From: Syntrophobacterales bacterium
Lineage (GTDB): Bacteria; Desulfobacterota; Syntrophobacteria; Syntrophobacterales; Thermodesulforhabdaceae
Length of the DNA stretch: 64,000 nt
NCBI GenBank assembly: GCA_026417655.1
Contig: JAOACS010000001.1
Span: 21,291 to 85,290 of the forward strand
Reading direction: 5' to 3'
Below the pieces are notes generated by a model. The model saw nothing but the letters and a program-made list of their open reading frames with translations, did not search any database and was not told the origin of the DNA. Below, piece after piece: positions 1 through 64,000 of the stretch (position 1 is its first letter; every line of letters begins with the position of its first letter). Made by a program: the position numbers and the translations under genes.

Positions 1-1411
1 TTGATAGTCCCTCACGGATCTTGTCACGAAGAGCTCTCGATGGTGTAAGGATACTGTATTGTGACCAGGCGCTTTCAATCCCTTCAGGTATTTTTGGCGT
101 AGTTATCCCATAAATGGTGGAAAGTTTTTGTGTATATAGACTAGCAATATGTCTCCTTCTCTCCTTTTCCTCTTGAAAAATCTTTAGTTTTGCAAGAAGA
201 ACTGCTGCTTGGATGCTATCTAGCCTCCCATTAATCCCAATGATCTTGTGGTAATACAGAGTTCCGTCGGTTCCGTGGTTTCTTATGAGTCTTAGTCTTT
301 TCGCAAGTGAATCAGAGTTAGTAAAAATTGCTCCTCCATCCCCGTAAGCCCCAAGAGGTTTTGCTGGAAAGAAGGATGTGCAGCCTATATCTCCTAGGCT
401 CCCTGCGGGTTTTCCTCTATAGATCGCACCAAAGGCCTGGGCTGCGTCTTCTATGATAAAGAGGTCAAAGGATTTTGCGATCTTAAAAATTTCATCATAG
501 GAGGCTGGACAGCCGAAAAGATCAACCGTGATGATAGCTCTTGGCCTAAGTCTAAAGACATTTGAAGGAAGAAAGACATTGGATCGCTTTCCAGAAATTG
601 CTTCAAGAGTGTTTTCTAGAGCCTTAGGATCCATTGTGAAGGTTTCGGGATCTATATCGACAAATATAGGTATTGCACCTACAAGGCGAATTACTTCAGC
701 TGTGGCGATGAATGTGAAGGGAACCGTTAAGACGGCATCTCCTGGTCCTATATCGAGAGCAAGAAGAGCCATGAAAAGAGCATCTGTTCCGCTTGAACAA
801 GCTATGGCATGTTTTACCCCGACTTCCTCTTCAAGCCGTTTTTCTAATTTGGCGATCTCAGGTCCATCCACATAACGGCCATGTCTTAGGACATGGAAGA
901 TGTTCTTTTCTACATCGTGGCGTATGAGATCCTGTTGTTTCTCGAGATTAACAAAGGGGATGGAAGAGAGACTGTCTACAGAAAGCTTAAGGTAATCTTC
1001 GGGAGAAATAGTCTTAAATGGCAAAAGATCCCTTTCCTTCGAAAGAATTAAAGCTTTTTCACCTAGTCTTTCTAGAGCTTTAAAAAGCTGAGCCCAAATA
1101 GGGTAGGGGGAATGTAGAACATAGCCATCTTCAGAAAGGGCCGAAAGCCAATGATGATCTTTGGAAAAGGCTAAAAGTAGCCTTGAGGCCTCTTTGAGGG
1201 CTTTTTCTTGAGTAAGACCTTTAGTGGTTTTAAGATAGGTCGACAATTCAGCATGAACCCGGTCAACGCATCCCACATATAGCCAGGTCTTTACACCTTC
1301 TCTCTTAGCCTTGGAAAGGGCACTGGATACTGAAGAGTCTTCCTTGGTACAGGCTTCTAAAACAACATCTGGAGCAAGTAAAATGTCGGTTATCACCTTA
1401 GCATTTCCCAT
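1..1411 (-). CDS. DegT/DnrJ/EryC1-type aminotransferase with N-terminal PIN-like domain (3' end outside window)
   Basis: An open frame runs from an ATG at 1411 off the left edge with no stop (470 codons). From about residue 170 it is a PLP-dependent sugar aminotransferase of the DegT family: HAIACSSGTDALFMALLAL, then IIEDAAQAFGA, then FFPAKPLGAYGDGGAIFTN, where the Lys after FFPA is the expected Schiff-base Lys, then RNHG and GINGRLDSIQAAVL. The first 150 residues are not part of that family. They begin VITDILLAPDVVLEAC and end EKALILSKERDLLPF plus ISPEDYL, which resembles the start and end of a PIN-type domain, although the acidic residues are not clearly all kept. A GAGGAG 15-20 nt upstream, inside the end of the preceding gene, can serve as ribosome site. 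Such enzymes normally make amino-sugars for surface polysaccharide; no polysaccharide genes are visible here. Family call firm, PIN call tentative. Confidence 0.8.
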   Translation of the reverse strand, partial: MGNAKVITDILLAPDVVLEACTKEDSSVSSALSKAKREGVKTWLYVGCVDRVHAELSTYLKTTKGLTQEKALKEASRLLLAFSKDHHWLSALSEDGYVLHSPYPIWAQLFKALERLGEKALILSKERDLLPFKTISPEDYLKLSVDSLSSIPFVNLEKQQDLIRHDVEKNIFHVLRHGRYVDGPEIAKLEKRLEEEVGVKHAIACSSGTDALFMALLALDIGPGDAVLTVPFTFIATAEVIRLVGAIPIFVDIDPETFTMDPKALENTLEAISGKRSNVFLPSNVFRLRPRAIITVDLFGCPASYDEIFKIAKSFDLFIIEDAAQAFGAIYRGKPAGSLGDIGCTSFFPAKPLGAYGDGGAIFTNSDSLAKRLRLIRNHGTDGTLYYHKIIGINGRLDSIQAAVLLAKLKIFQEEKERRRHIASLYTQKLSTIYGITTPKIPEGIESAWSQYSILTPSRALRDKIREGLS

Positions 1412-1417
1412 AAGATA

Positions 1418-3211
1418 TCAATTACGAATCTCCTCTAAAAGGGACTGTAGGCGCGAAAAAGCGGTATCTACAGATGTAGGATCGGAGGTAACTGTTCTCA
1501 GGAATTGTCTCGCTCTATTTGCATCGCTTTCCCCAGCATAATTTATGCCCTGTTTTTTCACTTCACAGCTAAATTTATTTGCAACTGTAAGTTTGTTGTT
1601 GATGGCGTCAAGATCTGAACCTCTAGCGCCGTCTAGGATATTAAGGGCGATAGTTCCAGGGGTAAAGGTTCCATTTATAAATCCATTTGTGTAAAATGCC
1701 TTACCTATACTGTCCGGCCTCCGGTCGAATAAAGCAAGGTATATGGCATCAATTACATTTCCAATGGTTGAAGAGTTAATCTGTCCGTAGAGATTTTGTG
1801 ATTCTACCGAAGTCGCAAAAGAGTTGATAATACCATTAAGGTTTCCTCCTGATCGATTGAGAATACCTAACCAGTATTCAATTCCCCCTGGATCTCCCGG
1901 TCTTTGGTAATAGGCGATATAAATCTTTTGAATACGATCGTCCACAGTGCATGAAGGAGATACTTCTCTACGGTATGATGCTACAAAGTTTTTGGTTTCT
2001 CTAATGGTTCGTGAGTTGTCGGCAGCATCTTGGTAACCCTCAGGAACTCCTATTGCGTATCCTTGATAAGTTATGGAGGGGTTGGAAAAATAGGGGATCT
2101 TGGGAGAATCGTAGCTCATGATGGTTGCAAAGATCCCAGGCCGGTCATAACCATACGAATAACTGAAGATACCAGGATTAGAGGCGTGGTCTCTATCGTG
2201 GGCACATCCAAAGTTATGGCCTAGCTCATGGGCTAAGGTAAGATCTAGGCAGTAGTAATTACTGCCATCCATTGATTTACCCACTTGAACTACAGAAAAA
2301 CCATAACCTGAGCTCCTCAAAGGATTGCTTAAAGATGTTAGAATCCATGCTAAGCCACAGCCACCGTTGGTTACTCTATCAAACCTTCTAAGTAGCGTAA
2401 CAAGGTCCGCTCCATATCTATCCCGAAGTGAAGAGACCTCTGAAAAAACACTCCTTCCATTAGTTAAATCGTCCAGTGCTGAGTGGATGGATCCACTATC
2501 TGGATAGGATACCTTTTGAATATGGACGAGTCGGATTTCTAAGTCTATTTTACTATTTCTATAGGCCTCATTTGTAAGGTCGACCAGATGTTGAATACCT
2601 GCCCGAACGTTGGATGCCCCCCCTAGATAGTTTTCTACCCCCGGCGTGTAGTAGGCCATAAGATCCACTATCGTGTTGGAGGAGCCGGAAAGGTTCTCGT
2701 AAGTAAAAAAGTCGGATAAAAGTTCCTCTGGTGGTTTTGGTTGAGGTATTGTATCCTCTCCTAAAGGCATTTCAAAGGCTGGATTTTCTTCCTCCACCAA
2801 CAGAATACCGCTTGCTGAAGTTGGCTTTATTTTGAGTCGCCTATCTCCTCTAAAAATGGTTCCGAAGGCTACATTATCCGATAGAGTAATTACGATAGTG
2901 TCCCAGGAACAGAGGCCCTCTGGCTTAGCTGACCATGTAAGGCCCCCTGGTCTTTTCTTTATCCCTGTAGTGGTGACCTCTATCCTTTCGCCTCCCACGA
3001 TGATTGTAGCTAGGTCTCCTTCTAAGAGAGAGGACAAAACTTCCTGTGAAAGAACTGCTCTCTGAGGCACATAGAGAAAGGAAGATCCCCCTACCTTATG
3101 AGCACTAAGGCTATCATTATAAATGGGAGAAAGAACTATTCTTTTCCCCATCGAAATAGTTGGCGAAGCAAAAAGGATAGTAAAAATGATAAAAGTTAAC
3201 ATTTTTTTCAT
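1418..3211 (-). CDS. Secreted M12B-like zinc metallopeptidase with C-terminal DUF4214 domain
   Basis: A 597-residue protein with an N-terminal signal peptide (MKKMLTFIIFTILFASPT). An N-terminal region of about 150 residues precedes a catalytic domain with the extended zinc motif HELGHNFGCAHD (about residue 330), matching HExxHxxGxxH of reprolysin-like (M12B/metzincin) peptidases; a Met-turn candidate, IMSYDS, follows about 30 residues later. The C-terminal 130 residues hold two copies of the pattern IYIAYYQRPGDPGGIEYW and IYLALFDRRPDSIGKAFY, typical of DUF4214 repeats found in exported bacterial proteins. It probably cleaves proteins outside the cell or at the surface; the substrate is unknown. 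AAAGGAT lies 8 nt before the ATG. It ends 6 nt before the aminotransferase gene and follows the crotonase gene by 35 nt, so it may be transcribed with them. Confidence 0.85.
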   Translation of the reverse strand: MKKMLTFIIFTILFASPTISMGKRIVLSPIYNDSLSAHKVGGSSFLYVPQRAVLSQEVLSSLLEGDLATIIVGGERIEVTTTGIKKRPGGLTWSAKPEGLCSWDTIVITLSDNVAFGTIFRGDRRLKIKPTSASGILLVEEENPAFEMPLGEDTIPQPKPPEELLSDFFTYENLSGSSNTIVDLMAYYTPGVENYLGGASNVRAGIQHLVDLTNEAYRNSKIDLEIRLVHIQKVSYPDSGSIHSALDDLTNGRSVFSEVSSLRDRYGADLVTLLRRFDRVTNGGCGLAWILTSLSNPLRSSGYGFSVVQVGKSMDGSNYYCLDLTLAHELGHNFGCAHDRDHASNPGIFSYSYGYDRPGIFATIMSYDSPKIPYFSNPSITYQGYAIGVPEGYQDAADNSRTIRETKNFVASYRREVSPSCTVDDRIQKIYIAYYQRPGDPGGIEYWLGILNRSGGNLNGIINSFATSVESQNLYGQINSSTIGNVIDAIYLALFDRRPDSIGKAFYTNGFINGTFTPGTIALNILDGARGSDLDAINNKLTVANKFSCEVKKQGINYAGESDANRARQFLRTVTSDPTSVDTAFSRLQSLLEEIRN

Positions 3212-3246
3212 GGCTTTATCCTTTAAAATTTTTAGTTTGTCCTAGG

Positions 3247-3930
3247 TTAGGTCTTTAACACCACCTCCTTTAGGGCTGATATACGGCGTCGCCAACTCCT
3301 TTTTATCTTGGTGTAGGTTTCCCGATCTTTTTCTGCCATTTTTCTTGCAAAGTCCATTGTTCTAGGAAATAGCTCCGACTCTGGAAAGGCCCCGTCGACA
3401 ATCCCCACTTCCGATGCCTCTTTACCTCCAAGTCGCGCACCTGTAAGGATAAGATCCTTTACTGCCCGAGGGTTTGGAAGCATTTCCACGACTTCCTCCA
3501 TGAGTAGCGTAAAGGGTATTTTAATGTCCACTTCTGGGAAGCAGAACCATCCCCTATCTTCTCTCATGAAACGAAAATCTAGAGCTGCCGCAAGGATAGC
3601 TCCCCCTGCAAAGGTGTGACCTGTAAGACAGCCAATGGTTGGAAGGTTAAGAAGGGCTGCTCTGAAATAGACTTTGTCCATAAGCTTTGCGAACTCAAGG
3701 AAATATTCTCGGGGCTGTTCTCTCAACCAGTCTAGATTAATTCCTGTGCACCAATATTTGGACGAATTGCTGGTTATAACAAGGGATGCATTCTCTTTTG
3801 TCGCCTCAATTTGATCGAATACGTCAAGATATTCTTCAAGAACCTCCTTGGTAAAGGTGTTGGCTCCATCTCCATTTGTAAGTGTCAAGACGAAAACCGA
3901 ACCATCCTTTATGAGCTCCATTGATGCCAT
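3247..3930 (-). CDS. Crotonase-superfamily protein, resembling Delta3-Delta2-enoyl-CoA isomerase
   Basis: About 227 residues. Crotonase signatures are KYWCTGINLDWL (first oxyanion-hole strand) and GHTFAGGAILAAALDFRFM (second oxyanion hole). The following MREDRGWFCFPEVDIKIPF closely resembles the plant/peroxisomal enoyl-CoA isomerase pattern FMRKDRG...SEVDIG, so the Glu in PEVD is the likely acid/base. The pair of catalytic Glu expected in hydratases is not evident, hence isomerase rather than hydratase. The frame can be extended to an ATG at 3948 that overlaps the argJ stop by 4 nt, but that ATG has no ribosome site. The ATG at 3930 has AAGGAG 9 nt upstream and is preferred. The substrate is not known; it may act in fatty or aromatic acyl-CoA turnover. 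Confidence 0.8.
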   Translation of the reverse strand: MASMELIKDGSVFVLTLTNGDGANTFTKEVLEEYLDVFDQIEATKENASLVITSNSSKYWCTGINLDWLREQPREYFLEFAKLMDKVYFRAALLNLPTIGCLTGHTFAGGAILAAALDFRFMREDRGWFCFPEVDIKIPFTLLMEEVVEMLPNPRAVKDLILTGARLGGKEASEVGIVDGAFPESELFPRTMDFARKMAEKDRETYTKIKRSWRRRISALKEVVLKT

Positions 3931-3944
3931 AGCTTTTTTCTCCT

Positions 3945-5204
3945 TCATGTTCTGTACTTAGCGTTGATGGTCACGTAATCATGGGAAAAATCACAGGTCC
4001 AGATTCTAAAGGAGTAATTTCCCATCCCAAGAGAAATCCTTACATTTATCTGCTTTTTCTTGAATTCAGCACTTGCACGCTCCTCGATCTCTTTCTCTTG
4101 CACTGGCATTCCATCGCGAAAAACACAGACTTCGTCAAAAAATAGGGATACCAAGGATACATCGAAGGAAACACCCGATCTTCCCACAGCGGCAATAATC
4201 CTTCCCCAATTCGCATCCTCTCCATAAAAGGCCGTTTTAACCAGTGGGGATTCTGCAACCGTTTTGGCGACCCTTTTCGCAACCTCTTCGGAAGGAGCAT
4301 CTACGACCTCTATCTCTATAAACTTGGTTGCCCCTTCTCCATCTAAAACAATCTGCTTAGCAAGATCCTTTGAGAGCGCTTCTAGGGCTTCTAGAAAAAG
4401 GCGGGAAGTGTGTGTGTCCAAGGTTTCCAGTTTTTTGTTGTTACCACTTGCCAGCAATAGAACTGTATCGTTTGTGCTTGTGTCACCATCTACCGTGATA
4501 GCATTAAAGGACTTGGATACGGCATTCCTTAGAAAGGTTTCCAATGTTATAGGGTCAACATTCAGATCGGTACATATGAATCCTAGCATTGTTGCCATAT
4601 TTGGCGCAATCATTCCCGAACCCTTTGCAACTCCACCTATCCTTATGGTCGAATTTTGGGTTTCTACTTCTACATAGGAGAGCTTAGGAACGGTATCGGT
4701 TGTCATGATAGCTCTAGCCACTTCATCCCATCGATTTGGAGAAAGACCAGCTATTAGTTCATCCAAGGAGTTGGCTATAGTATCAATGTCAATATGAGGA
4801 CCTATAACACCTGTTGAGGCGATAAGGATCGACTCTGGTGCTACTTTAAGAGCCTTCGCCACAAGCTCAGCACTAATTCTGGCTCGATATAAACCTTCTT
4901 TGCCTGTGCATGCATTCGCTATGCCGGCGTTTATAAGAATCGCCCTTATGTGATGTCCACTCTTTTTTAGGTGTTCTCTAGAAAGAATTACAGGAGCCGC
5001 TGTAAAAAGGTTCTGAGTAAAAACCCCTGCTGCTGGGATTCCATCCGGTTTTTCTGACACAATGATAGCTAGATCTGGTCTTCCTTTGTATCTCATACCT
5101 GACTCTACAACGCTTACCAAGATGCCAGGTATTACGAAATTTCTCCCCCTAACGACCACAACATCTTTTGTATTTTTTGCCACTTCCGCATGGACACGGG
5201 TCAT
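3945..5204 (-). CDS. argJ: Bifunctional glutamate N-acetyltransferase / amino-acid acetyltransferase ArgJ
   Basis: ArgJ moves the acetyl group from N-acetylornithine to glutamate (and can use acetyl-CoA) in the cyclic arginine pathway. The protein of 419 residues has the self-cleavage site [16 protein letters not shown]; the Thr of MAT|ML becomes the N-terminal nucleophile of the beta chain. Other ArgJ marks are DGDTSTNDT and [12 protein letters not shown], and the C-terminus is the usual [19 protein letters not shown]. The start lies 56 nt inside the end of secA, where an AGGTGG stretch precedes the ATG by 6 nt; ArgJ homology itself begins near residue 20 (RGRNFVIPG), so GTG codons 8 or 16 are possible alternative starts. 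A separate acetylglutamate synthase-like gene lies just upstream of secA, so the first acetyl group may come from either enzyme. Confidence 0.95.
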
Positions 5205-7686
5205 TTCTTCCCACCTTCTGTTTGCTTTTTATAGTCTTAGCCGATGAGGAGGATGTCCCTCCTCCACCACCGTAATACATAGGCTGGGATTCTTGTTCAC
5301 GCTTAAGCTCTTCCACCTCTTCTTCTTGGCGAATTTGGATTTGGAACATCATCCTAACGGTGTCTCTTTTTATTCGGTAAATCATGTCATCGAACAGCTG
5401 ATGGGCTTCTCGTTTGTAAGCTACAAGAGGATCCTCCTGACCATAGCCTCGAAGCCCTATACCCTCTTTCAGATGATCCATGCTGAGGAGGTGATCTTTC
5501 CAGTGAGAATCGACATTTTGAAGGAGCACATAGCTTTCTAGTTGGCGCATGAGGGTCGAGCCTATTTCTCTCTCCCGCTCATCATACCGTTTCGTTGCGA
5601 TTTCAACTAGGAAATCTTCAACAGCTTCTGGCGATCTAAATTCCTCTCCCGCTGAGCTACTCCCATTAAAGGGGGGTCTTATCCCCACAAGGCTTGTAAA
5701 TTCTCTTGAAATCCCTTCCCAATCCCACTCTTCAGGATGGAGCTTTTCATCACAGTAACTTCTAACTATTTCAGCTATAAGATCGCGAATCATATCCTCA
5801 ATTACAGGCCGAAGGTTTTCACCTCGAAGGGCTTCTCGACGCTGTTTGTAGATTACTTCCCGTTGAATATTCATAACATCGTCGAACTCAAGGAGTTGTT
5901 TTCGAATACTAAAATTATGAGCCTCCACCCTACGTTGTGCATTTTCAATCGCCTTTGAGACTATTCGATGTTCTATGGGTTCATCTTCCCTCATACCAAC
6001 CCGATCCATAATCCATGCTACCTTGTCGGAAGCAAAAATCCTCATTAAATCATCTTCAAGAGAGAGATAGAAACGGGAAGATCCCGGATCACCCTGACGG
6101 CCAGATCTACCACGGAGCTGATTATCAATGCGCCGCGCTTCATGCCTTTCAGTTCCTATTACGTGAAGCCCTCCGATCTCAGCGATACCTGGTCCTAGCA
6201 CAATGTCGGTTCCTCGCCCGGCCATATTGGTGGAGATTGTGACAGCTCCACGTTGGCCTGCTTTGGCTATAATTTCGGCCTCCTTCTCATGATGTTTAGC
6301 ATTTAGAACTTGATGGGGGATGCCCTCTTTTTTTAACATCTCGCTGAGACGTTCAGATTTTTCTATGCTTATGGTTCCGACGAGGACAGGACGACCCTGT
6401 TCATAAAGTTGTTTAATTTCTCGAACTACTGCTCTGAATTTTTCTTTCTCTGTTCGATAAATACAGTCGGGATGATCAATTCTAATCATCTTTTTATGGG
6501 TAGGAATGACTATTACATCGAGCTTGTAAATTTGAGCGAATTCCTCTGCCTCTGTTTCGGCAGTTCCTGTCATGCCCGCAAGTTTTTCATACATTCTAAA
6601 ATAGTTCTGAAAGGTGATTGTTGCAAGAGTCTGATTTTCACTTTCAATTTTAACCCCCTCCTTAGCTTCAAGAGCCTGATGTAGTCCATCGCTATAACGG
6701 CGTCCAGGCATGAGTCTTCCGGTAAATTCATCTACGATAATTACTTTACCTGATTTTACAACGTAGTGGACGTCTCGTTTAAAAAGATAATGGGCCCTTA
6801 GTGCTTGGTAAACATGGTGGAGTAGATCGATATGTCTAGGATCATAGAGGTTTTCTACTCCAAGGAGTTCCTCGACCTTGGCAACGCCTTCTTCTGTAAG
6901 GGCAACGGCATGACCCTTCTCATCAATAGTGAAATGGCGATCCTTTGTGAGTCTGGGGATAATCTTGTTTATCCGGTAGTATAGATCTGTAGATTTTTCA
7001 GATGGACCTGAGATTATAAGGGGTGTCCTTGCTTCGTCTATTAGTATACTATCTACTTCATCAACTATGGCGTAATATAGATCACGTTGAACCATATCTT
7101 CCAGGCGAAATTTCATATTGTCCCGAAGATAGTCGAAACCAAATTCATTGTTTGTTCCATAAGTGACATCGGCAAGATAGGCCTTTTTACGTTCTTCGTC
7201 GTCCAGCCCATGAACAATACATCCTACCGTAAGCCCCAGAAAACGGTATATCTTACCCATCCATTCGCTATCTCGTTTGGCTAGGTAATCATTTACTGTG
7301 ACAACATGAACCCCTCGCCCTAAGAGAGCATTAAGATAGACCGGCATTGTGGCGACGAGAGTTTTCCCTTCCCCCGTTTTCATCTCGGCGATTTTCCCCT
7401 GATGAAGGACAATCCCACCAACTAACTGAACATCGAAGGGTCGCATACCTAGAACTCGTCTGGCCGTTTCTCGGACAACGGCAAAAGCTTCAGGGAGGAG
7501 GTCATCAAGAGGTTCACCACGGCTTAGACGTTCCTTAAATTCGGAGGTTTTTGCCTGGAGTGTAGCGTCACTTAATCGCATCATCTCCGGTTCAAGCCTG
7601 TTTATGCGATCTATTGTTGGCGAAAGCCCCTCTAAATATCTCTCGTTGTAAGGTTTGAAAATTTTCCTCAATATCTTTGGCAACAT
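5149..7686 (-). CDS. secA: Preprotein translocase ATPase SecA
   Basis: The motor of Sec protein export, docking on SecYEG at the inner membrane. The 845-residue protein has Walker A (MKTGEGKT, about residue 100), Walker B with the DEAD-like [14 protein letters not shown] near 205, the second nucleotide-binding fold with [10 protein letters not shown] and [20 protein letters not shown], and a C-terminal zinc/SecB-binding tail [13 protein letters not shown]. The length is usual for the family. A serine-rich linker (TSSSSAK) precedes the tail. GAGAGGA lies about 9 nt before the ATG. It sits between the short argA and argJ genes and overlaps argJ by 56 nt, so the SecA zinc tail and the ArgJ N-terminus are read from the same DNA in two frames. 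Confidence 0.98.
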
Positions 7687-7717
7687 GCCTTGGATCCTCT
7701 CTTATGAACTAGGTTTT

Positions 7718-8176
7718 TTAGCTTATATTTTTTACCATAGCAACTTCGTCGCAGTCAGGAAATTTCGGACATTTCAAACAATCAACCCATATCTTTTGCG
7801 GAAAAATACTTTTGTCAACTATTCTAAACCCGAGACGTTCGAAAAAGGCCGTTTCGTAGGTAAGAACAAACGTTTTGGGAAGCCCAAGAGAGCTGGCTTC
7901 ATCGAGACAAGCCTCTACAAGTTTCCTACCTATACCCTGGCGCTGATATTCTATTCTTACAGCGAGGGATGCGATTTCCGATAGATCATCCCATATTATC
8001 TTGAGGGCGGCACAACCTACAATGGCTCCTCCATCATCGGCTACGAAGAAATCTCTCATCCTCGTGTAAAGTTCGCTAAGGGATCTTGGAAGAAGTCTTC
8101 CTTCACTTGCAAAGGGGAGAAGAAGACTATGGATTTTCTTAACGTCTCTAATTTTTGCTTTTCTTATTTCAACCAT
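7718..8176 (-). CDS. argA: Short GNAT-type N-acetylglutamate synthase (ArgA-like)
   Basis: A 152-residue GNAT acetyltransferase with the acetyl-CoA pyrophosphate loop YQRQGIGRKLVEA (about residue 83) and the family ending KIWVDCLKCPKFPDCDEVAM, which is characteristic of the stand-alone short acetylglutamate synthases of Deltaproteobacteria. These acetylate glutamate with acetyl-CoA to start arginine synthesis and lack the amino-acid kinase domain of E. coli ArgA. The nearby argJ supports the role. AAGGAT lies 9 nt before the ATG; the gene follows fdhD by 12 nt and precedes secA by 31 nt. Substrate is inferred from family resemblance. Confidence 0.8.
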   Translation of the reverse strand: MVEIRKAKIRDVKKIHSLLLPFASEGRLLPRSLSELYTRMRDFFVADDGGAIVGCAALKIIWDDLSEIASLAVRIEYQRQGIGRKLVEACLDEASSLGLPKTFVLTYETAFFERLGFRIVDKSIFPQKIWVDCLKCPKFPDCDEVAMVKNIS

Positions 8177-8188
8177 CAGTTCTTATCC

Positions 8189-9028
8189 TTATTCAATGAG
8201 CCTTCCACCGTCGTGGTAAACTGTAATGTGATTTGCTCTTACGTATCCTATAAGGGTAAGGTTTAAGGTGATTGCAAGCTCCACAGCAAGTCTTGTTGCT
8301 GCATGGCGGCTTACAAGAATGGGGATCCCCGCTTGGGCTGCTTTAATCACTATTTCAGATGTAAGTCTTCCGGTGGTAACTATTATTTTGTCACTTAAGG
8401 GAAGGTCCTCAAGAAAGGCTCTCCCAATGAGCATATCTAAGGCATTGTGACGTCCTATGTCGTATCTATAAAGAAGGGTTGAATCCTTTAACTTTACAAT
8501 TTCTCCATTGACTTCAGAAAGGGCGCAATTATGGACTCCATGGGTCTTCTTGAAAGTATCACTGAGGTAGTTTAGTTTCTTCATAACGTCCCATATTCGG
8601 AAAACCTCTATCTTGGGCTGTTCGCCAAGGGGATGCTCTAGTAATGAGTCAATCACTTCACAAAGGAGGCTCCCTTTGGCGCATCCTGACGTAATGGCAC
8701 GTTTTAGCCAGAATTTTTCGCGGGAACCTACGGTGCCCTCATAGGTAATATGAACGGTGCCCTGTTTTTCATTAAAAATAACTTCCTTTAGAGCACAACG
8801 TTCTCTGATCCAACCTTCCGCTATGAAGAAACCAACTGCAAGTTCATCCACATGGCGACCTGTGCAAAGAAGGGTTATCATTTGTTCTCCGTTGAAAAAA
8901 AGCGTTACCGGTGTTTCCTCCACAACCCACTGGTTAACAACCCTAGGAGGTCCTTCCTTGGTGTAAATCTTTACGGGAAGAGAGACGGAGGGTTCGTCAT
9001 CCATTAGCCTTTCTGTGATCTTTTCCAT
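8189..9028 (-). CDS. fdhD: Formate dehydrogenase accessory sulfurtransferase FdhD
   Basis: FdhD moves sulfur from IscS to the molybdenum/tungsten bis-MGD cofactor, which is needed for active formate dehydrogenases. The 279-residue protein has the family blocks [32 protein letters not shown] (the reactive Cys loop), [23 protein letters not shown] and [20 protein letters not shown]. No formate dehydrogenase gene is present in this window. The start is an ATG with AAAGGA 9 nt upstream, lying 25 nt inside the end of the Nudix gene, so the two are probably translationally coupled. Confidence 0.93.
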
Positions 9029-9477
9029 GTTTGATAGTCCTTTAGGATCCTTTCATGGTCGAAAGCCAATCCTTGAGGTAGTTTATCTAACCTAAAGATG
9101 GCACAGTTTTTAGCATCGTCGGATGCTTTTGGACTCAGCATTCCCTTCTCTGAGTCCACCTCGGCAATGAAAACGACGGTTATAGTATGGTGTCGTGGAT
9201 CTCGAGATGGATCTGAATAGGCCCTAAACTGCTTAAGATTTTTTACAAAAAGGCCAGTTTCTTCTAGAACCTCCCTTGATGCCGCCTCTTCAAGCGATTC
9301 TCCGTAGTCCACAAAGCCGCCGGGAAGAGCCCATCCGTGGGGTGGATTCTTTCGCTCTATAAGGACTATGCTATCGTCTCCTACCTCTATAATTACGTCA
9401 ACGGTAGGAAAGGGGTTTTTGTGGATATAAAGGGGCTCTCCACATCTAGGGCAGTTAACTACCTTACCTTTGCTCAT
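9004..9477 (-). CDS. Nudix hydrolase with N-terminal Cys pair
   Basis: A 157-residue Nudix protein with a complete Nudix box, [20 protein letters not shown] followed by TGL, matching GX5EX7REUXEEXGU. The N-terminus has [20 protein letters not shown], as in the ADP-ribose/NADH pyrophosphatase-like Nudix proteins of this lineage; only one CxxC pair is seen, so a bound metal is uncertain. It probably cleaves a nucleoside diphosphate derivative, substrate unknown. The open frame extends further upstream into the permease gene, but the ATG at 9477 has GGAG 8 nt ahead and family homology starts there, giving a 14-nt overlap with the permease. Confidence 0.85.
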
Positions 9478-10831
9478 TGGGTTTCTCCACTTCAGATTTT
9501 TTCCTAAAAAAGCCGTGTTCCAGAATAAGAGAAATAATAATTCCTGAAAGCATACCATTTTTCAAAAATAACTGTGCTATAGATGGAGTTGAAGAAATTA
9601 TTTCCGTAGGAAGGATTGAAATAATTAAACCCAGCATAACCGATAACCCCACAATAGTTCCATCCCTTTGGGTGAAAGGAGGTGATGAAACCATTTGAAG
9701 AGCAGCTCCAATCTGATTTCCCATAGCCATACATAGCACGGCAGACACGACAGATACGGGGATAAAGGCAAAAAATGCGGCAACTTTCGGGAAAAAGCCC
9801 ATTGCAATGGTTATTATACCGCAGGCTGAAATAGCGTAACGACTAGCTATCCGCTGTGATGTAACCACTCCAGGACTTATACTGTAGCTTACAAGTCCTA
9901 CTAGACTTAAGACTCCACAAACGATGCCGGATAAACCATTTAATATGAGCGATCGTCTGAGTGAAGAATTAAGGCGTTTTCTGTCGGTTACAGAGGCTAT
10001 AGCTGTAAGACTTCCCAAAATATTTACTAGAACTGCTACGTATGCAATGGTAAAGGAGACTCCAGAGATCAAAGATACTTGAGGACTTACCGGTGTCCAT
10101 AGTGAAGGGAAGTTTACCCATGAAGCCTTCTCCCATATTGAGAAATCGAGCTTTCCTATGATGGAATAAAGGACTGTCCCCACCGTAACTCCTATGAGAA
10201 GAGATAGGGTTTTCCACAGTCCCTTGAGATGGTAACTACAAAGGGCTGTAAAGATAACAATTCCTGATGAGAAGACAAAAAACACCCACTGACTCTCCTT
10301 ACTGTAGGCGTTTTGAGCTTCAGAAAGGGAGGTTGCCAAATGGGGAGCAAGAGATAAAGCAATGAGAAGAAGTATTGTAATCACGATGTTACGGGTAAAT
10401 ACCTTTGAAAAAAAGGAGACATTCCCGAGAGCACCGAGAAGGATCATAATAAAACTTCCCAGTATCATCCCCGATTGGATGGAGGATATTCCATAGGGAA
10501 CCAAGGAAAGCATTGTTAGAAGGTGAGCAGTTGATGGTCCTTCAATTACAGGATACCTATGTCCCCAAAGACTTTGAACTAGGGTGAAGAGACCCGCTGT
10601 TATAAAAGTTAATTGAACGAAGGAGACTCTCGATTCATCCGACATTTTAAAGGCTTCAGCACAGAGAGCCGTGACGGTGAGAATGGCCGGGAAAAGAAAA
10701 AGAGTCCATTGGACACCGTACGCGAAGGCAAGAGCTATTGGGAGCTTATCATCGATACCGTAGATGTAGAAAGGTTGAGATCTTTCCAATTTTTTCCCGC
10801 TTAGCCTGAAATGATCAATGCTGTATTTCAA
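9464..10831 (-). CDS. NCS2-family (xanthine/uracil) permease
   Basis: A 455-residue hydrophobic protein with 12 or more likely membrane segments. Family signs are the N-terminal [20 protein letters not shown], the substrate-site block [13 protein letters not shown], and [15 protein letters not shown] in the helix-8 region where xanthine and uracil permeases usually have a Glu/Gln-containing motif. It probably imports a nucleobase with protons; the substrate cannot be told from sequence. It starts 17 nt inside the end of prs, whose product PRPP is the co-substrate for nucleobase salvage, which supports a purine or pyrimidine salvage role. Confidence 0.85.
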
Positions 10832-11768
10832 AGAGCGAGCTTATAGAATCTTCATTATGAATCCCCTTTATGGCCTCTGAGAAAAGCCTTGCTGCGGAAA
10901 TCACTTTGATCTTGGGACAGAGGACAGCCTGAGGACGAAGGGGTATGGTATCGGTTACGACGAGGGTTTCGATAGGCGAGTCTTGAATGTTATTTACAGC
11001 ATTTCCAGAGAGAACAGCATGGGTTACGCAGGCATGGATCGTTTTAGCACCCTTGTTCTTAAGGGCGCTTGCGGCTTCTTTCAGTGTTCCAGCGGTATCA
11101 ACCATGTCATCGAGTATTATGGCGGTCTTGTCTTTTACATCTCCTATAATATGCATAACTTCGGCCTTGTTCGCATCTAATCTTCTCTTGTCTATAAGGG
11201 CAAGCCCTGCATTTAGAATGTTGGCATAGGCTCTAGCTCTGGGAACTCCTCCTGCATCTGGTGATACGATTACTATGTTATTTCCAAAGTGTTCCTTTAT
11301 GTAGGGGAGAAGAACTGGAGAAGCGTAAAGATTGTCAACAGGTATATCGAAAAATCCCTGAATTTGGCCTGCATGAAGATCCATCGTAAGGATTCTATTA
11401 GCCCCAGCTCTCGATAGTAGATCAGCTACAAGCCTTGCTGTGATAGGAACCCTTGGTTTATTCTTTCTATCCTGGCGGGCATAGCTGTAATAGGGCATAA
11501 CGGCAGTAATACGTCTAGCTGAAGCTCTTTTAAGAGCGTCGATCATTACAAGGAGTTCCATAAGGTGATCGTTTACTGGATGAGACCCTGACTGGATTAC
11601 AAAAACATCGGCACCTCGCACATTTTCTTGAATCTCAACTCTAATTTCTCCATCACTAAAGGTCGAAACTAGGGCCTTTCCAAGGGGGAGACCAAGATTT
11701 CGACAGATGTTTTCCGCAAGTTGCACATTGCTGTTTCCAGTAAATATCTTTACCCCATACATAGCCAT
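10815..11768 (-). CDS. prs: Ribose-phosphate pyrophosphokinase (PRPP synthetase)
   Basis: Makes PRPP from ribose-5-phosphate and ATP for nucleotide, histidine and tryptophan synthesis. Marks: [16 protein letters not shown], the ATP-binding [11 protein letters not shown], the flexible-loop and metal site [13 protein letters not shown], and the PRPP-binding motif [14 protein letters not shown]. Three in-frame ATGs are close together. A GGAGGA abuts the first (11777) with no spacing and lies 10 nt before the second (11768), which is therefore chosen; the third is at 11762. Length about 317 residues is normal. It heads the minus-strand run that continues with the permease. Confidence 0.96.
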
Positions 11769-11962
11769 AATGAGCATTCCTCCAGAAGTAAATCTTTATC
11801 CTACTGGGTCAAAATTACGACCGTCCTTTCGTTACCCTATGGTTTTTAAAAAAGCAACCGCTTTTAGTTTTCCGCGAGGAGTTATCTTTTTGGAGGTATT
11901 AAGGTTAAATCTTGAAAAAATATAACACCCTTTGGTGGGCACCCAACAGGGAACCAAACTCC

Positions 11963-12232
11963 CTATGAAGCGGATTCACTGTGCCTTGTAGAGATGCGGG
12001 CCCGTCTTCTACGTCCTGAAGTGTTATAATATTCTCTTTCAAGCAACTTACATTGGAGCGGTTTGATCACTTCACCTATCTCCCATTTTGGACGTTCTGG
12101 ATCTGTAAGAAGCTCTTTGATACTGTTCCATGTCTTGGGGTTATAGTAGGCACATTCTTTCCCTTCATTGAATAATTCGCAATGATACTGGCTGACGTAT
12201 TTTTCGTATTTCTTGCAATACTTTATTTTCAT
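11963..12232 (-). CDS. Small hypothetical protein with conserved-looking Cys/Tyr-rich start
   Basis: An 89-residue protein not recognised. The first third is rich in Cys and Tyr (CKKYEKYVSQYHC, then GKECAYYNPKTW), with four Cys in all, and the last 20 residues are basic (GRRRRARIS). A GGGG 6 nt and an AAGGAG 14 nt upstream of the ATG make translation plausible. The Cys spacing could bind a metal, but no known motif is matched. It lies between prs and the beta-rich protein gene, on the same strand as both. Confidence 0.55.
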   Translation of the reverse strand: MKIKYCKKYEKYVSQYHCELFNEGKECAYYNPKTWNSIKELLTDPERPKWEIGEVIKPLQCKLLEREYYNTSGRRRRARISTRHSESAS

Positions 12233-12373
12233 AATCCCCTTTTTCTCCTTACCTTAAATTTTAATTTTTTCAAAATTATTTTAATCATCGTGTTGGCGAA
12301 TAACAATGATAAACGAGGTAATAAGGCTGGATTTTTAGAAGATTATATCAGTTGGTGGGAATAAAAATTAAAA

Positions 12374-12393
12374 GAGGGGGATATCTCCCCCTC
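12374..12393 (-). terminator. Intrinsic terminator after the 12405-12815 gene
   Basis: A perfect 8-bp inverted repeat (gaggggga / tccccctc, 4-nt loop). On the minus strand it is followed by TTTTAATTTTTATT. It lies 11 nt past the stop of the upstream minus-strand gene and would separate that gene from the small Cys-containing gene. Confidence 0.85.
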
Positions 12394-12404
12394 GCTATAT
12401 CTTC

Positions 12405-12815
12405 TTAGAGTTCGTAGTCTCCGTCTATGGTTATTATGTATTCTCTATCCCGCTCTCCCGCCGTTACAACAAAAGTCCCACTTCCGGTTATAGTAGAGAG
12501 CTTGCCAAGACCCTTATAAATTTTCCACGTGCCTCTAGTTACACCCTCTTTTGCATCCCTTTCGCCTTCAAATTTACTGTATATCGCTCCATGTTCGAAG
12601 GTGGTGATGGCATATCCCATCATTTTACCATCTCCACGAATTCTATCATGAAAGGTTACAGATCGTCTGGAAACAAATTTTCCTGCCACTCCTGGTTCGT
12701 ATTCAATGGGTTCTCCTTCCATCTCAACCAAAGTAAGTGAGTGATCGAATTCATCATGAACATACATCATTTCTCGACGGGTAACCATTAAACGGTATTT
12801 TGCATGTCGTTTCAT
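12405..12815 (-). CDS. Hypothetical small beta-rich protein
   Basis: A 136-residue soluble protein without a signal peptide, not assigned to a family with certainty. The alternating pattern and the segments GTWKIYKGLGKLSTITGSGT and DREYIITIDGDYEL suggest a small beta-barrel (lipocalin/allene-oxide-cyclase-like or DUF3224-like). A perfect ribosome site AAGGAGGT lies 8 nt before the ATG, a recognisable promoter precedes it and a strong terminator follows, so it is probably a well-expressed single gene. Function unknown. Confidence 0.65.
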   Translation of the reverse strand: MKRHAKYRLMVTRREMMYVHDEFDHSLTLVEMEGEPIEYEPGVAGKFVSRRSVTFHDRIRGDGKMMGYAITTFEHGAIYSKFEGERDAKEGVTRGTWKIYKGLGKLSTITGSGTFVVTAGERDREYIITIDGDYEL

Positions 12816-12850
12816 AGTTTGGAACCTCCTTTTTAAGTAAAAGGACGAAA

Positions 12851-12874
12851 AAATGTGAAAAACATCTCACATTT
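12851..12874 (-). promoter_or_regulatory. Inverted repeat in the 5' leader of the 12405-12815 gene
   Basis: AAATGTGA and TCACATTT form a perfect 8-bp inverted repeat with an 8-nt centre, placed just downstream of the predicted transcription start. It could be an operator. On the minus strand it is also followed by TTT, so it may act as a weak leader hairpin. Confidence 0.5.
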
Positions 12875-12877
12875 GTA

Positions 12878-12905
12878 ACTCTAACATGATACTGGTCTAG
12901 GTCAA
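12878..12905 (-). promoter_or_regulatory. Sigma70-like promoter for the 12405-12815 gene
   Basis: On the minus strand TTGACC (-35) and TAGAGT (-10) are separated by 16 nt. They are about 65-90 nt upstream of the start codon, with the inverted repeat in between. Confidence 0.55.
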
Positions 12906-12978
12906 TAGCTATTCTATTATTAGAATTTTAACTTGTGCTTTTTTTGATTAAAAATACCATGAAAAGACGAGTAAAGCC

Positions 12979-13995
12979 ATGATACAAAGGCCTTTGGTAA
13001 GATTTAAATCCATCTCGGTTTTTCATCAGGGGGCATTGGGCGATTTTTTACTGGCATGCCCTGTTTTTGAGGCTCTTTCTAACCTTGTCGATTCTAAACG
13101 AATACTTTTTTGGACCCGTAGCCTCCATGCTGAGCTGATAAAAGATGAACCTTTTTTCGGTGGTTTCTTTTCCCACGATGATCCATCGATATTACCCTTC
13201 TTCGATGATCTCTTGTGGAAGGATGCCGAAATACCACCTCCATGTCTAAACTCCGATCTTGTAATATTTTTCGGTAAGAAAACCCTTAGGGCCGTTTCCT
13301 ACAGATTAGGCCAAAGAGTTCTTGAATATGGAAGCAAATGTCTTTGGTGTCCATCATTTCCGGAAGAAGGCTTAGGGAAACCTGTCCCCCTCTTTATAGC
13401 TGAAAACCTAAGCCAAAGACTACTTATCGATATTACTTTAAAACCATTTAGACTAAACATCCCTCCTAGAAAACTCGAAGAGGCTAGATTGTTCCTTGGT
13501 GATTTAAAGTCCCCTATCTTTATACATCCAGGAAGTGGCGGGCTAAGAAAGATTTGGCCATTGTCTAGATGGATGGGGCTTATCGATTGGATTAAACACT
13601 CCTTCCCCCATCTTCCCATCGTCGTAATTACTGGTCCTTCGGATGAGATTATTGAACCGTTAGTTCGATGGGCATTCGATCGTTATAAGATAGCGAGGTT
13701 CCATAGTCTCTCCTTACCACTTCTTTCAGCTCTCCTATCTCTTGGTGCTCTTTATATAGGAAATGATTCTGGGATAAGCCATCTTGCGGTAGCTTCAGGG
13801 GTGCCTTCAGTGGTAATCTTCGGCCCAACAGATCCCTCCACCTGGGCTCCCTGGGGTAATCAAGTTAAAGTATTAAAGCAAACATGGAAGGAAGAAGAGA
13901 TTCTTCTTATGCCTAAAAATTCCGACAAACTTTACCTTCCAGATCGCTATATTCAGGATGCCGTTTTTAGAATGGTCCGAAAGGACCTCCTTTAA
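12979..13995 (+). CDS. Glycosyltransferase family 9 (heptosyltransferase-like)
   Basis: A 338-residue GT9 enzyme that would add a heptose or related sugar from an ADP-sugar to lipopolysaccharide core at the cytoplasmic face of the inner membrane. Visible marks are the N-terminal HQGALGDFLLACPVFEAL (acceptor-binding GxLGD loop), FIHPGSGGLRKIWPLSRW, and the C-terminal donor site YIGNDSGISHLAVASGVP followed by VVIFGPTDPSTWAPWG. No other LPS genes are next to it. It converges with the DUF4301 gene with a one-base gap and no room for a separate terminator. Confidence 0.88.
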   Translation: MIQRPLVRFKSISVFHQGALGDFLLACPVFEALSNLVDSKRILFWTRSLHAELIKDEPFFGGFFSHDDPSILPFFDDLLWKDAEIPPPCLNSDLVIFFGKKTLRAVSYRLGQRVLEYGSKCLWCPSFPEEGLGKPVPLFIAENLSQRLLIDITLKPFRLNIPPRKLEEARLFLGDLKSPIFIHPGSGGLRKIWPLSRWMGLIDWIKHSFPHLPIVVITGPSDEIIEPLVRWAFDRYKIARFHSLSLPLLSALLSLGALYIGNDSGISHLAVASGVPSVVIFGPTDPSTWAPWGNQVKVLKQTWKEEEILLMPKNSDKLYLPDRYIQDAVFRMVRKDLL

Positions 13996-13996
13996 T

Positions 13997-15541
13997 TCAT
14001 TCGTTTTTAATAAGATCCGTAATCTTCTTTACAGGATGGAAGGTTTCCCTTGGGACCTCTACGAATATGGTTATCCAATAGGCCATCGATCCATTCCATA
14101 GGCCTGGATGTTCCAGAACTCTTGTTGGTTTTCCATGATGGAGTTTTTCCGTGATTATATAAGAACTTGGATCAACAAAGTTCGAGAGTCGATATGTAAA
14201 CCCCTCTGGGTTTCTCAATGAACAAACTACATCTACCGGGTTAAAATAAATAGATGCCCTCCATATTTCCATTTGCTCGACCCTAGTTGTATCAATTTGG
14301 GCCTTTTCAATAATTTGTCTAGTAATCCAGCCATCTTTATCCATAACCCAAAAGGGACCTCCCCCTGGTTCCCCGACATTTTTCACCATCCCACAAACTC
14401 GCTTTGGTCTGTCGAGAAGATCTAAAAGGATGGCTCTTCTTTCGGTTTCGGAAGCCTTTTCATAAAGGGGTGGTAAATACTGTTTCCATTTAAGATATAC
14501 CATTTCAGCTTCGGGAAGGGTTTTTGGGTTTTCCCTAAGTTGTCTAATAACGTTATTAAAATCTCGCTCCAAAGCTATGAGCATACCACCAATTATTTTT
14601 TTCCATCTAACTACTAGGGGCTTTATTTGATCTCTTGTAACGTTATCAACATTTTTTATAAAGACAATATCGCCTCCGTACTCCTCAAGATTTTTAAGGA
14701 GAGCTCCATGTCCTCCAGGTCTAAAAATTATGTCTCCCTTTGAATCCCTCAAGAGTTCACCTCTTTCGTCAACTGCAGGGGTATCAGTTGATGGATCTTG
14801 AATAGAGAAGGAGATATCTAGCCTTACCCCATCCTTATAGAGTCGCTCTATGATAGATTCCAAGTGACTGTTAAACCGCACAAGATGAGCCTTTGAGACG
14901 GTAAAGTGAATCTTACAGACACCTTCCCTATCCATTACATAATCTATTGCTTCAATTATGTGTTCCTCGAAGGCTGTTCTTACCTCGCTTCCGTATCGGT
15001 AAAATGGAAGCAATGCCTTTGGAAGGGTTCCAAGCCCAAGGCCTTCACTAGTTAAAATGCCATTGATTAGTTGCTTAAGAGGTCCCCTTTCTAAAATGTC
15101 CGGAATAGAAAAACCGCGCTCCTTGCACCAATTGCTCAGTTCCCCATAAAAGGGAAGTTTATCGAGGGAAGTTAATAATCTTAGAGCGTCCTTAAGTTCG
15201 GGCCTTTGTTCTACCTTAAGGGATAATTCATGAATTGTGTTAATGTCCTCTCTCCCGAAAAGGTGGCACAAAGATTGAAACATTCGAGTTGCTGCTCCCG
15301 AAGCAGGAACGAATTTACTACATCGTCCCTTAGCCATTTCTTCTTCGTATATTCTTATAAAACGTTCCTGTTCGTGCTGGCTAAGGACTTCAATACCATC
15401 GGAGGCGGTGCATGGTCTTATTATCCTCGGTGGTTGTTTACCCTTTTCGAAAAATAGCCTATATTTGTTAAATGTTTCCAGATCAATACCGTGATTGACA
15501 ATGTGGTAAAGATCTTTTGGGCTAAGGTCCCATTTTCCCAT
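13997..15541 (-). CDS. DUF4301 family protein
   Basis: A 514-residue cytoplasmic protein matching the DUF4301 pattern: FVPASGAATRMFQSL near residue 78, PGGHGALLKNLEEYGGDIVF near 275, and NVGEPGGGPFWVMDKDG near 390. The first two blocks resemble the nucleotide-binding loop and sugar-nucleotide site of UTP:sugar-phosphate uridylyltransferases, so a nucleotidyltransferase-like fold is possible; this is inference. It leads a minus-strand group with DUF1285, dtd and NamZ genes. The biochemical role is unknown. Confidence 0.8.
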   Translation of the reverse strand: MGKWDLSPKDLYHIVNHGIDLETFNKYRLFFEKGKQPPRIIRPCTASDGIEVLSQHEQERFIRIYEEEMAKGRCSKFVPASGAATRMFQSLCHLFGREDINTIHELSLKVEQRPELKDALRLLTSLDKLPFYGELSNWCKERGFSIPDILERGPLKQLINGILTSEGLGLGTLPKALLPFYRYGSEVRTAFEEHIIEAIDYVMDREGVCKIHFTVSKAHLVRFNSHLESIIERLYKDGVRLDISFSIQDPSTDTPAVDERGELLRDSKGDIIFRPGGHGALLKNLEEYGGDIVFIKNVDNVTRDQIKPLVVRWKKIIGGMLIALERDFNNVIRQLRENPKTLPEAEMVYLKWKQYLPPLYEKASETERRAILLDLLDRPKRVCGMVKNVGEPGGGPFWVMDKDGWITRQIIEKAQIDTTRVEQMEIWRASIYFNPVDVVCSLRNPEGFTYRLSNFVDPSSYIITEKLHHGKPTRVLEHPGLWNGSMAYWITIFVEVPRETFHPVKKITDLIKNE

Positions 15542-15556
15542 TTGTAGGTCCTGAAA

Positions 15557-16057
15557 TTACGTGTTGATTTTTATCACGTGATGACCATCTTCCGTTTCAA
15601 TAAAAAACTCTCCATTCTTTTCCTTAATCAACTCGGCCACTTGGTAATAGGCAGGTCTCGAAAATCTAGCTACGAAAGAGCCATTACGGATTTTGCAATA
15701 GAGGATGTTATCTTTCCCAACGAAAAGGGTTGATGGGTCGAGAATCTCTACGGTGTTGGGAAGATGTTTTAGAGTGATGGAGATGGATTTTATGGTCTGT
15801 TTTCCCTTTTCTGTATCCACTCGTGTAACAACAAAGGGGGTATCAGCAACTTTTATGGGATGGAATGCGTTATCCCATTCGATAACATAGCCATTTCCTG
15901 GGATGAACCTGAGATGGTCGTAGAAGAGTTGAAGTATATCTTCGCGTATAATCGGATTTCCATGATAAAACCAGTTCCCTTCTTCATCTACCGTTATGCC
16001 CGAGGGTTCCATTAAGGACTTTTTTAAAAGATCGGTTCTGTTACTTCCTATATCCAT
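15557..16057 (-). CDS. DUF1285-like protein
   Basis: A 166-residue protein with the DUF1285-type opening ITVDEEGNWFYHGNPIIRED, followed by ILQLFYDHLRFIPGNGYVIE and VADTPFVVTRVD. Such proteins are small, soluble and of unknown function. It is 15 nt upstream of DUF4301 and 11 nt downstream of dtd, implying cotranscription. Confidence 0.7.
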   Translation of the reverse strand: MDIGSNRTDLLKKSLMEPSGITVDEEGNWFYHGNPIIREDILQLFYDHLRFIPGNGYVIEWDNAFHPIKVADTPFVVTRVDTEKGKQTIKSISITLKHLPNTVEILDPSTLFVGKDNILYCKIRNGSFVARFSRPAYYQVAELIKEKNGEFFIETEDGHHVIKINT

Positions 16058-16068
16058 AGTGTAAGCCT

Positions 16069-16518
16069 CTAAAATAGCTTTTTACTATCTAGAAGAATCG
16101 TTACTGGCCCATCATTTACGAGATAAACATCCATCATCTCTCGAAATTTTCCTGTAGCTACAGAAACACCTGAAGCCCTCAGGCGACTTATACATTCCTC
16201 ATACAACCCCTCTGCCTTATCGGGAGGAGCAGCATCTGCGAAGGAAGGACGTCTTCCCTTGCGGCAATCACCAAATAGGGTAAACTGGGAAACGATCAGT
16301 ATCTTCCCATTGATATCTAGCAACGATTTATTCATCTTTCCCTGTTCGTCCTCAAAAATTCTGAGATGAAGGAGTTTGTCAACCATATAGGAAAGATCCT
16401 CCTCTGAGTCTTCCCTTCCTACACCAAGAAATACGAGAAGTCCCTTATCTATACTGCCTACTACCTCTCCTCTCACCTCGACTTTTGCCTCTTTGACCCG
16501 TTGAACAACCGCTCTCAT
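16069..16518 (-). CDS. dtd: D-aminoacyl-tRNA deacylase
   Basis: Removes D-amino acids (and mischarged glycine) from tRNA. The 149-residue protein begins [13 protein letters not shown] and has the two active-site motifs [17 protein letters not shown] and the C-terminal [11 protein letters not shown], which takes the place of the usual NxGPVT cross-subunit motif (Asp instead of a small residue). The frame can be extended 29 codons upstream into the NamZ gene, but the family start is at 16518, with GGAG about 11 nt ahead. Confidence 0.93.
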
Positions 16519-16541
16519 AGTGCCTTTGTCTCCGAAATTTC

Positions 16542-17720
16542 CTAGTGACGATAAAGCATTACATCCTCTCGTAAATTGATGTAATTTTCCAGTTCCTCCT
16601 GCCACTGATCCTCGATCTTCTCAACATCTACACCAGACTCAATCGCTCTTCTTATTCGTTCGCTTCCTATCAAAATGTCTATTGGCAACTTTAAATGCTC
16701 GTACTCATAGGGAGGATCGAGCCACTTAAAGGCTTTGGGATATAATTTTATGAGTTGTTGAAGGAGTTCTAGTCCGAACCGGTAGGGCTTCCAAAGGTTT
16801 GTATCTAGAATGTGAATATGAAATCCACCGCAGGTTTTTCCACTCCATTTATCATAAGTTGGCTCGAAAAATATAGGTCTTAGAAACAGGCCATATTTAC
16901 CAAGTCGTTCCTCTCCCCATGAAGATATAACTTCGTAAGGGTTTATAAAAGGGGCTCCTACTAAAGCGAAGGGCAAGGTGGTTCCCCGTCCTTCACTTAC
17001 ATTCGTTCCTTCCAAAAGAACTGTTGCAGGATAAAGCAAAGCTGTTTCCCAGGTGGGCATATTTGGGGACGGAAAAACCCATGGGAGACCTGTGGAGGGA
17101 AATTCTTTGTTACGGGACCAACCTTCCATGGTGATCACAGTAATATCTACATCAATATGTTTTTCTTTGACTACCCATAAAGCAAGTTCTCCAATAGTTA
17201 GACCATGACGCATAGGGATAGAATAGCGTCCTACGAAGGATTTAAATTCTGGCTCAACGATGTTCCCTTCCACCATATTCCCACCAATAGGGTTTGGTCT
17301 GTCGAGGATAACGACTCCTTTGTCGAGCCCAGATATAGCTTCCAGGAAGAGTCCCATTGTAGTTAGGTAGGTGTAAACTCTGGTTCCCACATCCTGAAGA
17401 TCGACAAGTATAATGTCTATCTTTTCTAACATATCCTGCGTTGGAACACGATTGGTTCCATAAAGGCTAAAAACTGGGATTCCAAGTCGGGGATGAGTAA
17501 AATGATCAGACTCTTTCATATTAGCTTGCTTTTCGGAGAAAAACCCGTGCTGTGGAGAGAAGATACAAACGATACGAGCACCTAATCGAACTAACTCTTC
17601 CGGGAGCGGTTTGAGTCTAGATGTCACCGATGCTTGGTGACATAGGATGCCACAACGAGCAGAAAATAACCAACGGGGTGGATCATCAAGAAGCCTCTCA
17701 CAGCCTAGCACTATAGCCAT
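16542..17720 (-). CDS. NamZ-like DUF1343 exo-beta-N-acetylmuramidase family protein
   Basis: A 392-residue protein of the DUF1343 family, whose characterised member NamZ of Bacillus subtilis removes terminal MurNAc from peptidoglycan fragments. Visible blocks are [40 protein letters not shown] and [20 protein letters not shown]. There is no signal peptide, so it would act in the cytoplasm, perhaps on imported muropeptides. It is 23 nt upstream of dtd and 15 nt downstream of an unrecognised gene. Family certain, substrate inferred. Confidence 0.85.
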
Positions 17721-17735
17721 ATTGACCTCGCGATT

Positions 17736-18269
17736 TTAGAAATCTACGAGACCCCTAGTTTCGAGAGTTTTTATAATCTCAAGAGCCTGTTTTTCTAGAC
17801 CTTCGTTTCTTTCTCTTATAGAGAAGGCGGCTATACGTCCCTTCGGTGTTACAATAAGCCTAATGGTGGCTCCTCCTGAAAGGTTTATTTCAAAGATGAA
17901 ACCACCCCCTTCCAATTCCTGTTCTCTAGCTACGTGAAACTTCTCGTAGAGGACCTTTTTTACCTCGGCCACATAGATTTTACTCGCATAAAATATGAGG
18001 ATAGATCTTATCTCCTCGAGCCATGATTTTACCTTCTTAATGTGAAAGGGGCTAGGCTCGAAATCAATTTCTCCATTTTGAAAAAAGATCTTTCCCTCTT
18101 CGCAGTAAATAATAACTCCCGAAATGGTATTCATAGCCTCTGGAGATCTTCCTGTTTTTTTCTTTACATATTCTTTAAGAATCTTTGTTGCTATTGAATC
18201 TGGTAGTCGTTTCAAAAGCGAGGTTTCCTTGAGATGACCTACAGCTAGTGGTCTGTTTTTCTCTTCCAC
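17736..18269 (-). CDS. Hypothetical protein
   Basis: A 177-residue protein not recognised. It has no signal peptide or membrane segment. The centre (KVKSWLEEIRSILIFYASKI) is probably helical and the C-terminal half (GGGFIFEINLSGGATIRLIV) beta-rich. It heads the minus-strand group with NamZ and dtd and is divergent from asnS. Confidence 0.6.
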   Translation of the reverse strand: MEEKNRPLAVGHLKETSLLKRLPDSIATKILKEYVKKKTGRSPEAMNTISGVIIYCEEGKIFFQNGEIDFEPSPFHIKKVKSWLEEIRSILIFYASKIYVAEVKKVLYEKFHVAREQELEGGGFIFEINLSGGATIRLIVTPKGRIAAFSIRERNEGLEKQALEIIKTLETRGLVDF

Positions 18270-18412
18270 CCTAAGTCCCCTTTTAGAAATTATTTTTCAC
18301 TTAAGAGAATCTAAATATAGGCTATTTCACCTCGAATTAAAATATGGAAAAGATAGATGAGGAGAAATATCTTTAGAAGCAAAAAATTATTGGAAAAGAG
18401 GTTTAGGGAGTT

Positions 18413-19795
18413 ATGGAAGGGCGACTTTCGGTCAGAGAAATTCTTCTAAGGGGTAAGGATCTAGTAGGACAGAAGGTTCGTATATGTGGTTGGGTGAGAA
18501 CAAGGCGTGACTCTAAGGCGGGAGTAAGCTTTGTTGAAATTAACGATGGATCGGCGGTGAGAAATCTTCAGGCTATCATTGATTACTCTAGATTTGGTAA
18601 TTTAGTGATTTCCGAGCTTTTACCTCGTCTTCATACAGGAGCTTCTATCATGGTGGAGGGCACTATAGAACCTTCGCCGGGAAAGGGGCAAGATATTGAG
18701 ATCCTTGTTTCGCATATAAAGGTCTATGGAGAAGCCGATCCATCAACTTATCCCTTACAAAAAAAGAGGCATTCCTTTGAGTTTCTACGACAGATCGCCC
18801 ATCTACGTCCTAGAACAAACACAATCTCGGCTATTATGAGGTTAAGGAGTGCTCTTAGCTATGCCATTCACGATTTTTTCAAGAAGCGAGGATTCTATTA
18901 TATTCACACCCCTATCATTACAACTAGTGATTGCGAAGGTGCCGGTGAGGTCTTTCGGGTAGTAGGGGGGCGAAATATTACCGAAGGGAGCGAATTCTTT
19001 GGACGTCCAACGTATCTTACCGTAAGTGGCCAGCTTCAGGCGGAGATTTATGCTCTCGCTCTAGGGAAGGTGTACACCTTTGGACCAACCTTTAGAGCCG
19101 AAAATTCTAACACGAGGCGGCACCTAGCAGAATTCTGGATGGTGGAGCCCGAGATGGCCTTTTGTGATCTTGATGGGGATATTTCTCTGGCCAAGGAGTT
19201 CGTTACATCCATGATCGAAGCGATGCTTTCCGAGTGCGAAGAGGAGTTTTTCTTTTTCCAAAAATTCATCGATGAGCACCTTATGGATCGTCTAACGACA
19301 GTCCTAAAAAAGGGCTTTGAGGTTATTTCCTATAGTGATGCAATAAAGATTCTATCCCAGCATGCAAGGGAGCTAGAGATGGTGCCATCTTGGGGGGATG
19401 ATCTGCAGGCTGAACATGAAAGATTTCTTACAGAAAAAATGGTTCGAGGACCCGTTATAGTCATTCACTATCCGAGAAAGCTTAAGCCCTTCTACATGAG
19501 GGTAAATGACGATGGTGAAACTGTTTCGGCCATGGATCTCCTTGTTCCAGGTGTGGGTGAAATTATAGGCGGGTCTCAGCGTGAAGAGCGAGTCGACGTT
19601 CTAGTTGAACAGATGACACTAAAGGGAATGAATATAGAGGATTACGAGTGGTATATTGACCTTCGCCGTTACGGATCGGTTTTTCACGCCGGTTTTGGAT
19701 TGGGACTTGAAAGGTTTATACAGTTTCTAAGTGGTATTCAGAATATTCGGGAAACTATTCCATTCCCAAGAACCCCTGGTCACGCACTCTTTTAA
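18413..19795 (+). CDS. asnS: Asparaginyl-tRNA synthetase
   Basis: Charges tRNA-Asn with asparagine. The 460-residue class IIb enzyme has the N-terminal OB anticodon-binding fold ([20 protein letters not shown]), motif 2 ([20 protein letters not shown], with the Asn-specific [11 protein letters not shown]) and motif 3 ([20 protein letters not shown], ending [12 protein letters not shown]). AGGGAG lies 2-7 nt upstream of the ATG. Its presence means asparaginyl-tRNA is made directly, not only by amidation. The 143-nt upstream gap shows no clear promoter and no leader peptide rich in Asn. Confidence 0.97.
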
Positions 19796-19887
19796 GTCAT
19801 GGGGGGTTATTTTTTTGTGTCCAATTTTCTAGGATATGATAAATTTCAAAGGTAATTTTTAAATTCCAGCTAGTAGGAGGTTAGAGG

Positions 19888-20334
19888 ATGTGTGTTCACC
19901 ATAAGATTACGTGCCGTTGTGGTTTAGGGGTAGCCTATTTTTTCTTTCGTGACGATATTCTTCCGGAGGAAACTATAGTAGAGATCTTTTGCCCTGCCTG
20001 TAGCCATGTTGTTAAGTGGGATCCTTCATCGATGATTCGAGATGTGGGTTGGATTATCCATTATGACATGGAGGTAGCTCGCTTCTACCTCGAAAGGAAA
20101 AACGTCATAAGAAGTGGGGAGGAACTATCTCCTGAATTTCTTTTCTTCGAAGATTACTGCTCTTGGTATGGGTTGACTCCAACGGACATAGAGGAAAACA
20201 TTCAACTTACGAAAGAGCTTGAGACATTGAAAAATCGAGATCTTCGTCTATACTTTGAAACTTTCAAAAAACGCCGAATAGGAAGGGTTAAGGAGTTAAA
20301 GGCTCAGGGATACCTCAAGGCTCTTAGGGCCTAG
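19888..20334 (+). CDS. Hypothetical protein with putative zinc ribbon
   Basis: A 148-residue protein not recognised. Two Cys pairs near the N-terminus (CRCG at about residues 9-11 and CPAC at about 37-40) could bind zinc; the rest is helical and charged, ending FKKRRIGRVKELKAQGYLKA. AGGAGG lies about 7 nt before the ATG. It is followed after 16 nt by the DUF3786 gene. Confidence 0.65.
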   Translation: MCVHHKITCRCGLGVAYFFFRDDILPEETIVEIFCPACSHVVKWDPSSMIRDVGWIIHYDMEVARFYLERKNVIRSGEELSPEFLFFEDYCSWYGLTPTDIEENIQLTKELETLKNRDLRLYFETFKKRRIGRVKELKAQGYLKALRA

Positions 20335-20350
20335 CTGGAAGGGGATCGGC

Positions 20351-20965
20351 ATGGACGTTAGACCCAAAGGATTATCCTCGAAGGAGCACCTTGTTCCCCT
20401 TGCTCTTTATCAATTAACTCCCAGAACAAATTGTAATGAATGTGGTTTAGCCTCTTGCTTAGCCTTTGCTACTCAGGTCGTCAAGGGGGAGGTTCCCGTC
20501 GATAGGTGTCCTTACCTAGATCCTAAGATCAGAGAAGAGGTTCGCTCCAGGGTAGCATCTCAGCTAAGGGAAGGCTTTGGGCTTAAAAGGGAAGATTTTC
20601 AGATCTCTCTTGATTACCTCTTTGATGAACTACGTAAAGTAGGTTTAGATGACTGTGCTCGCCGCCATGGATTGTCCATTGAATTTCGTGATAATAAACG
20701 GGGGCTCATCCTTCCATTTATGACCTACAGGTTGTTTGTTACTGAAAGTGATATTTCGGTAATAGAAGGCGATATAGAACTTGATCCTTGGGAAAAGGTT
20801 TTTTGTCTTAACTATCTCATCAGAAAACACGGAAGACCCTCGGGTGAATGGGTGGGTATCGAAAGTCTTCCAGGATCGATAGCTAAGGCGAGAACTATTC
20901 AGACTTCCTGCGAAAGACCTTTAAGGGAATTTATAAGTCGGATTTACCATTCGGAAGAGAGGTAA
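20351..20965 (+). CDS. Fe-S cluster protein with DUF3786 domain
   Basis: A 204-residue protein. Residues 20-55 hold a four-Cys motif of the type seen in corrinoid/CO-dehydrogenase-related Fe-S domains (TNCNECGLASCLAFATQVVK, then VDRCPYL), expected to bind one [4Fe-4S] cluster. The rest matches the DUF3786 domain common in anaerobic Desulfobacterota (FMTYRLFV, ELDPWEKVFCLNYLIRKHG). The function is unknown. It converges with rnhA with an 8-nt gap. Confidence 0.8.
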   Translation: MDVRPKGLSSKEHLVPLALYQLTPRTNCNECGLASCLAFATQVVKGEVPVDRCPYLDPKIREEVRSRVASQLREGFGLKREDFQISLDYLFDELRKVGLDDCARRHGLSIEFRDNKRGLILPFMTYRLFVTESDISVIEGDIELDPWEKVFCLNYLIRKHGRPSGEWVGIESLPGSIAKARTIQTSCERPLREFISRIYHSEER

Positions 20966-20973
20966 AGATTTCT

Positions 20974-21432
20974 TCACTTCATCCTACGTAAACTCTTTTC
21001 TATGGCCTCCTGAGCTAGGGTATCACAGCGAGTATTTTCTGGGTGGTTGTTATGTCCTTTAATCCAGTGCCATTCGATCTGATGAGGTTCTGAAAGTTTT
21101 AAAATAAGTTCCCATAGATCCCTGTTCTTTACAGGTGTTCCCGTTGATGTTTTCCAGCCATTCATTTGCCATTTTATTATCCAAGAGGTGACCCCCTCTT
21201 TTAAGTAGCGAGAATCGGTGTAGATGCTTACCTTTGATGGGGACCTAAGCCTTTTCAGGGCCTCTATGACCGCCGTCAGTTCCATCCTATTGTTGGTAGT
21301 TTGAGGTTCAAACCCCCATAATTCCTTTACGCTGTCTCTAGTTTTTATAATAGCTGCCCATCCTCCAGGTCCTGGATTCCCCCTACAGGCTCCATCAGTG
21401 TATATCTCGACTTTAGCATCACTGGGTTTCAT
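20974..21432 (-). CDS. rnhA: Ribonuclease HI
   Basis: Cuts RNA in RNA-DNA hybrids. The 152-residue protein has all the catalytic acids: D in YTDGACRGNPGPGGW, E in NNRMELTAVIEAL, D in YTDSRYLKEGV and D in NTRCDTLAQEA, plus WHWIKGHNNHPEN with the assisting His. The length is normal. It starts 5 nt after the stop of the DHH gene, so the two are likely cotranscribed. Confidence 0.96.
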   Translation of the reverse strand: MKPSDAKVEIYTDGACRGNPGPGGWAAIIKTRDSVKELWGFEPQTTNNRMELTAVIEALKRLRSPSKVSIYTDSRYLKEGVTSWIIKWQMNGWKTSTGTPVKNRDLWELILKLSEPHQIEWHWIKGHNNHPENTRCDTLAQEAIEKSLRRMK

Positions 21433-21437
21433 GATAT

Positions 21438-22445
21438 CTACTCTATCGAGTCAAAGACAAATTTTTCTATTATATTTCTCTCACATATTGGCACATTGTA
21501 TTTTTTACGAATGTACTCAAGGGGGATTTCGGCTCTTCCCATCGCCCCATGACCACCTGCGGAGCCTGCATTTCCAAAGGCTTTTTTTAAGAACTCCCCT
21601 ACATGTTTTCTCCCGTCGCTTCGGCCGACAATTACAAGGGAGCTGTCCACTATTCCGGCAACTACACTAAAGGAAATTTCATGGAGCTTAAGGAAGAACT
21701 CCGAAAGAATAACCAAAATGTCATGGGAGGGAACCTCATCCATAAACACAAAGATGCGATGTTTAGAAACGGTGTAGTGTTTCAAAGCTTCATCAAAGAA
21801 CTTAAGATCTTCTATGGAAAGATCCGATATTTCAATCTTATTCAGGGTGTAACGATTTACGAAGGGATAGAGAAATAGGAAAGCTCTAATATCATCTTCT
21901 AGGGTTTGTCTCTCAAAGTTCCTGGTATCGGTTTTAATCCCATAGGCAAGGGCTGTGGCGAGTGAACTAGAAGGTTTTATACGGCTGGTTTTGAGATATT
22001 CGGTAAGGATAGTTGACGTTGATCCATAGGAGGGACGAATATCGAAAAAGGGTCTCTTTTCTATGCTACATTCTAAAGGATGGCAGGGGTATGAAACCTC
22101 CTGAAACGGATGGTGATCTATGATAACGTTATAGGAAAAGGATCTAAATACTTCGTTATGATGGGGCTGCCCATCTACTAGGACGAATTTAGAGTAATCC
22201 TTTGTGGAAATGGAGTTTATGTCCTGACAAGGAATTTTTAGAAGTTTAACCATTGCGATATTATTCCAGCGTTTTATTGGCCTTATGAGCGCTATTTTAG
22301 TATGGCTTACGTGGCGCCATAAAAGCCTTTTTACCGCAAGGGCTGAAGCTAACGCATCGGGGTCGGGATCTATGGTAATTAAAACTTGATCATCGAATTG
22401 AAATTGCTGGTAAAATCGACGAAGACATTCCTTTTTGCTTAACAT
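21438..22445 (-). CDS. DHH-family phosphoesterase
   Basis: A 335-residue protein of the DHH superfamily (oligoribonuclease/c-di-nucleotide phosphodiesterase type). Motifs: ITIDPDPDALASALAVKRL, VLVDGQPHH, IIDHHPF (the DHH motif), YGIKTDTRNFER, and a C-terminal DHHA1-like GNAGSAGGHGAMGRAEI. It may act on nanoRNA, pAp or cyclic dinucleotides; the substrate is unknown. The frame extends into the tRNA-Gly gene (22446-22511), but that part encodes tRNA and the ATG at 22445 is the likely start, with only a weak GAAG upstream. Confidence 0.85.
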   Translation of the reverse strand: MLSKKECLRRFYQQFQFDDQVLITIDPDPDALASALAVKRLLWRHVSHTKIALIRPIKRWNNIAMVKLLKIPCQDINSISTKDYSKFVLVDGQPHHNEVFRSFSYNVIIDHHPFQEVSYPCHPLECSIEKRPFFDIRPSYGSTSTILTEYLKTSRIKPSSSLATALAYGIKTDTRNFERQTLEDDIRAFLFLYPFVNRYTLNKIEISDLSIEDLKFFDEALKHYTVSKHRIFVFMDEVPSHDILVILSEFFLKLHEISFSVVAGIVDSSLVIVGRSDGRKHVGEFLKKAFGNAGSAGGHGAMGRAEIPLEYIRKKYNVPICERNIIEKFVFDSIE

Positions 22446-22466
22446 TTCAAAATTTCTTCGTTTAAC

Positions 22467-22541
<75 letters not shown>

Positions 22542-22633
22542 TCTTATGGAACCGCCCCTATAAATATTCCAAAATACCCTACAAGTCAAGAGAGAATGCA
22601 TACGAAAAATTAGGTTAGCAAAGCCCTATTCAA

Positions 22634-22663
22634 TTGACAAGGATAAATCTATTTTGCTTTATT
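22634..22663 (+). promoter_or_regulatory. Promoter for the first Liv-type operon
   Basis: TTGACA (-35) and TTTATT (-10) with an 18-nt spacer, about 50 nt upstream of the substrate-binding-protein start. The -10 is weak. No leader peptide or terminator hairpin lies between it and the gene, unlike the second Liv operon. Confidence 0.5.
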
Positions 22664-22714
22664 AGGATGCTCGCAAGCTAGGGTATAAACTTGTAAAAGG
22701 GGAGGAGAGATCTT

Positions 22715-23851
22715 ATGAAACGGTGGATCGTGGGAGTTCTAGCCTTTTGTTCGGGACTTTTCTTTAGTCTAGTAGTTGCCAACGGTGCCAATGAGGTAAA
22801 GATCGGTCTAATGGGACCGATGACGGGGAAGTGGGCGAGTGAAGGTCAAGAGATGAAACAGGTTCTTGATCTCCTGGTGGAAGATGTTAATGCTAAGGGT
22901 GGCGTTAATGGAATGAAGGTTAATCTTGTTGTAGAAGACGATGGTGGTGATCCTAGAACCGCTGCTTTGGCTGCTCAGAAGCTTGTTACCCAAAAGGTTA
23001 TAGCCGTCATAGGGACATATGGATCTGCTGTTACAGAAGCTTCTCAGGGAATCTTTAATGAGGCTAAGGTTATCCAAATAGCGAACGGCTCTACAGCAAT
23101 AAGACTTACTGAAAAAAAGCTTCCCTACTTCTTCCGAACCTGTCCAAGAGATGACGAACAGGCGAAAGTAGCCGTTCAGACAATACGAAAACTTGGTTTT
23201 AAAAACATTGCTATTCTCCATGACAATACCACCTATGCCAAAGGACTTGCAGAGGAAGCGAAGGGACTTCTCGAAAAGGAAGCGGGGGGAGTAAAGATAG
23301 TATTTTTTGACGCTCTTACCCCAGGTGAACAGGACTACACAGCGATTCTTACTAAGCTTAAGAGCGCTTCCCCAGATATGGTCTTCTTTACTGGTTACTA
23401 CCCTGAGGCAGGTTTACTTCTTAAGCAGAAAAAGGAAATGAAGTGGGATGTCCCCTTTATAGGGGGAGATGCTACAAATAACCCCGATCTTGTAAAGATA
23501 GCCGGTAAGGAAGCTGCGGTAGGATTCTACTTCCTTAGTGCTCCACTTCCTAAGGATCTTCCCAGTGGGGAAGCTAAAACCCTTCTCGAGGCCTTTTCCA
23601 AAAAATATGGGAATCCTCCTAACTCAATCTATGCTGTTTTGGCAGGCGATGGCTTCCGCGTTATAATTAAAGCCATTGAAACGACGAAATCTACCGATCC
23701 TGACAAGTTGGCCGATTACCTTCATAAGGAATTAAAAGACTTTCCCGGATTTACGGGATCCATAGCCTTCGATGAAAAGGGTGACAGGGTGGGAGAAGTA
23801 TATCGAGTTTATAAGGTTGACGAAAAGGGTCAGTTTATTTTACAGCCGTAA
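22715..23851 (+). CDS. Branched-chain-type ABC transporter substrate-binding protein (system 1)
   Basis: A 378-residue periplasmic-binding protein of the LivK/LivJ type with a signal peptide (MKRWIVGVLAFCSGLFFSLV...ANG). After it comes VKIGLMGPMTGKWASEGQEM, then the hallmark DDGGDPRTAALAAQKL and IGTYGSAVTEASQGIF. It would bind leucine, isoleucine, valine or a related amino acid and hand it to the LivHM-like permease encoded next. AGGAGAG precedes the ATG. A GC-rich hairpin follows the stop, a common arrangement for making more binding protein than permease. Confidence 0.9.
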   Translation: MKRWIVGVLAFCSGLFFSLVVANGANEVKIGLMGPMTGKWASEGQEMKQVLDLLVEDVNAKGGVNGMKVNLVVEDDGGDPRTAALAAQKLVTQKVIAVIGTYGSAVTEASQGIFNEAKVIQIANGSTAIRLTEKKLPYFFRTCPRDDEQAKVAVQTIRKLGFKNIAILHDNTTYAKGLAEEAKGLLEKEAGGVKIVFFDALTPGEQDYTAILTKLKSASPDMVFFTGYYPEAGLLLKQKKEMKWDVPFIGGDATNNPDLVKIAGKEAAVGFYFLSAPLPKDLPSGEAKTLLEAFSKKYGNPPNSIYAVLAGDGFRVIIKAIETTKSTDPDKLADYLHKELKDFPGFTGSIAFDEKGDRVGEVYRVYKVDEKGQFILQP

Positions 23852-23859
23852 GTGGTCTT

Positions 23860-23881
23860 GGGGGCACGTAAGGATGCCCCC
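23860..23881 (+). terminator. Intercistronic hairpin after the first SBP gene
   Basis: GGGGGCA and TGCCCCC form a perfect 7-bp stem with an 8-nt loop, 8 nt after the stop. It lacks a strong U-tract, so partial termination or protection of the upstream mRNA is more likely than full termination. Confidence 0.6.
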
Positions 23882-23907
23882 ATTCTATTAGAAATTGGAA
23901 ATAGGGA

Positions 23908-24813
23908 ATGGAAAATTTTCTACAGCAGCTTCTAAATGGTCTATCGCTTGGTGGTATCTATGCTCTGATAGCTCTTGGTTATACTATGGTCTATGGAGTG
24001 TTAAAGCTCATAAATTTTGCCCACGGCGACCTTTTTACTATAGGTGCTTACGTGGGCTTTACCCTGCTTGTGTCGGTAGGTATTACGGATTCAGTAGATC
24101 CTATGGCGGCACTTATTATAATGGGCGCCACAGTTATGCTTTTTGTGGCTACTTTGGGTGTGGGCCTTGAGAGAGCTGCCTATCGACCACTTCGTCATTC
24201 CCCTAGGCTCTCTGCTGTTGTGTCGGCTCTGGGAGCCTCCATATTTTTCCAAAACGCCGTTATGCTCATATACGGGGCTAGATTCCATGTTTATCCTCAG
24301 GGGCTTTTTACCAAATCAACCCTTTCTCTGTTTGGGCTCTACCTTCCTCTCGTTAAGGTCTTTGTGCTAATGGTTTCTCTTGTTGTTATGACTCTTTTGT
24401 ACTTTTTCATTCAAAAAACCTTGACTGGGGCTGCGATCCGGGCCGTCGCCATTGATCATAATGCAGCACGTCTCGTAGGAATAAACGTAGATAAAGTTGT
24501 GACCATAGTTTTTGTAGTGGGTCCAGCCCTTGGAGGACTTGCTGGGCTTATGGTAGGGCTACTCTACGGGCAGATAACCTTCACCATGGGCTGGTTATAT
24601 GGATTGAAGGCCTTCACGGCTGCTATTCTCGGAGGAATTGGAAATATTCCAGGGGCCATGCTTGGAGGGATTATTCTCGGTATAATTGAATCCATGGCCT
24701 CAGCCTATCTTTCTATAGCCTGGAAGGATGCGGTTACATTCGTCGTCTTAATCCTCATCCTTACAATTAGACCCACTGGTATTCTCGGGGAACGGATTGC
24801 GGAAAAGGTATGA
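23908..24813 (+). CDS. livH: Branched-chain-type ABC transporter permease LivH (system 1)
   Basis: A 301-residue inner-membrane permease with about eight membrane helices. LivH marks are LSLGGIYALIALGYTMVYGV and LINFAHGDLFTIGAYVG near the N-terminus and the EAA-like loop GLKAFTAAILGGIGNIPGAM near residue 235. It pairs with LivM, whose gene overlaps its stop by 4 nt. Confidence 0.92.
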   Translation: MENFLQQLLNGLSLGGIYALIALGYTMVYGVLKLINFAHGDLFTIGAYVGFTLLVSVGITDSVDPMAALIIMGATVMLFVATLGVGLERAAYRPLRHSPRLSAVVSALGASIFFQNAVMLIYGARFHVYPQGLFTKSTLSLFGLYLPLVKVFVLMVSLVVMTLLYFFIQKTLTGAAIRAVAIDHNAARLVGINVDKVVTIVFVVGPALGGLAGLMVGLLYGQITFTMGWLYGLKAFTAAILGGIGNIPGAMLGGIILGIIESMASAYLSIAWKDAVTFVVLILILTIRPTGILGERIAEKV

Positions 24814-25772
24814 AAAGGCCAGTGTCTTTTAATCCCCTTTGGGTTTTTTTTATAGTTATTTTTGCCCTTCCTCCTTTGCTTGATCCCTATTGGGTTGACG
24901 TTTTAAATAATGTAGGGCTTTACGCTATCCTAGGAATTAGCCTAAACCTTATTGTGGGACATACGGGGCTCTTCAATCTGGGACACGCTGCCTTCTATGC
25001 TATAGGAGCCTACACATCGGCTATTCTCAATACTAAATATCACATGCCTATACTCTCCATATTACCTCTTTCGGGGTTTACCGCTGGGCTTTTTGCCTTC
25101 ATGGTAATGCGCCCTATTATACACCTTAGAGGAGACTATCTTTGCATAGTTACTATAGGAGTTGGTGAAATAGTAAGAATCGCCCTCGTAAATAATATAT
25201 TTGGTATCACGGGTGGATCTAACGGCATATTTGGTATAGCCAGACCGGAGCTCTTTGGTTACGTTATAAGAAGTCCCCATCAGTTTTTTTATCTAATCTG
25301 GATATTTCTTATCATCACGGTTGTAGTATTCAAGCGTCTAGAGCATTCAAGGGTTGGTAGAGCCTTTAACTGTATAAGAGATGATGAAATAGCTGCTCAG
25401 GGATGTGGTATAAACGTTGCCTCCTATAAACTTACAGCTTTCGTTATAGGCGCCACTTGGGCAGGAATGACGGGAAATATTTTTGCAACAAAGATGACAA
25501 TCATCTCTCCCGAATCTTTCAGTTTTTGGGAATCGGTCATTATGTTTACTATTGTTATCTTGGGAGGTGCAGGGAGCATTGAAGGAACTATAATTGGAGC
25601 GTTTTTAATTATTGGATTACCAGAAATTTTTAGAGATCTTTCGAGTGCTCGAATGTTGGTTTTTGGACTTGCCATGGTGATAATGATGATACTTAGACCT
25701 CGGGGTCTCATACCACCTAAGTTAAGATCCTACAATGTAAGGAGCATTCTCGAAAGGGATTATTCAGTATGA
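24810..25772 (+). CDS. livM: Branched-chain-type ABC transporter permease LivM (system 1)
   Basis: A 320-residue permease with about nine membrane helices. Marks are ILGISLNLIVGHTGLFNLGH near residue 42, GDYLCIVTIGVGEIVRI near 110, and the C-terminal coupling region IVILGGAGSIEGTIIGAFLI. It overlaps livH and livG by 4 nt on each side (ATGA-type), showing tight translational coupling. Confidence 0.92.
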   Translation: MKRPVSFNPLWVFFIVIFALPPLLDPYWVDVLNNVGLYAILGISLNLIVGHTGLFNLGHAAFYAIGAYTSAILNTKYHMPILSILPLSGFTAGLFAFMVMRPIIHLRGDYLCIVTIGVGEIVRIALVNNIFGITGGSNGIFGIARPELFGYVIRSPHQFFYLIWIFLIITVVVFKRLEHSRVGRAFNCIRDDEIAAQGCGINVASYKLTAFVIGATWAGMTGNIFATKMTIISPESFSFWESVIMFTIVILGGAGSIEGTIIGAFLIIGLPEIFRDLSSARMLVFGLAMVIMMILRPRGLIPPKLRSYNVRSILERDYSV

Positions 25773-26539
25773 TACTTCTTGCTGTTCAGCGTATTACCAA
25801 GACCTTTGGTGGGCTAGTTGCGGTAAATAATGTTTCCTTCGAAGTAGAGTCAGGCTCCATAGTTGGTCTCATAGGGCCCAATGGGGCTGGGAAAACTACG
25901 GTTTTCAACATTATAACTGGCATATATCGTCCCGATAAGGGTGAAATTGTATTTAATGGTCAATCTATCACCTTGAAAAAATCTCACGAAATAGTCAAAC
26001 AGGGTATCGCCAGAACTTTCCAAACCATTCGTCTCTTTTCTCAATTGAGTGTTCTTGAAAATGTACTTTCAGGTTTTCATTGTCGCACAAAATCATGGGT
26101 CTTTGGGGCTATTTTTAGGTTTCCCTGGGAGCGGCGTGAGGAAAGGCAAAAGGTGGAAGAGGCTATGAAGCTTCTTCATTTTGTAGGAATTGAGAGATAC
26201 TATAATCTTCCCGCCTCAAGTCTTTCCTATGGTAATCAAAGACTTTTAGAAATTGCCCGAGCTCTTGCCACCTCGCCTCAGCTTCTAATTCTTGATGAGC
26301 CTGCTGGGGGTATGAACGAAAAGGAGAGCGCTGAGTTAATTGAACTTATTAGAAGGATTCGGGACAGAGGCATTACAGTACTTCTTATTGAGCATGATAT
26401 GAATGTAGTTATGGATATTTGTGAGAAGGTGGTGGTTCTTGAATATGGTTCCAAGATTGCCGAAGGAACGCCAGAGGAAATAAAACGTAATCCCAGAGTC
26501 ATTGAAGCATATCTTGGAACGGATGGTGAAGAGAGGTAG
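25769..26539 (+). CDS. livG: Branched-chain-type ABC transporter ATPase LivG (system 1)
   Basis: A 256-residue ABC ATPase with Walker A (GPNGAGKTT), the LivG-type Q-loop region ARTFQTIRLFSQLSVLENVL, signature LSYGNQRLLEIARAL and Walker B LLILDEPAGGMNEKES, ending EGTPEEIKRNPRVIEAYLGT, which is typical of LivG. The signature begins LSYGN instead of LSxGQ, as in several LivG proteins. Confidence 0.93.
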   Translation: MILLAVQRITKTFGGLVAVNNVSFEVESGSIVGLIGPNGAGKTTVFNIITGIYRPDKGEIVFNGQSITLKKSHEIVKQGIARTFQTIRLFSQLSVLENVLSGFHCRTKSWVFGAIFRFPWERREERQKVEEAMKLLHFVGIERYYNLPASSLSYGNQRLLEIARALATSPQLLILDEPAGGMNEKESAELIELIRRIRDRGITVLLIEHDMNVVMDICEKVVVLEYGSKIAEGTPEEIKRNPRVIEAYLGTDGEER

Positions 26540-26542
26540 AGG

Positions 26543-27256
26543 ATGCTCCTTAAGGTAGAAGGGCTCGTTGTCAAATATGGCCATATCGAAGCGCTTCACG
26601 GTATAGACCTTCACGTTGAAGAGGGCGAAGTGGTAACGATACTTGGAGCCAACGGAGCCGGTAAGTCTACAACTCTTCTTACTATAAGTGGCCTCATTAG
26701 GCCAGAGAAGGGTAGCATCTCCTTTAACCACAAACCCATCCATAAACTTCAACCCCATGAGATTGTAAGGCTTGGAATCGCTCAGGTTCCTGAAGGAAGA
26801 AGGCTTTTTGGAACTCTCACTGTGAGAGAGAATCTTCTCCTTGGAGCCATTACTCAAAAGGATAAACAAGGGGTCGCCAGAATGGAGGACCGCATCTACA
26901 ATCTTTTTCCTATTCTTAAGGAGCGAAGTTCTCAGCTTGCAGGAACTCTCAGTGGAGGAGAGCAACAGATGCTTGCTATTGGACGGGCTCTTATGAGCCG
27001 TCCTAAGCTACTGCTTCTTGATGAGCCAAGCCTTGGGCTTGCACCGCTTCTTGTAAAAAGCATCTTTGAAACCCTAGAGGAGATAAATCGGAACGAGGGC
27101 GTTACTGTTCTGCTTGTTGAACAAAATGCCCGTGCAGCTCTTTCCATAGCCCACCGTGGCTACGTTATGGAGACGGGGCGTATAGTTCTTTCGGAGGAAG
27201 CCAAATCCCTTCTTGTTAATCCTGATGTAAAGAAAGCATACCTTGGTGGCCATTGA
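26543..27256 (+). CDS. livF: Branched-chain-type ABC transporter ATPase LivF (system 1)
   Basis: A 237-residue ABC ATPase with Walker A (GANGAGKSTT), signature LSGGEQQMLAIGRALM, Walker B LLLLDEPSLGLAPLLV and the LivF ending VKKAYLGGH. It completes the five-gene importer. An OPT transporter gene follows after 33 nt on the same transcript. Confidence 0.93.
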   Translation: MLLKVEGLVVKYGHIEALHGIDLHVEEGEVVTILGANGAGKSTTLLTISGLIRPEKGSISFNHKPIHKLQPHEIVRLGIAQVPEGRRLFGTLTVRENLLLGAITQKDKQGVARMEDRIYNLFPILKERSSQLAGTLSGGEQQMLAIGRALMSRPKLLLLDEPSLGLAPLLVKSIFETLEEINRNEGVTVLLVEQNARAALSIAHRGYVMETGRIVLSEEAKSLLVNPDVKKAYLGGH

Positions 27257-27289
27257 AGACCGTTGTCCTTTGCGGGACGAGGTTTTACC

Positions 27290-29254
27290 ATGAAAGAAGA
27301 TCGGGAACTTCAGGAATATCGAGATATTTTACCTACCCCCCATCGCTTTGAGGACGGCTTTGGTTGGAAATCGATTGTAGGGTCGATTTTCATTGGTTTT
27401 ATTATGATGCCTGCTTCTATGTATCTCAATCTTGTAATTGGAACCGGTGTTGGTCCTGCAGCTCGATGGGTTACGGTAATCCTCTTTGCCGAGGTAGCAA
27501 AGAGAGCCTATACCAGGTTACGCCAACAAGAAATCTTTGTGCTTTACTATATGGCTGGGGCAGCCCTCTCTTCACCCTTTTCGGGACTCTTGTGGAATCA
27601 ATATCTAGTGCAATCGGAGGCCGCAAGAATTTTGGGACTAAGCCACCTCATCCCTTCGTGGGTTGCTCCATCTATTGATTCCTCTTCATATATTGAAAGA
27701 AGCTTTTTGCATCGAGATTGGCTCGTTCCTATCCTGCTTCTAATTGGGTTTGAGCTTATTCAGGCTGTGGATCACTTTGGTCTGGGTTATGCTCTGTATC
27801 GGCTCACATCCGATGTGGAGAAGCTACCTTTTCCCCTTGCTCCTGTTGGCGCCTTGGGGACAATGGCCTTGACGGAGTCGGCAAATAGAGAGGAGACCGG
27901 TTGGCGGTGGAGGGTGTTCTCTATTGGAGGTATGATAGGCCTTATCTTTGGAATGATTTATCTTCTTGTACCGGCTATAACGGGTGTGATCTTCTCCGAA
28001 CCTGTCCGTATTATTCCAATTCCGTGGATTGAGTTGACCCATGTGACAGAAGATATCCTTCCTGCAGTGGCTGTGGGGCTTCAACTCGATGTGGGTCTTA
28101 TCTTCATCGGTATGGTGTTACCCTTTTGGGCGGTTATGGGAGGACTTATAGGTTTTATCATAACGGTTGCTGTTAATCCGATCCTCTACCACTACGGTAT
28201 TCTTCATCATTGGAACAAGGGTATGAAAACTGTAGAAACGGTCTTTTCCAATAACTTCGACTTTTACATGAGCTTCGGTATAGGACTTGGACTTGCCATA
28301 GCCGTCGCTGGTATGGCCCATGTGATTTTAATACTTAGAAAGGGAGAGCGTATTCCCTGGCGTGATAAATTTAAAAAACTCTTTCATCCACCACCGGGGA
28401 GAGGAGATTTCTCTATAGGTATAGCTCTCTTTATCTACCTAGGTTCTACCCTGGCTTACATCTTCCTCTGTAGCTATCTTGTGCCTGGATTCCCCCTTAT
28501 CTTCCTCGTGGCTTACGGTTTTATATATACTCCAATTATTTCCTATATTTCAGCAAGGATGGAGGGTGTAGCTGGTCAATTCGTGAGTCTCCCAATGGTA
28601 AGGGAGGCGAGTTTTATAATGGCCTCAAGATTCTTTGGCTACCATGGGCTTGAGATCTGGTATGCTCCTATTCCGATCCATAACTATGGCAAGGCAACAG
28701 TAAAATTTAGGGAGATCGAACTTACTGGAACTAGTTTCAGAAGTATCATAAAGGCGGAGATTTTTGTATTTCCAGTGGTTATGATTGCAAGCCTTCTTTT
28801 TTCTCAATATCTATGGCGTCTTGCCCCTGTTCCATCAGTTCATTATCCCTACGCTCAAGAACTTTGGCATCTTCAGGCTCTAAACTCGCTTCTTATGCAG
28901 AGCTCAACGCTCGAAGAAGGTTCCCCTTTTGCTCAAGCCTTCAATCTTTCCTACGTTTTGGTTGGATTTGGTCTTGGCGTTGTTACCTATGGAACTCTCG
29001 CTGCTCTGAATCTTCCAATAATGCTAGTTTATGGGATAACAAGAGGGTTGGGACAAACGACCCCTCATGGCATCTTGTTAGAAGTGGTAGGAGCTATTTT
29101 AGGACGTTACTATTTCGTCAAACGCTATGGACTGAAGTGGAGACAGTATGCCCCCGTCCTTTTTGCAGGTTTTTCCTGCGGTGTTGGTCTTATGGGCATG
29201 CTGGGAATGGGCTTTACATTGATAATGAAGTCTCTTGGAAGACTTGCCTATTGA
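27290..29254 (+). CDS. OPT/YSL-type oligopeptide transporter family protein
   Basis: A 654-residue membrane protein with about 14-16 hydrophobic segments. It resembles the OPT superfamily in overall layout: WKSIVGSIFIGFIMMPASMY at the N-terminus, LTSDVEKLPFPLAPVGALGT in the middle and a C-terminal GYGLKWRQYAPVLFAGFSCG-like region. OPT members carry small peptides or metal chelates by proton symport. The open frame starts earlier (27263), but the ATG at 27290 has GAGG 8 nt upstream. Being cotranscribed with a Liv system suggests a role in amino-acid or peptide supply. Family call by resemblance; substrate unknown. Confidence 0.7.
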   Translation: MKEDRELQEYRDILPTPHRFEDGFGWKSIVGSIFIGFIMMPASMYLNLVIGTGVGPAARWVTVILFAEVAKRAYTRLRQQEIFVLYYMAGAALSSPFSGLLWNQYLVQSEAARILGLSHLIPSWVAPSIDSSSYIERSFLHRDWLVPILLLIGFELIQAVDHFGLGYALYRLTSDVEKLPFPLAPVGALGTMALTESANREETGWRWRVFSIGGMIGLIFGMIYLLVPAITGVIFSEPVRIIPIPWIELTHVTEDILPAVAVGLQLDVGLIFIGMVLPFWAVMGGLIGFIITVAVNPILYHYGILHHWNKGMKTVETVFSNNFDFYMSFGIGLGLAIAVAGMAHVILILRKGERIPWRDKFKKLFHPPPGRGDFSIGIALFIYLGSTLAYIFLCSYLVPGFPLIFLVAYGFIYTPIISYISARMEGVAGQFVSLPMVREASFIMASRFFGYHGLEIWYAPIPIHNYGKATVKFREIELTGTSFRSIIKAEIFVFPVVMIASLLFSQYLWRLAPVPSVHYPYAQELWHLQALNSLLMQSSTLEEGSPFAQAFNLSYVLVGFGLGVVTYGTLAALNLPIMLVYGITRGLGQTTPHGILLEVVGAILGRYYFVKRYGLKWRQYAPVLFAGFSCGVGLMGMLGMGFTLIMKSLGRLAY

Positions 29255-29264
29255 AGGTGGTTTT

Positions 29265-30620
29265 ATGAAAGATCCTGAGACTATTGTTAGAGAGCTCATT
29301 GAGGAATGCGGGGACTGTGATGTTTGCAGGAATTTGATGGAAGGGGTCTGCTTTTTCTTTCCTGAACTTTACAGACTGTGGGATGAGAAGAGAGAAAGGG
29401 GAGTTGAGACTAAGCCCTCGGAACTTAGAAATCTTATTGAAAATTGCCATTTCTGTGCCCTGTGTCCCTGTGAGCCGATAAGGATGAAGATTATAGAAGC
29501 AAAAACCGCTTACGCAGAAAGGGATGGGCTTTCGTGGGCAGTGAAACTAGTGGAAAATGTGGAGCTTCTTTGGGGAATCTTTGGAAGGTTTCTGAAGCCC
29601 CCCTTTACTACAGCACCATGGCTTAAGAATGTTTTGAGGATACATAAGGCAAGAAAGATCCCTTCATTTAAAAGGGAGTCTTTCGATATTTGGGCAGAAA
29701 AACGGGGACTTAGGGAACCACCAAAGGGAGGAAAGGACCTTAAAGTAGCCTATTTCGTTGGATGCACGGGAAGGTTTATATTCCCTGAGGTTCCAAAGTC
29801 TTTTGCTGAACTTATGAAGAAGCTAGGTGTCTGGGTCTATGTTTTTGAACAGAAATGTTGTGGCATGCCAGCCTTTTTAGAAGGTGATAGAAGGCTTACG
29901 ACTTCGTTACTCAGTTATCAAGTGAATCGCTGGTTTAATCTAGTAAATGAAGGGTATGAGATTGTCTGCTCCTGTCCAACCTGCAGTTTTATGATGCGTA
30001 AGGTTATAACGGTAGGAGGTATTTACGATGAAAAAAGCCGAAAAAACTTTGGAACTGAAGAGGTTGTAAATTCTTTGAAAAGCAAAACTCCAGCTTCTTA
30101 TGATAAGTGGTCTATTTTGAATGAAAAACTATATGGACCTTCGGTTTCTGATAAAGAGTACTTTTCCTTCCTAGACCCCATAACTTGCACTATCCTTGCG
30201 TCTCACACCTTTGATGCAGGCGAGTACATACTGAGGATTTTTGAAAGTGGACATGGTGATTTTCGCAAAAGGGGTGAGGGTAATGAATATGAGGGATATG
30301 TTTATTTTCCTTCCTGTCATCAGAGGGAACAAAAAGGTGAGTTAAGTTATCTGAGACTTTTTGAAATACTTGACCTAAGAGATATCGCTGTTTTTCGAAA
30401 TAATTTTTCCTGTTGCGGGTTGGGAGGCATAAGGGGCTTTTTCTCAACTTATCATGATAAGTCAATGCAACTTGGGAGGAAACTTATTGATCTTATAGGG
30501 AAGCTTAAACCGAGGGGTATTATTACCGAATGTTTAAGTTGTAGGATCCAGTTTGAACAGATATCCTCTTATCCCGTAGTTCATCCTTTAGAGGTTTTAA
30601 ACCGTCTGATATTAGGATAA
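29265..30620 (+). CDS. CCG-domain Fe-S protein (HdrB/HdrD/GlpC-like)
   Basis: A 451-residue cytoplasmic protein. The N-terminus has two Cys groups, C15-x2-C18-x2-C21 with C29, and CHFCALCPC, resembling [4Fe-4S] sites. Two CCG domains follow: YFVGCTGRF with QKCCGMPAF and CSCPTC, then YFPSCHQ with FSCCGLGGIRGFF and CLSC. Such domains bind the noncubane cluster of heterodisulfide reductase subunit B and occur in many anaerobic redox proteins. AAGGTGG precedes the ATG, which is 10 nt after the OPT stop. Partner and electron donor are unknown. A tRNA-Val gene follows. Confidence 0.82.
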   Translation: MKDPETIVRELIEECGDCDVCRNLMEGVCFFFPELYRLWDEKRERGVETKPSELRNLIENCHFCALCPCEPIRMKIIEAKTAYAERDGLSWAVKLVENVELLWGIFGRFLKPPFTTAPWLKNVLRIHKARKIPSFKRESFDIWAEKRGLREPPKGGKDLKVAYFVGCTGRFIFPEVPKSFAELMKKLGVWVYVFEQKCCGMPAFLEGDRRLTTSLLSYQVNRWFNLVNEGYEIVCSCPTCSFMMRKVITVGGIYDEKSRKNFGTEEVVNSLKSKTPASYDKWSILNEKLYGPSVSDKEYFSFLDPITCTILASHTFDAGEYILRIFESGHGDFRKRGEGNEYEGYVYFPSCHQREQKGELSYLRLFEILDLRDIAVFRNNFSCCGLGGIRGFFSTYHDKSMQLGRKLIDLIGKLKPRGIITECLSCRIQFEQISSYPVVHPLEVLNRLILG

Positions 30621-30679
30621 GTGATTTCTATGTTGCATCAAAAAAGATATTAAGGTATAAAAAAGAGGATTTTTAATGT

Positions 30680-30755
30680 GGGCGGGTAACTCAGCGGTGA
30701 GAGTGCCATCCTCACACGGTGGAAGTCGCGAGTTCGAATCTCGCCTCGCCCACCA
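30680..30755 (+). tRNA. tRNA-Val (CAC)
   Basis: A full cloverleaf: acceptor GGGCGGG/CTCGCCC (one G-U pair), D-arm CTCAGCGGTGAGAG, anticodon stem CCATC/GGTGG with loop CTCACAC (anticodon CAC), T-arm GCGAG TTCGAAT CTCGC, encoded CCA. Its last base directly abuts the stop codon of the convergent PilZ gene. Confidence 0.95.
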
Positions 30756-31145
30756 TTAGGGTTTTTTCTCAGCGATTTTATTTTGTAAATACCGAATAAT
30801 CTCTTCTCTTGCCTTCTCTTCACTTCCAAGGTTATGGGCTACTATCTCTTTCAAAACATAAAACGTATCTATATCCATACTTTCAAAATCGATCCCCATT
30901 CCTTCTGGCGTAGTTCTTACTACTTTGCCTTTTACTGAAATAGAAATGGATGGCTCAGAGCCAGGCAGTTGAAGGGAGATTTCTACCTTTTGTCCGACCG
31001 GAAGTTTCTCGTTAGATACGATGAAAGCACCCTTCAGGCTAAGATCCTTAACCTCACCGGAGATTGATATAGAGACCTTCGTGCTTATCTCGGCTTTCGC
31101 GTGAAAAATAACCCTCGTAAACCTTCGCTGCTCTCTTTCCACCAT
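30756..31145 (-). CDS. PilZ-domain c-di-GMP receptor protein
   Basis: A 129-residue single PilZ domain. The c-di-GMP-binding residues are present: the RRFTRV segment (RxxxR type) at the N-terminus and DLSLKGAFI (D/NxSxxG) about 30 residues later; the GMGIDFE strand near residue 90 completes the barrel. It probably senses c-di-GMP and acts on motility or surface traits. A longer frame beginning with TTG at 31166 exists, but the ATG at 31145 has AGGAG 7 nt upstream. Confidence 0.85.
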   Translation of the reverse strand: MVEREQRRFTRVIFHAKAEISTKVSISISGEVKDLSLKGAFIVSNEKLPVGQKVEISLQLPGSEPSISISVKGKVVRTTPEGMGIDFESMDIDTFYVLKEIVAHNLGSEEKAREEIIRYLQNKIAEKKP

Positions 31146-31177
31146 TGAAAATCTCCTATTTACCAACTACAATACTA

Positions 31178-31191
31178 ACTTAAGCTTAAGT
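31178..31191. promoter_or_regulatory. 14-bp perfect palindrome between divergent genes
   Basis: ACTTAAGCTTAAGT is its own reverse complement and lies in the 75-nt gap between the PilZ gene (minus) and the gene at 31221 (plus). It could be an operator for either; the protein that would bind it is unknown. Confidence 0.35.
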
Positions 31192-31220
31192 CCTAATACC
31201 AGATAGAGAGGTTAATATCA

Positions 31221-31640
31221 ATGGAAAAGGTAAAGATTTCTTGGAACGTAGAGATAAAGGGAGGGGTTAGTTTAAGGCTAACTACCCATGACAGCAAAGA
31301 GTTCATTATTGGTCCCTTTGAGAAAATAGAGGATCTTGAAGGGGAAATTGATGAACTTTGCAAGGGACTTCGTGGGGCCCTTGAAAGGGTCCGGGATGAA
31401 TGGTTTTTGCTTACCCATAGAGAACAACTGGACGAAGATAATATCAGTGATCCCCAGCTTTTTTGGGATATGTTGAAAGAGAAGTCCCGAGAAGAGATGG
31501 TAAGGTTATTCAATGCTCAAGGTGTAACTCTAAGGAAATTAGTTGCCCAGTATGTTTTCGAAAATGTAAGCATTTTTACAGGCCCTGGAGCGACCTTTGC
31601 TGAACTCTACAATCAGGAAACCTCTCTTCTCGAACCCTAA
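31221..31640 (+). CDS. Hypothetical protein
   Basis: A 139-residue soluble protein not recognised. It begins with a short beta-rich part (VKISWNVEIKGGVSLRLTTH) and continues as charged helices (DLEGEIDELCKGLRGALERV). GAGAGG lies 9 nt before the ATG. The next gene starts 25 nt after its stop, so the two are likely cotranscribed. Confidence 0.6.
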   Translation: MEKVKISWNVEIKGGVSLRLTTHDSKEFIIGPFEKIEDLEGEIDELCKGLRGALERVRDEWFLLTHREQLDEDNISDPQLFWDMLKEKSREEMVRLFNAQGVTLRKLVAQYVFENVSIFTGPGATFAELYNQETSLLEP

Positions 31641-31665
31641 TTTTTCTAACCGGAGGGCTTTTTTT

Positions 31666-32016
31666 ATGGCTAAAGTAGGAGATGTGGTTCTTATTTACGT
31701 AGAAAACCAACCAGCCTTTTTCGCAAGAATTGAGTCCATTAAACCAGATGTTAAACCTGAGTGGTTCCAGGTTAAAATGATCGTCCTTCAGATCCCCATG
31801 ATGGTTGTAACCTGGATACTCCGGGAGGCTTACATAAACGGGACAGAGTTTACTATGGGAGGCCGTCCTATGAGAATTACGCCTGTTGTAGCTCCTGTTG
31901 AGTTTGAAGATGAATTGGAACCTGGCGAATCAGAGAAGGAGGATCTAAAAAAGGGAAGTGATAAGGTTTTTTCGGAAAAGGTTATTTCTCTTTCTGATAA
32001 AAAAAGGAAGAAATAG
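31666..32016 (+). CDS. Conserved-looking small protein of unknown function
   Basis: A 116-residue protein. The first 80 residues form a compact beta-rich domain (VGDVVLIYVENQPAFFARIE, then WILREAYINGTEFTMGG), and the rest is a charged tail. It resembles small uncharacterised proteins I associate with Desulfobacterota, but I cannot name a family. The open frame extends upstream into the preceding gene; the ATG at 31666 has GGAGG 9 nt before it and is preferred. Confidence 0.65.
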   Translation: MAKVGDVVLIYVENQPAFFARIESIKPDVKPEWFQVKMIVLQIPMMVVTWILREAYINGTEFTMGGRPMRITPVVAPVEFEDELEPGESEKEDLKKGSDKVFSEKVISLSDKKRKK

Positions 32017-32066
32017 TTTCCTAGTTAGATTTTTTGGAGAAGACATTCTTCTTTTTTCTCAAGATT

Positions 32067-32143
<77 letters not shown>

Positions 32144-32223
32144 ACAGGGCACTTGCTTTTTACATGAATATAGCCTAAGAATCAAGCCAAAAGACGACTT
32201 GAAATGGAAAGGAGATAGGTTTT

Positions 32224-33807
32224 ATGGTGACTCTTCTCGATTATGGGGCTGGAAATGTAAGAAGCGTTGTAAATGCCCTAACCACCTTGGGAGAGAAGGT
32301 TAAGTTTGTGAAAAGACCTGAGGACATAATCGATGCGGAAAAACTCGTTTTTCCTGGGGTAGGTTCCTTTGGCGAGATGATGAAGGTGCTAAAGAAAAAA
32401 GGTTTTGATGAGGCTTTGAGAGTCTATATCTTCTCTGGACGACCCTTTTTCGGTATTTGTCTTGGTCTTCAGGCTCTTTTTGAAGAAAGCGAAGAGTCTC
32501 CGGGTGTATCTGGGCTTGGGATATTTAAGGGGGTTGTTAGAAGGCTTAGAACCTCCCTTTCTGTTCCCCATATAGGGTGGAATGGTATCAAGGCTAGAAA
32601 ACCATCCTCCATATTCTCAGACATGAGAGGCACAGAAAAGTTTTATTTTGTTCATTCCTATTGTGTTGATCCAGAGGATACCAGTATTGTGCTCACTACT
32701 ACGGACTATGGAGAGGAAGATTTTGTGAGCGCTGTAGAATGGGGGAATCTGGTTGCTACCCAATTTCATCCAGAAAAGAGTGGTCAGGTTGGACTTAGGA
32801 TGTTAAGAAACTTTCTAGATGGCAAACAATTATCACCTCGTCTGCCTTCCTCTATACCTGAAAAGACTAAGCTTGCTAAACGTATTATAGCCTGTCTCGA
32901 TGTTCGTGCTAGTGATAGGGGAGAGTTGGTAGTTACGAAGGGGAATCAGTATGATGTGCGAGATCGGGAAAGTAGAGAAGTCCGAAACCTTGGCCATCCT
33001 GTGGAGCTTGCTCACCGTTATTACGAAGAGGGTGCCGATGAGATTACCTTTCTGAATATTACCGGTTTTCGAGATTTTCCTCTCCTTGATATGCCTATGT
33101 TGGAAGTTTTACGGAAGACCTCCGAACGGGTCTTTGTCCCCTTAACGATAGGAGGTGGAATTCGTGATTACGTTGATCGGCAGGGCCAGGAGTATTCGGC
33201 CCTTGATGTGGCCTCGGAATATTTCCGTTCCGGAGCCGATAAGGTCTCCATAGGAAGCGATGCGGTATTAATAGTGGAAGAAGTGCTTAGTCGAGGTCCT
33301 TCGGGAAAGAGTTCTATTGAGCAGATATCCCGGGTTTACGGAAATCAGGCGGTTGTTATCTCCATCGATCCACGTCGAGTATATGTATCTAAACCGACGT
33401 GGGGATCACATGTAGTGATTCCCACGAAGATTCCGGGGCCGAAGGGAGAACGTTATTGTTGGTATCAGTGCACAATAAAGGGTGGCCGAGAGGGAAGGGA
33501 TGTAGATGCGGTAACTCTTGCAAAGGTTTGTGAATCTCTTGGAGCGGGAGAGATCCTTCTAAACTCTATCGATAGGGACGGAACGAATAGGGGTTTCGAT
33601 ACGGAATTAGTGAAAGTAATATCTGATGCCGTATCTATCCCTGTTATCGCATCCAGTGGAGCTGGATGTGCAAGACATTTTCTAGAAGTCTTTCTTGAAA
33701 CCGATGTGGAAGCAGCCCTTGCGGCAGGTATCTTCCATAGAAGAGAAGTGACTATTCCAGAGGTTAAGGCCTTTCTAAAGGGGCACCTTGAGGTAAGGGA
33801 ACTATGA
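32224..33807 (+). CDS. hisHF: Fused imidazole glycerol phosphate synthase HisH-HisF (eukaryotic HIS7 type)
   Basis: A single 527-residue chain performs both half-reactions of IGP synthase in histidine biosynthesis. Residues 1-200 are the HisH glutaminase: LLDYGAGNVRSVVNAL, nucleophile in GICLGLQALFEES, and the His/Glu pair in QFHPEKSG. A linker of about 15 residues leads to the HisF barrel (from about 217): IACLDVRASDRGELVVTKGN, FLNITGFRDFPL, PLTIGGGIRDYV, VVISIDPRRVYV, ERYCWYQCTIKGGREGRD, EILLNSIDRDGTNRGFD, IPVIASSGAG. The two catalytic Asp are in CLDV and SIDP. The long insertions in the HisF part (DVRDRESREVRNLG, PKGERYCWYQ) match yeast HIS7 and not ordinary bacterial HisF. AAAGGAGA lies 8-13 nt before the ATG. 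The stop overlaps the next gene by 4 nt. No other his gene is nearby. Confidence 0.95.
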   Translation: MVTLLDYGAGNVRSVVNALTTLGEKVKFVKRPEDIIDAEKLVFPGVGSFGEMMKVLKKKGFDEALRVYIFSGRPFFGICLGLQALFEESEESPGVSGLGIFKGVVRRLRTSLSVPHIGWNGIKARKPSSIFSDMRGTEKFYFVHSYCVDPEDTSIVLTTTDYGEEDFVSAVEWGNLVATQFHPEKSGQVGLRMLRNFLDGKQLSPRLPSSIPEKTKLAKRIIACLDVRASDRGELVVTKGNQYDVRDRESREVRNLGHPVELAHRYYEEGADEITFLNITGFRDFPLLDMPMLEVLRKTSERVFVPLTIGGGIRDYVDRQGQEYSALDVASEYFRSGADKVSIGSDAVLIVEEVLSRGPSGKSSIEQISRVYGNQAVVISIDPRRVYVSKPTWGSHVVIPTKIPGPKGERYCWYQCTIKGGREGRDVDAVTLAKVCESLGAGEILLNSIDRDGTNRGFDTELVKVISDAVSIPVIASSGAGCARHFLEVFLETDVEAALAAGIFHRREVTIPEVKAFLKGHLEVREL

Positions 33808-34802
33808 GGTCTTATATAATCCGACGTCTATTACAGGTTATCCCTACCTTTATTGGCATCACCTTTATAACATTTCTTATTATCCAGCTTGCCCCTGGAA
33901 ATCCTATTCTCATGAAACTACAGATGAGGGGAGAGGGTCAACTTGCCGATACAGCTACGACAAAAAAGATTATAGAAGAGACCAAGAGACTCTATGGACT
34001 CGATAAACCCATTATTGTTCAATACCTTCTTTGGGTAAAACGGGTTTTGACCTTCGACTTTGGGTATTCCTATAAGGATCATCGGAAAGTGTGGGACAAG
34101 ATTAAAGAGCGTCTTCCTGTTACTCTACAGCTAAATATTCTTTCGATACTTCTTGTCTACATAATAGCTATACCTGCTGGTGTATATTCGGCCGTAAGGG
34201 CTGGCAGTTTCTGGGATAGGGTTTTTACTATTGGATTTTTCATCTTGTATTCACTTCCCAGTTTCTGGGTTGCAGTGATGTTAATTATGCTATTTGGAGG
34301 GGGAGAATTCTGGGATCTCTTTCCCGTTTACGGTATTTCGTCGCTTGGGGCTGATAGGTATCCATTCTTTAAGTGGCTTCTTGATCGAATATGGCATCTC
34401 ATCCTTCCTGTGTTTTGTCTAAGCTATGGTGGCTGGGCCTATCTTTCAAGACTTATGAAGTCGGAACTTCTCGAGGTCATCCGTGAAGATTATATCCGCA
34501 CGGCAAAGGCGAAGGGATTGGAGGAACGGGTCGTTATCATGAAACATGCCTTAAGGAATGCACTCCTTCCCCTTATTACACTCCTTGCTTACCTTCTTCC
34601 GGCTCTTTTTGGCGGAAGTGTTATCATAGAAAGTATTTTTTCTATCCCTGGTATGGGGCAATTGGGTTTTGAAGCTGTTCTTTCTCGGGATTACCCTGTT
34701 ATTATGGCTCTTACCACTATTTCGGCAATTCTTACCCTTGCAGGGCTTATTATTTCCGATATGCTTTATGCTCTTTTTGATCCGCGTATTAAACTCCGCT
34801 AG
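33804..34802 (+). CDS. Dipeptide/oligopeptide ABC transporter permease (DppB/OppB-like)
   Basis: A 332-residue inner-membrane permease with six membrane helices. It begins MRSYIIRRLLQVIPTFIGIT and has the EAA loop DYIRTAKAKGLEERVVIMKH ALRNALLP near residue 230, and the usual end SDMLYALFDPRIKLR. It pairs with the next gene. Its ATG overlaps the hisHF stop by 4 nt. No binding protein or ATPase gene is next to it, so those must be elsewhere. Confidence 0.9.
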   Translation: MRSYIIRRLLQVIPTFIGITFITFLIIQLAPGNPILMKLQMRGEGQLADTATTKKIIEETKRLYGLDKPIIVQYLLWVKRVLTFDFGYSYKDHRKVWDKIKERLPVTLQLNILSILLVYIIAIPAGVYSAVRAGSFWDRVFTIGFFILYSLPSFWVAVMLIMLFGGGEFWDLFPVYGISSLGADRYPFFKWLLDRIWHLILPVFCLSYGGWAYLSRLMKSELLEVIREDYIRTAKAKGLEERVVIMKHALRNALLPLITLLAYLLPALFGGSVIIESIFSIPGMGQLGFEAVLSRDYPVIMALTTISAILTLAGLIISDMLYALFDPRIKLR

Positions 34803-34819
34803 GTTAGAAAGATGTGGCC

Positions 34820-35869
34820 ATGAAAGTGGGAAGACGTTCATATTGGGGGATGGTATGGTCTAGATTTCGCCGTAACCCTATGGCTATGGTTGGCCTATTT
34901 ATCACCTGTTTTTTTTGGGCTGTGGCTATCTTTGCTCCTCTTCTTGCCAATGACCGTCCCATTATAGCCCATGTAAACGGTTCCTTTATGTTTCCTTTAT
35001 TTTACAGTAAGGGTGAAACGATAAAAAGTGATTCTTCGATCTCATTAGATAGGTGGAAAAGCTTTCGACAATATAAGGCCATCTCGCCTTTTCAGAGGCT
35101 TAATGAGAAAGAGCTTTCCGGTTGGATTATCTGGCCAATCGTTCCATATTCTCCTACGGAACATGATCTTATGGAAATTCTTTCCCCGCCTAGCAGTAAA
35201 CATTGGTTTGGAACGGACGATAGAGGTCGAGATGTTCTTAGTCGCATGATTTACGGGTCCAGAGTTTCTCTTTCGGTGGGTGTCGTGGCTGTAGGAATTG
35301 CTACAGTAGTTGGCATAATACTAGGAGGGATTGGGGGATACTTTGGAGGATGGGTTGACGCTTTAGTAAATCGCATAATAGAAATACTACTTACTATTCC
35401 GACCTTTTTTCTAATTATCGCTATAATAGCGTTTCTTCCACCAAGCATCTATAATATAATGGTAGTAATTGGTCTTACGGGTTGGACAGGGATAGCTCGC
35501 TTCGTCAGAGCTGAATTTCTTAAACTAAAGGCTATGGATTTTGTTATGGCCCTAAAGGCTCTTGGAGCAAGCCCTGTAAGAATTATTTTTTTGCATATGC
35601 TACCAAACGCCATGGCTCCGGTCCTTGTTGCAATTGTCTTTGGAGTGGCAGGGGCGATTCTTACGGAATCGGGGCTCAGTTTTCTCGGTTTCGGCGTGCC
35701 ACCACCAACACCGAGTTGGGGAGATATTCTTAGCCAGAGTCGCGATTACGTAGAGTTCGCATGGTGGCTTACAGTTTTCCCTGGATCGGCAATATTTCTT
35801 ACAATAACTGCTTACAATGTAGTCGGTGAAGGACTTCGAGATGCTATGGATCCGAAGCTTTATAGATAG
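34820..35869 (+). CDS. Dipeptide/oligopeptide ABC transporter permease (DppC/OppC-like)
   Basis: A 349-residue permease with the N-terminal cytoplasmic arm FRRNPMAMVGLFIT, a long periplasmic loop of about 85 residues after the first helix, the HWFGTDDRGRDVLSRMIYGS block, and the EAA loop MALKALGASPVRIIFLHMLP. The end VGEGLRDAMDPKLYR is typical. An in-frame GTG at 34814 is an alternative start; neither has a strong ribosome site, suggesting coupling to the upstream permease. Confidence 0.9.
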   Translation: MKVGRRSYWGMVWSRFRRNPMAMVGLFITCFFWAVAIFAPLLANDRPIIAHVNGSFMFPLFYSKGETIKSDSSISLDRWKSFRQYKAISPFQRLNEKELSGWIIWPIVPYSPTEHDLMEILSPPSSKHWFGTDDRGRDVLSRMIYGSRVSLSVGVVAVGIATVVGIILGGIGGYFGGWVDALVNRIIEILLTIPTFFLIIAIIAFLPPSIYNIMVVIGLTGWTGIARFVRAEFLKLKAMDFVMALKALGASPVRIIFLHMLPNAMAPVLVAIVFGVAGAILTESGLSFLGFGVPPPTPSWGDILSQSRDYVEFAWWLTVFPGSAIFLTITAYNVVGEGLRDAMDPKLYR

Positions 35870-35880
35870 AGTTTTATGAC

Positions 35881-35909
35881 TTGACCATTACTTTTCTTTT
35901 TTCTATAAG
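35881..35909 (+). promoter_or_regulatory. Promoter of the Phe-leader / Liv-2 / paaK operon
   Basis: TTGACC (-35) and TATAAG (-10) with an ideal 17-nt spacer, starting 11 nt after the dppC-like stop codon. Transcription is expected near 35916, giving a leader of about 295 nt before the binding-protein gene. Confidence 0.75.
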
Positions 35910-35965
35910 GAGATCGTAAAAGTTATCTTTAGGGGTATGTATTAGGGTTTATAGGAGAGAGATCT

Positions 35966-36055
35966 ATGACAGGGTTAAAAAGGTCCTTTCGTGGCTTCTT
36001 CTTTTGCTTTTTTAGAAAGGGGGAGCCTGCGATGGGACAAAAACTATATCCGTAA
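35966..36055 (+). CDS. Phe-rich leader peptide of a transcription attenuator
   Basis: A 29-codon reading frame with GGAG 8 nt before its ATG and a TAA stop at 36053. Six codons are Phe (codon 8, codons 11-13 and 15-16; residues 8-16 read FRGFFFCFF), recalling the PheL leader of E. coli pheA. It has no similarity to a functional protein and is followed by two terminators and then the transporter operon. The Phe codons 11-13 form the 5' arm of a hairpin (35993-36005 with 36015-36027), so a ribosome waiting for Phe-tRNA would block that hairpin. The count, placement and downstream structures support a leader role; translation itself is not proven. Confidence 0.8.
   Translation: MTGLKRSFRGFFFCFFRKGEPAMGQKLYP
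35993..36033 (+). promoter_or_regulatory. Protector hairpin (segments 1:2) of the Phe attenuator
   Basis: Segment 1 (35993-36005, the Gly-Phe-Phe-Phe codons) pairs with 36015-36027 in 13 consecutive pairs, four of them G-U, with a 9-nt loop. Segment 2 continues to 36033, and its last part CCTGCGAT (36026-36033) is the exact complement of ATCGCAGG at 36084-36091, the 5' flank and arm of the first terminator. The two pairings share 36025-36027 and so compete. Confidence 0.7.
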
Positions 36056-36085
36056 CCTTTAAAATTAGAAAAAGATAAAAGAGAT

Positions 36086-36127
36086 CGCAGGTGATCCCCC
36101 AAGCAGGTGGATCGCCTGCGGTTTTTT
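36086..36127 (+). terminator. First attenuator terminator T1 (segments 3:4)
   Basis: 36086-36097 pairs with 36109-36120 in 12 bp (one G-U), and the stem continues with two more pairs after a mismatch. Six T follow (36122-36127). The 5' arm can instead pair with leader segment 36025-36033 (9 bp, one G-U), which would prevent the terminator. Confidence 0.85.
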
Positions 36128-36148
36128 GTTTGTTGAAAGCCGTGGGCG
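36113..36148 (+). promoter_or_regulatory. Second antiterminator hairpin (segments 4:5)
   Basis: The 3' arm and U-tract of T1 (36113-36126) can pair with 36135-36148, the 5' arm and loop edge of T2, in 14 consecutive pairs (ten Watson-Crick, four G-U) around an 8-nt loop. It is mutually exclusive with both T1 and T2, so it can form only when the T1 3' arm has been freed. Confidence 0.7.
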
Positions 36149-36172
36149 TAGAAGCTCACGGCTTTCTTTTTT
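36135..36172 (+). terminator. Second attenuator terminator T2 (segments 5:6)
   Basis: GAAAGCCGTG (36135-36144) and CACGGCTTTC (36157-36166) form a perfect 10-bp stem with a 12-nt loop, followed by TTTTTT (36167-36172). It lies 38 nt upstream of the substrate-binding-protein ATG, so reading into the operon needs both terminators to be open. Confidence 0.85.
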
Positions 36173-36209
36173 GGAAGGGACATAATATAACCGAGTTAGG
36201 AGGCAAGCC

Positions 36210-37412
36210 ATGGAAAGTAGAAGGGGTAAAATTTCAAAAGTAAATTGGCAACGGATTCTAATGGCTATTTTCCTTATTTTTGTTTTGTCCTTTGGGTTAA
36301 TTTGGAGTGAAAGGGGAACGGATGCCAAAGATAAGGAACCATACAAAATTGGGGCGATCTTTTCGGTGACAGGTGTAGGATCCTTTCTTGGCGAGCCTGA
36401 AAAGAAGACAGCCCTTATGATCGTGGAAGAGGTAAATAAAAAGGGGGGAATAAACGGTCATCCTGTGGAGCTCATAGTCTATGATGATGAAAGCGATACA
36501 ACCAAGGCGGCTCTTGCTGCCAAAAGGCTTATAAAAAAGGATATGGTTTCAGTCATTGTTGGTCCCACAAGGAGCGGCGAAAGTCTCGCCGTAGTGCCAA
36601 TTGCTGAGGAGGCAAAGATACCTCTTATTTCTTGTGCTGCAAGCTACAAGATTGTTACCCCAGTTAGTGAGAGGCGTTGGATCTTTAAGACCGCCCAATC
36701 TGATCAACATGCCGTAGAGCAAATGTATGAATTCATGAGAAACAAGGGGATTCGCAAGGTGGGGATCTTAAGTGATTCCACAGGCTTTGGTGCAAGCGGT
36801 AGAGAGGAGCTTCTAAGGTATGCTCCCCACTATGGAATCGAAATTGTAGCCGATGAAAGGTATGGACCTAAAGACACTGACTTAACCGCTCAGTTTACAA
36901 AAATTCGTTCTCTTAAGCCCGATGCGATAATAAACTGGTCCATTGGACCCACCCAGATTCTTGCAGTTCAAACCTGGCGAAACCTTGGTATGACCGATAT
37001 ACCACTTTTTCAGAGTCACGGCTTTGGAAGTAGAAAGAATTTAGAGATTCTTGGACAGGCTGCCGAAGGTGTATTACTCCCCATCTCACCGGTTATTATT
37101 GGAAAACTCCTTCCCAACGATCATCCTCAAAAGAAGGTAACCGTCGAATATGCCAATGCCTATGAGACGCTTTACAAAGAGCCGGTTTCAGCCTTTGGTG
37201 GATACGCCTGGGATGCCGTTCAGCTCGCCCTTTCCGCCTTTAAGGCGGTAGGAAATGATCCAGCAAAGATTCGAGATTATTTAGAAGGTTTGAAAAATTT
37301 TGTGGGCCAGAGTGGAGTATTTAACTTCTCTCCAGATGATCATAATGGACTCACGAAGAAAGATTTGATAATGGTTGAAGTTCGTAACGGAGACTGGGTA
37401 TTAGCGAAGTAA
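36210..37412 (+). CDS. Branched-chain-type ABC transporter substrate-binding protein (system 2)
   Basis: A 400-residue periplasmic-binding protein. The N-terminus has basic residues and then a hydrophobic helix (RILMAIFLIFVLSFGLIW) acting as signal. The mature part begins PYKIGAIFSVTGVGSFLGEP and has DDESDTTKAALAAKRLIKKD and GPTRSGESLAVVPIAEEAKI. AGGAGG is 6 nt before the ATG. The Phe-rich leader upstream and paaK downstream suggest an aromatic amino acid or aromatic acid as ligand rather than leucine; this is inference. A hairpin separates it from livH. Confidence 0.9.
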   Translation: MESRRGKISKVNWQRILMAIFLIFVLSFGLIWSERGTDAKDKEPYKIGAIFSVTGVGSFLGEPEKKTALMIVEEVNKKGGINGHPVELIVYDDESDTTKAALAAKRLIKKDMVSVIVGPTRSGESLAVVPIAEEAKIPLISCAASYKIVTPVSERRWIFKTAQSDQHAVEQMYEFMRNKGIRKVGILSDSTGFGASGREELLRYAPHYGIEIVADERYGPKDTDLTAQFTKIRSLKPDAIINWSIGPTQILAVQTWRNLGMTDIPLFQSHGFGSRKNLEILGQAAEGVLLPISPVIIGKLLPNDHPQKKVTVEYANAYETLYKEPVSAFGGYAWDAVQLALSAFKAVGNDPAKIRDYLEGLKNFVGQSGVFNFSPDDHNGLTKKDLIMVEVRNGDWVLAK

Positions 37413-37422
37413 GGTTGAGAGA

Positions 37423-37462
37423 GAAGGACAGAGGATCCTTCGAGATCGGTTCCCTGTCCTTC
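37423..37462 (+). terminator. Intercistronic hairpin after the second SBP gene
   Basis: GAAGGACAG and CTGTCCTTC form a perfect 9-bp stem with a 22-nt loop, 11 nt after the stop. No U-tract follows. The position mirrors the hairpin after the first SBP gene. Confidence 0.6.
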
Positions 37463-37490
37463 CTCATATAATTTAAATTGGCGGGAGAAG

Positions 37491-38363
37491 ATGTCGATTA
37501 TGGAAGAATTCCTTCAGTATCTGATCTCTGGCATAACGGTTGGTATGATCTATGTGCTTGTTGCCCTCGGTTATAACATTATCTACAACGTCACAGAGGT
37601 TATAAATTTTGCTCAAGGTGAGTTTGTAATGCTTGGTGGCCTCTGTGCCGTCTTCTACTATGAGAGTTTGCATCTTCCCCTGTGGGTTGCCTTTTTCATG
37701 TCGATAGGAACTGTTGGTGTGATTGGGCTTATCTTTGAGAAATTCGCTATCCGTTATGCAAGAAGTCAGAGTGTCTTGACACTGATTATAGTTACCATCG
37801 CCTTTTCTATTATACTGAAGGGGTCGGCCATGTTTATTTGGGGGAAGGATCCATATAGCCTTCCGGCCTTTTCCGCCGGCTCACCCTGGATGGTTGCTGG
37901 AGCAGCAGTTCAGAGGCAAAGCCTTTGGATTATGGGGATAAGTTTAGTTATTATCTCGGGGCTTTCCATATTTTTCCATAACTCCTTTTACGGTAAGGCC
38001 ATGTGTGCCTGTGCAGATAACCCCATAGCGGCTAAAATGATGGGAATTCCTGTGAGAAGAATGATCCTTCTTTCTTTTACTCTTAGCGCTGCTTTGGGGG
38101 CAGCAGGGGGTGTAATTATTACTCCACTATCTCTTATGGAGTATGATCGTGGAGCCTTACTTGGACTTAAGGGGTTTAGTGTGGCAGTTCTAGGGGGACT
38201 TGGTAATTTTTGGGGAGCCCTTATGGCGGGTATCTTTATAGGTATTGGGGAATCTTTCTGTGCGGGCTACATATCGTCGGGATATAAGGACGCCGTCGCG
38301 CTGGTGGCACTTTTGATAGTGCTCTTTGTAAGGCCTGAAGGACTCTTGGGTAAGACTAAGTAA
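37491..38363 (+). CDS. livH: Branched-chain-type ABC transporter permease LivH (system 2)
   Basis: A 290-residue permease with about eight helices. Marks are SGITVGMIYVLVALGYNIIY, VINFAQGEFVMLGGL (Gln where system 1 has His), and LGLKGFSVAVLGGLGNFWGA. GGGAG lies just before the ATG; a second ATG three codons in is also possible. Confidence 0.92.
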   Translation: MSIMEEFLQYLISGITVGMIYVLVALGYNIIYNVTEVINFAQGEFVMLGGLCAVFYYESLHLPLWVAFFMSIGTVGVIGLIFEKFAIRYARSQSVLTLIIVTIAFSIILKGSAMFIWGKDPYSLPAFSAGSPWMVAGAAVQRQSLWIMGISLVIISGLSIFFHNSFYGKAMCACADNPIAAKMMGIPVRRMILLSFTLSAALGAAGGVIITPLSLMEYDRGALLGLKGFSVAVLGGLGNFWGALMAGIFIGIGESFCAGYISSGYKDAVALVALLIVLFVRPEGLLGKTK

Positions 38364-38393
38364 ACAACATGTCTCTTAAGGAAAGTAGATAAG

Positions 38394-39359
38394 ATGAATA
38401 GGAAGAATCTACCTGGATTTCTAGTTTTTCTGGTCTGTATTGGACTTTTTCCTGTCTTCGCAACTAGAATTTCTGCTATCCAACATTACTTAGATGTTAT
38501 GATCTTTGGTGGAATTTTTGGAATTGTGGCCATAGGGCTTTCTCTTCTTATGGGTTATGCAGGACAAATCTCCCTTGCTCATGCTGCCTTTATGGGGATT
38601 GGAGCCTACTCTTCAGGAATTCTTACCACCCATTTTAATTTCTCTCCCGTTCCTGCTCTTTTTCTTGGACTTCTGATAACGGCAATCATAGCCTTTTCCG
38701 TTGGAGTTCCCAGTCTTCGGCTTAAAGGACATTATTTGGCAATGGCCACCCTTGGGTTCGGTGTTATAGTCCACATCATATTTAGCGAGGAAGTCAATTG
38801 GACAGGGGGACCATCAGGTCTTGTGGGTATACCGGGTTTTGGTCTAGGGGATTGGAAATTGAAATCTACTCTTCAATGGTATTACTTCGTGTGGCTGTGG
38901 GTAGCTGTTTCTATTTTGATTGCTCTTAATTTGGTAAATTCCCGTATAGGCAGAGCATTTCGGGCTATTCATGAGGATGAGAAGGCGGCAGAGGCCATGG
39001 GGGTTCCCACAGCTCGATATAAGGTTCAGATATTCGTTGTAAGTGCAGCGATGGCGGCCTTTGCAGGAAGCCTTTATGCCCACTATGTGGAGTTTATTAA
39101 CCCGGGGTCCTTCGATCTCGTATGGTCGATAAGATTTATACTTATGGTTATGGTTGGAGGTATCCAAAGTATATGGGGTTCGCTTCTGGGGAGTCTGTTT
39201 TTAACCTTTCTTAGTAATGAATGGCTTCAGGTTTTTGCTGAGCTAGAGATTCTTATATATGGCATAATCTTATTTATAATTTCACTTTTCTTTCCCGATG
39301 GTCTATTTCCTGTTATCTTTCGTTTCTTAGCTCAACAGTTGGAGAGAAGGTATGAATGA
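38394..39359 (+). CDS. livM: Branched-chain-type ABC transporter permease LivM (system 2)
   Basis: A 321-residue permease. Marks are VAIGLSLLMGYAGQISLAHA, LKGHYLAMATLGFGVIVHII, and the C-terminal coupling region MVGGIQSIWGSLLGSLFL. It overlaps livG by 8 nt. Confidence 0.92.
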   Translation: MNRKNLPGFLVFLVCIGLFPVFATRISAIQHYLDVMIFGGIFGIVAIGLSLLMGYAGQISLAHAAFMGIGAYSSGILTTHFNFSPVPALFLGLLITAIIAFSVGVPSLRLKGHYLAMATLGFGVIVHIIFSEEVNWTGGPSGLVGIPGFGLGDWKLKSTLQWYYFVWLWVAVSILIALNLVNSRIGRAFRAIHEDEKAAEAMGVPTARYKVQIFVVSAAMAAFAGSLYAHYVEFINPGSFDLVWSIRFILMVMVGGIQSIWGSLLGSLFLTFLSNEWLQVFAELEILIYGIILFIISLFFPDGLFPVIFRFLAQQLERRYE

Positions 39360-40131
39360 AGCTTCTGAAATCCCCATATTGGAAATCAGAGAACTAGGAA
39401 AGAGCTTCGGAGGCGTTGAGGCGCTCCACGATATAACTTTTTCCGTCCCTTCGGGAGTTATCCAATCCATAATTGGACCAAACGGTGCGGGAAAAACCAC
39501 TCTTCTTAACTGCGTAAGTGGCATTATAAAACCTTCCCATGGAAAGATTTATTTTCTTGGTAAACCTATTGAAAATCTTCCCCCCCACAGGATAGCTACC
39601 CTTGGAATTTCTCGGACCTTCCAGCATGTGGCTCTCTTTAAAAGAATGACTGTCATAGAGAATGTAGCTATTGGTAGACACTCTAAAACGAGGTCGGGAT
39701 TCTTGGCTTGCACATTACGCCTCTCATCTATGAGGCGGGAGGAGAGGGATATATTTACCAAGGCCGAAGAATGGCTCGAGTTTGTAGGACTTTCTGATGA
39801 AATGTGGAAGGAGGCAGGATCTCTTCCTCTTGGAAAACAAAAGCTTTTGGAAGTCGCTAGAGCCCTTGCAGCGGAACCACGTTTACTTCTTCTTGACGAA
39901 CCTGCTGGAGGCCTGAACACTTCAGAAACAGAACAATTTGGTGATCTTATCGAAAGAATTCGAAATCTTGGTATTACGATCCTCCTAATAGAACACGATA
40001 TGAACCTTGTTATGGAAAAGTCGGACTATGTCGTAGTTCTACACTATGGTAAATTGCTTGCCACAGGAACACCTCGGGAGATTAAAAGAAATCCTCAAGT
40101 AATAGAGGTTTATCTGGGAAAAGAGGAATGA
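39352..40131 (+). CDS. livG: Branched-chain-type ABC transporter ATPase LivG (system 2)
   Basis: A 259-residue ABC ATPase with Walker A GPNGAGKTTLLN, SRTFQHVALFKRMTVIENV, a signature region LPLGKQKLLEVARALA and Walker B LLLLDEPAGGLNTSET, ending TPREIKRNPQVIEVYLG. The signature lacks the usual SGG/SYG Ser and has PLGKQ, as in some LivG proteins. It overlaps livF by 4 nt. Confidence 0.93.
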   Translation: MNEASEIPILEIRELGKSFGGVEALHDITFSVPSGVIQSIIGPNGAGKTTLLNCVSGIIKPSHGKIYFLGKPIENLPPHRIATLGISRTFQHVALFKRMTVIENVAIGRHSKTRSGFLACTLRLSSMRREERDIFTKAEEWLEFVGLSDEMWKEAGSLPLGKQKLLEVARALAAEPRLLLLDEPAGGLNTSETEQFGDLIERIRNLGITILLIEHDMNLVMEKSDYVVVLHYGKLLATGTPREIKRNPQVIEVYLGKEE

Positions 40132-40868
40132 GGGGAATGCTAACGGTAAAGAGTGTTCATGCCTATTACGGTGGGATCCATGCTTTGAAGGGTGTTTCTC
40201 TTCACGTTGCAGAAGGAGAGATTGTAACGCTTGTTGGAGCCAATGGAGCTGGAAAAACTACGATGGTAAGGGTCATTTGTGGGCTTCTCAAACCTTCTAA
40301 GGGATCAATCGTATTTGAGGGTCATAATTTGCTTTCGCTTTCTACAGAAAAAATAATAGAGCTTGGAATTGGACTGGTCCCAGAGGGTCGAGAGATCTTT
40401 TCAACCCTTTCTGTTGAAACCAATCTTGAAATGGGAGCCTTTCTTAAAAGAAAGGATCGAGCCTTTGTTGAAACTATGAAGGAACTAATGTTTTCTCGAT
40501 TTCCTGTCCTTAAAAAGAAGAGAAAACAACGAGCCGGCACAATGAGTGGAGGTGAGCAGCAAATGCTTGCCATAGCGAGAGCTCTCATGAGTCAGCCAAG
40601 ATTTCTGATCCTTGATGAACCTTCCTTAGGCCTCGCACCCCTTATTGTAAAAGAGATCTTTTCAATTATTGAAGAACTTAGAGCTGAAGGAAAAACCATA
40701 CTTCTTATAGAACAGAACGCTAAGGCTGCCCTTAAAATTGCCGACAGGGGTTATGTTTTCGAGACTGGGAAGGTTGTCTTGGAGGGAATAGGTGGGGAGC
40801 TATTGGAGCATAGAGAGGTCCAACGGGCTTATCTAGGTCGTGGAACCACAAAAATATGGGAGGCTTAA
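40128..40868 (+). CDS. livF: Branched-chain-type ABC transporter ATPase LivF (system 2)
   Basis: A 246-residue ABC ATPase with Walker A GANGAGKTTMV, signature MSGGEQQMLAIARALM, Walker B FLILDEPSLGLAPLIV, and the family end VQRAYLGRG. The paaK gene follows after 3 nt. Confidence 0.93.
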   Translation: MRGMLTVKSVHAYYGGIHALKGVSLHVAEGEIVTLVGANGAGKTTMVRVICGLLKPSKGSIVFEGHNLLSLSTEKIIELGIGLVPEGREIFSTLSVETNLEMGAFLKRKDRAFVETMKELMFSRFPVLKKKRKQRAGTMSGGEQQMLAIARALMSQPRFLILDEPSLGLAPLIVKEIFSIIEELRAEGKTILLIEQNAKAALKIADRGYVFETGKVVLEGIGGELLEHREVQRAYLGRGTTKIWEA

Positions 40869-40871
40869 AAC

Positions 40872-42194
40872 GTGCATTATGATTATAGAATTTGGGATCC
40901 GGAAAAGGAATGTATGGATAGGGAGGAGCTTAGGCAGTTACAGCTCGAAAGACTTCAGGCTACGTTAAATCGAGTCTATAAGAACGTATCCTTTTACCGA
41001 AGGCGTTTTAAATCTATAGGTTTCGTCCCAGAAGAGGATCTCACAGATATTGAAGATCTTAAAAAACTTCCCTTTACAACTAGCGAAGATATAAGCGACA
41101 GCTATCCCTATGAGATGTTTGCTGTTCCTCTTAGAGAGATAGTCCGTATTCACTCCTCCTCCGGAACCATGACAAATCCGCGGGTTGTGGGTTACACGAG
41201 ACAGGATCTAAAAATCTGGAGCCGTTTAGTTGCCAGGATACTAACTGCTGCGGGGGTAACTGCCGATGATGTTATTCAGGTAACCTTTGGATATGGGCTT
41301 CTTACAGGGGGGCTTGGGATCCATTACGGTGCCGAGCTCATAGGAGCGTCGGTCCTTCCCACTTCGACGGGTCGCACAGAAAGACAAATTCACATCATGA
41401 GGGATTTTAGAACCACAATCCTAGTATCAACACCATCCTACGCCTTGGTGATAGCTGACCGGATGGAGGCCCTGGGAGTTGATCCTAAGGCTCTATCCCT
41501 TAGACATGTTGTCTGTGGAGGGGAACCCTGGACGGAGGAGATGCGTCGCGAGATTGAGGATAGGCTCTTTGTCACAGCGACCGATAACTATGGTGTGAGC
41601 GAAGTTATGGGACCGGGAGTGGCCGGAGAGTGTCTGGAAAAAGCGGGTATGCATGTCCAGGAAGATCATTTTATAGTTGAAGTGGTAGACCCCGCTACGG
41701 GAGAAACGTTACCGCCGGGCTCTACTGGGGAATTGGTTATTACGACCCTTACGAAAGAGGCATTTCCGGTAGTTAGATACCGGACGGGCGATCTATGTAG
41801 TATTATAGAAACTCCCTGTGCCTGCGGGCGAACTACTGTGAGAATTAGTCGAATAGGTGGACGAAGCGACGACGTTGTAGTAATAAAGGGCATAAATATT
41901 GTGCCTAAACGAATAGGAGAGGTGCTTGAGAGGATTAAGGGCACTAGCCCTCCCTATCAACTTGTGGCCCTTCGGGAAGGTCATGAAGATCACCTAGAAA
42001 TTCGGATTGGAATTACAGAAGAGTTTTTCTTCGATAAGATGAGAGATCAGAAGACTTTGGTGGATGAGATGCGACAGAAGGTTGCAAACTTTATAGGTAT
42101 TACCCCAAGGATTCGGCTTGTCGAATTAAACTCTCTCAGAAGGGACCTCCATGGTAACGTGATACTTTTTGTGGACGAAAGAACTACTTCTTAG
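40872..42194 (+). CDS. paaK: Phenylacetate-CoA ligase (PaaK family)
   Basis: A 440-residue adenylate-forming enzyme that joins phenylacetate (or another aryl acid) to CoA with ATP. Marks are FYRRRFKSIGF, the AMP-binding loop HSSSGTMTNPRVVGYT, YGVSEVMGPGVAGEC, the hinge RYRTGDLCSI and the C-terminal RISRIGGRSDDVVVIKGINI. The start is GTG with GGGAGG 8 nt upstream. In anaerobes such ligases often take up aryl acids formed from phenylalanine, and the location at the end of a transporter operon under a Phe-rich leader fits this. The stop lies 2 nt from the convergent L,D-transpeptidase stop. Confidence 0.92.
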   Translation: MHYDYRIWDPEKECMDREELRQLQLERLQATLNRVYKNVSFYRRRFKSIGFVPEEDLTDIEDLKKLPFTTSEDISDSYPYEMFAVPLREIVRIHSSSGTMTNPRVVGYTRQDLKIWSRLVARILTAAGVTADDVIQVTFGYGLLTGGLGIHYGAELIGASVLPTSTGRTERQIHIMRDFRTTILVSTPSYALVIADRMEALGVDPKALSLRHVVCGGEPWTEEMRREIEDRLFVTATDNYGVSEVMGPGVAGECLEKAGMHVQEDHFIVEVVDPATGETLPPGSTGELVITTLTKEAFPVVRYRTGDLCSIIETPCACGRTTVRISRIGGRSDDVVVIKGINIVPKRIGEVLERIKGTSPPYQLVALREGHEDHLEIRIGITEEFFFDKMRDQKTLVDEMRQKVANFIGITPRIRLVELNSLRRDLHGNVILFVDERTTS

Positions 42195-42196
42195 TT

Positions 42197-43963
42197 TCAG
42201 ACTCCCTGATCCCCTTTTACATAGAAAAATCCCTTAAAACCGTTGGTTTGTGACCAGGCGTAGGGATCCCCACCGAACTCCAATAGACCATCCTCCGCTA
42301 CTGATACTGGAAAATAAGTTACGACAATAGGAATAGGACGTTCCAAGGTGATATATGTCTGATCAGGCCTTTTAAGATAGGTTTCTATCTGTTCCGCTCT
42401 CCTAGGATTGTCCCTTTGAAGGATCTCTTTTGCTAAATCCAAGGCTTTCTCTACGCGGATGCAGCCATGAGATATAGCTCTGGAGGCCCTTTTGAAGAGG
42501 TGCTGCTCAGGGGTATCGTGGAGGTAAAACCCATAGGGATTGTCGAACAAAAACTTAACCTTACCCAAGGGGTTTTTACCGCCAGGAAGTTGGTAAAGCC
42601 TTGGTTCACCCCATGAGTATGTAGAATCGAGTGTTCGAAATCCTCGCTTCTGAAAATAAAATTCATCGTTTGCAGCTTCTTTGCCCAATTCTATTCTTAT
42701 TCTCTCGGGAACATACCATCTGGGATTAAGGACTACGGATTTTATTTCACTTATAAGAGGTAGGGTGTTATTCCACTTTATTATTTTGTCTTTCAGTCTC
42801 ATTTCTTTTCCATCTGCTCGACCGACAATCACCTTATGTCTCGATACCAACCTTCCGCCTTCATAATATTCAAGAGAGAATGTGGGGATATTTACCCATA
42901 TAAAATTAGAGTAAATTCTTATCGGCATTTCAGCGATGCCTTCTAAAGATAACCGAATCCAATCGGCTTTCTGAGAGTAGGGAAGGTTCATTTTTTCAAT
43001 GGTTTTTGACCCCAGGGTCCCGTTGGGAGTTACAAAATGAGCTCTCTGGAAGGCAATAATGGCCTCCTTTGTTCTCTCATCTAGAATTCCCGTTGGAGAT
43101 CCATCGAGATAGCCTTCCTGGATAAGTCTTTTTTGAATTGTTACAATGGAGGGATTGCGGGGTTCCGATTTAGATCTTTCGGAAAGGCTTACTGTAATTT
43201 GGGATGAATCGGCGAGTTTTTCGTATTTTGGTAAAGCCTCTCTGAGAGCTCTGTATACCTGGAGTTGATTCAATCCATCATACTTTAGGAAATTTACCAT
43301 GGTGGTTTCATTGTCAACAAAATATACCCAAGAAAAGCCGTGATAGGGGGTTTTCTTTTTAAGGAGATTTATAAGAGAGGCTGTAAATAGAGAATCCAGT
43401 TCCACTCCTTTCTCTGCAAGGTGTTCGTAGGCCTTCTTTTGACGAGTCGCCCACTGGATTACCGCATGCTCTAGATCCCTTTCCAGTGATTCCTCCGACA
43501 CAAAAAAGGCTTTATCTGGGTCGCGATGGGCGCACAGGGTTACCACATCGGGATTTACGCCAGATGGGTATTGGGCAAAAAGATCCTGTCTCGCATTTTC
43601 CAAGTCCCTCATCAGTTGTTCAACCTGTTCACGATTAGGTAGATCCCTGTAAAATTCCCTGATGATGGCTTTCATGGAAGACTTGGGTTTGAAGCCTTCG
43701 TCAACGAATAGGAGATTGGCCGATGTTATTTTGTAAACAGTTTTTAGGTCGCTCAGTTCAGATCCCTGAAGTCTTTTGGTGATGAACCCCTGTAACCACT
43801 CTGTCCATGGTTCTTTGTAGTAGGATAAGATCGCTCTGGCTGTTATCAGCTCAGGTTTGGCTAGATCCTTCAAGGGGATACACCATGAGGCATTACCTAC
43901 TTTAGGATTCAAACTAAAGATGGTGAAAATGACAATTCCAATTGTAGAAGCGATCCGATTCAC
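42197..43963 (-). CDS. YcbB/LdtD-like L,D-transpeptidase
   Basis: A 588-residue exported enzyme that forms 3-3 cross-links in peptidoglycan. It has a signal peptide (MNRIASTIGIVIFTIFSLNP), a large N-terminal domain, a peptidoglycan-binding domain (about 295-350: IQKRLIQEGYLDGSPTGILD, then AIIAFQRAH) and a C-terminal YkuD catalytic domain. The catalytic motif HDTPEQHLF and SRAISHGCIRVEKALDLAKE contains the active Cys in SHGCIR. A Cys-rich mini-protein gene lies 60 nt upstream on the same strand. Confidence 0.93.
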   Translation of the reverse strand: MNRIASTIGIVIFTIFSLNPKVGNASWCIPLKDLAKPELITARAILSYYKEPWTEWLQGFITKRLQGSELSDLKTVYKITSANLLFVDEGFKPKSSMKAIIREFYRDLPNREQVEQLMRDLENARQDLFAQYPSGVNPDVVTLCAHRDPDKAFFVSEESLERDLEHAVIQWATRQKKAYEHLAEKGVELDSLFTASLINLLKKKTPYHGFSWVYFVDNETTMVNFLKYDGLNQLQVYRALREALPKYEKLADSSQITVSLSERSKSEPRNPSIVTIQKRLIQEGYLDGSPTGILDERTKEAIIAFQRAHFVTPNGTLGSKTIEKMNLPYSQKADWIRLSLEGIAEMPIRIYSNFIWVNIPTFSLEYYEGGRLVSRHKVIVGRADGKEMRLKDKIIKWNNTLPLISEIKSVVLNPRWYVPERIRIELGKEAANDEFYFQKRGFRTLDSTYSWGEPRLYQLPGGKNPLGKVKFLFDNPYGFYLHDTPEQHLFKRASRAISHGCIRVEKALDLAKEILQRDNPRRAEQIETYLKRPDQTYITLERPIPIVVTYFPVSVAEDGLLEFGGDPYAWSQTNGFKGFFYVKGDQGV

Positions 43964-44023
43964 TGCTCCTTATCTCCCTCTTCTTTTATTTTTTATTTCC
44001 TTCATTTAAGGTGAACCATGCTG

Positions 44024-44242
44024 CTATCTGTTTATCAACTCGTAGAGCTCAACCTGCTCTTTCATATTAAGTTTCTTCTCCTCGCATCTTTTTCCTTTAC
44101 CCTTGTGGCGGCACAGGTTACAACGACTTTCTGCACACATTTGACAAAAGTAACAATCGGCACAGTTATGTTTCCTCCTAAGGTTGTTTTTCCCGGAAAA
44201 GGGATCATATATGAAAAATCCGTCCTTATATACCCTAAACAT
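44024..44242 (-). CDS. Cys-rich mini-protein
   Basis: A 72-residue protein with seven Cys spaced as C-x2-C-x2-C-x2-C-x4-C-x2-C-x8-C within CADCYFCQMCAESRCNLC and the following KGKRC. This suggests zinc or Fe-S binding. The start FRVYKDGFFIYDPFSGKN and the end MKEQVELYEL flank the Cys core. GGAGG is 6 nt before the ATG. No family name is known to me. A 204-nt frame and a 282-nt frame on other registers overlap it but lack its Cys regularity. Confidence 0.65.
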   Translation of the reverse strand: MFRVYKDGFFIYDPFSGKNNLRRKHNCADCYFCQMCAESRCNLCRHKGKGKRCEEKKLNMKEQVELYELINR

Positions 44243-44431
44243 CCCTTCCTCCCCATGCTTTTCATTTCAAGTTTTTTTGCCTTTTGCCTGGAAATTTAAT
44301 ATAGAAACTTTGCTTTACTTTCACAAGTCAAAGAAGAGGCTTGAAAGGATCCATATAATATTTATAGTTGAGAAGTAGCTAAAGCTTAGGGGTATTTGAA
44401 GGTAATTTTGATAACAGCAAGGAGGAACGCA

Positions 44432-44590
44432 ATGGATCGTTACGTTTGCTCGATTTGTGGTTATGTTTATGATCCTGCTAAAGGAGATCCCGATAGAGGT
44501 ATCCCCCCAGGAACACCCTTTGAAAAGCTTCCGGATGATTGGACCTGTCCTGTCTGTGGAGCTAGCAAGAGTGATTTTGAAAAGGAATAG
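44432..44590 (+). CDS. Rubredoxin
   Basis: A 52-residue rubredoxin with both CxxCG knuckles: [20 protein letters not shown] and [14 protein letters not shown], binding one iron by four Cys. It transfers single electrons, commonly to rubrerythrin or oxygen reductases in anaerobes. AAGGAGG is 6 nt before the ATG. A hairpin terminator and a rubrerythrin-like gene follow, pointing to an oxidative-stress role. Confidence 0.97.
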
Positions 44591-44602
44591 GTATCGAGAG
44601 AT

Positions 44603-44627
44603 AAGGGGCGTCAATATGACGCCCCTT
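44603..44627 (+). terminator. Hairpin after rubredoxin gene
   Basis: AAGGGGCGTCA and TGACGCCCCTT form a perfect 11-bp stem with a 3-nt loop. The following tract (TGATTAGG) is poor in T, so termination may be partial, leaving the rubrerythrin-like gene partly cotranscribed. Confidence 0.65.
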
Positions 44628-44669
44628 TGATTAGGAACTGTTTCAAATGTATAGAAATGGAGGTAGTCA

Positions 44670-45167
44670 ATGCTTTTTGGATTCAATGCAGCAGAGGTCT
44701 TTGAGATCGCTATAAATATCGAGGAAAATGGTAAGACCTTCTATACTCGGGCATCCCAGATGGTAGACGATCCCGATGTAAGAACACTTTTCCAGGAACT
44801 TGCTAAAGAGGAGGAAGTCCATAAGGCTCGATTTGCGGAGCTTAAAAAACTTCTTCCGCCTCAGGCTCAAATACCAACCGTGCCAGATCCATCGAATGAG
44901 TTGGATCAGTATATTAAGATGATGGCGAAGGAACATATTTTTAGCAGTGCTTCTGGAGTTGAGCAGGAGATAAAAAAGATTTCCTCCGTTCAAGATGCCC
45001 TAAGGCTTGCTATCCAATTTGAAAAGGATTCGGTTCTTTTCTTCGTTAGCATGAAGGAGGCGACAGACGACACGAGAGGCCGGGAGATGATAGACCTTTT
45101 GATAAAGGAAGAACAGGAGCATGTAAAAAGGCTATCCCTTGCCCTTAGAAGGGTTGTGAAAGAGTAG
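44670..45167 (+). CDS. Rubrerythrin-like ferritin-fold diiron protein
   Basis: A 165-residue four-helix protein. Diiron ligand candidates are E in IAINIEENGKTFY, the pair in ELAKEEEVHKARF, E in AIQFEKDSVLFF and EEQEHVKRL near the end, which matches the ferritin-like ExxH pattern. It lacks the C-terminal rubredoxin domain of true rubrerythrin; a separate rubredoxin is encoded just upstream. It probably reduces peroxide or binds iron. Confidence 0.82.
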   Translation: MLFGFNAAEVFEIAINIEENGKTFYTRASQMVDDPDVRTLFQELAKEEEVHKARFAELKKLLPPQAQIPTVPDPSNELDQYIKMMAKEHIFSSASGVEQEIKKISSVQDALRLAIQFEKDSVLFFVSMKEATDDTRGREMIDLLIKEEQEHVKRLSLALRRVVKE

Positions 45168-45185
45168 GTGAAAAGGATAAGTTAC

Positions 45186-45210
45186 AGCGGACGCTTTCAA
45201 TGTGTCCGCT
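45186..45210 (+). terminator. Hairpin between rubrerythrin-like and glutaredoxin genes
   Basis: AGCGGAC and GTCCGCT form a 7-bp stem with an 11-nt loop. It has no U-tract, so its effect on transcription is uncertain. Confidence 0.4.
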
Positions 45211-45238
45211 TATCTCTAAGAAGAGGAGACAATGGGCT

Positions 45239-45496
45239 ATGGCCGTTCGCGTAAAAGTTTTCAGTACTCCAACATGTCCCTACTGCAAACAGGCTAAGGA
45301 GTTTTTAGCCTCTAAAGGAGTTGCTTTTGAAGACATTGATGTTATGTCTAATCCTCAGGGGCTTAAAGAGATGAGAGCGGTCTCTGGTGGCGCAAGGACC
45401 GTGCCAGTAATTGTAATAGATGATGTGGTAATCATAGGATACGAAGAAACCGATATGGCTAGGATATTGAGGGAAAAGGGGCTCTTAAATAATTAA
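45239..45496 (+). CDS. Glutaredoxin-family protein
   Basis: An 85-residue thioredoxin-fold protein with the redox motif TPTCPYCKQAKEFL (CPYC), cis-Pro segment RTVPVIVIDD and a YEETDMARIL end. It resembles NrdH/YruB-type small glutaredoxins, which are reduced by thioredoxin reductase rather than glutathione. The gene lies 26 nt upstream of a thioredoxin reductase fusion, its likely reductant. A longer frame begins at 45200; the ATG at 45239 is the family start with GAGGAG upstream. Confidence 0.9.
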   Translation: MAVRVKVFSTPTCPYCKQAKEFLASKGVAFEDIDVMSNPQGLKEMRAVSGGARTVPVIVIDDVVIIGYEETDMARILREKGLLNN

Positions 45497-45522
45497 TCCT
45501 TTGAAGGAAAGGAACGGAAGAG

Positions 45523-46728
45523 ATGTCTTCTTTTCCTAAGGTTACAATATATACGGTTAAAGGATGTCCCTTTTGCGATAACGTAAAGGCCCTTTTCAAA
45601 GAAAAGGGGATTGAATTTCATGAAGTTGATGCGCCACCTCAGAGCGATCAATGGTTCGATCTTGTTAAAAAGACTGGAAGTGGTGCTTTACCTCAGATCC
45701 TTGTGGGGGACGAAGTCGTTGGAGGCTACCTCGATGTAATATTTTATGAAGCCTCGGGAATACTTTACCAAAAACTCGGTATCATTCCTTCCGAAGACCA
45801 TAGGAAGGTAGAGACCCTCTATGATGTAATAATACTGGGGGCAGGTCCTGCTGGACTTAGCGCTGCTATCTACTCTGCTCGTAAGGTTTTGAAAACTCTT
45901 GTCATTAGTGGTAATATTGGGGGACAGGTAACGTGGACCTACGACATTGACAATTATCTCGGATTTAGCCAGGTCAATGCCCAGGATCTCATTAGGAAAT
46001 TCAAAGAGCATGTTGAAAAATATGGGGTTGAAACCATAATAGGGCAGGAGGTTATTTCTGCTGATATAACCGGAAGGATTAAACGAGTCACCACAAGTGA
46101 CGGTCGTTCCTTCTATGGGAAGACTCTTATTATTGCTACGGGGGGACAACATAAACGACTTAACATTCCTGGTGAGAAGGAACTTCTTGGGCGAGGGGTC
46201 TCCTATTGCTCTACCTGCGATGCCCCATTATTTGCAGAGGCAGAAGTGGCGGTGATAGGAGGAGGCAACTCTGCTCTGGAGGCGGTCATAGACCTTATCC
46301 CCATTGCGAAACATGTATACCTTATTTCACTTACGGAGCTTACCGGCGATCCTCTCTTACAGAACAGAGTGAAACAGGCCAAATCGGTCGACATTTTTGT
46401 TCGTCATAAGCCTTTGGCTATTATTGGAAAACAGGAGGTTGAGGCTATCGAAATACTTTCCTTAGATGAAAATAAGACTAAGACTCTTACTGTGGAAGGT
46501 GTATTCGTTGAGATAGGCATCATGCCCAATTCATCACTTTTTGTGGATGTGTTGGCAACAAATGAAAAAGGCGAGATCATAGTTGATGAGATGTGTAGAA
46601 CTGGTGTTACAGGAGTTTTTGCCTGTGGTGATGTAACGAGTGTTCCCTACAAGCAGGTGGTTGTTGCAGCAGGAGAGGGAGCTAAAGCTGCCCTCTCAGC
46701 TTACAATTATCTTATTAACCGTAAATAA
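45523..46728 (+). CDS. Glutaredoxin-thioredoxin reductase fusion
   Basis: A 401-residue fusion. Residues 1-85 are a glutaredoxin domain with VKGCPFCDNVKALF (CPFC) and ALPQILVGDEVVGGY. From about residue 100 comes a low-molecular-weight thioredoxin reductase: FAD site VIILGAGPAGLSAAIYSA, redox pair in YCSTCDAPLF, NADPH site VAVIGGGNSALEAVIDL and C-terminal FAD motif GVFACGDVTSVPYKQVVVAA. Electrons would pass from NAD(P)H through FAD and CSTC to the attached CPFC. The NADPH loop lacks the usual HRR Arg pair (it reads LISLTELTGDP), so coenzyme preference may differ from E. coli TrxB. Confidence 0.92.
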   Translation: MSSFPKVTIYTVKGCPFCDNVKALFKEKGIEFHEVDAPPQSDQWFDLVKKTGSGALPQILVGDEVVGGYLDVIFYEASGILYQKLGIIPSEDHRKVETLYDVIILGAGPAGLSAAIYSARKVLKTLVISGNIGGQVTWTYDIDNYLGFSQVNAQDLIRKFKEHVEKYGVETIIGQEVISADITGRIKRVTTSDGRSFYGKTLIIATGGQHKRLNIPGEKELLGRGVSYCSTCDAPLFAEAEVAVIGGGNSALEAVIDLIPIAKHVYLISLTELTGDPLLQNRVKQAKSVDIFVRHKPLAIIGKQEVEAIEILSLDENKTKTLTVEGVFVEIGIMPNSSLFVDVLATNEKGEIIVDEMCRTGVTGVFACGDVTSVPYKQVVVAAGEGAKAALSAYNYLINRK

Positions 46729-46743
46729 ATAGTATTTAGATCA

Positions 46744-47502
46744 ATGGTTGAAAGGAGCTATCGAAATATCAAGGATAAAATCAGGTCTCTATTTGAACAA
46801 ATAAAGGAGGAGGGGAATCTTCCCGAGGACTTCCTAGATAGGGCCGATAAAATCACGGGGGGCTTTATTCGATCAAATCCAACAATATGTCTTAGTCCTA
46901 TTGTCTCCTTTCTTTCATCCCCTGACTCAATAGCTAAATGGGGAGCTGTAACACTCATTGGACGCCTAGTATCACAACAGGCAAATTCCGATATGGAGTG
47001 GGCCCGAACGGTTATGCGACGCTTTATGTGGTACCTTAATGACGAATCGGGAGGGATAGGTTGGGGTGTTCCTGAGGCTATGGGAGAGGTGCTAAGACAT
47101 CACCATGGGTTAGCCCTTGAGTATGGAAAGATTCTCTGGTCCTACATAGATCCAGAGGGGAATCATCTGGAGAATGATGATCTTGTTGAGGGAGCCCTTT
47201 GGGGTATTGCACGAATGGTCACTGCATGGAAGGATGTAGGCGGGTGGTTTTCCCCTAACGTTGTGGTAGATTATATCAGATCTTCTCGGATATTTTCGAG
47301 GCTTTATGCGGGCATTTTATTATTATGTTTCGAAAAATTGGGTCACTACAAAATAAAGGGTGAACTCTCTCATATAAAGGAAGAGGGTTCGCTGGTGATT
47401 TCATTTTTTTGGGATGGAAGGTTCCTACGGGATTCAGTCGAAAATATCATATTAAATGGGGATAAATGGATTCTCTGGACAAAAGACATGAATACTACAT
47501 GA
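46744..47502 (+). CDS. HEAT-repeat-like protein (DVU0298-like)
   Basis: A 252-residue helical protein. The centre contains SIAKWGAVTLIGRLV and RRFMWYLNDESGGIGWGVPE, then AMGEVLRHHHGLALEYGKIL, a pattern seen in HEAT-repeat proteins of sulfate reducers. I relate it tentatively to the DVU0298 group. Function is unknown, possibly protein-protein scaffolding. It overlaps the start of tadA by 37 nt. Confidence 0.65.
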   Translation: MVERSYRNIKDKIRSLFEQIKEEGNLPEDFLDRADKITGGFIRSNPTICLSPIVSFLSSPDSIAKWGAVTLIGRLVSQQANSDMEWARTVMRRFMWYLNDESGGIGWGVPEAMGEVLRHHHGLALEYGKILWSYIDPEGNHLENDDLVEGALWGIARMVTAWKDVGGWFSPNVVVDYIRSSRIFSRLYAGILLLCFEKLGHYKIKGELSHIKEEGSLVISFFWDGRFLRDSVENIILNGDKWILWTKDMNTT

Positions 47503-47960
47503 GATTAGCAATTAAAGTGGCTCAAGAAGGGGCTCGTCTAGGGGAGGTTCCCGTAGGGGCTGTCCTTATAAGCCCTGAAGATCACATCCTTTCTCTTGCC
47601 CATAATGAACCTATTGGTTCTCATGATCCCTCTGCTCACGCTGAAATAGTGGCAATCAGAAAGGCAGCTAAGAGAGTAAGTAATTACCGCCTTGTAGGAT
47701 GTTCTCTCTATGTGACCCTTGAGCCTTGCATTATGTGTTATGGGGCGATTATACATGCCCGGATTAAACGATTGTTTTTCGGAGCTTATGATCCAAAGGC
47801 CGGTGCAGGAACGGTCTTTGGTCTTTTTTCTTCTTCCCTTTTCAACCATAGGGTCGAAATTACTGGTACTCTGTTGAGAGAAGATTGCGAAAGGCTACTG
47901 AAAGATTTTTTTGAAGAGCTTAGAGATAGACCAAAGTTAGGTAAGTTTTTAACAGGCTGA
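47466..47960 (+). CDS. tadA: tRNA adenosine(34) deaminase TadA
   Basis: Converts A34 to inosine in tRNA-Arg(ACG), which is encoded in this window at 32067-32143. The 164-residue protein has the zinc and proton-shuttle motif HAEIVAIRKA and the second zinc motif LEPCIMCYGAIIHARI. FGAYDPKAGAGTVFGLF is also typical of TadA. The start lies 37 nt inside the preceding gene. Confidence 0.95.
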   Translation: MDSLDKRHEYYMRLAIKVAQEGARLGEVPVGAVLISPEDHILSLAHNEPIGSHDPSAHAEIVAIRKAAKRVSNYRLVGCSLYVTLEPCIMCYGAIIHARIKRLFFGAYDPKAGAGTVFGLFSSSLFNHRVEITGTLLREDCERLLKDFFEELRDRPKLGKFLTG

Positions 47961-48015
47961 GTATACCTACAGGCGTTTTCCCTCCTCTATATTTTCGAAG
48001 AAGCTCTTACCAAAC

Positions 48016-48043
48016 TTGACATAATTTTGCTTGTTTTTATACT
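48016..48043 (+). promoter_or_regulatory. Promoter for the yceD-rpmF-plsX operon
   Basis: TTGACA (-35) and TATACT (-10) with a 16-nt spacer, about 60 nt upstream of the yceD start. It is the strongest promoter match in the 140-nt gap. Confidence 0.75.
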
Positions 48044-48100
48044 CAGCAAGTTACTGTAAAAATGACTTTCAAAAATCATGATGAGAGATTAGGAAAGGTT

Positions 48101-48652
48101 ATGAAGCTTAGGATTGAAGACATAAAGGATGAAGGAGTAGAAATTTCCCTAATGTGGAGTAGGGTAAGTCTTTCCGCATTCATGGCACCGAATGATCCCT
48201 ACGAGATAGATTTTTCGGAGCCTCTGGATGTTCATCTTATCTTTAAGAAGAAGCCAAATTGTGTTCATGTCTCTGGGACTGTTAAAGGAGCTTTGATCAT
48301 GACCTGCCACAGGTGCTTAGATCACTTCTCTTGGATATTAGATCTTCCCTTAGAGACTTTTCTCTATGATAAGTCCTACGTTGACAAAGGAGTGGCCGAG
48401 GAAGTGGAACTGGAAGATAAGGATCTTGAGGAGGAGTTTTTCGATGGTGAGGAAATTGATGTTGATTTGATTATTGCGGAAGAGATCTTCCTTGCTCTTC
48501 CTCAGGTGCTTTTATGTTCTGAAGATTGTAAGGGGCTTTGCTCCCATTGCGGGGCTAACCTCAATCGGGAATCCTGTACATGCAAAAGGGCGGGAAATTC
48601 TCCCTTTTCTGCGCTGTTACGGCGAAAACATTTATTACCTCTAACTCGTTAG
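48101..48652 (+). CDS. yceD: YceD/DUF177 family protein
   Basis: A 183-residue YceD-type protein, always found upstream of rpmF and linked to 23S rRNA accumulation in some bacteria. Cys pairs CHRC near residue 66 and CSEDCKGLCSHCGANLNRES at the C-terminus mark the family. The open frame begins at 48062, but the ATG at 48101 has AGGAAAGG upstream and begins with the usual MKLRIEDI. It is followed by rpmF after 64 nt. Confidence 0.88.
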   Translation: MKLRIEDIKDEGVEISLMWSRVSLSAFMAPNDPYEIDFSEPLDVHLIFKKKPNCVHVSGTVKGALIMTCHRCLDHFSWILDLPLETFLYDKSYVDKGVAEEVELEDKDLEEEFFDGEEIDVDLIIAEEIFLALPQVLLCSEDCKGLCSHCGANLNRESCTCKRAGNSPFSALLRRKHLLPLTR

Positions 48653-48716
48653 GAATAAAGCAGGGGCTTGTGGTTAGAGAAGATTAAATTTCATGTGACG
48701 GAAGGAGACAAGAGCA

Positions 48717-48902
48717 ATGGGTGTTCCAAAAAGAAAGACCTCTCGTTCCAGGCGAAACAACCGTAGGGCTCACGATGGCTTGGATACGCCTGCCTTATCG
48801 GTATGTCCTAAATGTAAGGGAACCAAGCTTCCCCATAGAATATGTCCTGCCTGTGGGACATACAAGGGAAGAAGGGTCTTGGAGGAGCAAGAAGAAGAAT
48901 AG
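48717..48902 (+). CDS. rpmF: Ribosomal protein L32
   Basis: A 61-residue large-subunit protein beginning MGVPKRKTSRSRRNNRRAHD with the zinc-binding pairs CPKC and CPAC, so this is the C+ (zinc) form. GGAAGGAG lies about 10 nt upstream. The order yceD-rpmF-plsX is standard. Confidence 0.97.
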   Translation: MGVPKRKTSRSRRNNRRAHDGLDTPALSVCPKCKGTKLPHRICPACGTYKGRRVLEEQEEE

Positions 48903-48908
48903 AAAATT

Positions 48909-49973
48909 ATGGTTCTTAGAATAGCTATTGATGGGATGGGAGGTGATAGGGCTCCCGAAATGGTGGTCGAGGGAATGAAGCTAGCGATGGAGCATGCCGA
49001 AGTTAAATTCCTTGTTTTCGGCGATGAAGGTGCTTTGAAGGGCTTCCTTCCCTCGTCACCCCCATCGGTATCTATAGTACATGCTCCTCAAAGAATTGAT
49101 GGTGGCGAGTCCGGTATTCTTGCTGTTCTAAAGCGTCCTAGGTCATCACTTGCTCTCGCCATGAAGGCTCTTGCTGCGAAGGAGGTGGACGCAGTTGTAA
49201 GTGCCGGTGATAGTCGAGCAGTGGTGGCGATGGCAAAACATTATGTCGGACTGATTGGTAAGGTTAGGAGACCTGTTTTAGGGGTTTTTGTGCCAATAAC
49301 TCCCGAGAAGGAATTTCTATTGGTAGATGCAGGAGCTTACACGGGCTTTCATGCCGTTCCCCTTGTTCAGGCTGCTCTTGTGGGGCAGGTTTATTGGCGC
49401 CTTGTGAAGGGACCTTTCCCCCCTCCTAAGGTCGCCCTCCTTAATATTGGGAGGGAAAAATTTAAAGGTCCTATAGAAGTTAGACGTGCAGCCTCTATTC
49501 TTCAAAGGCTTCAAGTGGATTTTATCGGGTTTATGGAGCCTCAGGATATTTTTTCCTCTTCACCACCGCCGGACGTTCTCGTGACTAATGGGTTTGTAGG
49601 AAATATTTTTTTAAAACTCTATGAGTCCTTGTCGGAACATCTGATTAAGACCTTTGAACTCTTTGCTAAATCTTTGTGTGGAATAGAGTTTAGGAACTAC
49701 GAGGAATGGCAAGAATGGTTTGATCGCTATCGTTACGAATGGACTGGTGGGGTTCCTCTCCTGGGGGTTAGAAAACCTGTTGTTTTGGCCCACGGAAGGT
49801 CCGGAGCTCTTGCTATATGTAGAGCTATCGAAAAGGCTATAGAGGTAGTAAAAAGCAACCTTACGGAGCAGATGGAAGTGGGAGTTGAAACCGATCCAGC
49901 TTTGCGGAACATCTCACTCCTTTACAGAACCTGGGCCGTTAGTGCGCTTGGAGGAAACAGAAGAGAAACATAG
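48909..49973 (+). CDS. plsX: Phosphate acyltransferase PlsX
   Basis: Makes acyl-phosphate from acyl-ACP for phospholipid synthesis at the membrane surface. The 354-residue protein has IAIDGMGGDRAPEMVVEGM, VVSAGDSRAVVAMAKH, LVDAGAYTG and PDVLVTNGFVGNIFLKLYES. The usual neighbours fabH and fabD do not follow; an acyl-CoA dehydrogenase gene does. Confidence 0.95.
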   Translation: MVLRIAIDGMGGDRAPEMVVEGMKLAMEHAEVKFLVFGDEGALKGFLPSSPPSVSIVHAPQRIDGGESGILAVLKRPRSSLALAMKALAAKEVDAVVSAGDSRAVVAMAKHYVGLIGKVRRPVLGVFVPITPEKEFLLVDAGAYTGFHAVPLVQAALVGQVYWRLVKGPFPPPKVALLNIGREKFKGPIEVRRAASILQRLQVDFIGFMEPQDIFSSSPPPDVLVTNGFVGNIFLKLYESLSEHLIKTFELFAKSLCGIEFRNYEEWQEWFDRYRYEWTGGVPLLGVRKPVVLAHGRSGALAICRAIEKAIEVVKSNLTEQMEVGVETDPALRNISLLYRTWAVSALGGNRRET

Positions 49974-50031
49974 GCTTTTTTATAAACGGAATTTAAACCT
50001 AGGGTAGTTAAGTCAAATGGGGGTATAAACA

Positions 50032-51210
50032 GTGGATTATTTCCTTACGGAAGAACAGAGGCTTCTTCAGGAAATAGCTTATGAGATTGTAAAAGAAAGA
50101 ATAAGACCAGTTAGGGCTGAGCTAGACGAGAAGGAAGAATTTCCCTGGGCTATAATGAGAGATCTTGCCCAATCGGATCTTTTCGGTATTTGGATTCCAA
50201 AGGAGTATGGCGGATTGGGCATGGGAATTCTAGAAAATTGTCTTGTCGTTGAACAGCTCGCAAGGGGATGTATTGGGATTGCAACAACCTTTGCGGCATC
50301 AGGTTTGGGTGCCTATCCCATTGTTTTATTCGGAAGCGACGAGCTCAAGCGAAAATATCTCCCTCCAATAGCCAGGGGTGAAAAACTTGCAGCCTTTGCT
50401 CTCACTGAACCTGGGGCGGGAAGCGATGTATCAGCAATAAGAACTAGGGCTGTTCGCGTGGGAGATGAATATATCCTTAATGGGACAAAACAGTGGATTA
50501 CGAACGGTGGAGAGGCCGATATTTACTCAGTCTTTGCTATTACCGATCCCTCTAAGGGTCCAAGAGGTGCTAGCTGTTTTGTGGTAGAAAAGGGGGATCC
50601 TGGGTTCTTTTTCGGAAAGAAAGAAAAAAAGCTTGGTATAAGGACTTCTGCAACCAGAGAGCTTGTCTTCAACGACTGCCGTATCCCTCGGAGTAGGTTG
50701 ATTGGCAAAGAAGGTCTTGGATTTATCATTGCTATGAAGACCTTCGATAAATCCAGACCAGGAATTGGAGCTCTCGGTGTAGGACTTGCTCAAGAGGCCC
50801 TTGATATTTCCGTTGAGTATGCCAGGAAGAGGATTCAGTTCGGGAAACCTATAATCTCCTTTCAGGTTATTCAGCATAAAATTGCCGATATGGCTATGAA
50901 AATAGAGGCGGCTCGTGCCTTGATATATTCTGCCGCTCGGTATCTGGACACGAAAGCTGATGCTCCCGATGCGAGTAAAATTGCTGCTATGTGTAAGGTC
51001 TTTGCAAGCGATGTGGCGGTGCAGGTTGCCCTTGAAGCTGTTCAGGTTCTTGGTGGTTATGGTTATATGCGGGACTATCCTGTAGAAAAGCTTCTTAGAG
51101 ATTCTAAGATCCTACAGATTTACGAAGGCACTAATGAGATCCAGCGTAATATTATTGGACAAGAATTGAATAAGGAATACGGACGAATCAAAGAGAGCTT
51201 TATAAGATAA
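50032..51210 (+). CDS. Acyl-CoA dehydrogenase
   Basis: A 392-residue flavoprotein that oxidises an acyl-CoA to the 2-enoyl-CoA (or reduces it in reverse) with ETF as partner. Marks are FALTEPGAGSDVSAIRTRAV, WITNGGEADIYSVF, KKLGIRTSATRELVF, QFGKPIISFQVIQH, VQVLGGYGYMRDYPVEKLLRD, and the catalytic Glu in QIYEGTNEIQRNII. The start is GTG with only a weak upstream site. The etfBA genes follow directly. Chain-length preference is unknown. Confidence 0.93.
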   Translation: MDYFLTEEQRLLQEIAYEIVKERIRPVRAELDEKEEFPWAIMRDLAQSDLFGIWIPKEYGGLGMGILENCLVVEQLARGCIGIATTFAASGLGAYPIVLFGSDELKRKYLPPIARGEKLAAFALTEPGAGSDVSAIRTRAVRVGDEYILNGTKQWITNGGEADIYSVFAITDPSKGPRGASCFVVEKGDPGFFFGKKEKKLGIRTSATRELVFNDCRIPRSRLIGKEGLGFIIAMKTFDKSRPGIGALGVGLAQEALDISVEYARKRIQFGKPIISFQVIQHKIADMAMKIEAARALIYSAARYLDTKADAPDASKIAAMCKVFASDVAVQVALEAVQVLGGYGYMRDYPVEKLLRDSKILQIYEGTNEIQRNIIGQELNKEYGRIKESFIR

Positions 51211-51253
51211 AAGTGGGAAAGGGCTTTTCTTTGACTTTTAGGAGGTTAGAGGC

Positions 51254-52051
51254 GTGCATATTGTTGTATGTGTGAAACAAGTTCCAGAAACTCAAAATGT
51301 AAAGATAGATCCGACCACAAACACCCTCGTTCGACAAGGTGTTGCTTCTATGATGAACCCCTTCGATCGTTTCGCTCTGGAAGCGGCTCTTCGAATAAAA
51401 GATATGGATAGGGACAATGTGAACATTACGGTCATAACTATGGGACCTCCTCAGGCGAAGGAAGTTCTTATAGATGCTCTTTCAAGGGGGGCTGACGATG
51501 CGGTACTTCTTAGCGATCAGGCCTTTGCCGGAGCCGATACCTGGGCGACCTCCTACACTCTCGCATCGGCAATAAGAAAGCTAGGGAGTGTCGATTTGAT
51601 AATCTGTGGGAAGCAAGCGATAGACGGTGATACTGCTCAGGTTGGCCCAGAACTTGCCACCCTTTTGGATCTTCCCTACGCTACCTACGTTAGCCGTATC
51701 GAGTTTCTGGAACCCCGAGTTCTTAAGATAACTCGTCAAACGGATGAAGGGACCGCAGTATGGAAGGTACCCCTCCCAGCACTTCTTACGGTCCTTAAGG
51801 ACGTGGGAATTCCTAGAGTGCGCTCCTACCGAGCTACCCTGAGGGCGAGGCGTTATGAGGTCCCTATATGGGGAATCTCCGATCTCAGACTTTCTAAAGA
51901 AAGTGTGGGGCTTAAGGGATCCTTCACACAAGTTATAAAAGTCTTCAGTCCCCAAAGGGCAAAGGATCGAACCTTCATTGAAGGTTCAGTTTCAGAGCAG
52001 GCCGCTCGACTCTATGAACTACTCAAGAAACAGGGGGTTCCAGGACTATGA
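51254..52051 (+). CDS. etfB: Electron transfer flavoprotein subunit beta
   Basis: A 265-residue EtfB that holds AMP or a second FAD. It begins IVVCVKQVPETQNVKIDPTT with MMNPFDRFALEAALRIKD and LIICGKQAIDGDTAQVGPEL. The NPFD..ALEAALRIKD block is closer to the group that includes bifurcating and anaerobic ETFs than to mitochondrial ETF. It starts with GTG, preceded by AGGAGG, and overlaps etfA by 4 nt. Confidence 0.93.
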   Translation: MHIVVCVKQVPETQNVKIDPTTNTLVRQGVASMMNPFDRFALEAALRIKDMDRDNVNITVITMGPPQAKEVLIDALSRGADDAVLLSDQAFAGADTWATSYTLASAIRKLGSVDLIICGKQAIDGDTAQVGPELATLLDLPYATYVSRIEFLEPRVLKITRQTDEGTAVWKVPLPALLTVLKDVGIPRVRSYRATLRARRYEVPIWGISDLRLSKESVGLKGSFTQVIKVFSPQRAKDRTFIEGSVSEQAARLYELLKKQGVPGL

Positions 52052-53238
52052 AGGCCCTTATAGATGAAAATCTTTGCACTGGTTGTGGCACCTGTATAGA
52101 TGTTTGCCCTGTAGGGGCGATCACCCTTTCGGAAGGTAAGGCAAAGGTTTCCGATGAATGCACCCTCTGTGGAATATGTGTAGACTCATGCGAGTTTGGG
52201 GCAATATCGCTTCCTAAGGTAGGCACAGGGGAACTTCCAAGGGATTATGAGACTTACCGCGGGATATGGGTTTATGCAGAATGGCGCCATGGAACTATTC
52301 ATAGAGTATCCTATGAGCTACTTTCGAAGGCTCGTCAACTGGCGGACAAAAAACATGTGCCCCTTGCTTCTGTGCTTTTAGGCTATCGGTTAAACGGCCT
52401 TGAAAGGGATCTTTTTAATTACGGAGCGGATATTGTCTACGTAGTTGACCACCCCAGTCTGGCCTATTTTACCGATGAGGCTTATGGAAACGTTTTAGCC
52501 TATCTTGCAAAGGAATATCGTCCCGAAATCCTTCTTGCGGGAGCAACATCCATAGGAAGGTCCTTTATACCGCGAGTTGCGGCTCTTCTAAAAACTGGTC
52601 TTACTGCAGATTGTACTGACCTTGATATAAACGAAGAGGGACTTCTTGTTCAAACTCGACCTGCCTTTGGTGGAAATATTATGGCTTCCATACTTTGCCC
52701 CTATGGAAGACCTCAAATGGCGACGGTTCGCCCGAGGGTAATGGAAGCATGCCGTCTTGCTGAAACCAGGAGTGGAGTTTTGGAAAGGGTGAGTGTTCCA
52801 GAGGAGCTTTTTAAATCGCGGATTGAGGTTCTGGAAGAGACGGTTTGTGAGGGACCTTCAGCGTCAATTGTGGAGGCGGACGTGGTGATTTCGGGGGGTA
52901 GAGGTCTTGGTAGGAAAGAAAATTTCAGAATGCTTGAAGAACTTGCGCGGCTTGTAAATGGGGCTGTAGGGGCTAGTCGAGGCGCTGTAGAATCAGGTTT
53001 TGCAGATCCTTCCCAACAGGTAGGGCAGACCGGTAGGACGGTGGCTCCAGTTCTATATATGGCGGTAGGAATTTCTGGAGCTATTCAGCACGTTGTAGGT
53101 ATGCAGGGATCTCGAATCATAGTTGCTGTAAACAAAGATCCTCAGGCTCCTATCTTCAATGTATGCCATTACGGTGTAGTGGCGGACCTTTTTGAATTTA
53201 TACCGGAGTTCATTAAACTAGTGAAGGGTGGGTGTTAA
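52048..53238 (+). CDS. etfA: Electron transfer flavoprotein subunit alpha with N-terminal 2[4Fe-4S] ferredoxin domain
   Basis: A 396-residue fusion. Residues 1-60 carry two [4Fe-4S] motifs, CTGCGTCIDVCPVG and CTLCGICVDSCEFG. From about 75 it is EtfA, with RPAFGGNIMASILCPYGRPQ and the C-terminal FAD site GASRGAVESGFADPSQQVGQ and TGRTVAPVLYMAVGISGAIQ. The ferredoxin domain suggests electron exchange with ferredoxin-type partners. It probably acts with the acyl-CoA dehydrogenase encoded upstream. Confidence 0.94.
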   Translation: MKALIDENLCTGCGTCIDVCPVGAITLSEGKAKVSDECTLCGICVDSCEFGAISLPKVGTGELPRDYETYRGIWVYAEWRHGTIHRVSYELLSKARQLADKKHVPLASVLLGYRLNGLERDLFNYGADIVYVVDHPSLAYFTDEAYGNVLAYLAKEYRPEILLAGATSIGRSFIPRVAALLKTGLTADCTDLDINEEGLLVQTRPAFGGNIMASILCPYGRPQMATVRPRVMEACRLAETRSGVLERVSVPEELFKSRIEVLEETVCEGPSASIVEADVVISGGRGLGRKENFRMLEELARLVNGAVGASRGAVESGFADPSQQVGQTGRTVAPVLYMAVGISGAIQHVVGMQGSRIIVAVNKDPQAPIFNVCHYGVVADLFEFIPEFIKLVKGGC

Positions 53239-53279
53239 GTTTTAGTTTAGGAACATGGAAGTAGGGCTGGAGGGGTGCC

Positions 53280-54020
53280 ATGACCGAGGCTAGGATTGCA
53301 GTAGTTACGGGGGCCAGTAGGGGGATAGGGCGAGCCATTGCTATATCTCTTGCGGAAGCCGGTATGGATGTGGTGATCAACTACAGGGCTGGAACTGAAG
53401 CGGCGGAAGAGACGGCGAAGATGGTAGAAAACACTGGCAGAAGGGCCTATCTTTTTCCCTTCGATGTTTCGGATCCTGAGGCTGTAAAGGAAGGATTTAA
53501 AGAAATTCTCAAGGCCTGTGGGAGAGTGGATGTGCTTGTAAATAATGCTGGAGTGACACGGGACAACCTTACGGTGCTTATGAAGTGGTCAGAATGGGAT
53601 GAGGTGATAAGAACTAATCTTTCCAGTGTCTTTCTGTGTTCTCAAGCGGTGATAAAGCCTATGCTTCGGCAAAAATGGGGGCGAATTATCAATATGACTT
53701 CCGTGGTTGGTATAGTAGGGAATGCAGGACAGGCCAATTATGCTGCTGCTAAAGCTGGTATTATAGGGTTTACGAAATCACTTGCCAAGGAATTGGCCTC
53801 CCGAAATATAACAGTGAACGCTATTGCTCCGGGATATATAGAGACCGATATGACAAAGACTCTACCTGAGGATGCTAAAAAGGTTCTTATTTCTCAAATA
53901 CCTTCAGGGAGGGAAGGAAAACCAGAAGATGTAGCCGCTATTGTGCGGTTCCTAGCTTCAGAAAAAGCTCATTATATAACGGGAGAGGTTATTAGAGTAA
54001 GTGGTGGACTTTTTATGTAA
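53280..54020 (+). CDS. fabG: 3-oxoacyl-ACP reductase FabG
   Basis: A 246-residue short-chain dehydrogenase of type II fatty-acid synthesis. The cofactor loop is VTGASRGIGRAIAISLAEAG, then LVNNAGVTRDNLTVLMKW; catalytic Ser, Tyr and Lys are in INMTSVVGIVGNAGQANYAA AKAG, and the end is ITGEVIRVSGGLFM. It is followed by fabF after 42 nt, with no acpP between. Confidence 0.95.
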   Translation: MTEARIAVVTGASRGIGRAIAISLAEAGMDVVINYRAGTEAAEETAKMVENTGRRAYLFPFDVSDPEAVKEGFKEILKACGRVDVLVNNAGVTRDNLTVLMKWSEWDEVIRTNLSSVFLCSQAVIKPMLRQKWGRIINMTSVVGIVGNAGQANYAAAKAGIIGFTKSLAKELASRNITVNAIAPGYIETDMTKTLPEDAKKVLISQIPSGREGKPEDVAAIVRFLASEKAHYITGEVIRVSGGLFM

Positions 54021-54062
54021 ACTGACTTATGAACCTCCTGTTCAAAAAATGAGAGGGTGTTC

Positions 54063-55322
54063 ATGATGGGTAAGAAAAAACGAAGAGTTGTAGTTACAGG
54101 TATGGGTCTTGTTACCCCTCTTGGGATTGGTGTTGAAGAAAACTGGCAAGCGCTTATTGAAGGGCGATCTGGTATCGGACCAATTACACGGTTCGACGCA
54201 AGTGACTATGCGACCAAATTCGCAGGAGAGGTGAAAAACTTTAATCCTGAGGACTTTGTTCCTAAAAAGGAAGCAAGAAAACTAGATATTTTCTTACTTT
54301 TTGCTCTAGCAGCCTCAAAGATGGCCGTCGACGATTCAAGGCTTACCATCTCCGATGAGGAGTCACCTAGAGCTGGTGTTATTATGGGATGTGGTCTTGG
54401 AGGGCTTACTACCATTGAATCCGGTTTTAAAACTCTTCTTGAGGTTGGACCAAAGAAGATTAGCCCTTTTTTTATACCGTCCATAATCGGGAATATGGCC
54501 CCTGGCCTTATGTCTATTCGCCATAATGCGAAGGGTCCCAATCTTTCCGTTCAAACTGCCTGCGCTGCTGGGACCCATGCTATTGGTATAGCCTTCCACA
54601 TGATACGTGATGGGATGATTGATATAGCCCTTACTGGTGGTGTAGAGGCTGTTGTTACTCCAACAGGCGTTGCAGGCTTCAATGCAATGAAGGCTCTTTC
54701 CACCAGGAATGATGCTCCTGAAAAGGCTTCTCGCCCCTTCGACAAGGAACGGGATGGTTTTGTGCTTAGTGAAGGTGCTGCCGTGTTGGTTCTTGAAACC
54801 TTAGATCGGGCGCTTGAGAGAGGAGCGCCTATATACGCCGAAATTATCGGCTTTGGACTTACGGGAGATGCCTACCACATGACAGCTCCTGCACCGGAAG
54901 GAGAAGGGGCGATTCGATGTATGGAAATGGCTATTATCGATGCGGGTATTCGTCCTGAGGATGTGGACTATATTAATGCCCATGGAACCTCCACCGATTT
55001 GAATGATCGTTTTGAAACAATAGCCATAAAACGGGTTTTTGGTGATCATGCCTATAAGCTTGCAGTAAGTTCTACCAAATCTATGACAGGACATCTCCTT
55101 GGAGCAGCAGGAGGGGTCGAAGCGGCATATACTGCTCTTGCCATACAACGGGGTATTATTCCGCCTACGATTAATTACGAATACCCAGATCCCGATTGCG
55201 ATCTAGACTATGTTCCCAATGTAGCCAGAAAAGCTAAGGTTCGAGTGGCCATATCGAACTCCTTCGGTTTTGGTGGAACTAACGCAACGATCGCTATGAA
55301 ATCCTGGGAGGAGGAAGAATAG
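54063..55322 (+). CDS. fabF: 3-oxoacyl-ACP synthase II FabF
   Basis: A condensing enzyme of fatty-acid elongation (419 residues). The nucleophile is the Cys of [16 protein letters not shown], and the two catalytic His are in [16 protein letters not shown] and [16 protein letters not shown]. Two adjacent ATGs at 54063 and 54066 follow GAGAGGG. The stop is 5 nt before rpiB. Confidence 0.96.
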
Positions 55323-55327
55323 CACTT

Positions 55328-55768
55328 ATGAGAATCGCCGTTGGAAGTGACCATGCTGGATTTGGGTTGAAAGAATTTATAAGGGACTATCTCAAGCGGG
55401 AGGGCTATGAAGTAGAGGATGTGGGGACATTTTCCGATGAATCGGTTCACTATCCTGAATTTGCCTTCCGAGTGGCTAAATTGGTAGCGGAAGGAAAGGT
55501 TGATCGGGGGGTTCTTATCTGTGGAAGCGGTATTGGAATGTGCATGGCTGCAAATAGAGTAAGGGGTGTTCGGGCTGTTCATGCTACAGAACCCTATGGG
55601 GCCAAGATGAGTCGTAGGCACAACGATGCCAATGTGCTCTGTCTTGGAGAAAGATTCATAGGCCGTGATATGGCTCTAGAAATTCTGACAGTCTGGCTGT
55701 CTGAACCTTTCGAGGGGGGACGCCATGAACTGCGGGTTCGAATGATAGATGAAATGGGGGACGTATGA
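55328..55768 (+). CDS. rpiB: Ribose-5-phosphate isomerase B
   Basis: Interconverts ribose-5-phosphate and ribulose-5-phosphate. The 146-residue RpiB has [17 protein letters not shown], the catalytic Cys in [18 protein letters not shown] and [13 protein letters not shown]. It overlaps glyA by 4 nt. Confidence 0.95.
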
Positions 55769-57021
55769 GTATTCTCGAAAGAGTGGATCCCGAAATATAT
55801 CGAGCCATTAAGCTCGAAGAGGAGCGCCAGAGATATAAGATTGAACTTATCGCATCGGAAAATTTTGTAAGTAGAGCTGTCCTTGAAGCTCAGGGTTCTG
55901 TCCTAACGAATAAATATGCAGAGGGTTATCCAGGACGTCGCTATTATGGTGGTTGTGAGTATGTGGATATAGTGGAACAGCTTGCGATAGATCGAGCCAA
56001 GAAACTCTTCAATGCAGAATATGCTAACGTTCAACCCCATTCGGGATCTCAGGCGAACATGGCCGTGTATTTTGCTGTCCTAAACCCTGGTGATACAATC
56101 ATGGGCATGGATCTAAGACAGGGAGGACATCTTACTCATGGAAGTCCTGTGAGTTTTTCTGGAAGGCTCTATCGAGTCATTTCCTATGGAGTCCATCCGG
56201 ATACGGAAGAAATAGATTACGATTCCTTGAGAAGACTTGCCCTTTCTGAGCGTCCTAAACTCATTATTGCTGGTGCTAGCGCTTATCCAAGAACTATTGA
56301 TTTTGAGCGCTTTAGGGCTGTATGCGATGAGGTAGGTGCCCAGCTTATGGTGGATATGGCCCATATTGCAGGGCTTGTTGCGGCAAAACTTCATCCAAAT
56401 CCAGTCCCTTACGCCGATTTTGTAACATCGACGACTCATAAGACTCTAAGGGGACCTCGAGGTGGACTTATTCTGTCTCATGAAAGGTACGCTAAGATCC
56501 TTGATAGTCAGCTCTTTCCAGGTATACAGGGTGGACCCCTTATGCACGTCATTGCCGCTAAAGCTGTGGCCTTGAAGGAAGCTTTGGAACCGAGCTTTCA
56601 GGAATACCAGCGTCGTATTGTGGAAAACTGTAAAGCCCTTGCGGAAGCTCTTAAGGAGAGGGGTTACAGGCTTGTGTCAGGAGGAACAGATAACCATCTT
56701 ATGCTTGTGGATCTTAGAAATAAGGGTATTACGGGTAAAGAGGCGGAAGGGGTGCTAGATCAAGCTGGTATAACGGTTAATAAAAATTCCATCCCCTTCG
56801 ATCCGCAAAAGCCAAACATTACAAGTGGTATCAGAATTGGAACAGCGGCTGTAACCACTAGAGGGATGGGTATAGAGGAAATGAAACAGATTGCCTCATT
56901 CATAGATGAGGCCCTTGGTGCAAGGGATTATGCTCTGAAACTTGAAGAGATACGGAGAAAAGTAAAGGCCTTTGCGGGATCCTTTCCTATGCATCGTTCT
57001 TTTGTGGGAGAAGATGAGTAA
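55765..57021 (+). CDS. glyA: Serine hydroxymethyltransferase
   Basis: Interconverts serine and glycine with tetrahydrofolate, using PLP. The 418-residue protein has [52 protein letters not shown] and the PLP Lys in [15 protein letters not shown]. The rpiB-glyA-rib order is common in this group. No glycine riboswitch is possible here because it overlaps rpiB. Confidence 0.97.
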
Positions 57022-58150
57022 GCAAGGTAAAGAAGAAAGATTCATGGGGGAGGCCCTTCGTCTTGCCAGGAAAGGTGCGGGGAGGGTAAGCCCGAATCCT
57101 ATGGTTGGCGCTATTGTCGAAAAGGACGGTGTTATCGTAGGAAAGGGATTTCACGAGGAGGTAGGAAAGGCCCACGCTGAGGTTAATGCTCTCCAAGATG
57201 CCGGCGTAAAGGCGTGGGGGGCAACTCTTTACGTTACGCTTGAGCCTTGTAACCACTATGGAAGAACACCCCCTTGCACAGAAGCAATTTTACGGGCGGG
57301 TATTAAAAGAGTTGTAATCGGAATGAGGGATCCCAATCCTAATGTTACAGGAGGTGGCGTTGAGAGGTTAAGGAATGAAGGGATTGAAGTCGTTGAAGGG
57401 GTTCTTGAAAACCAATGTCGATATCTAAATAGAGCATTTATAAAATATGTTACAACGAAAATGCCTTATGTCATTGTAAAGGTAGCGATGACTCTTGATG
57501 GGAAGATAGCCACCAGATCAGGCCGCTCTAAGTGGATTACCGCGGAAGATTCGAGGCGGTTTGTCCACAGGCTTAGGTCTGAGGTAGATGCTGTTTGTGT
57601 TGGAATAGGAACAGTTCTTGCCGACGATCCCCTTCTTACGGTTCGTTATGGTAAAGGTAAGAGGAAACCAATTAGAGTTGTAATAGATCCCCTCCTAAGA
57701 ATTCCAGAGGAGAGCCAACTTTTAAAGACGGTTTCTGATGTTCCCTGTTGGATTTTTCATGGTTCTAAGGTTGATCTAGAAAAGTCAAAAAGACTCGGAG
57801 ATCGGGGAGTAAGGCTCGTTGAAGTGCCTGATCAGGGAAGAGGGCACCTTGATATTAGGGGGATCCTTCTTAAGCTCGGAAAAGAAGAGATAACATCGGT
57901 TCTTCTCGAGGGTGGATCTGGTATTTTTGGAGCCTTTTTCGCTCCGCCTGATGGAAATCCCCTTGTTGACGAAGTCTGCTTCTTTTATGCTCCAAAGATT
58001 CTTGCAGATTCGGAGGCATTGCCTCTAATTAGCTCAGGAAGAGCTTGCTTTGATATGTCAGAGGCTATGGAGCTTAGGGAGATCACCGTAAGGAAGTTTC
58101 GAAGGGATGTTTTGATTAGGGGGATTTTGTCGTGTTCACCGGTCTTGTAG
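57014..58150 (+). CDS. ribD: Bifunctional riboflavin deaminase/reductase RibD
   Basis: A 378-residue two-domain enzyme for the second and third steps of riboflavin synthesis. The deaminase domain has [11 protein letters not shown] and [16 protein letters not shown] (zinc). The reductase domain begins [20 protein letters not shown] and has [16 protein letters not shown] and [13 protein letters not shown]. The frame extends to 56972 inside glyA; the ATG at 57014 has GGAGAAG directly ahead and overlaps the glyA stop by 8 nt. Confidence 0.94.
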
Positions 58151-58818
58151 AAGGCATGGGTGTTGTAAGAAGGATTGAGTCTACGGGGGGAAGTGGGGGA
58201 AGCTGGGACAGGCGTATAGAAGTTGAACCCCTCTTCGAAGTGGAGGTGCTGTCGATCGGTGAAAGCATATCTATAGATGGAGTTTGTCTTACGGTTGTAT
58301 CCTGGAATGGGACAGTTTTTAGAGCCGATGTCTCTACAGAGACTCTCTCTAGAAGCACCCTTGGAGATAGAAAACCGGGAGATTTGGTCAATCTTGAGAG
58401 GGCCCTAAAGGTGGGTGATAGATTGGGTGGCCATTTGGTTATGGGGCACGTGGACTGTGTGGGGGTTTTCAAGAAGCGACTTGAGGAGGGGCGCTCTCTT
58501 AGATTGTTTTTTGAGATTCCCGATCGTTTCAGCCGTTATGTTGTGGAGAAAGGTTCTGTGGCGGTAAACGGAGTAAGCCTTACAGTTAATGGCTGTAGTG
58601 GAAATAGGTTTGATGTAAATATTATACCCCATACGGCCATGGTTACCAATATTGGCCTTCTTAAACCGGGTGATAGGGTTAACATTGAAACGGACATTAT
58701 AGGAAAGTATGTTGAAAGGATTCTTCTTGCCTGGAAAAGGGAAGATAATAGATCTTCGGCAGAGGGGAAATCGGTTATTACTGAAGATTTTTTAAAGCTT
58801 CACGGATTTCTTAAATGA
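58132..58818 (+). CDS. ribE: Riboflavin synthase alpha chain
   Basis: Makes riboflavin from two molecules of dimethylribityllumazine. The 228-residue protein begins [12 protein letters not shown] from a GTG start and has two lumazine-binding repeats (SIDGVCLTVV with GHLVMGHVD, and AVNGVSLTVN with NIIPHTAMVTNIG). It overlaps ribD by 19 nt. The usual ribBA, ribH and nusB genes do not follow. Confidence 0.95.
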   Translation: MFTGLVEGMGVVRRIESTGGSGGSWDRRIEVEPLFEVEVLSIGESISIDGVCLTVVSWNGTVFRADVSTETLSRSTLGDRKPGDLVNLERALKVGDRLGGHLVMGHVDCVGVFKKRLEEGRSLRLFFEIPDRFSRYVVEKGSVAVNGVSLTVNGCSGNRFDVNIIPHTAMVTNIGLLKPGDRVNIETDIIGKYVERILLAWKREDNRSSAEGKSVITEDFLKLHGFLK

Positions 58819-59318
58819 CGAATATACTGAGAAGAACCTTTGTTGAAGCAATGGTTATTTCGGCTCTAGCAGTGTTGGTAGCTCTCTTTACGAATGCTTT
58901 CCGTTCGGATGGTCTGAAAATCTTCGGAACCGACTGTATAAAACAGTTTAAAGTTTGTAAGGGAACGATAAAGAAATCGGAGATTATTGATCTGGAAAAG
59001 GCTTTAGCTCTTTTCTATAACAAGGCGGCTATCTTTGTGGATGCCCGTTCACCCATTGTATATTCTATGGGTCATATCCCTGGGGCCTTAAATATTCCTA
59101 ACAATGGAGACATCAAACAATATGAGGACTTAGTTAGTGGCTTCTCAAAGGATTCCTTTTTCGTAGTCTATGATGATGGGGTTGAGGGGGGACCTGCGGT
59201 TGAGGTGGCTTCCATGCTTAAGGAAAAGGGATTTTCAAGGGTTCTCTCTTTTCCCAATGGCTTTTCAGAATGGCGTGTAAAGGGACTTCCTGTAGATGTC
59301 GGAATAGGTAGGTTCTAA
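58815..59318 (+). CDS. Membrane-anchored rhodanese-like protein lacking the catalytic Cys
   Basis: A 167-residue protein with an N-terminal membrane helix (VEAMVISALAVLVALFTNAF) and a rhodanese domain: FVDARSPIVYSMGHIPGALN, then GFSRVLSFPNGFSEWRVKGLP. The active-site loop where Cys is expected after the strand FFVVY reads DDGVEGGP, so no nucleophilic Cys is present. Sulfur transfer is unlikely; it may bind or sense a ligand. It overlaps ribE by 4 nt and ends the operon at a hairpin. Confidence 0.85.
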   Translation: MTNILRRTFVEAMVISALAVLVALFTNAFRSDGLKIFGTDCIKQFKVCKGTIKKSEIIDLEKALALFYNKAAIFVDARSPIVYSMGHIPGALNIPNNGDIKQYEDLVSGFSKDSFFVVYDDGVEGGPAVEVASMLKEKGFSRVLSFPNGFSEWRVKGLPVDVGIGRF

Positions 59319-59323
59319 TGGAT

Positions 59324-59352
59324 AGCCGGCGAACTTTTAAGGCTCGCCGGCT
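59324..59352 (+). terminator. Hairpin after the rib operon
   Basis: AGCCGGCGA and TCGCCGGCT form a perfect 9-bp stem with an 11-nt loop, 5 nt after the stop. No strong U-tract follows on either strand. It separates convergent genes and could act in both directions. Confidence 0.65.
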
Positions 59353-59369
59353 GTAGGCTAAGGGGGGTG

Positions 59370-60425
59370 TTAATCCTCTTCCTCTACTATACTTTCTCTA
59401 TAGGCGTTTGGGTGGGGAACAGGCATAGCATCTATCCCGCCCCCTTCGGGGTTAAACCTAAATCGATAGGAAAACCCGAGATTTCCCTGTTTCAACATGG
59501 CCATCCATCCCCGAATAAAATAGGGGCAGTTGTCGTTAAAACAGATGTAAAAATGATCTGTGTTCCACTCTGTAAAAGGGGTTAAGGGAACTAGCCATTT
59601 TTTAAGCTTTTCTCCACAGTATGGGCAAACTCTATTCCTGGCAACCCATTCCTTCATCTCTCTTAGGGAAAGGTCTATTTCTGGTAACACTACATCAGGA
59701 TCCGTCACCTCAGGTCTTCTTGGTCTGTTGGGATTTCCCCCTATTTTTTCCGCATAGACAGCATAAACTGGATCACTGGCTATATTGAGATGGGCGTATT
59801 TATCCTCTAAGGGACGTCTCTTTCCCTTTGAAACAAAGAAGGATGGTTCTTCAAAGGATCCACTCATGGAGAAATAATCTGCCACAAGAAGTACTCGCTC
59901 TTCTTCTGTCATTTCCTTCCAGATGCGGATGGCCTTGGGTGGGAAATATCGGTTGCTAAAGATAACGAGAAATAATCCACCCGGTTTTAGTACTCTTCCT
60001 ACCTCGGAGAAAATTTCCAGGGGACGAGTGATGTAATCAACTGAGACTACATTCAGAACTACGTCAAAGAAATTGTCTTGGAAAGGCAAAAGGGGATTTT
60101 CGTTTATGTCCTGGATTAGATACTGATTGAGTTTTGGATTTGCCCGAAGTTCCTCTTCATTTAGACCTAGTCCTACTACAAATTCAGGTTTAATTGAGTC
60201 TGGTATGTGGGAGTCCCAACTCGCCATAAGGTCAAGGATCCGTGGAGTCTGCTCTATAATGAGTGTGCCGATGATGTGTTCAACGACCCTTAGGGCGTTG
60301 TCGTCTAAGTGTTGGACAAAGCGAGGTTTTTGATAAAAGATACTGTCTGGTCTTTCATCCTCTCGCTCAAAACATGAAGGATCATAGTTAAAGTGATAGC
60401 TCTTTACTGTGTTGCAGGCAGGCAT
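59370..60425 (-). CDS. Class I SAM-dependent methyltransferase with zinc-ribbon-like C-terminus
   Basis: A 351-residue protein. The centre is a Rossmann methyltransferase: RILDLMASWDSHIP (motif I variant), VVGLGLNEEELRANP, LLPFQDNFFDVVLNVVSVDY and VGRVLKPGGLFLVIFSNRYF. The C-terminal 80 residues contain CPYCGEKL and ICFNDNCPYF, a possible zinc ribbon. The first 50 residues (HFNYDPSCFEREDERPDSIF) are also unusual. Substrate unknown. AAGGAGGAG lies before the ATG. Confidence 0.8.
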   Translation of the reverse strand: MPACNTVKSYHFNYDPSCFEREDERPDSIFYQKPRFVQHLDDNALRVVEHIIGTLIIEQTPRILDLMASWDSHIPDSIKPEFVVGLGLNEEELRANPKLNQYLIQDINENPLLPFQDNFFDVVLNVVSVDYITRPLEIFSEVGRVLKPGGLFLVIFSNRYFPPKAIRIWKEMTEEERVLLVADYFSMSGSFEEPSFFVSKGKRRPLEDKYAHLNIASDPVYAVYAEKIGGNPNRPRRPEVTDPDVVLPEIDLSLREMKEWVARNRVCPYCGEKLKKWLVPLTPFTEWNTDHFYICFNDNCPYFIRGWMAMLKQGNLGFSYRFRFNPEGGGIDAMPVPHPNAYRESIVEEED

Positions 60426-60503
60426 AATCTCCTCCTTTTTAAAGTTTTTAGTCCCTGCCTGTCGGGGTCAAACATAAGGTTAAGAACTACATTTGGATAT
60501 TGC

Positions 60504-60524
60504 AACCTTATGTGTAAGGTTTTT
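60504..60524 (+). terminator. Hairpin with U-tract upstream of the 6S RNA promoter
   Basis: AACCTTA and TAAGGTT form a perfect 7-bp stem with a 4-nt loop, followed by TTT to give a five-T run. No plus-strand gene lies upstream in this gap, so its use is unclear; it may insulate the RNA gene from antisense or read-through transcription. Confidence 0.4.
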
Positions 60525-60527
60525 ACC

Positions 60528-60557
60528 TTGACTTGATTTGGTGGAAATGACTAGAAT
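60528..60557 (+). promoter_or_regulatory. Promoter upstream of 6S RNA
   Basis: TTGACT (-35) and TAGAAT (-10) with an 18-nt spacer. The predicted start near 60564 is about 100 nt upstream of the conserved 6S stem, which would make a 5'-extended precursor. No clear gene lies in 60564-60666. Confidence 0.6.
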
Positions 60558-60666
60558 TGTATTGGAAAGAGGAACTCAAGATATTGAGGAGTCTTGGGGT
60601 ACTGATAGTAGCGTGAGTAAGTAGTAGTAAGCCTAGGTATTGGGCTTGTTAACATATTTTGTATTC

Positions 60667-60836
60667 GCCCCTGGAGTGTTGGTGATCGGTAGAACGTCTC
60701 TGAGCCAACACTAACAAACTGGGAGCCGCCTCTTACTCTGGTGTGGAAGTTCCCCGGAACTTCCCTAAAGGAGTAATGTGGCACCCACCTAGTCGAATCG
60801 GTTCAAGACCGACTACTGACACGGCATTCTGGGGGC
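60667..60836 (+). ncRNA. ssrS: 6S RNA
   Basis: The ends GCCCCTGGAGTGTT (60667-60680) and GGCATTCTGGGGGC (60823-60836) pair along all 14 positions with several G-U pairs, giving the closing stem of 6S RNA. Inside, TTACTC and GAGTAA and a perfect GGAAGTTC/GAACTTCC hairpin lie toward the apex. The 3' part GGTTCAAGACC...CGGCATTCTGGGG matches the conserved 3' end of proteobacterial 6S RNA (GGTTCAAGGG...GGCGGCATCT in E. coli). The location directly before rny is usual for the lineage. It sequesters sigma70 RNA polymerase in stationary phase. Ends are approximate. Confidence 0.82.
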
Positions 60837-60907
60837 AAGATGCCCGCCTTCTCGTATCTTAGGGGTTCCTATAATTAATTAAGAATCTGTGTATCTCCTA
60901 GTCATGA

Positions 60908-60945
60908 AGAGCTTTTACTGAACTTAGTGGGGAGGTAAAGGCTCT
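60908..60945 (+). terminator. Long hairpin between 6S RNA and rny
   Basis: AGAGCTTTTAC and GTAAAGGCTCT pair over 11 positions (one G-U) with a 16-nt loop. It lacks a clean U-tract (CTATTGTATTAT follows). It may end or trim the 6S transcript, or be part of the rny leader. Confidence 0.5.
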
Positions 60946-61006
60946 ATTGTATTATGGTGTTGTGTGCCCATAGGGCATTGAAAATATACTATCTAAGGAG
61001 AGATTT

Positions 61007-62566
61007 ATGACAGCTGTAATGGTGTTGTTGTTTATTGTTTCCATAGCTGCTGGAGCTTTAGTGGGAATATACGTTTATCAACAGCTCCAGAAGCAACGTT
61101 TTCAGGAGATTGAAGCCCAAGCTCAAGAGGTTTTAAACCGTGCAAAAAAGGAAGCCGAAACGATAAAGAAGGAGGCTATTCTTCAGGCTAAGGATACTCT
61201 TATTCAGATGAGAGCTGATTTCGAAAGGGAGACAAAGGAAACCAGGAAAGAGCTTCAAAGTCTTGAAAAACGATTGATGCAGAAGGAGGAAAATCTCGAA
61301 AGGAAGGGTGACCTTCTTGAAGCTAGGGAAAAGGAGCTGGTAAAGCGTGAACGGGAGTTAGAGCGTCTTTCAAAAGAGATTGCTCAAAAGAGTGAGGAAT
61401 ATGAGAATTTAATTCAGGAGCAAAAAACACTTCTTGAAAGTATAGCGAAAATGACAACCCAAGAAGCTAAAAATATGCTGATAGAATCTATTCGAGAGGA
61501 AGCACGCCGGGATGCCGCTTTGATAATAAAGAAGATAGAATCTGAAGCAAAAGAGATGGCAGACAAGAAGGCACGGGAGATTATCGCCTTAGCGATTCAA
61601 CGATATGCTGGCGAATATGTGGCAGAGAAGACAGTTTCTGTCGTTAGCCTTCCAAATGAGGAGATGAAAGGAAGGATTATAGGAAGGGAGGGTAGGAACA
61701 TAAGGGCTCTTGAAGCAATAACCGGTGTGGATCTTATAATAGATGATACTCCGGAAGCCGTTATCCTTTCGGCCTTTAATCCTGTTCGTCGAGAGGTAGC
61801 AAGGATCGCCTTAGAAAGACTCATATCGGATGGCCGCATTCATCCTGCTCGAATAGAAGAGGTGGTTGGAAAGGTAACAGAAGAGATTGAACAAAGCATA
61901 AGGGAGGCTGGAGAGCAGGCGGCTTTCGATGTGGGAGTTCATGGGCTACATCCAGAACTCCTTAGATTGCTTGGTAAGCTGAAGTATCGCACAAGTTATG
62001 CCCAGAATGTATTAGAGCATTCCCTTGAAGTGGCCTTTTTATGTGGAATTATGGCGGTTGAGTTGGGGCTTGACCAAAAGGAAGCAAAAAGAGCGGGATT
62101 ACTCCACGATATAGGAAAGGCGGTAGATCATGAGCTCGAAGGACCTCATGCCCTTATAGGAGCTGAGCTTGCTAGAAGATATGGAGAGTCGGAAGCTATT
62201 GTGGAAGCCATTGCTTCTCACCATGATGATGTGGCGCCTGAGAGTGTCTTGGCAGTTTTAGTTCAAGCCGCCGATGCCCTGTCGGGAGCAAGGCCTGGTG
62301 CTCGTAAAGAACTTTTAGAAACCTACGTAAAGAGGTTGGAAACCCTTGAACGTATTGCTATGGAATTTCCGGGTGTAAGTAAGGCCTATGCTATCCAGGC
62401 GGGACGAGAACTTCGGGTTATGGTAGAAAGCCAAATGGTTGATGATGCAAGTGTTGTTTTGCTTTCAAGAGATATTGCTAAGAAGATAGAGTCGGAGATG
62501 ACCTATCCGGGGCAGATAAAGGTGACAGTCATAAGGGAAATTCGGGCCGTAGAGTATGCTAAGTAA
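61007..62566 (+). CDS. rny: Ribonuclease Y
   Basis: A membrane-anchored endoribonuclease that starts mRNA decay. The 519-residue protein has an N-terminal membrane helix ([20 protein letters not shown]), a long coiled coil (about 30-200), a KH domain ([20 protein letters not shown]) and an HD domain with [20 protein letters not shown] precedes the ATG. The stop TAA overlaps an ATG that is an alternative tyrS start. Confidence 0.97.
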
Positions 62567-62589
62567 TGGAACTTAAGGAGGGAAAGGGG

Positions 62590-63864
62590 TTGGACGTATT
62601 AAATGAGCTTAAGGAGAGAGGTTTTGTCGAACAGGTAACGGATGAAGAGGGCTTAGGGGAATATCTATCCAGCCCTTCCACTTGTTATATTGGATTTGAT
62701 CCAACGGCCGATAGTCTTCATGTTGGGAGTCTTGTGCCTATTCTTTCACTTGTCCATATGCAAAGGTATGGACATCGTCCCATAGTTATAGTGGGAGGAG
62801 GAACGGGGCTTATTGGAGATCCAAGTGGCAGAACCGAAATGAGAAAACTTCTTTCAAGAGATGATATTGATCGTAATGCCCTTGGAATAAAGAATCAGCT
62901 TGCGAGGTTTCTAAATTTTGATGATGGTAAAGCTCTCTTCCTTAATAATGCCGATTGGCTTACACCTCTTAACTATATTGATTTTTTAAGAGACATTGGC
63001 TGTCATTTCAGTGTAAACCGCATGCTTGCTACTGAAAGTTACCGAATGAGACTTGAGCAAGGACTAACCTTTATTGAGTTTAATTACATGTTACTTCAGG
63101 CTTACGATTTTTATTACCTGGCGAAGGAATATAGCTGCTTTCTTCAAATGGGGGGAAGTGATCAATGGGGAAATATTGTTGCTGGGGTTGACCTTATAAG
63201 GAGAAAACTGGGAAAGAGAGCCTATGGCATGACTTTTCCGTTAATTACGACAGCTTCTGGCTCTAAGATGGGAAAAACTGCCCAGGGGGCTGTGTGGCTT
63301 AGTGAAGAAAAAACATCGGTTTTTGATTTTTATCAGTACTGGGTTAATACCGATGATCGGGATGTAGTTAGATTTCTTAAGCTTTTTACATTTCTTCCTT
63401 TAGAAGAGATCCATAAAGTTGAAAACTTAACGGGGGAACAACTCAATCCCCTTAAGCGAATACTTGCCTATGAAGTAACGGCTCTTGTGCATGGGCATGA
63501 AAGGGCGAAGGAGGCTTATCTTTCCGCTTGTAAAACCTTTGGTTTCATAGAGATTGGAGCCGATATACTACCTTCTAGTAGTATTCCAAGAGCTATTTTG
63601 GATGAGGTTTCTGATGCTATTCCTGTGACTATGATTAACAAAGAGAAGATTGATGAGGGTGTTTCTATTGTTGATCTCTTTGTTGAGACTGGCCTGTGTA
63701 ACTCTAGAAGTGCTGCTAAGAGATTGATTGAGCAGGGTGGAGCTTATGTAAACGATAGGAGAGTTGTGGATATTCATGAAAAGTTAAAGAAGGATCTTTT
63801 TGTGGGTGGAAGTCTTTTGCTGAAGGCAGGAAAGAAGAGGATTCATCGAGTGCGATTGGAATAA
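62590..63864 (+). CDS. tyrS: Tyrosyl-tRNA synthetase
   Basis: Charges tRNA-Tyr. The class I enzyme has the HIGH-like motif ADSLHVGSLVPIL, GGGTGLIGDPSGRTEMRKLL, the Tyr site LQAYDFYYL and QMGGSDQWGNI, the KMSKS-like SGSKMGKTAQGAVWL and a C-terminal S4 domain (NSRSAAKRLIEQGGAYVNDR). An ATG at 62566 overlaps the rny stop, but AAGGAGG lies 8 nt before a TTG at 62590, and residues from there (LDVLNELKERGF) match the normal TyrRS start. The TTG is therefore preferred, giving 424 residues. Confidence 0.95.
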   Translation: MDVLNELKERGFVEQVTDEEGLGEYLSSPSTCYIGFDPTADSLHVGSLVPILSLVHMQRYGHRPIVIVGGGTGLIGDPSGRTEMRKLLSRDDIDRNALGIKNQLARFLNFDDGKALFLNNADWLTPLNYIDFLRDIGCHFSVNRMLATESYRMRLEQGLTFIEFNYMLLQAYDFYYLAKEYSCFLQMGGSDQWGNIVAGVDLIRRKLGKRAYGMTFPLITTASGSKMGKTAQGAVWLSEEKTSVFDFYQYWVNTDDRDVVRFLKLFTFLPLEEIHKVENLTGEQLNPLKRILAYEVTALVHGHERAKEAYLSACKTFGFIEIGADILPSSSIPRAILDEVSDAIPVTMINKEKIDEGVSIVDLFVETGLCNSRSAAKRLIEQGGAYVNDRRVVDIHEKLKKDLFVGGSLLLKAGKKRIHRVRLE

Positions 63865-63874
63865 AATTTTTCTC

Positions 63875-63981
63875 TTGACTCTGAGTTAAGTATCTGGTAG
63901 TAGGGGGATCCGTTTTTGGGGGTGGTGTAGGGGTTGGGAGGAAAAAAAGTAGTTGACAGGCTAGATGGAATGAGTTAAAGA
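63875..63981 (+). promoter_or_regulatory. Tandem promoter-like elements at the right edge
   Basis: TTGACA at 63953 and TAAAGA at 63976 have an ideal 17-nt spacer. A weaker pair, TTGACT at 63875 and TAGTAG at 63898, also spaced 17 nt, lies upstream. No gene begins before the window ends, so the target is downstream of the window; a stable RNA or a new operon is possible. Confidence 0.5.
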
Positions 63982-64000
63982 TAAACTGGTTGAGTCGCTC

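Follow-up and report, generated by a model that had tools for sequence, protein, structure and literature searches.

Organization of the locus

The window, by which we mean the whole 64,000-nt stretch of DNA that was analysed, carries the genes livK-livH-livM-livG-livF-paaK in this order, followed by a convergent gene, and ahead of livK lies a leader with a short reading frame rich in Phe codons. The promoter-like element and the genes are as follows.

35881..35909, + strand: promoter-like TTGACC-17 bp-TATAAG, read by eye from the sequence
35953..35957, + strand: AGGAG in the sequence 8 nt before the ATG, probably where ribosomes bind to translate the leader
35966..36055, + strand: leader peptide MTGLKRSFRGFFFCFFRKGEPAMGQKLYP, 29 codons plus TAA, with Phe at codons 8, 11-13, 15 and 16
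36210..37412, + strand: livK, periplasmic binding protein (Pfam PF13458)
37491..38363, + strand: livH, permease (PF02653)
38394..39359, + strand: livM, permease (PF02653)
39352..40131, + strand: livG, ATPase (PF00005, PF12399)
40128..40868, + strand: livF, ATPase (PF00005)
40872..42194, + strand: paaK-like, predicted arylacetate-CoA ligase (PF00501/PF14535)

The Phe-rich frame was present exactly as the initial annotation had described it, in its length and in the position of each of its Phe codons. Six Phe within nine residues were found in only one of the 1354 short frames of the window (10-45 aa; 734 and 620 on the two strands), namely the leader itself. For the promoter proposed with this frame, the two hexamers are visible by eye, but a consensus promoter scan, which requires the second hexamer to end in T, listed no site at 35881-35909. 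Elsewhere in the window, a single frame at 32224-33807 joins a glutamine amidotransferase to a His_biosynth domain as a HisH-HisF-type fusion, a glutaredoxin-like start appears by eye to be fused to a thioredoxin-reductase-like part at 45523-46728, and 6S RNA (Rfam RF00013, 95.4 bits) is located at 60665-60839.

A chain of mutually exclusive helices in the leader

Six segments of the leader, numbered 1 to 6, can pair with their neighbours to give five helices in a row, and one further hairpin lies ahead of the first U-run.

35993..36027, + strand: helix 1:2, protector, 35993-36005 with 36015-36027, 13/13 pairs; forms with the ribosome at codon 1
36019..36100, + strand: helix 2:3, predicted antiterminator, 36019-36033 with 36084-36100, 15 pairs and a 2-nt bulge, -29.2 kcal/mol (duplex)
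36079..36127, + strand: helix 3:4 (T1), predicted terminator, 36079-36097 with 36109-36127, 19/19 pairs, U-run 36122-36127
36103..36119, + strand: alternative hairpin ahead of the T1 U-run, 7 pairs, -9.4 kcal/mol, using segment 4
36113..36148, + strand: helix 4:5, anti-T2, 36113-36126 with 36135-36148, 14/14 pairs, -20.7 kcal/mol
36135..36172, + strand: helix 5:6 with U-run 36167-36172 (T2), predicted terminator, 36135-36147 with 36154-36166, 13/13 pairs, -23.6 kcal/mol

All five helices proposed in the initial annotation were recovered by a pairing check. Helices 1:2 and 4:5 are fully paired as first described, whereas the other three turned out to be longer: 2:3 has 15 pairs rather than 9 (36019-36024 with 36095-36100 plus 36025-36033 with 36084-36092, the bulge lying between the two parts), and the U-tailed helices 3:4 and 5:6 have 19 and 13 pairs instead of 12 and 10. 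The region 35990-36172 folds with a z-score of -7.5, and none of 200 shuffles was equally stable. Moreover, the leader contains a chain of four consecutive exclusive helices (score of at least 20), where 1000 dinucleotide shuffles gave at most three, and this only once. By these two tests and by the rarity of the Phe-rich frame, a chance origin is unlikely. As in known attenuators, the cognate codons are clustered in a short, translated-looking frame directly ahead of the switch, and the antiterminator and the U-tailed terminator are mutually exclusive. The stop codon of the leader begins 20 nt beyond segment 2.

A terminator scan listed T2 as such, and it listed the T1 U-run with the hairpin 36103-36119 instead of 3:4, because the 11-nt loop of 3:4 exceeds the limit of the scan. 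This 7-pair hairpin ends two bases (two Gs) before the T1 U-run and is compatible with 2:3; a hairpin of the same type is also present in a second genome of the family (G001).

Folding of the leader behind a masked ribosome

The ribosome was represented by masking all RNA as far as 11 nt beyond the first nucleotide of the codon in the A-site, with the A-site placed on 11 different codons. In transcripts ending at 36102, 2:3 formed with 14-15 of its 15 pairs when the A-site was at codons 8, 11, 12, 13 and 15, and with 9 of the 15 at codon 16, while 1:2 formed at codon 1 and neither of the two helices at codons 18, 20, 23 and 30. In masked folding, a ribosome on the cognate codons thus frees the predicted antiterminator and a ribosome elsewhere does not. 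As soon as the transcript contains all of T1, 3:4 is favoured over 2:3, by 2.6-4.3 kcal/mol at codons 11-13, by 4.8 kcal/mol at codon 15, by 6.5 kcal/mol at codon 8, by 13.1 kcal/mol at codon 16 and by 21.7 kcal/mol at codon 1; in this comparison the 7-pair hairpin is part of the 2:3 state. In the complete leader, the OFF state (3:4 and 5:6) was lower in energy than the ON state (2:3 and 4:5) by 12.6-24.4 kcal/mol at the eight positions computable for both.

The initial annotation had proposed that stalling gives 2:3 and 4:5 and that the absence of stalling gives 1:2, 3:4 and 5:6, to be seen by folding with segment 1 blocked and unblocked. The first half of this agrees with our results in that 2:3 forms on the Phe codons, with segment 1 blocked, but at equilibrium the OFF state was favoured at each position tested. 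Therefore, in this model the decision between ON and OFF would have to be kinetic, i.e. made co-transcriptionally.

We suppose that, when charged tRNA-Phe is scarce, the ribosome would stall at Phe codons 8-16 and cover segment 1, the 15-pair antiterminator 2:3 would form and take segment 3, and T1 would not form in time. Segment 4 would then pair with segment 5, T2 would not form either, and transcription would enter the operon. When Phe is plentiful, the ribosome would continue across segment 2 and approach the stop codon, 2:3 would be blocked, and T1 and then T2 are predicted to form; with no translation at all, 1:2 plus both terminators are predicted. One feature complicates this scheme: the 7-pair hairpin 36103-36119 might persist in the ON state and terminate whatever the ribosome does, and our overall confidence is slightly lowered because this hairpin could terminate alone.

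Phe leaders in the family of the window

Close livK orthologues were found in 11 of the 297 genomes of a phylum sample, the window's own included. The family is represented by genomes G000-G004, G000 being the genome of the window, and in all five the orthologous livK operon has a Phe leader. The leader peptides read ...GFFFCFFRKGEPA in G000 and G001, MKTPFSGFCFYFFS in G004, ...MFYFYFYFFT in G002 and ...DCFCFFR in G003, the last with only three Phe in nine residues and recognised by eye, not by the Phe-frame filter. Segments 2, 3 and 4 vary in sequence among these Phe subtypes; helices 2:3, 3:4, 4:5 and 5:6 are among the listed strongest stems in 5/5 leaders, a strong 1:2 is listed for G000 and G001 only, and 3:4 has no U-run in G003 and G004. 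The Phe-sensing attenuator claimed at the outset is supported both by the presence of the leader throughout the family and by the formation of 2:3 with the A-site on Phe codons.

In G002 (L040:283-3113), livK1 has a Tyr leader ahead of it and is separated from livK2 by a Phe leader, which places two specificities in series; among the five extra or upstream livK copies of the family, this livK1 is the only one with a leader. In G004 (C7), a long frame with many Phe codons lies 377 nt upstream of livK, but as no terminator stands between the two, it was not counted.

Tyr leaders outside the family

Outside the family, the livK operon has a Tyr leader in 31 of 38 loci (22/25 best-match loci, 8/12 further loci, plus L046), such as YYYSYIYSRRSALA in G031 and GYYYYGYLRRSAL in G005, and 7/38 showed neither a Tyr nor a Phe leader. 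Leaders were picked by eye from short-frame lists that also hold unrelated frames; L047 (53% identity) is left out of the counts, and L034 and L137, cut by contig ends, are kept in the denominators. Tyr and Phe codons are mixed in leaders L014, L130, L131 and L135, which perhaps sense both amino acids. According to the initial annotation, homologous leaders without Phe codons would speak against the proposal. Such leaders do exist outside the family, but they are Tyr-rich, and so it is the sensed amino acid that switched, while attenuation as such is not refuted. For second-tier livK genes (45-51% identity), no convincing leader was seen in 10/10 regions (L138-L147), a frame with three Trp far upstream in L138 and L140-L142 being presumably part of a neighbouring gene.

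The structure analysis covered 28 of 37 livK-type leaders, without the eight Tyr leaders of the further loci and L046; the T1 and T2 arms were adjusted manually in five livK-type leaders and set by eye in nine of the DAHP type. The same tandem-hairpin layout was found in 21 of the 22 Tyr leaders analysed, L037 having T1 only, and consists of a segment that is mostly GGCGGUCUGCCC or alike, followed by T1, mostly GCCGUGGGCAGACCGC...GCCCACGGC, and T2, mostly GCCGUGG...CCACGGC. When these 21 leaders and that of G002 livK1 were aligned, 96.1% of cells were paired for the ON helices, against 37-43% after sliding, and 96.6% for the OFF helices, against 34-56% after sliding. Covariation, which the initial annotation had suggested as a check, is modest for 4:5.

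These comparative data already contradict the reading that a chance Phe-rich frame stands beside two terminators and has no function. The promoter scan without a site would suit it, but the conservation in 5/5 family genomes, the Tyr counterparts in 31/38 further loci and the shuffle tests leave it scarcely credible.

Proposed coupling of the second terminator through helix 4:5

Of the 28 livK-type leaders in the structure analysis, 27 showed the relay layout, and the set for the following comparisons keeps these 27 and drops L037 with its single terminator. Helix 4:5 is formable in 27/27, with duplex energies of -7.6 to -22.7 kcal/mol, and is weaker than 5:6 in 22/27. In an own-versus-swapped duplex test of these leaders, 2:3, 3:4 and 5:6 each gave 0/20000, and 4:5 was not significant (1512/20000); the proof of 4:5 by covariation that we had expected within the livK leaders thus failed. 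For 36 leaders combined, 0/50000 permutations reached the observed mean of 4:5, a result carried by the aroF-pheA group.

The failed test is consistent with a simpler design, in which a classical attenuator acts at T1, T2 is a second, partly leaky terminator, and 4:5 is a by-product of the duplicated core with no relay. The GCCGUGG core is indeed common to T1 and T2 in most Tyr leaders, and L037 manages without T2. However, a T2 left armed would stop the transcripts that pass T1. Moreover, 3:4 is without a U-run in G003, G004, L036 and 5/5 aroF-pheA leaders, so that T2 is the sole terminator there and 4:5 therefore the sole link from leader to terminator. The aroF-pheA leaders also retain 4:5 with a different core, the combined test gave 0/50000, and changes on both sides occur at 3 of 9 pairs of 4:5. 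Hence, we regard a classical attenuator at T1 as unlikely, though a serious competitor, and consider it quite probable that the relay operates.

The use of the GCCGUGG core as a general genomic terminator was ruled out for G000 and G001, where it was found in three places each, in DAHP leaders. Outside known leaders, the terminator core was found at 3/6 places in G003 and at 6/7 in G031. The reversed control pattern occurs at three places in G031. The G003 hairpins of the form GCCGTGG..CCACGGC outside known leaders (C36:38207-38232, C53:12704-12733 and C66:6907-6941) are possibly more attenuators.

Paralogous operons and their Trp, Tyr and Phe leaders

In the family genomes, a paralogous operon with the order iorAB-livH-livMG(-livF)-paaK-livK has a Trp leader before iorA in 5/5 (L082-L087), with the motif FWWCWWW...GVRSAHR or similar and, by eye, one terminator each. 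No livF frame was seen in the G000 and G001 copies of this operon, and in G002 the contig stops within livK. Among 25 loci of the iorA-first operon outside the family, only four showed a Trp leader. At least one copy of the indolepyruvate ferredoxin oxidoreductase alpha subunit above the TIGR03336 cut-off was present in 5/5 family genomes. In the window's genome the other IOR is unlinked, and iorAB form the continuation of that operon in 5/5 Tyr-leader loci checked. Ahead of the other IOR copy no leader was recognised in the five family genomes; a Phe-rich frame 691 nt upstream of it in G004, with no terminator behind, was not counted.

The DAHP synthase paralogues of the family genomes carry a Phe leader (aroF-pheA) in 5/5, a Tyr leader in 5/5 and a Trp leader in 4/4 copies found, the Trp-leader copy not being found in G002. 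These paralogues serve as an internal control, and the leader residue before the window's operon is therefore meaningful. The second Phe leader of the window's genome (L002:1433-1543, G000:C2 near 178500) ends in GFGFFFFFRKPPEGY and lies before the aroF-pheA-type DAHP synthase, with a relay-like layout and one terminator; the Tyr leaders before DAHP synthase in 5/5 family genomes (L069, L070, L073, L074 and L075) have a single terminator by eye.

Predicted role of the livK-paaK operon

LivK matches a LIV-type importer by fold and Pfam family. Its closest solved structures include aromatic-acid binders (3sg0, E 3.7e-51; 4dqd, E 6.4e-51), compared with 1.8e-30 for 4gnr, the best named LIV-type structure outside the aromatic-acid group, and 2.2e-8 for the Leu-binding 1usg, and its score of 71.1 bits is below the cut-off of 477 of the NCBIfam branched-chain model NF011933. 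To judge from these relatives, its ligand would be an aryl acid. The nearest solved structures of PaaK are phenylacetate-CoA ligases (best match 2y4o, E 1.6e-116), and its 489 bits are below the TIGR02155 cut-off of 646.3.

In the proposed pathway, a phenylacetate-like acid would be imported and then activated with CoA by PaaK, an arylpyruvate:ferredoxin oxidoreductase would reductively carboxylate the activated acid, and transamination would give Phe. The enzyme of the oxidoreductase step would be encoded elsewhere in the window's genome, whereas the relatives checked have its genes in the operon itself. We take the direction of the operon to be synthesis and not breakdown, because a starvation switch fits synthesis. 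Given the Tyr and Trp leaders of related operons as well, the likely task of these genes is to regenerate aromatic amino acids from aromatic acids taken up by scavenging, and not to degrade such acids.

Control by Phe starvation would suit uptake as well, and amino-acid import is the annotated function of Liv-type transporters, so the operon might instead import Phe itself (Tyr in relatives) as a starvation-induced importer, with PaaK present for another purpose. This seems doubtful to us, since paaK, joined by iorAB in 5/5 checked relatives, lies within the same operon, LivK is nearest to the aromatic-acid group, and LivK stays below the cut-off of the branched-chain model (71 bits against 477). 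As PaaK classically opens the degradation of phenylacetate, the operon might also be catabolic and degrade phenylacetate or Phe for energy, its leader coupling inverted in some way. But a ribosome stalled on the Phe codons is predicted to increase expression under Phe scarcity, for which reason a Phe degradation operon was rejected; DAHP synthase genes carry the same kind of leader, and the operon as listed holds only paaK and importer genes. Catabolism is thus improbable, and we retain synthesis of Phe from a scavenged acid as the preferred role.

Comparison with known systems

The relay had initially been described as without precedent. This was too strong, as the available text of PMC10989985 describes stems AB/CD/EF with an alternative DE in the his attenuator. 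Like the his leader of Salmonella/E. coli, so far as these sources describe it, the window's leader has six segments with alternating helices (1:2/3:4/5:6 against 2:3/4:5), a ribosome on cognate codons that decides, and a terminator at the end. The his leader differs in having His codons, a biosynthetic operon and uridines after EF only, whereas here an importer/CoA-ligase operon follows and 3:4 is U-tailed too; the last helix is hence not the sole predicted terminator in the window, although it is in G003 and G004. In the accessible part of PMC1183508, the extra middle hairpin of the his leader lowers basal read-through in a model, a stop codon far downstream is another design linked by the model to low basal read-through, and pheA is named among attenuators.

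Among the 12 Rfam matches listed up to E 10, there was no Phe-leader or other leader family, the best listed being PyrR with 36.9 bits, under its 54. Enterobacterial pheA/pheST attenuators have Phe-codon leader sequences, four segments and one terminator. They resemble the window's leader in the run of Phe codons and the antiterminator/terminator switch, but their target genes differ from an importer/CoA-ligase operon. The tandem attenuators of Salmonella mgtCBR, in the source text available, likewise combine several points of control within a single leader, with two short ORFs. They are not known to have an amino-acid-specific relay of one ribosome position.

The IOR and CoA ligase route of methanogens and rumen bacteria, from arylacetate through arylacetyl-CoA and arylpyruvate to the amino acid, is like the role proposed here; in the portions of that literature at hand no attenuator was found described, whereas here each module has a leader peptide for the corresponding amino acid.

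Within the accessible text of the open-licence literature searched, we found no relevant report of an amino-acid attenuator on Liv/PaaK/IOR operons, in line with the novelty claimed for Phe control of an importer/paaK operon, and no description of a Tyr-to-Phe leader switch or of a relay with a U-tailed middle helix. A survey of proteobacterial attenuators by Vitreschak and colleagues could contain part of these findings. What is new would be that operons of this type are controlled by an attenuator, that the leader changed from Tyr to Phe, and that one relay has two U-tailed terminators, the relay itself being his-like.

Implications

Taken together, our preferred reading, to which we give a probability of roughly two in three, is that a ribosome-mediated Phe attenuator turns on predicted aryl-acid import and CoA activation (livKHMGF-paaK) for Phe synthesis. 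At about even odds, we would extend it to a three-branch salvage, in which paralogous importer/CoA-ligase/oxidoreductase modules convert phenylacetate, 4-hydroxyphenylacetate and indoleacetate to Phe, Tyr and Trp under matching leaders, the leader of a single orthologous operon has changed its specificity from Tyr to Phe, and a five-helix relay lets the position of one ribosome govern two serial terminators.

Liv importers beside PaaK and IOR are easily taken for genes that degrade phenylacetate or import branched-chain amino acids. With a starvation switch specific for one amino acid ahead of them, the DNA by itself indicates the probable direction, namely synthesis, as well as the probable product of each module, and the roles of the genes become directly testable. 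Moreover, the tandem-terminator relay, together with the Tyr-to-Phe leader switch, would offer a natural series for how attenuators change specificity.
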